A stretch of DNA of 14,546 nucleotides, taken from positions 1 through 14,546 of the forward strand of contig DAOUXE010000002.1 of the NCBI GenBank assembly GCA_030666765.1, written 5' to 3'. A program made the translations under genes and the position numbers. Within the stretch, counting starts at the first letter, position 1. Every line of letters begins with the position of its first letter. The stretch is from Methanosarcinales archaeon. GTDB taxonomy: Archaea > Halobacteriota > Methanosarcinia > Methanosarcinales > Methanogasteraceae. The notes below the pieces were generated by a model, which saw only the letters and a program-made list of their open reading frames with translations, did no database searches and was not told the origin of the DNA. Below, in pieces: positions 1 through 14,546 of the stretch.

Positions 1-942
1 CCTGTAGCCGTATATCTTATTACCCTTCGAATTTGTGTACAAATATTTGTAATCATCAAGCGATATCTCCAAAAGTTCTTCCGCCTGATTGTGTTTCGCA
101 GAAGCTACAAAATTCATTTGGGACGTTACATCTTTGATATTTACTTTTGAGTTGTTACCTTTGTCAAATACCAGTACCATGTCATCAGTCGTTATTTTCA
201 GATTGGTCAACCGTTCCGTGAGTGCATCCAGCAGTTCCGGGAATATCTTAGAATCATGTCTATTCCCCTCATAGACTTCGTGCATGAAGGGCACATTGTC
301 TTCGGATACGGCTAGCCCCATACACACCTGTTTCATATGGTTCCTGTACTGTTTGCTCTTCCCGTTCTGCGGTAGTTCTTCTCCTTTTGTGATGTAGTTG
401 AACCAGTTAGTTTCATCGAGGAAAAGTATCTGGGGCGTCATACCTTTCTCAATAAGCGCCTTGCACAAGTCATCTTCGATTTTCCTGCTGGTTTCGTGGT
501 CTACGTATTTGTAGTGGTTTAAGAAGTTCTGGCAGGTAAGTCTGTGCGGAAACTTCCACAGCAAATTCAATGATGATTTATCGAACCATTTCTGCATAGC
601 ATTCTCTGATAATGCCCCATCGCACTTTCCGATGATGTTTAAAAGGAGATATTCGCCAACTGTTAAGCCCTCCATCTTCTTCTTCTTGTTGGTGTGCCGG
701 TTTACGATGTCGATGAAGTTCAGTTCCTCGGATATGGCAAGGAGCGCGGCGGTTTTCCCATATTGGAAGGATGTTAGCTTGATATGTGGCAGTTCTGCTG
801 CCCTCTCTTTCAGTTCAACGATCTTTTTCGCAGTTCCGAGATACTTTTGCCACACCTGCTTGGGCTTGCCATCAACCCTTGCCATCTCAACGGCATACCA
901 ATAGATATGACCCTTGATCTTCTTCTTTCGCAATGACACCAT
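1..942 (-). CDS. IS1634-type (IS4 superfamily) DDE transposase, N-terminal 314 residues
   Basis: This reading frame stays open from the ATG at 942 (antisense) to base 1, so only the first 314 residues are in the window. Family members are usually about 550-600 residues long. A TAA lies in frame 9 bases upstream, so this is the first possible start. Residues 1-60 form a basic N-terminal region. The first catalytic Asp is probably D176 in FLDETNW, and the second D260 in LVFDKGNNS. Between them VPFMHEVYEGNRHDSKIF matches the segment that IS1634-family transposases carry before the second Asp. The third catalytic acidic residue would lie beyond the left edge. I see no frameshift or stop, so this half looks intact. 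The region is visibly more AT-rich than the cytochrome operon, as expected for a mobile element. The family call is from recognition of motifs and was not searched. Confidence 0.85.
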   Translation of the reverse strand, partial: MVSLRKKKIKGHIYWYAVEMARVDGKPKQVWQKYLGTAKKIVELKERAAELPHIKLTSFQYGKTAALLAISEELNFIDIVNRHTNKKKKMEGLTVGEYLLLNIIGKCDGALSENAMQKWFDKSSLNLLWKFPHRLTCQNFLNHYKYVDHETSRKIEDDLCKALIEKGMTPQILFLDETNWFNYITKGEELPQNGKSKQYRNHMKQVCMGLAVSEDNVPFMHEVYEGNRHDSKIFPELLDALTERLTNLKITTDDMVLVFDKGNNSKVNIKDVTSQMNFVASAKHNQAEELLEISLDDYKYLYTNSKGNKIYGYR

Positions 943-951
943 GTGGATACA

Positions 952-1034
952 TTAGGTCATACTACTATATATAGTTATCTGCATTAATCGATATGTAGCA
1001 TGGCATTATGCTGATATCAAAAGTTAGGTCATAC
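952..1034. repeat. Direct repeat TTAGGTCATAC, two copies 72 bases apart
   Basis: TTAGGTCATAC occurs at 952-962 and again at 1024-1034, flanking the palindromic TATA box of the transposase. It could be a transposase binding site, an internal repeat of the element's end, or chance in AT-rich DNA. The far end of the element would be needed to decide. Confidence 0.4.
964..975 (-). promoter_or_regulatory. TATA box of the transposase, perfect 12-base palindrome
   Basis: ACTATATATAGT is centred about 27 bases upstream of the transposase ATG at 942. That is the standard archaeal distance from TATA box to transcription start, so the transposase mRNA is probably leaderless. No Shine-Dalgarno sequence is visible before the ATG, which agrees. 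Because the box is palindromic it could also fire rightwards, but no gene starts at the matching distance on the plus strand. Confidence 0.55.
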
Positions 1035-1163
1035 AGCTTAAGAAACGGCAACAAGTCCGATGGCTAACGGTTTTTAAGAAAAATTGGAGGCTAATTTGCG
1101 TTTCTTTGAAAGTTAAGAAAAGTCAAAACATATGGGACTATACAACCGTCTTCGTTTCGAAAT

Positions 1164-1172
1164 AACTATAAT
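1164..1172 (+). promoter_or_regulatory. Candidate TATA box of the radical SAM gene
   Basis: AACTATAAT lies about 30-38 bases upstream of the ATG at 1202, which would place the transcript start a few bases before the start codon. No Shine-Dalgarno sequence is visible between them, which fits a leaderless or near-leaderless mRNA. The rest of 943-1201 contains no coding frame I can support. Confidence 0.4.
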
Positions 1173-1201
1173 CCCTGACGCAGAAAACCCACTGATCCAC
1201 A

Positions 1202-2149
1202 ATGCAGCACATATCCGAACTTGCGCGATGTAACCTCTGCGAATGGAGGTGTGGGGTAAACCGGCTCGAAGGTGAGCGCGGCGTATGTAGGGCAGGGATG
1301 CACCCCCTAATCGCGTACACGATGCTATCAGAGACGCTTTTTAGTTACTCAGTCACCATGCTCGGATGCAATTTTAGGTGTATCTACTGCAACGCATACC
1401 GGATATCGCAGTATCCTGATGCGCAATGGTTCTACCGGGATTATGTAACGCCAGCAGTGCTTGCAGATGAAACGATATCCAAAATGACACCAGACACCGA
1501 TAAGATCGGTTTCACGGGCGGCGAGCCAACGATTCATCTTCCCTATATCGAGGAGGTGGTGCAGGCGATACGAGAGAAGGGTACGGAGATCGGTGTGGGG
1601 ATTGCGACCAATGGTTTCTGCACACCAGAGACCTTGAAACGGGTGACCGATATAGCCACATCGATCTCTTTTGAGATCAAGGCTTATGACGATGATGTTC
1701 ACCGGATGCTGACCGGCGCACCATCCGCGCCAGTGCTCCGGAATGCAAAAGTCCTTGCTACAAGTGCCAGAGAGAGCATCCGTGTATTCAGGACTGTGGT
1801 GATACCGGGTATAACCGATCGTCAGGTACTAAAGATAGCGGCATTCATCGCTGACGTCGATCCAACGATACCGTATCGATTGATCGGGTTTCGACCTAAC
1901 TTCATATTGTACTACCATCCCGGACCCAGCAGGGCTCTGATGAACGATCTGACTGAGAAATGCAAGGATATCGGCCTCACCGACGTGGCATGGTCTGGAT
2001 ACTACCCAACCGAGATGCCGGGTGGCAGCGAGACGGAGATTGCCATGCAGTATCTCAAGCGTGCTGGCTGCCCTAAATATCCGAGATCATGCGGGGAATG
2101 CGAACTTAGGGACCGGTGTCCTGCATGTCTGCTCGAACCGTGGAGATGA
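1202..2149 (+). CDS. Radical SAM protein, PflA/AmmeMemoRadiSam-like, with extra N- and C-terminal cysteine clusters
   Basis: The 315-residue protein has the radical SAM signature CxxxCxxC at C56, C60 and C63 (GCNFRCIYC), which binds the [4Fe-4S] cluster that cleaves S-adenosylmethionine. The SAM-binding GGEP motif is at 106-109. An N-terminal cysteine set (C10, C13, C17, C29) resembles that of the pyruvate-formate-lyase-activase-like and AmmeMemoRadiSam enzymes of COG1180. The last 26 residues hold a second cluster (C290, C297, C300, C306, C309), which suggests auxiliary iron-sulphur or zinc binding. A TGA lies in frame 7-9 bases upstream of the ATG, which fixes this start. The gene stands alone between the insertion sequence and a convergent gene pair. 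No glycyl-radical enzyme or other obvious substrate is adjacent, so the reaction is unknown. The family is firm and the substrate is not. Confidence 0.9.
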   Translation: MQHISELARCNLCEWRCGVNRLEGERGVCRAGMHPLIAYTMLSETLFSYSVTMLGCNFRCIYCNAYRISQYPDAQWFYRDYVTPAVLADETISKMTPDTDKIGFTGGEPTIHLPYIEEVVQAIREKGTEIGVGIATNGFCTPETLKRVTDIATSISFEIKAYDDDVHRMLTGAPSAPVLRNAKVLATSARESIRVFRTVVIPGITDRQVLKIAAFIADVDPTIPYRLIGFRPNFILYYHPGPSRALMNDLTEKCKDIGLTDVAWSGYYPTEMPGGSETEIAMQYLKRAGCPKYPRSCGECELRDRCPACLLEPWR

Positions 2150-2313
2150 ATCGGGCGGTCTTGGCGGATCTCGCGGCTTGCGATGCTCGGCGAGTAGCAG
2201 ATGATGATGCACTTGCAGAGGTGGGTGACTTCCTCCCTGCTACAAGTAGCGGGGTCTTCTGCCGCGTATCTATAAAGAAAAAAAAGAGGGGAGAGGCTTT
2301 AAGCAAACGTTGA
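2146..2313 (+). CDS. Possible small ORF overlapping the radical SAM stop codon
   Basis: A 55-residue frame begins with an ATG that overlaps the radical SAM TGA (ATGA). Its first 30 or so residues are helix-like and acidic (DARRVADDDALAEVGDF), and codon choice there resembles the neighbours. Its end becomes lysine-rich because it runs over the A-tract that serves as the terminator of the opposite strand, and it overlaps the 3' end of the minus-strand lipoprotein gene by 15 bases. It has no spaced Shine-Dalgarno sequence, and I recognise no homologue. It could be a translationally coupled small protein, a gene remnant or chance. Confidence 0.2.
   Translation: MNRAVLADLAACDARRVADDDALAEVGDFLPATSSGVFCRVSIKKKKRGEALSKR
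2274..2290 (-). terminator. T-tract terminator of the minus-strand gene pair
   Basis: On the minus strand an uninterrupted run of eight T (the A-run at 2278-2285), followed by CTTTA, begins about 13 bases after the TAA of the small lipoprotein gene. Archaeal RNA polymerase terminates at such T-tracts without a strong hairpin. No convincing stem was seen. Confidence 0.6.
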
Positions 2314-2565
2314 ATCGTTTACCTCGCCCATAGCATCGATATCGTCAAGCCCTCCGAGCATATCCTCAAGTTCCGCAAGATCGCTCTCGAAACTATCCAG
2401 TTCATACTCTGTGAGTTCATCAGTGCCGGTTGCCGCTCCCGCTGGCGTATGCAGCATCCCTGGTACGGATTCCTGCCTCCCCTCCTGCGATCTATCGACG
2501 CAGCCCGAGCAGATTGCGAGCACCAGCCCCACAAGGATGAGTGCGATCACGTATCTGGCGTTCAT
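2299..2565 (-). CDS. Small acidic secreted lipoprotein, unknown function
   Basis: The 88-residue protein starts with a hydrophobic segment (residues 4-18) followed by CSGC, so C22 is the likely lipidated cysteine. The position -3 residue is Cys instead of the usual Leu, so the lipobox is slightly atypical. The mature part is about 66 residues. After a Ser/Gln/Gly-rich linker it ends in a strongly acidic helical stretch (residues about 50-78, with repeats of the form DLAELEDMLGGLDDID). Its ATG overlaps the end of the upstream 479-residue gene by 4 bases (ATGA), so the two are translated from one message. Export and surface anchoring are inferred from the leader. I recognise no family and assign no function. 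Confidence 0.75.
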   Translation of the reverse strand: MNARYVIALILVGLVLAICSGCVDRSQEGRQESVPGMLHTPAGAATGTDELTEYELDSFESDLAELEDMLGGLDDIDAMGEVNDSTFA

Positions 2566-4001
2566 GATGCGGCCCCGTTGTCAGCAGTTTCGGATTCGGT
2601 TTCATTGCCCGGTGTATCGGTATCTCCATCCCCAACCTCATCGGTTCCTGAATCCGACTCGTCTGCCAGATCATCTGCCGGTTCGTCTTCCGCTTCATCT
2701 GCTGAGTCGTCACCTGTAGATTCGTCCCCTTCAGAAACGCTGTTGGCTATACTGATCCTATGTTTATCACGCGGCTCCTGCCAGTCGCCTGATAAGCTCA
2801 CGTCACCACCAGATCCCTTCACCTGATATGCACCATCACCGACGAGAATAGCCCGCCCAGTTCCGGTCACAGTCAGATCGACTCCTGATCCGGCCAGCAC
2901 CACCGAAACGTCACTACCCGTAATATCTGCGGTGCCATTAAATCCGTGGTACATCGTCCATCTGTCGGATTGATCCTTCACGCCATTTCCTGTGACTGTG
3001 ATCTCCATGTCGCCTGTGCGGTCGCGTACCATCAGCGTACCATGGTCACACGAAAGCACGAGATCAAGCGAGCCGATGATCCATGCGGTTCCTGACCCAT
3101 TAGCATCGAGCGATCCGGTTCCATTAAGCATCACCGCACCGCCCATGTAATCTTCAAGTGCCCGTAACTCCTTAAACATCTCCCGGAGGATGTGATTCGC
3201 CTCTCTGATGCAGCGACTGGAGTTTTGGATATACTGCCGCACCTCACTGGAATTAAGCTCATCATTAGAGATCGCTTCCTTTGCACGTTCGTAGTTCTCC
3301 TCGACGCAAACGAGTTTCTCCTTGAAATCCTCCTGATTCTCTCTCAGATCCGTGGTATCGGCACCCTCGTCCTCAAGTTCGCCGATCTTCACGTCCAGTC
3401 GGTCTGAGATGTTGTTTGCCTTCATAAGATACAGCTCAATCCGCGCAGCGAGCATATACTTTGTGCAGTGCAGAATCTCCCTGCGACTCGATCTCCATTC
3501 CATATTGATCGACCGTGCGACCGACCTGATGTCAGCCGCGGTATCAGCACTACTCACCTCTGACTGGTATCCCTCGAGACTTAGTATATAACGGTCGACG
3601 TTTTCAGACGCGTTATCCGGCACCAGAAGGCGGTTGTCCTCGGCAAACTCGATCCGTTCCTGCAGAAGCTTTAGTCTCCCGATCATCAGATCGAGCATCT
3701 GTAGAAGACGGTCTTTTGCAGCGTCTACGAGCATCTGCTGGTTTTCAGGAGTCTTATTGTTCCGGTATGTCTCCCGCGCTCTCTGTAGATTGTCTCTGTT
3801 ATCTCTTCCGGTTGCTTGCGCATCGGCAGCCATGCCTATATGTCCTGTATGGACGCTTGCAACCTGTGCCTGTCCTGTAGTTTTGTTTACTTGCGCACCG
3901 TGTGTGTGCACTTCTTCGTCGTTGTCTGCAGCTGCAATGCACGGGATACACAGGCATGTTAGCAGCAGCGAAACGATGAAGAATGTTTTTATTCGGTTCA
4001 T
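2562..4001 (-). CDS. Secreted protein with helical bundle, glycine-rich beta region and acidic tail
   Basis: The 479-residue protein has a clear signal peptide (residues 1-25, cleavage near CIAAA/D). A histidine- and glutamine-rich linker follows (30-65). Residues about 70-285 form a long helical, heptad-like region rich in Glu, Lys, Arg and Leu. Residues about 288-405 hold repeated NGTG, NGSG, TGNG, GSGV, TGTG and GSGG turns between alternating hydrophobic residues, as in a beta-helix or beta-roll. The last 60 residues are almost only Asp, Glu, Ser, Thr, Gly and Ala. No transmembrane anchor or PGF-CTERM-type end is present, so it is probably released, or held by other surface proteins. Shine-Dalgarno GAGGT lies 7 bases before the ATG. 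It forms an operon with the lipoprotein and diverges from the cytochrome operon. The family is not recognised; a cell-surface role is inference. Confidence 0.85.
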   Translation of the reverse strand: MNRIKTFFIVSLLLTCLCIPCIAAADNDEEVHTHGAQVNKTTGQAQVASVHTGHIGMAADAQATGRDNRDNLQRARETYRNNKTPENQQMLVDAAKDRLLQMLDLMIGRLKLLQERIEFAEDNRLLVPDNASENVDRYILSLEGYQSEVSSADTAADIRSVARSINMEWRSSRREILHCTKYMLAARIELYLMKANNISDRLDVKIGELEDEGADTTDLRENQEDFKEKLVCVEENYERAKEAISNDELNSSEVRQYIQNSSRCIREANHILREMFKELRALEDYMGGAVMLNGTGSLDANGSGTAWIIGSLDLVLSCDHGTLMVRDRTGDMEITVTGNGVKDQSDRWTMYHGFNGTADITGSDVSVVLAGSGVDLTVTGTGRAILVGDGAYQVKGSGGDVSLSGDWQEPRDKHRISIANSVSEGDESTGDDSADEAEDEPADDLADESDSGTDEVGDGDTDTPGNETESETADNGAAS

Positions 4002-4030
4002 GTTCTTTACCTCTGGTTGTGTTGTGTTCG

Positions 4031-4040
4031 GTTATATGTT
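4031..4040 (-). promoter_or_regulatory. TATA box of the minus-strand secreted-protein operon
   Basis: On the minus strand AACATATAAC lies 30-39 bases upstream of the ATG at 4001. A Shine-Dalgarno GAGGT (antisense of 4009-4013) sits between the two. The expected transcript start is about 10 bases before the ATG. Confidence 0.5.
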
Positions 4041-4128
4041 CTCTCAGACATTTCTGCCCAAGTCCCACTAGAAGTTGTTAGGAGATAAGCATACTTTCGA
4101 TTTTCGGACTTTTCAACTCTTTGTAATG

Positions 4129-4177
4129 CTTTATCATCCTTTATCGATCGATGTAATTCAACTTAAATCTTTATGAT
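4129..4177. promoter_or_regulatory. Helically phased CTTTAT repeats between the divergent promoters
   Basis: CTTTATC begins at 4129 and 4139, and CTTTATGAT at 4169. The spacings are 10 and 30 bases, so all three lie on one face of the helix. The second copy runs into the palindrome ATCGATCGAT (4143-4152). The cluster lies between the TATA boxes of the two divergent operons, where a shared regulator could bind. The area is AT-rich, so chance is possible. Confidence 0.25.
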
Positions 4178-4246
4178 AAGTTCTTTGATGTCACGGGTAT
4201 GTGTGATGTGGGATGAGCGGGGATGCGCACATCTTTTAACCAGCAT

Positions 4247-4256
4247 CTTTAAATTA
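4247..4256 (+). promoter_or_regulatory. TATA box of the multiheme cytochrome operon
   Basis: CTTTAAATTA lies 39-48 bases before the ATG at 4295, giving an expected transcript start near 4275-4280 and a leader of about 15-20 bases. A Shine-Dalgarno AGGA at 4285-4288 sits 6 bases before the ATG. Just upstream, at 4211-4230, is a tandem pair of similar GGATG-containing 10-mers. Confidence 0.5.
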
Positions 4257-4294
4257 TTCCAAGACAGAATATCGCTTCAGGATCAGGAATAAAG

Positions 4295-7200
4295 ATGCTC
4301 ACGAGACTGCTATTGACCGCATCGATCTGTCTGCTCATCGCGTGCACAGCGGCTGCCATGCCACCATCCGTGGGCCACACCGACAACTACACCGTAGTTC
4401 TAACGTACGGGCAGACCCCGTATCAGATCGGATATCGCGCTTCCGGAAACGTTACTGCATGGAACTGGTGGGATACCGGCGATGGCATGCAGCAGCAGAA
4501 TCTAATACTTGCAATGGTGCTTGATAAGACCGCGCACCCGGTCGATAGACTGTCCCAGCCCAGTTTCACTCTCTCACAGACTCGGTTTCACGTGGGGATG
4601 AATACGCACTCATTAAAGGCGGATGACGATGGAATCGGCAATTACAGCAACAACATGGATATCTGGCACTGGATACCTCTCGACCTTGCCCGGTGTTCCA
4701 ACTCCGAACTTACATTTTATACCTGGTACCGGATAGTTCCGGGTGACTACGGCTATGTGAAAGTCTCGACCGATGGTGGGGATACGTGGACCAAGCTTGC
4801 GAAGTACACAAAATACCAGACAGGCATGCCAGTTAAGAAGAAGATTGATCTCAGCGCTTATGATGGAGAGGATATTCTCCTTGCATTCAACTTCGTATCC
4901 GATTCAAGCGGCGTTGATGAGGGCTGGTACATCGATGATATCGAGGTCGTTGCCAGCGGCATACAGTTTTTTAAGTGGCGATTGTTCGGAAAAACAATCT
5001 TTAGGGATGGTGCAACATCGATACCTTCCACACTCGTGGTCGATGTCTCGTATCCCTCATACCACTCTACCAAAACCGAGACGATAACGCTTCAGGAGTA
5101 TTCGAAGGGACTTTACGGCGGGATATTCTACTATGCAGCCAACGAGACCTATTCCGGCCGATACAATATCCAATTCGCAAACTCGATCGATGGCACCGAT
5201 CCTGTGTCGGTCGCGACGACCTTTAACACCACGCTCTGGGGCTGTCAGGCAAGCAATTGCCACGATGCATGGTCCCCGACGAACGATCCCTCCGAAAGGA
5301 ACCCCTGCGAGGTTGTTCATCCCGACAACATCACCACATCGACCGCAACCAACTGCTTAACCGCATGTCACACGCCTTCTGCATCCCAGTTCTTGCGCGC
5401 AACGCCCGTGCATCTCCACGAGATCGTGTACGGGCATTATGGTGGCTTTGTATGCGGAGACGCGGGTTGGATCGAGATATTTGACAAACCCAATAATGCG
5501 AATGTACGGATGTACCGCGACACCTCGGTCAAGCGACCGCTTGTGCAGGGCGCATTCAACCAGTCGTCACATGCATCCGCATCCGCACCTGTTGGCTGCA
5601 TCGACTGCCACACAAAGTTTGTCCACGATAAGACTGGTAGCGTCACGTATAAGGTTGCTCCACCCACCACCTTGTATGGAACAGATATCACCTACGGCGT
5701 TCATAGTAACGTTTCGTGCGAAAAATGCCACGGCAATCTATTGTATCCAACGTTTGCCTCCGGTGTCCATTCACTTAAGGGGACGCTCAACGGTTACGTA
5801 CCCGAGTTCATGAGTTACGAGGAGAGTACCGAGACCTATATAATCGATGTGAATGACGCGTTAGACATCAACGTGGCCGTTGTGGCGGAGGATACCGATC
5901 ACGAGTTCGTCTTGTCACTTGTGGGACCGGTTAACCGCAACAATACAAAACCCACTGACTTAAACGGAAGCGATCCATGGCGCGGCACATACTTGCTTCC
6001 AAGTGTCGATGGTACCGCAGTCTTTAGGGCTGGCGGGAAGATCTGCTATCCGTACGGGGAGTACTTAAACGTCGTGACCTTTGATACGGGTCCGCCGGAG
6101 CGTGGCACGTGGATCGTCAGGATCCTTTCCCGATCGACCGGGAAATTCAATTACACGATCACATCATCCAACTACAGTATCGCACGAAAGCCAATCATTC
6201 ACATCCCCTGGAACTGTAGCGAGTGTCATCAGACAAGCCCGCCGGAGGGATGCAATGGTGCGAAGACCAATCTTACGATACCTGACTGGGACAACTATGG
6301 CCTGGCGTACACGCATACCGATATCGATGACGATGGCAGCGACGATGTAACATGCAGGGCGTGCCACAACACACTCCACGACGTCGGCATACTCAACTGT
6401 GTGGACTGCCACCAGACCCCGCCTGGCGGACACGCTTCAATCTTTTCGGATTATCGGAATACAACATATACGGACTGCCTACGCTGCCATAACGACCCGC
6501 ACGACGAACCGGAATGCGCAGCCGGTGGCGACTGTGCCGACTGCCACTTATCAAGCGGAATGAATGCAACAGGCGGACTTCCGATCATCAGCGAGTTAGG
6601 TTTCTACAAAAGTGTGCATTTCAATATCACAGGTGACTTTGATGCCTCGAACAACACCACTATTAGTATGGTCTGCTGGGGCTGCCACAACAACTATTCA
6701 GAGCAGCTTCTGGATCCGAAGCACTTCAGGATCAAACCTGACTGTGTGGACTGTCACTTCAACGAAACCCCGCTAAACATGAAATACTTCCCGAGACCGC
6801 CGCGGCAGGCAGTTGAGCACCAGCCAGAAGGTATCAACGTGACAACACCAAACGCGAACTGCACGATCTGCCACAACAAGTCGCTGGTTCAGGTTCCAGG
6901 CGTGCCACCGACTACCGAGGTTAACAACCCGAGCGCGAGAAACTTCGTCTCGCACTATGCAAGACATCGGCCGGATATCATAGTCGATGACGGCACTGCC
7001 AGCAACTGCTCGTACTGCCACCGCGATGGAGGGCACGAGTTTGGCGGCGTCTTCGCGGACAAGGGCAATGCCAATATCACACATGGAGTGGACTGCGCGG
7101 CATGTCACGGACACGGTAGGATACATGATGACGTGTTCAAGGTGCCTGAGATGGTACCGGGCGACAATAATCTCTGCTTAGGGTGCCACGACCACATTAC

Positions 7201-8758
7201 AAACTGCACCATCGTGAGAGGTGTGTTCACTTCGAGCATTCACAGCGGAGCCAACTGTACTGACTGCCACACGCCATTACCGATCTCAATCGCCGGGAGT
7301 GTGAGGGCAGGAGGGAATAGGCCGCACCTGTTTGAGGTACCTCTGAAAGTAGAACGGATGAACGTCACCCTTGATTGGGCAAAAGGCGATCTTGACCTGA
7401 CCCTGAACGATTCGGACGGAAGAGAGATCAACCCGTCCGTAGCAGCGAGTGATCCGGACATTGATTATGTTGTAAATGAGACCCGTGAATACTATACACT
7501 GCATAGCCCAGCCAATGGAAATTGGACTGCCAGAGTAACCGGAATCACTCTTGGTGGAACCGAACCATATACAGTGGCAGTTGACATCGTGGTGAAACAT
7601 CCCGGCACCAAACCTCCTGGTTGCGAGGTCTGCCACGCAACCGATGATAAAGAGCATATCATGCCTAAGAACGCACCTCTGATCGCAGAGCACGTCACAA
7701 ACGGCACGCCGATGGATGCCGTGGTATGGACAGAGGCAAATTGTACGGGCTGTCATAGAAACGACATCTCAGACGGTCTTTTTATCATTAATAATAGAAC
7801 CAGAAAGGGCGCAACTAACGCAACCGTCTCACATTACGGAGTGCCTGATGTCCTTGACACCAGAGAATGTATCGACTGCCATGAGAACGACGATATTGGA
7901 AGGAAGTGGGGCGATGCTCCGGACCCGAGAAACATCACACGTTATGAGCGTATAGAAGATGCCAATGACATAGAGGAGACACTCCGAACAGGTGATGTCT
8001 GCAAACTCAAGAATGGCTACGAAATCACGGTCGGTCCGGTCAGTTCAACAGGGAGTAGCATCTGGGTCGATCTGACGCACAATGGAGTATCAGTCCAGAG
8101 GGAACTGGTAAGCGAGGGTGGAGTCTTCGAGTATGAGATCAAGAAAGACTGGATACGATCAAAGAGCAATGCCGGTGACGACCTCTATGGAACAGGACAT
8201 GAGACTTACAAACACAGAAGGTATGATGAAAGTGGCTACACCACCATCGTCGATCTTAAGGTCGATGATATCTTTACCAGCGGCATGATGGGCGTTGCCA
8301 CATTCAAGGGACTGGTCCTCAAATCCCGCATGCACATCGAGACCGAGGACAAGGCGTGCTACACATGCCATATCGATGGATACCGGTACTACGCTCCTGA
8401 GGACGGCGACAGCTATTTCGTTCTCAGAAACGGAGGTGCAGACGGTGATCACGACGATTCGGATGACATCACCATCGGACGGGTTCCGATCAACTTCACC
8501 GAACACGAGCGTAAGACGCTGTATACACGATCAAAATGGGATCTCGGCTACGGATATCTACTGCATATCACAGAGATCGATCTCGTGGGCAGAAAGGCAG
8601 TGGTGGAACTCTCAAGGGATGGCAGCATCCTCCAGCGCGAGGTCGTTTCCGAAGGTGGGATCTTCAGGTACAATACCACAATAACTGATAAAGAAGGGCA
8701 TATGAGGACAGATATAACGGTCTTTGAGATGCGGATTTCAGGGGTGTTCAGACGATGA
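4295..8758 (+). CDS. Giant secreted multiheme c-type cytochrome with adhesion and S-layer domains (MHC1)
   Basis: The 1487-residue protein starts with a signal peptide (1-21); LIAC at 14-17 could alternatively be a lipobox. Residues about 80-222 match the InhA/MAM-like beta-sandwich, with VSTDGGDTW and ending GWYIDDIEV at 210-218. Residues about 225-310 look like another beta-sandwich. I count 18 canonical CxxCH haem motifs between C435 and H1359, preceded by a CX4CH (317-323) and a CX3CH (354-359), so up to 20 c-type haems. Two PPC-like beta-sandwiches interrupt the haem series at about 505-645 and 1011-1103. Two S-layer (PF07752-type) domains lie at about 1217-1350 and 1385-1487, sharing a QRE-VVSEGG-F-Y core (1268 and 1447); the last haem lies between them. 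About 40 N-glycosylation sequons fit an extracellular location. It has no C-terminal anchor and stops with an ATGA overlap onto MHC2. The expected role is long-range electron transfer through the S-layer. Confidence 0.93.
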   Translation: MLTRLLLTASICLLIACTAAAMPPSVGHTDNYTVVLTYGQTPYQIGYRASGNVTAWNWWDTGDGMQQQNLILAMVLDKTAHPVDRLSQPSFTLSQTRFHVGMNTHSLKADDDGIGNYSNNMDIWHWIPLDLARCSNSELTFYTWYRIVPGDYGYVKVSTDGGDTWTKLAKYTKYQTGMPVKKKIDLSAYDGEDILLAFNFVSDSSGVDEGWYIDDIEVVASGIQFFKWRLFGKTIFRDGATSIPSTLVVDVSYPSYHSTKTETITLQEYSKGLYGGIFYYAANETYSGRYNIQFANSIDGTDPVSVATTFNTTLWGCQASNCHDAWSPTNDPSERNPCEVVHPDNITTSTATNCLTACHTPSASQFLRATPVHLHEIVYGHYGGFVCGDAGWIEIFDKPNNANVRMYRDTSVKRPLVQGAFNQSSHASASAPVGCIDCHTKFVHDKTGSVTYKVAPPTTLYGTDITYGVHSNVSCEKCHGNLLYPTFASGVHSLKGTLNGYVPEFMSYEESTETYIIDVNDALDINVAVVAEDTDHEFVLSLVGPVNRNNTKPTDLNGSDPWRGTYLLPSVDGTAVFRAGGKICYPYGEYLNVVTFDTGPPERGTWIVRILSRSTGKFNYTITSSNYSIARKPIIHIPWNCSECHQTSPPEGCNGAKTNLTIPDWDNYGLAYTHTDIDDDGSDDVTCRACHNTLHDVGILNCVDCHQTPPGGHASIFSDYRNTTYTDCLRCHNDPHDEPECAAGGDCADCHLSSGMNATGGLPIISELGFYKSVHFNITGDFDASNNTTISMVCWGCHNNYSEQLLDPKHFRIKPDCVDCHFNETPLNMKYFPRPPRQAVEHQPEGINVTTPNANCTICHNKSLVQVPGVPPTTEVNNPSARNFVSHYARHRPDIIVDDGTASNCSYCHRDGGHEFGGVFADKGNANITHGVDCAACHGHGRIHDDVFKVPEMVPGDNNLCLGCHDHITNCTIVRGVFTSSIHSGANCTDCHTPLPISIAGSVRAGGNRPHLFEVPLKVERMNVTLDWAKGDLDLTLNDSDGREINPSVAASDPDIDYVVNETREYYTLHSPANGNWTARVTGITLGGTEPYTVAVDIVVKHPGTKPPGCEVCHATDDKEHIMPKNAPLIAEHVTNGTPMDAVVWTEANCTGCHRNDISDGLFIINNRTRKGATNATVSHYGVPDVLDTRECIDCHENDDIGRKWGDAPDPRNITRYERIEDANDIEETLRTGDVCKLKNGYEITVGPVSSTGSSIWVDLTHNGVSVQRELVSEGGVFEYEIKKDWIRSKSNAGDDLYGTGHETYKHRRYDESGYTTIVDLKVDDIFTSGMMGVATFKGLVLKSRMHIETEDKACYTCHIDGYRYYAPEDGDSYFVLRNGGADGDHDDSDDITIGRVPINFTEHERKTLYTRSKWDLGYGYLLHITEIDLVGRKAVVELSRDGSILQREVVSEGGIFRYNTTITDKEGHMRTDITVFEMRISGVFRR
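8740..8746 (+). promoter_or_regulatory. Shine-Dalgarno that supports the MHC2 start at 8755
   Basis: AGGGGTG lies 8 bases before the ATG that overlaps the MHC1 stop. It supports the long form of MHC2 over a start at the next in-frame ATG (8833, residue 27), although the long form gives an unusually long N-terminal region before the signal helix. Confidence 0.55.
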
Positions 8759-11247
8759 GTAAGATTACGCGAATGGCACGAAATATAAGAGGGGATGGAT
8801 TTACTCGTGCCATCCACGCGGTCTACCTATTCATGTCATCCATTATAAACGCTACCAAGCGTACTGTCCCCTGGACGCCGAGGAAATGCCCTAAAAATAT
8901 ATTCATATTCGCAATCATCCTGGCGCTGATAATCACGATCGCGCCGCTTGCACCGGCAGCAGATAGCAATAGTAGCGCCAGTAACGGCACCAGTGCCGGA
9001 ACAACGTTCATCCGGATCGAGGATGCGTGGTTCATGTCTCCGGATCTTTGGGTCACGGACGCGGACAAGACCGTTAGTGGACACAACCTATCCGATCTGC
9101 TGAAAGACGAGGAATTCATGATCGGTGGCGAACCGGACACCTTCCATATAGATACGCTCCTCCATGGCGCGTTCGGTGGCGACTGCCTCGACTGCCACCA
9201 GATTGGCGGGATTACACCACCCGATGTCCAGATCGATATAGACGCATTCGGAAAGTCGGTACATGCAGGCCTCAACCGTAATGTCATATACAACGCGACC
9301 ATGACCAGTCTCCTTAACAAAGCGTGCTGGGCATGCCACAGCAACTTAACATCAGATGGTGTCGAGCCATACGATCACCCACCTGATTACTGGGATCCAA
9401 AACCGTGTGTCACATGCCACGAATATAACCTCTTCGATGCCCCGCCGATATACGAGCACTTCTACAAGGGCGGGGGCGGCGTGGGTATAGATATCAGAGT
9501 AGAGTGTGTCGATTGCCATTTCAACGGCACGGCTGAGCACACGAGAATCCCTGAGATGTCTTACGAGGCAGAGGCATCCCATTACGCATCGAGGGATGTA
9601 CTTCCGGCGACAGATAATTGTTCGGTCTGCCATCGGGATGTAGAGGGTGGCGCGGCGTTTGGGAATGCTTCACAGGTATTTGCTCATGACAAAGGCGGAT
9701 CATGCGAGGACTGCCACGGCGTTGTCGATACGTTCCATGACCACAAACTGGTGATACCACTTGAACGTACATGCAAAGCCTGTCACACCAGCGCGGACTC
9801 GGTGGAGAAATACGGGACTCCCGGACATATCAAGACACACTACCCCGGAGCGCCCGAAGGAAGCGTTGATACCACAATGGTCGATGAGACGCTTGTCTGT
9901 GATAAATGCCACAATGGGACGATCCATAGTCCATATCTCACCAGGCACCTGAATGCGAGCAACGAGACTGCGTTTAAGGGATACTGCTTCGACTGTCACG
10001 CAAAGGGGGGCACATTCCCGTACCCGTCCCGCACCCGGATCAGCAAGCTCAGTCACGGAAAGGAGGCGGAATGCATGGCTGTAAACTGTATCGAGCCGTG
10101 CCACAACGCAAGCGGTGTGAGCAGGTTCCACGAGCCGACCGATGTCGCGAGCGGGTACTTCGGGCTTGCGCCGAGTGGTGCGGGTGCAGACTGTACGGAC
10201 TGTCACCCAAAACATATGAGACTCGGCGAGTTCGAAGAAGAGGTTGATTGTCTCAAATGCCATCCCGAATACGGGGCAGCGCATTACGGCGAGGCGATCG
10301 TCGAAGCGGTTAACAAGACCTATACATGCGCGCTCTGCCACAACGAAAAGGCGGATCAGTATCACAACCTCACTTATACATACGGAGAGGGCGGGACCAA
10401 TGTGGACGAATCATGTTATACGTGCCATGCCCGCGACACGAACTTCACAGAGTCGCAGACCCTGACTTATGGCGCGGGAGAGGTGCGCGGCGGTGTCATG
10501 GTCGCAGGCGAGGTTAAGATGGTCGATGTGACAGAGGCGTTTACGTGTGCCGAGTGCCACAACGTCACAGACACGCCATTCCATTACAGCTCATATCCGC
10601 TCGGAAGCCCGCAGGACCCTGGATGGGATGGCTGGGTCGCAGGCGACAGGGTAAAAGATTGTAAGGACTGTCACACATATTATGGTGGGAAACCGCCGTT
10701 TAATGCGACCGATATGAGCGGCACTTCGCACGGATATGAAGAGGACTGTTATGTCTGTCACGGCGGCAGGGGTCCAATCACATTCCACACTCTCGAGGTC
10801 TTCGATGTGACTCCGCATGTCTCTGAGATCTCGATCACACCCGACCAGATCCATGCAGACGAGTCGGCGGTGCTGGACGCGAAGGTCGTGACCGGATGGA
10901 AGATGAAGGTGAGGTATATCGAGTATTTCGTTGATATACCCGGCGAGAAGGGCGAAGGAACTCCGCTCACGTTCACACGTACCGAGTATTACGGGCAGGC
11001 AACCGAAGCTACTGCGGTTGTCAATACAACCGGGTGGTCGCAGGGCAAGCACACAATCCTTGTCCAGTCGCTTGACTCACGCGGGATATGGAGCGATCCA
11101 AGACCGGTGATGCTTACCGTGACCCGACCAAAAGGCGTGCTCGAAGCGGCATTCCTTAAGAGGGAGATACTCTTTATAGGTGCAATAGCAATCATAATAC
11201 TAATTATCGCGCTATTGTATCGGATAAGGGGTAAAAAGATGAAATGA
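8755..11247 (+). CDS. Membrane-anchored multiheme c-type cytochrome (MHC2)
   Basis: The 830-residue protein has a basic N-terminal stretch of about 47 residues, then a hydrophobic signal helix (48-66) ending APAADS. Sixteen CxxCH motifs and one CX3CH (CIEPCH) lie between C144 and H669, so up to 17 c-type haems. Residues 144-344 align motif by motif with MHC1 747-965. Residues about 688-795 form an Ig-like beta-sandwich with EYFVDIPG and LVQSLDSRGIW, a type common in archaeal surface proteins. A transmembrane helix (about 804-822) and a basic tail RIRGKKMK end the protein. This topology puts the haems outside and the C terminus in the cytoplasm. The gene overlaps MHC1 upstream and the CcmF gene downstream by ATGA. 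The probable role is to pass electrons from the membrane quinone or methanophenazine pool to MHC1 in or beyond the S-layer; the partner is inferred from the operon. Confidence 0.93.
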   Translation: MSKITRMARNIRGDGFTRAIHAVYLFMSSIINATKRTVPWTPRKCPKNIFIFAIILALIITIAPLAPAADSNSSASNGTSAGTTFIRIEDAWFMSPDLWVTDADKTVSGHNLSDLLKDEEFMIGGEPDTFHIDTLLHGAFGGDCLDCHQIGGITPPDVQIDIDAFGKSVHAGLNRNVIYNATMTSLLNKACWACHSNLTSDGVEPYDHPPDYWDPKPCVTCHEYNLFDAPPIYEHFYKGGGGVGIDIRVECVDCHFNGTAEHTRIPEMSYEAEASHYASRDVLPATDNCSVCHRDVEGGAAFGNASQVFAHDKGGSCEDCHGVVDTFHDHKLVIPLERTCKACHTSADSVEKYGTPGHIKTHYPGAPEGSVDTTMVDETLVCDKCHNGTIHSPYLTRHLNASNETAFKGYCFDCHAKGGTFPYPSRTRISKLSHGKEAECMAVNCIEPCHNASGVSRFHEPTDVASGYFGLAPSGAGADCTDCHPKHMRLGEFEEEVDCLKCHPEYGAAHYGEAIVEAVNKTYTCALCHNEKADQYHNLTYTYGEGGTNVDESCYTCHARDTNFTESQTLTYGAGEVRGGVMVAGEVKMVDVTEAFTCAECHNVTDTPFHYSSYPLGSPQDPGWDGWVAGDRVKDCKDCHTYYGGKPPFNATDMSGTSHGYEEDCYVCHGGRGPITFHTLEVFDVTPHVSEISITPDQIHADESAVLDAKVVTGWKMKVRYIEYFVDIPGEKGEGTPLTFTRTEYYGQATEATAVVNTTGWSQGKHTILVQSLDSRGIWSDPRPVMLTVTRPKGVLEAAFLKREILFIGAIAIIILIIALLYRIRGKKMK

Positions 11248-13259
11248 CCTGTGGGGGAATTTTACTATACGCGGCACTGATATGCGAGCTGCTTGCAGCG
11301 GTAGTGCTGCTATTATACGGTAGATACCGGATCAATCCCACCCACATCTTGACCGTTACACGGCTGGCGCTGTTTTTCCAGAGCGGTGCGATAGGGCTGA
11401 TGACCTACTATTTCATCAAGGATAATTTCAGCGTTCTTTATGTGTGTCAGTACTCTGCAAGCTGGATGCCGTTTCCGTACAAGATAGCGGCGGTCTTTGC
11501 AGGGCAGCAGGGAACGTATCTGTTGTGGGCATGGGCATCGGTCCTTGCGGTTTGGTCCACCATAGAGGACTACGGATTTAAGAATCCGCTGCACCGGAAG
11601 ACCGAACTCATAGCGATGATCGTATCGATCTTCATCCTCTTACTCTGCATCAAGTCCGCGCCGTTCATACCGATCACTGAGCTGACCAATCAGGCTCCTA
11701 CCCCTACAGAGGGCAACGGATTAAATCCGGTCTTCATCACGATATGGATGGTCATCCATCCGTTCGTCACGTTCATAGCTTATGCTGCGACAGTCGTTCC
11801 TGCATCTGCCGGAGCAGCACATCTCATCACCGGCAGGGACGGATGGCACAGGATATCGCGTCAATGGCTCAGAATAACATGGTTGTTTCTTTCAGTATGC
11901 ATGGTGACAGGCGGCGTATGGGCATACAAGCTCGTAGGATGGGGGAGTTTCTGGAACTGGGACCCTGTGCAGACCGCGACACTCATATTGTGGATGCTCG
12001 TAACCGCGGTGTTGCACATACTTGCCAGGTATCATGAGGGTCGGGAATATACGACTGCTGCGCCAGTAGCAACGATATTCTTATTCATAGCCACCATCTA
12101 CGTGACACTGGTTACCAGGCAAGGGATTATCCACTCGCTTCATGACTTTCCTGGAACGCCAACGTACGGATTGCTGGTCGCTGGCATAATCGTTGCCAGC
12201 ATTGTTGCAACCGGACTCGGGATGAGTAAGTTTCTACGAACCCGCGTGACAAACGTCCCTACAAAATCCATCTTTTCGACGCGTAATACATTTTTATGGA
12301 CGAATATCCTGCTGATTACGATCGCTTTCGTATGCTTCTGGGGACTTACATACAGTTTTGTCTCGCAACATCTCTTCAGTACGAAGGTCATAATCCCGCC
12401 AGAGTTTTTCAATATCTGGTGTTTTATTCCGGCGATACTGATCGTACTGCTGGCAGGTGTGTGTACAGCGTATGGCAGGATCCACAATACTTCTCTTAAA
12501 TATATACTGTTTTTCGTATTCGCACTTTCGCTTTTGCTGGCGATGTTGCCGGGTCATAAACTGCTGGATAGCGGGAGCGACTTTTATCAGACATCTTCAA
12601 TAATTATAAAGACACTCGGATCAGTCTCGGTGTGGGCGTTTGTGCCGACGTTTCTGTTTGCGTTTATTACGATCCTGTCCAAGCTCTCAATGGATCTCAG
12701 ACGGATGCACGGGCGCATGAGGTTTCGGACGACAGGGATCAACCTGATCCATATCGGTTTCATACTGGTGATAGCAGGCGCAATCGTCACCACATCATTT
12801 GATGTCTCTTCAAGCGTCGTGTACGATGTAGATGAACTGAGTACACAGAAAGATATGGGAAACGGCTGGAGCATAGAGCTTTCCGAGTTTGACGTCTTCC
12901 AGAATCCTGATGGCACATGGACGCAGACTGCGCATTTAAATGTCTATAAGGATGGTAAGCCCTACTGCTCCGGCACGACCGGATTTGCCAGGACCAATCA
13001 CTTCGGGGACGTTCATGATCCGATGATCAATCGTGGTATGGTTTGTGATGTATATGCGCAGTTCAGCGGGACGCGGTCTCACATATCTACCGAAGCTATA
13101 ATCCCGATAAGCGTCAAAGTCATACCCGGGGTATCAATGCTCTGGACCGGATGCATTCTTATGCTGGTCGGTATACTCTGTATCATCCTATCGATCTACC
13201 TGCTGATGATTAAGAAGAGAGAACTGCTTACACGATCCACACGCGGTGACGTTACATGA
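11244..13259 (+). CDS. ccmF: CcmF-type cytochrome c haem lyase subunit
   Basis: The 671-residue polytopic membrane protein has the architecture of CcmF, within the usual length of about 600-700 residues. The tryptophan-rich WWD region is at 231-247 (VGWGSFWNWDPVQTATL). The four expected haem-ligand histidines appear as H172 (IHPFVTFIAY), H258 (just after the WWD segment), H300 (SLHDF, matching the canonical SVHAF) and H503 (INLIHIGF). The extracytoplasmic domain before the last helix spans about 520-635, and the final helix about 640-658. CcmF receives haem from holo-CcmE and ligates it to CxxCH motifs outside the membrane. In bacteria the WWD segment usually reads GWGG-WW-WDPVENAS; here Glu is replaced by Gln. 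No CcmA, B, C, E or H gene is in the window. The start overlaps the MHC2 stop (ATGA) and the end overlaps rnp2 (ATGA). Its position suggests it matures the two cytochromes made from the same mRNA. Confidence 0.88.
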   Translation: MTCGGILLYAALICELLAAVVLLLYGRYRINPTHILTVTRLALFFQSGAIGLMTYYFIKDNFSVLYVCQYSASWMPFPYKIAAVFAGQQGTYLLWAWASVLAVWSTIEDYGFKNPLHRKTELIAMIVSIFILLLCIKSAPFIPITELTNQAPTPTEGNGLNPVFITIWMVIHPFVTFIAYAATVVPASAGAAHLITGRDGWHRISRQWLRITWLFLSVCMVTGGVWAYKLVGWGSFWNWDPVQTATLILWMLVTAVLHILARYHEGREYTTAAPVATIFLFIATIYVTLVTRQGIIHSLHDFPGTPTYGLLVAGIIVASIVATGLGMSKFLRTRVTNVPTKSIFSTRNTFLWTNILLITIAFVCFWGLTYSFVSQHLFSTKVIIPPEFFNIWCFIPAILIVLLAGVCTAYGRIHNTSLKYILFFVFALSLLLAMLPGHKLLDSGSDFYQTSSIIIKTLGSVSVWAFVPTFLFAFITILSKLSMDLRRMHGRMRFRTTGINLIHIGFILVIAGAIVTTSFDVSSSVVYDVDELSTQKDMGNGWSIELSEFDVFQNPDGTWTQTAHLNVYKDGKPYCSGTTGFARTNHFGDVHDPMINRGMVCDVYAQFSGTRSHISTEAIIPISVKVIPGVSMLWTGCILMLVGILCIILSIYLLMIKKRELLTRSTRGDVT

Positions 13260-13585
13260 GACTCCTCCCCTCTTTACGCGGAAGAAAGCGGTACCTCGCT
13301 TTCAAGATGTTACCTGATGCTACAGGTGCGATATCGAGACGTGACCTCACATTCGAACTGGACCGATCCTCGCAATCGCTGCTTGGAGACACTGGCAGAA
13401 GCGAGTGCGATATCCGGGTGCTGTCGTTTGACGGCACGGAAGGGATCGTTTCATGTGTGCACAGGGAGGCTACACGCACCCGTGCCGTGCTCGCCACGAT
13501 CTATGAGATCCGGAACAGACGAGTTTCCGTTCGCGTGATCGGAGTTTCAGGAACGATTAAGGGTGCAAAACGATTTTTTAGATAG
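13256..13585 (+). CDS. rnp2: Ribonuclease P protein component 2 (Pop5/Rpp14 family)
   Basis: The 109-residue protein matches archaeal Rnp2 over its full length. The N-terminal LPSLRGRKRYLAF is the family start. The central FDGTEGIVSC and the following REATRTRAVLATI helix, and the C-terminal VRVIGVSGTIKGAKRFF, are the family hallmarks. Rnp2 pairs with Rnp3 (Rpp30), binds the catalytic RNase P RNA and helps cleave the 5' leader of pre-tRNA in the cytoplasm. The ATG overlaps the CcmF stop (ATGA), so it is translationally coupled to the cytochrome operon. In many archaea this gene sits with exosome and proteasome genes, so this location is unusual. A T6 run at 13574-13579 just before the stop could act as a weak terminator. 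It ends in TAG, followed two codons later by TGA in the same frame. Confidence 0.92.
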   Translation: MRLLPSLRGRKRYLAFKMLPDATGAISRRDLTFELDRSSQSLLGDTGRSECDIRVLSFDGTEGIVSCVHREATRTRAVLATIYEIRNRRVSVRVIGVSGTIKGAKRFFR

Positions 13586-13590
13586 AAAAG

Positions 13591-14546
13591 GTGAGAAAAA
13601 TAGAGAAAAAACAAAGTTTAACCGTATCTGAGAAGTTCGGAGCATTCTGTGTACTGTGTTCATCAGTATACTTGATAGCGATCTCCGTCTTCCCGGTGAT
13701 GTACAATCTTACAGGAGAATTTGAAAAAAACGACTTCATCTTCAATACAGTTCTCCTTTTGATCGGCACCGGATCGCTCTTTGGGAGTATACGGTTTATT
13801 AAGAAGAGTGTTCTCTTCGAACAACTGCTCGATCTTGGATTTGAAAAAGGAATCTATACACGACTCGAACCGATCTTAAATGATATCGTGGAGTCACAAG
13901 TCTCGATGAACGATGTCGCGGACCAGCTTAAGTACATGAACACGAACATCTACCGGCTGCAGAAACGGTCGCACAGCGCCAGCACCGGAGCAGGGGTGGT
14001 CGATGTCAGGGAAGAGATATTCAGGTTTCTGCGGCTGGTGCTCCTGATCAATGTCTCGCTTGCCGTCTTTATTTATCTGCTGAGGGCTTATGGGTCTGTG
14101 ATACCGTACGCCATGGCAATGCTCTTTATCCTGTGGTGGGCAGAGATCACTTTCGAGTTTCGGATGTGGGAGAACTCGTGGGTATGGGTGTGGGTCTTTG
14201 TCCCAATACTGACCATACCAATCACAACTATTCTTGCAGACCTGCTATATGGCGATGCGATCCTGGTTGCTGCGATGTCTGTCGTGCTGGTTATATATGT
14301 GGTTGCATACTATACATGGGGCAGATACCTTGTCGAGCGAACGCTGCCGTTTGGTATCTCCGGGATCGCAAAGGAAGATATACCTACGAGCCGGTTTTCC
14401 GGTGTGCTCCGGATCATCGATCCGATCCGGAAATTTGTGCGAAGAAATGCACGTCTGATCTCGATCGTGTTCTTTGCTATGTCGGCTACCCTCTTTCTGC
14501 TGCTGGTACTCACTATCGCATCCATGATCGGGTTGTGGCGGTTCCC
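13591..14546 (+). CDS. Polytopic membrane protein of unknown family, 3' end missing
   Basis: An open frame runs from GTG 13591 to the right edge (318 codons plus 2 bases, no stop). I see two N-terminal membrane segments (about residues 15-40 and 48-70). An amphipathic, coiled-coil-like cytoplasmic stretch follows (about 85-130, with LEPILNDIVESQ and NDVADQLKYMN). Then come four closely spaced helices (about 145-260), one containing the Trp-rich WVWVWVF, a basic loop and a last helix near the edge. The GTG is the only plausible start after an in-frame TAG, and it lies 5 bases after rnp2. The best Shine-Dalgarno match, AGGTGA (13589-13594), overlaps this GTG and would instead suit a start near 13600, where the codon is ATA. 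The start is therefore uncertain. The first in-frame ATG comes only after the first membrane helix. The topology resembles sensor or transporter-like proteins, but I recognise no family and assign no function. Confidence 0.8.
   Translation, partial: MRKIEKKQSLTVSEKFGAFCVLCSSVYLIAISVFPVMYNLTGEFEKNDFIFNTVLLLIGTGSLFGSIRFIKKSVLFEQLLDLGFEKGIYTRLEPILNDIVESQVSMNDVADQLKYMNTNIYRLQKRSHSASTGAGVVDVREEIFRFLRLVLLINVSLAVFIYLLRAYGSVIPYAMAMLFILWWAEITFEFRMWENSWVWVWVFVPILTIPITTILADLLYGDAILVAAMSVVLVIYVVAYYTWGRYLVERTLPFGISGIAKEDIPTSRFSGVLRIIDPIRKFVRRNARLISIVFFAMSATLFLLLVLTIASMIGLWRF

Follow-up and report, generated by a model that had tools for sequence, protein, structure and literature searches.

The window, as we call the whole stretch of 14,546 nucleotides analysed here, is contig 188 of a 1.5 Mb genome that is 56% complete. 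Two overlapping cytochrome genes, p1 and p2, are followed in it by a haem lyase gene (Table 1), which from its position would correspond to CcmF2 of PMC9012536. In the survey given below, a relative of this lyase gene was found at each of the 19 split pairs with adjacent genes and at each of the 16 fused loci.

Table 1. Features of the p1–p2–haem lyase locus, in positions of the window
Feature	Positions	Strand	Description
p1	4295..8758	+	S-layer cytochrome, 1487 aa; signal-peptide-like start; N-terminal half of MHC-B
InhA-like MAM domain (choice-of-anchor J type)	4676..4972	+	p1 residues 128–226; PF20773
Variant haem motifs	5243..5371	+	CX4CH (p1 residue 317) and CX3CH (354)
PPC-type beta-sandwich	7292..7594	+	p1 residues 1000–1100, inside a haem+PPC module of about 280–310 aa
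First S-layer sandwich	7970..8329	+	Last strand at p1 residues 1332–1345
CYTCH haem motif	8357..8371	+	p1 residue 1355, in the linker between both S-layer sandwiches
Second S-layer sandwich	8477..8758	+	Truncated; ends in ..VFRR* ahead of its last strand
ATGA overlap	8755..8758	+	p1 stop and p2 start
p2	8755..11247	+	Membrane-anchored cytochrome; C-terminal half of MHC-B
Signal-peptide-like hydrophobic segment of p2	8884..8964	+	From hydropathy
Proposed donor strand	9004..9045	+	TFIRIEDAWFMSPD, p2 residues 84–97; corresponds to the final S-layer strand in fused homologs
C-terminal membrane helix of p2	11146..11232	+	From hydropathy
CcmF/NrfE-type haem lyase	11244..13259	+	Downstream of p2; ATGA overlap with p2

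Domains of p1 and relationship to ANME MHC-B

p1 carries 20 haem motifs (18 CxxCH, one CX3CH, and one CX4CH), the same count as that given in an earlier note on this DNA; shuffled p1 sequences contained a mean of 0.08 CxxCH. The first of these motifs, at residue 317, follows the MAM domain, which leaves the N-terminal M6-like region haem-free. The InhA/MAM-like module that the note had placed at the N-terminus was recovered by PF20773 with a score of 46.1 (curated Pfam cutoff of 26.9), and the same region matched structure 4yu5; the NCBIfam model choice_anch_J matched it below cutoff. HExxH, the zinc motif of the M6 peptidase family, was absent from the whole of p1, and a peptidase role was rejected on this ground. 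Of the PPC-like inserts read earlier, the sandwich at about residues 1000–1100 was found, while the one at residues 505–645 was left without profile support, as the PPC profile gave no match to residues 433–645. Secreted binding proteins commonly contain InhA-like MAM domains and PPC-type sandwiches, and both were matched in p1. By analogy, the MAM-like N-terminus might also act as an adhesin or matrix binder, in addition to the conduit role proposed below, which we consider possible and rather doubtful.

The S-layer profile PF07752 matched p1 at 70.8 bits (cutoff of 30), and the duplicated S-layer-type domains with a haem motif between them were present as previously read. Both profiles put forward in the note as a check, PF07752 and InhA-like MAM, thus scored above their cutoffs. 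Along the second sandwich, the match extends no further than profile position 190, so that the chain does not hold two complete sandwiches. Hydropathy gave no hydrophobic segment at the C-terminus of p1, and hence no transmembrane helix in the same polypeptide. The next gene, p2, encodes the membrane-anchored half together with the final strand of the S-layer domain, and it has 17 haem motifs (16 CX2CH and one CX3CH). The idea of p1 as the entire conduit was therefore given up; it overlooks 17 of the 37 haem motifs and the anchor.

MHC-B is a known family with a proposed role in moving electrons across the S-layer of methane-oxidising archaea. In passages of PMC9012536, ANME MHC-B is described with an S-layer domain, a haem-free N-terminal M6-like region, a linker haem, an adjacent CcmF2, and a C-terminal membrane helix. 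p1 shares the S-layer domain, the haem-free N-terminus, the linker haem, and the nearby CcmF2 with that description, and a novel architecture, suggested by a domain order that the note did not know as a described one, was dropped because the order is that of the published MHC-B. The helix differs: the MHC-B of these passages has its own at the C-terminus, whereas here both the helix and the final strand of the S-layer domain sit in p2. The counterpart of MHC-B is the p1+p2 gene pair and not p1 alone.

Among the named p1 relatives were the ANME-2 cluster archaea E20ANME2 and HMMV-459B1 and Methanosarcinales archaeon UBA203. The family of the window (f1) is an ANME-2c family, because these relatives appear by accession among the ANME-2c genomes of PMC9012536 (as E20, HMMV-459B1, and COP1), where ANME-2c is also among the lineages counted as having MHC-B (Chadwick et al. 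2022). The S-layer conduit idea and the ANME context given in the note were upheld. We infer that f3 corresponds to ANME-2a/b, f4 to Methanoperedens, and f5 to Methanosarcinaceae with ANME-3. A split is unmentioned in the passages on MHC-B of PMC9012536, where a drawing may show two genes, and in related titles and abstract openings and passages of PMC10874420, PMC12372872, PMC11607397, and PMC12175726. What is new relative to this literature is a conduit encoded by two genes, with one domain split between them and its missing strand carried by the partner protein; the domain order is already known. The observation of the earlier note was confirmed in part, and its interpretation was supported in part.

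Fused and split loci and the position of the break

In the searches of 185 genomes of the order, the best few candidates per genome were scored, so that copies can be missed. For the junction survey, 48 stretches were picked from the stronger matches, which are a subset of all matches. The survey set comprised 46 loci including the window; L086, cut by a contig end, and L051, L067, and L068 were kept outside the counts. Four loci were MHC-A-like or hybrid and contiguous (L052, L053, L060, and L062). While the window has two genes, a single ORF spanning both halves was found in 16 of the remaining 42 loci (f2, 4; f3, 6; f5, 3; and f4, 3), all from other genomes, 16 in number. The GB37 protein P0007 (2159 aa) likewise covers both genes.

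p1 was directly followed by p2 in ten f1 loci (the window and L041–L049) and in nine f4 loci from seven genomes (L069–L077), which makes 19 adjacent split pairs in two families, drawn from 17 genomes. f4 includes fused and split forms, although no examined genome had both. Some pairs are not intact: an in-frame TAG lies in the p2 of L042 as assembled, and the p1 ORF neighbouring the p2 of L075 is just 126 aa. In two genomes, p1 and p2 lie apart (L030 and L084 in G036; L050 and L082 in G039). L030 and L050 are p1 genes without a downstream p2 (the weak p2 match of L030 falls inside p1), L084 is a p2 accompanied by no more than a short remnant of the p1 tail, and L082 has a p1-tail remnant with a full p1 absent from the 4.4 kb upstream. 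The mutual need of the two proteins could have been lost in these genomes. The p2 genes of L083 and L085 lie close to a contig start.

In the alignment, all 19 split p1s terminate just past a conserved VF, LF, MF, or IF. The fused proteins have a few more residues (about 20 in two of them) and then a strand of the type IILKDVRLIAGE. At the same alignment place, p2 has a strand of the type VQIEDAWFMSPD in f1 or IVIEDARHISNE in f4, behind a signal peptide and a linker. The break is at the same place in f1 and f4, inside the second S-layer sandwich before its last strand. The PF07752 match ended at 189–190 in the five split p1s scanned and at 207–231 in the contiguous L063, L054, P0007, P0015, and L006; for the contiguous P0013, the best PF07752 stretch was the first sandwich, with an end at 201. 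When a profile of 15 relatives was aligned with the crystal structure 3u2g, the alignment included this last strand.

The structure model of p1 has a counterpart of the strand in the first sandwich (local pLDDT of 43–68) and none in the second, whose last strands have a local pLDDT of 50–75, and the model of L006 has the strand at 439–449; the mean pLDDT of both models was low (58.7 and 53.2). From the alignment, the profile matches, and the low-confidence p1 model, the second p1 sandwich appears to be an acceptor lacking a strand. L006 is contiguous and falls among the MHC-A-like or hybrid rows rather than within fused MHC-B, and it shares a contig with L060; this was counted against strand donation.

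A 14-column strand profile, built from the 16 fused proteins with family weighting, was slid along 23 whole ORFs of split p2s. The junction strand ranked first in 20 of them and second in the other three (L047, L073, and L077). An added-fragment alignment gave no placement of the p2 head of the window. In the first ten f1 p2s, 13–27 residues, often of low complexity, separate the hydrophobic core of the signal peptide from the strand, and in f4, the strand lies closer behind the signal peptide. The f1 spacer was counted against strand donation. The strand lies near the mature N-terminus of p2. Strand conservation was 0.792 versus 0.838 for the median of the windows taken along p2 (202 of 740 at or below the strand), and this slightly lower value was likewise counted against strand donation. 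L082 and L083 were left out of the conservation and dN/dS calculations by a motif filter; both carry the strand.

Proposed strand donation and its alternatives

The sequence itself shows the domains, where the break falls, the presence and conservation of the strand in p2, and the shared gene order; from these we infer a two-gene MHC-B S-layer conduit whose chains would be joined by strand donation, with a probability of about 0.68. p1 would be exported with its MAM domain, its 20 haem motifs, and an S-layer domain whose second sandwich is short of its last strand. p2 would be exported as well and anchored to the membrane by its C-terminal helix, carrying its 17 haem motifs and, shortly behind the signal peptide, the missing strand. 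Entry of this strand into the open p1 sandwich would produce one non-covalent conduit joined inside the S-layer domain, in the order of membrane, p2 haems, S-layer plane (with the p1 linker haem), p1 haems, and MAM domain outside. A conduit inserted and oriented in this way would presumably carry the electron flow, with a putative role for the MAM domain at its outer end. Strand donation would explain why the break falls between two strands of one sandwich and why the missing strand was kept near the N-terminus of p2 in both lineages.

If this is true, the anchored and S-layer parts meet within the second S-layer sandwich, beside the linker haem. A specific and cheap test would also be opened for organisms not in pure culture. 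A broader statement is that two archaeal lineages assemble their conduit from a pair of secreted cytochromes that strand donation clips together within the S-layer fold. The outer half, with the MAM domain and a varying number of haem+PPC modules, would then be exchangeable on an anchored plug, and cells could alter the length or partner end of the conduit with the anchor unchanged. For this statement, we consider the chances to be even.

Alternatively, p1 and p2 could be separate cytochromes transferring electrons by ordinary contact, with the truncated sandwich tolerated and the p2 strand a leftover of a fused ancestor. Most of p2 is conserved at least as well as the strand, and the genomes with p1 and p2 apart also fit this explanation. 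However, codon comparisons indicate that the strand is under purifying selection, with a pooled dN/dS of 0.156 in f1 p2s (12 of 14) versus 0.437 for the following 19 codons, and 0.242 versus 0.336 for the following codons within genus g1 (eight rows), while the linker preceding the strand is variable. The strand is recognisable in both split clades despite the long branches between them, and the break site is identical in both, making separate cytochromes unlikely.

The stop might also be read through or shifted past, such that a full-length fused protein is made too. Among the nine f4 junctions, the stop is followed by a start 3–7 bases on in eight, and in seven, p1 and p2 share a reading frame and are separated by a single TGA, which speaks for read-through; against this, nine of the 11 f1 junctions have different frames with a 4-base overlap. 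In a fused product, the signal-peptide-like segment between the halves would become an internal membrane segment. TGA is the common stop in the fetched loci (71 of 92 and 29 of 58 six-frame ORFs of at least 250 aa, some counted twice), and p1 and p2 lie apart in the two genomes above; read-through is thus highly improbable. A sequencing or assembly error, conceivable for loci that are mostly metagenome-derived, is in our view refuted: the same break, together with an additional signal-peptide-like segment, recurs in both families (19 adjacent pairs, 17 genomes).

Strand donation as proposed for p1 and p2 resembles known systems. In chaperone-usher pili, the N-terminal beta-strand of one subunit completes the sheet of another, building a filament. 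Sulfolobus threads, in passages of PMC11607397 (see also PMC9715654), provide an archaeal precedent for donor-strand complementation: as in our proposal, an N-terminal beta-strand of one subunit completes the sheet of another (PMC11607397), but the strand polymerises subunits into a filament there, whereas two different cytochromes would be joined within an S-layer domain here. The S-layer sandwich fold of p1 is common to MA0829 (DUF1608) of Methanosarcina acetivorans, whose structure 3u2g continues as a single chain through the last sandwich strand, in contrast to the two chains of p1 and p2. To our knowledge, MA0829 carries no haems. In MtrCAB of Shewanella, cytochromes meet within the outermost layer. 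Unlike in MtrCAB, there is no porin here, and the layer is protein. The analogy of ANME S-layer cytochromes with MtrCAB is drawn in passages of PMC9012536.

History of the split and haem+PPC modules

A tree of the S-layer region was built from 38 rows, with five MHC-A-like or hybrid rows as the outgroup; L047, L050, L075, L084, L087, and the loci without an S-layer match were absent from it. Fused MHC-B formed one clade (95/97). Split MHC-B also formed one clade (89/72, not starred) with f1 and f4 as its halves, for which the program warned of long branches. Trees built from the p2 half and from CcmF, with three groups and no outgroup, fit one split as well as two; long branches separate the two split clades in them. 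A single ancient split is the simplest history because the outgroup is contiguous. Two independent origins were not favoured, as the split rows were monophyletic, subject to the same long-branch warning.

The haem+PPC unit, a repeat of about 280–310 aa, was found in one copy in the window, L001, and P0004–P0006 (weaker in P0007–P0009), in two copies in L002, P0003, and L003, and in three copies in P0002; no copy was found in P0010–P0012 at the threshold used. Module copy number differs among the p1s, and therefore, conduit length would vary on the p1 side. Among the copies of multi-copy proteins, the module of the window was nearest to the second copy of L002 (80%); for the modules of L001, P0004, and P0005, the nearest was the third copy of P0002 (64–67%). 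The first and second copies of P0002 are 90% alike.

Modules and profile matches of the S-layer cytochrome

The module of haems plus a PPC-type beta-sandwich, a repeat of ~280-310 aa, is present as a single copy in the window. It occurs in two or three copies in the related proteins P0002 and P0003 and in the related loci L002 (9837-15221) and L003 (3-5033), and the modules of the orthologs are related to each other in a mosaic fashion. The MtrC/MtrF domain II/IV profile (PF22113) scored above the cutoff in the p1 orthologs P0002 (residues 732-920), P0003, and P0006 and in the p2 of L069 (3927-6170, minus strand), and it was absent from the profile matches listed for the p1 and p2 of the window.

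Signal peptide and upstream genes

The lipobox-like motif in the p1 signal peptide, which was also found in P0002-P0005, could provide a lipid anchor. The 479-aa protein encoded divergently upstream of p1 had no above-cutoff Pfam match.

Features at and upstream of the p1 start
Feature	Window position	Strand	Remark
Transposase-like ORF	1-942	-	DDE_Tnp_1, below cutoff; cut by contig end
479-aa protein	2562-4001	-	Signal-peptide-like start
p1 signal peptide	4295-4361	+	Lipobox-like LIAC, residues 14-17

Separate and interrupted genes in related genomes

In two genomes, p1 was located on a different contig from p2-ccmF, with no p2 downstream (L050 in G039 and L030 in G036), and p2-ccmF was preceded by only a short remnant of the p1 tail, without a full p1 (L082 and L084, respectively). 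In family f4, L088-L094 carry separate ORFs of 739-1196 aa that match p1 residues of about 30-880 at 31-34% identity. For these ORFs, BLAST at an E-value of 1e-8 gave no hit in the S-layer region of p1; in L091 and L092, they are present as neighbouring copies.

Other interruptions were observed in MHC-B genes. In L065 (G005, family f2), the N-terminal part forms its own 610-aa ORF and the remainder forms a 1551-aa ORF, a break whose position differs from that of the p1/p2 break inside the S-layer domain. The annotated p2 ORF of L042 (G028) ends at 757 aa, short of the membrane helix, because of an in-frame TAG in this assembly.
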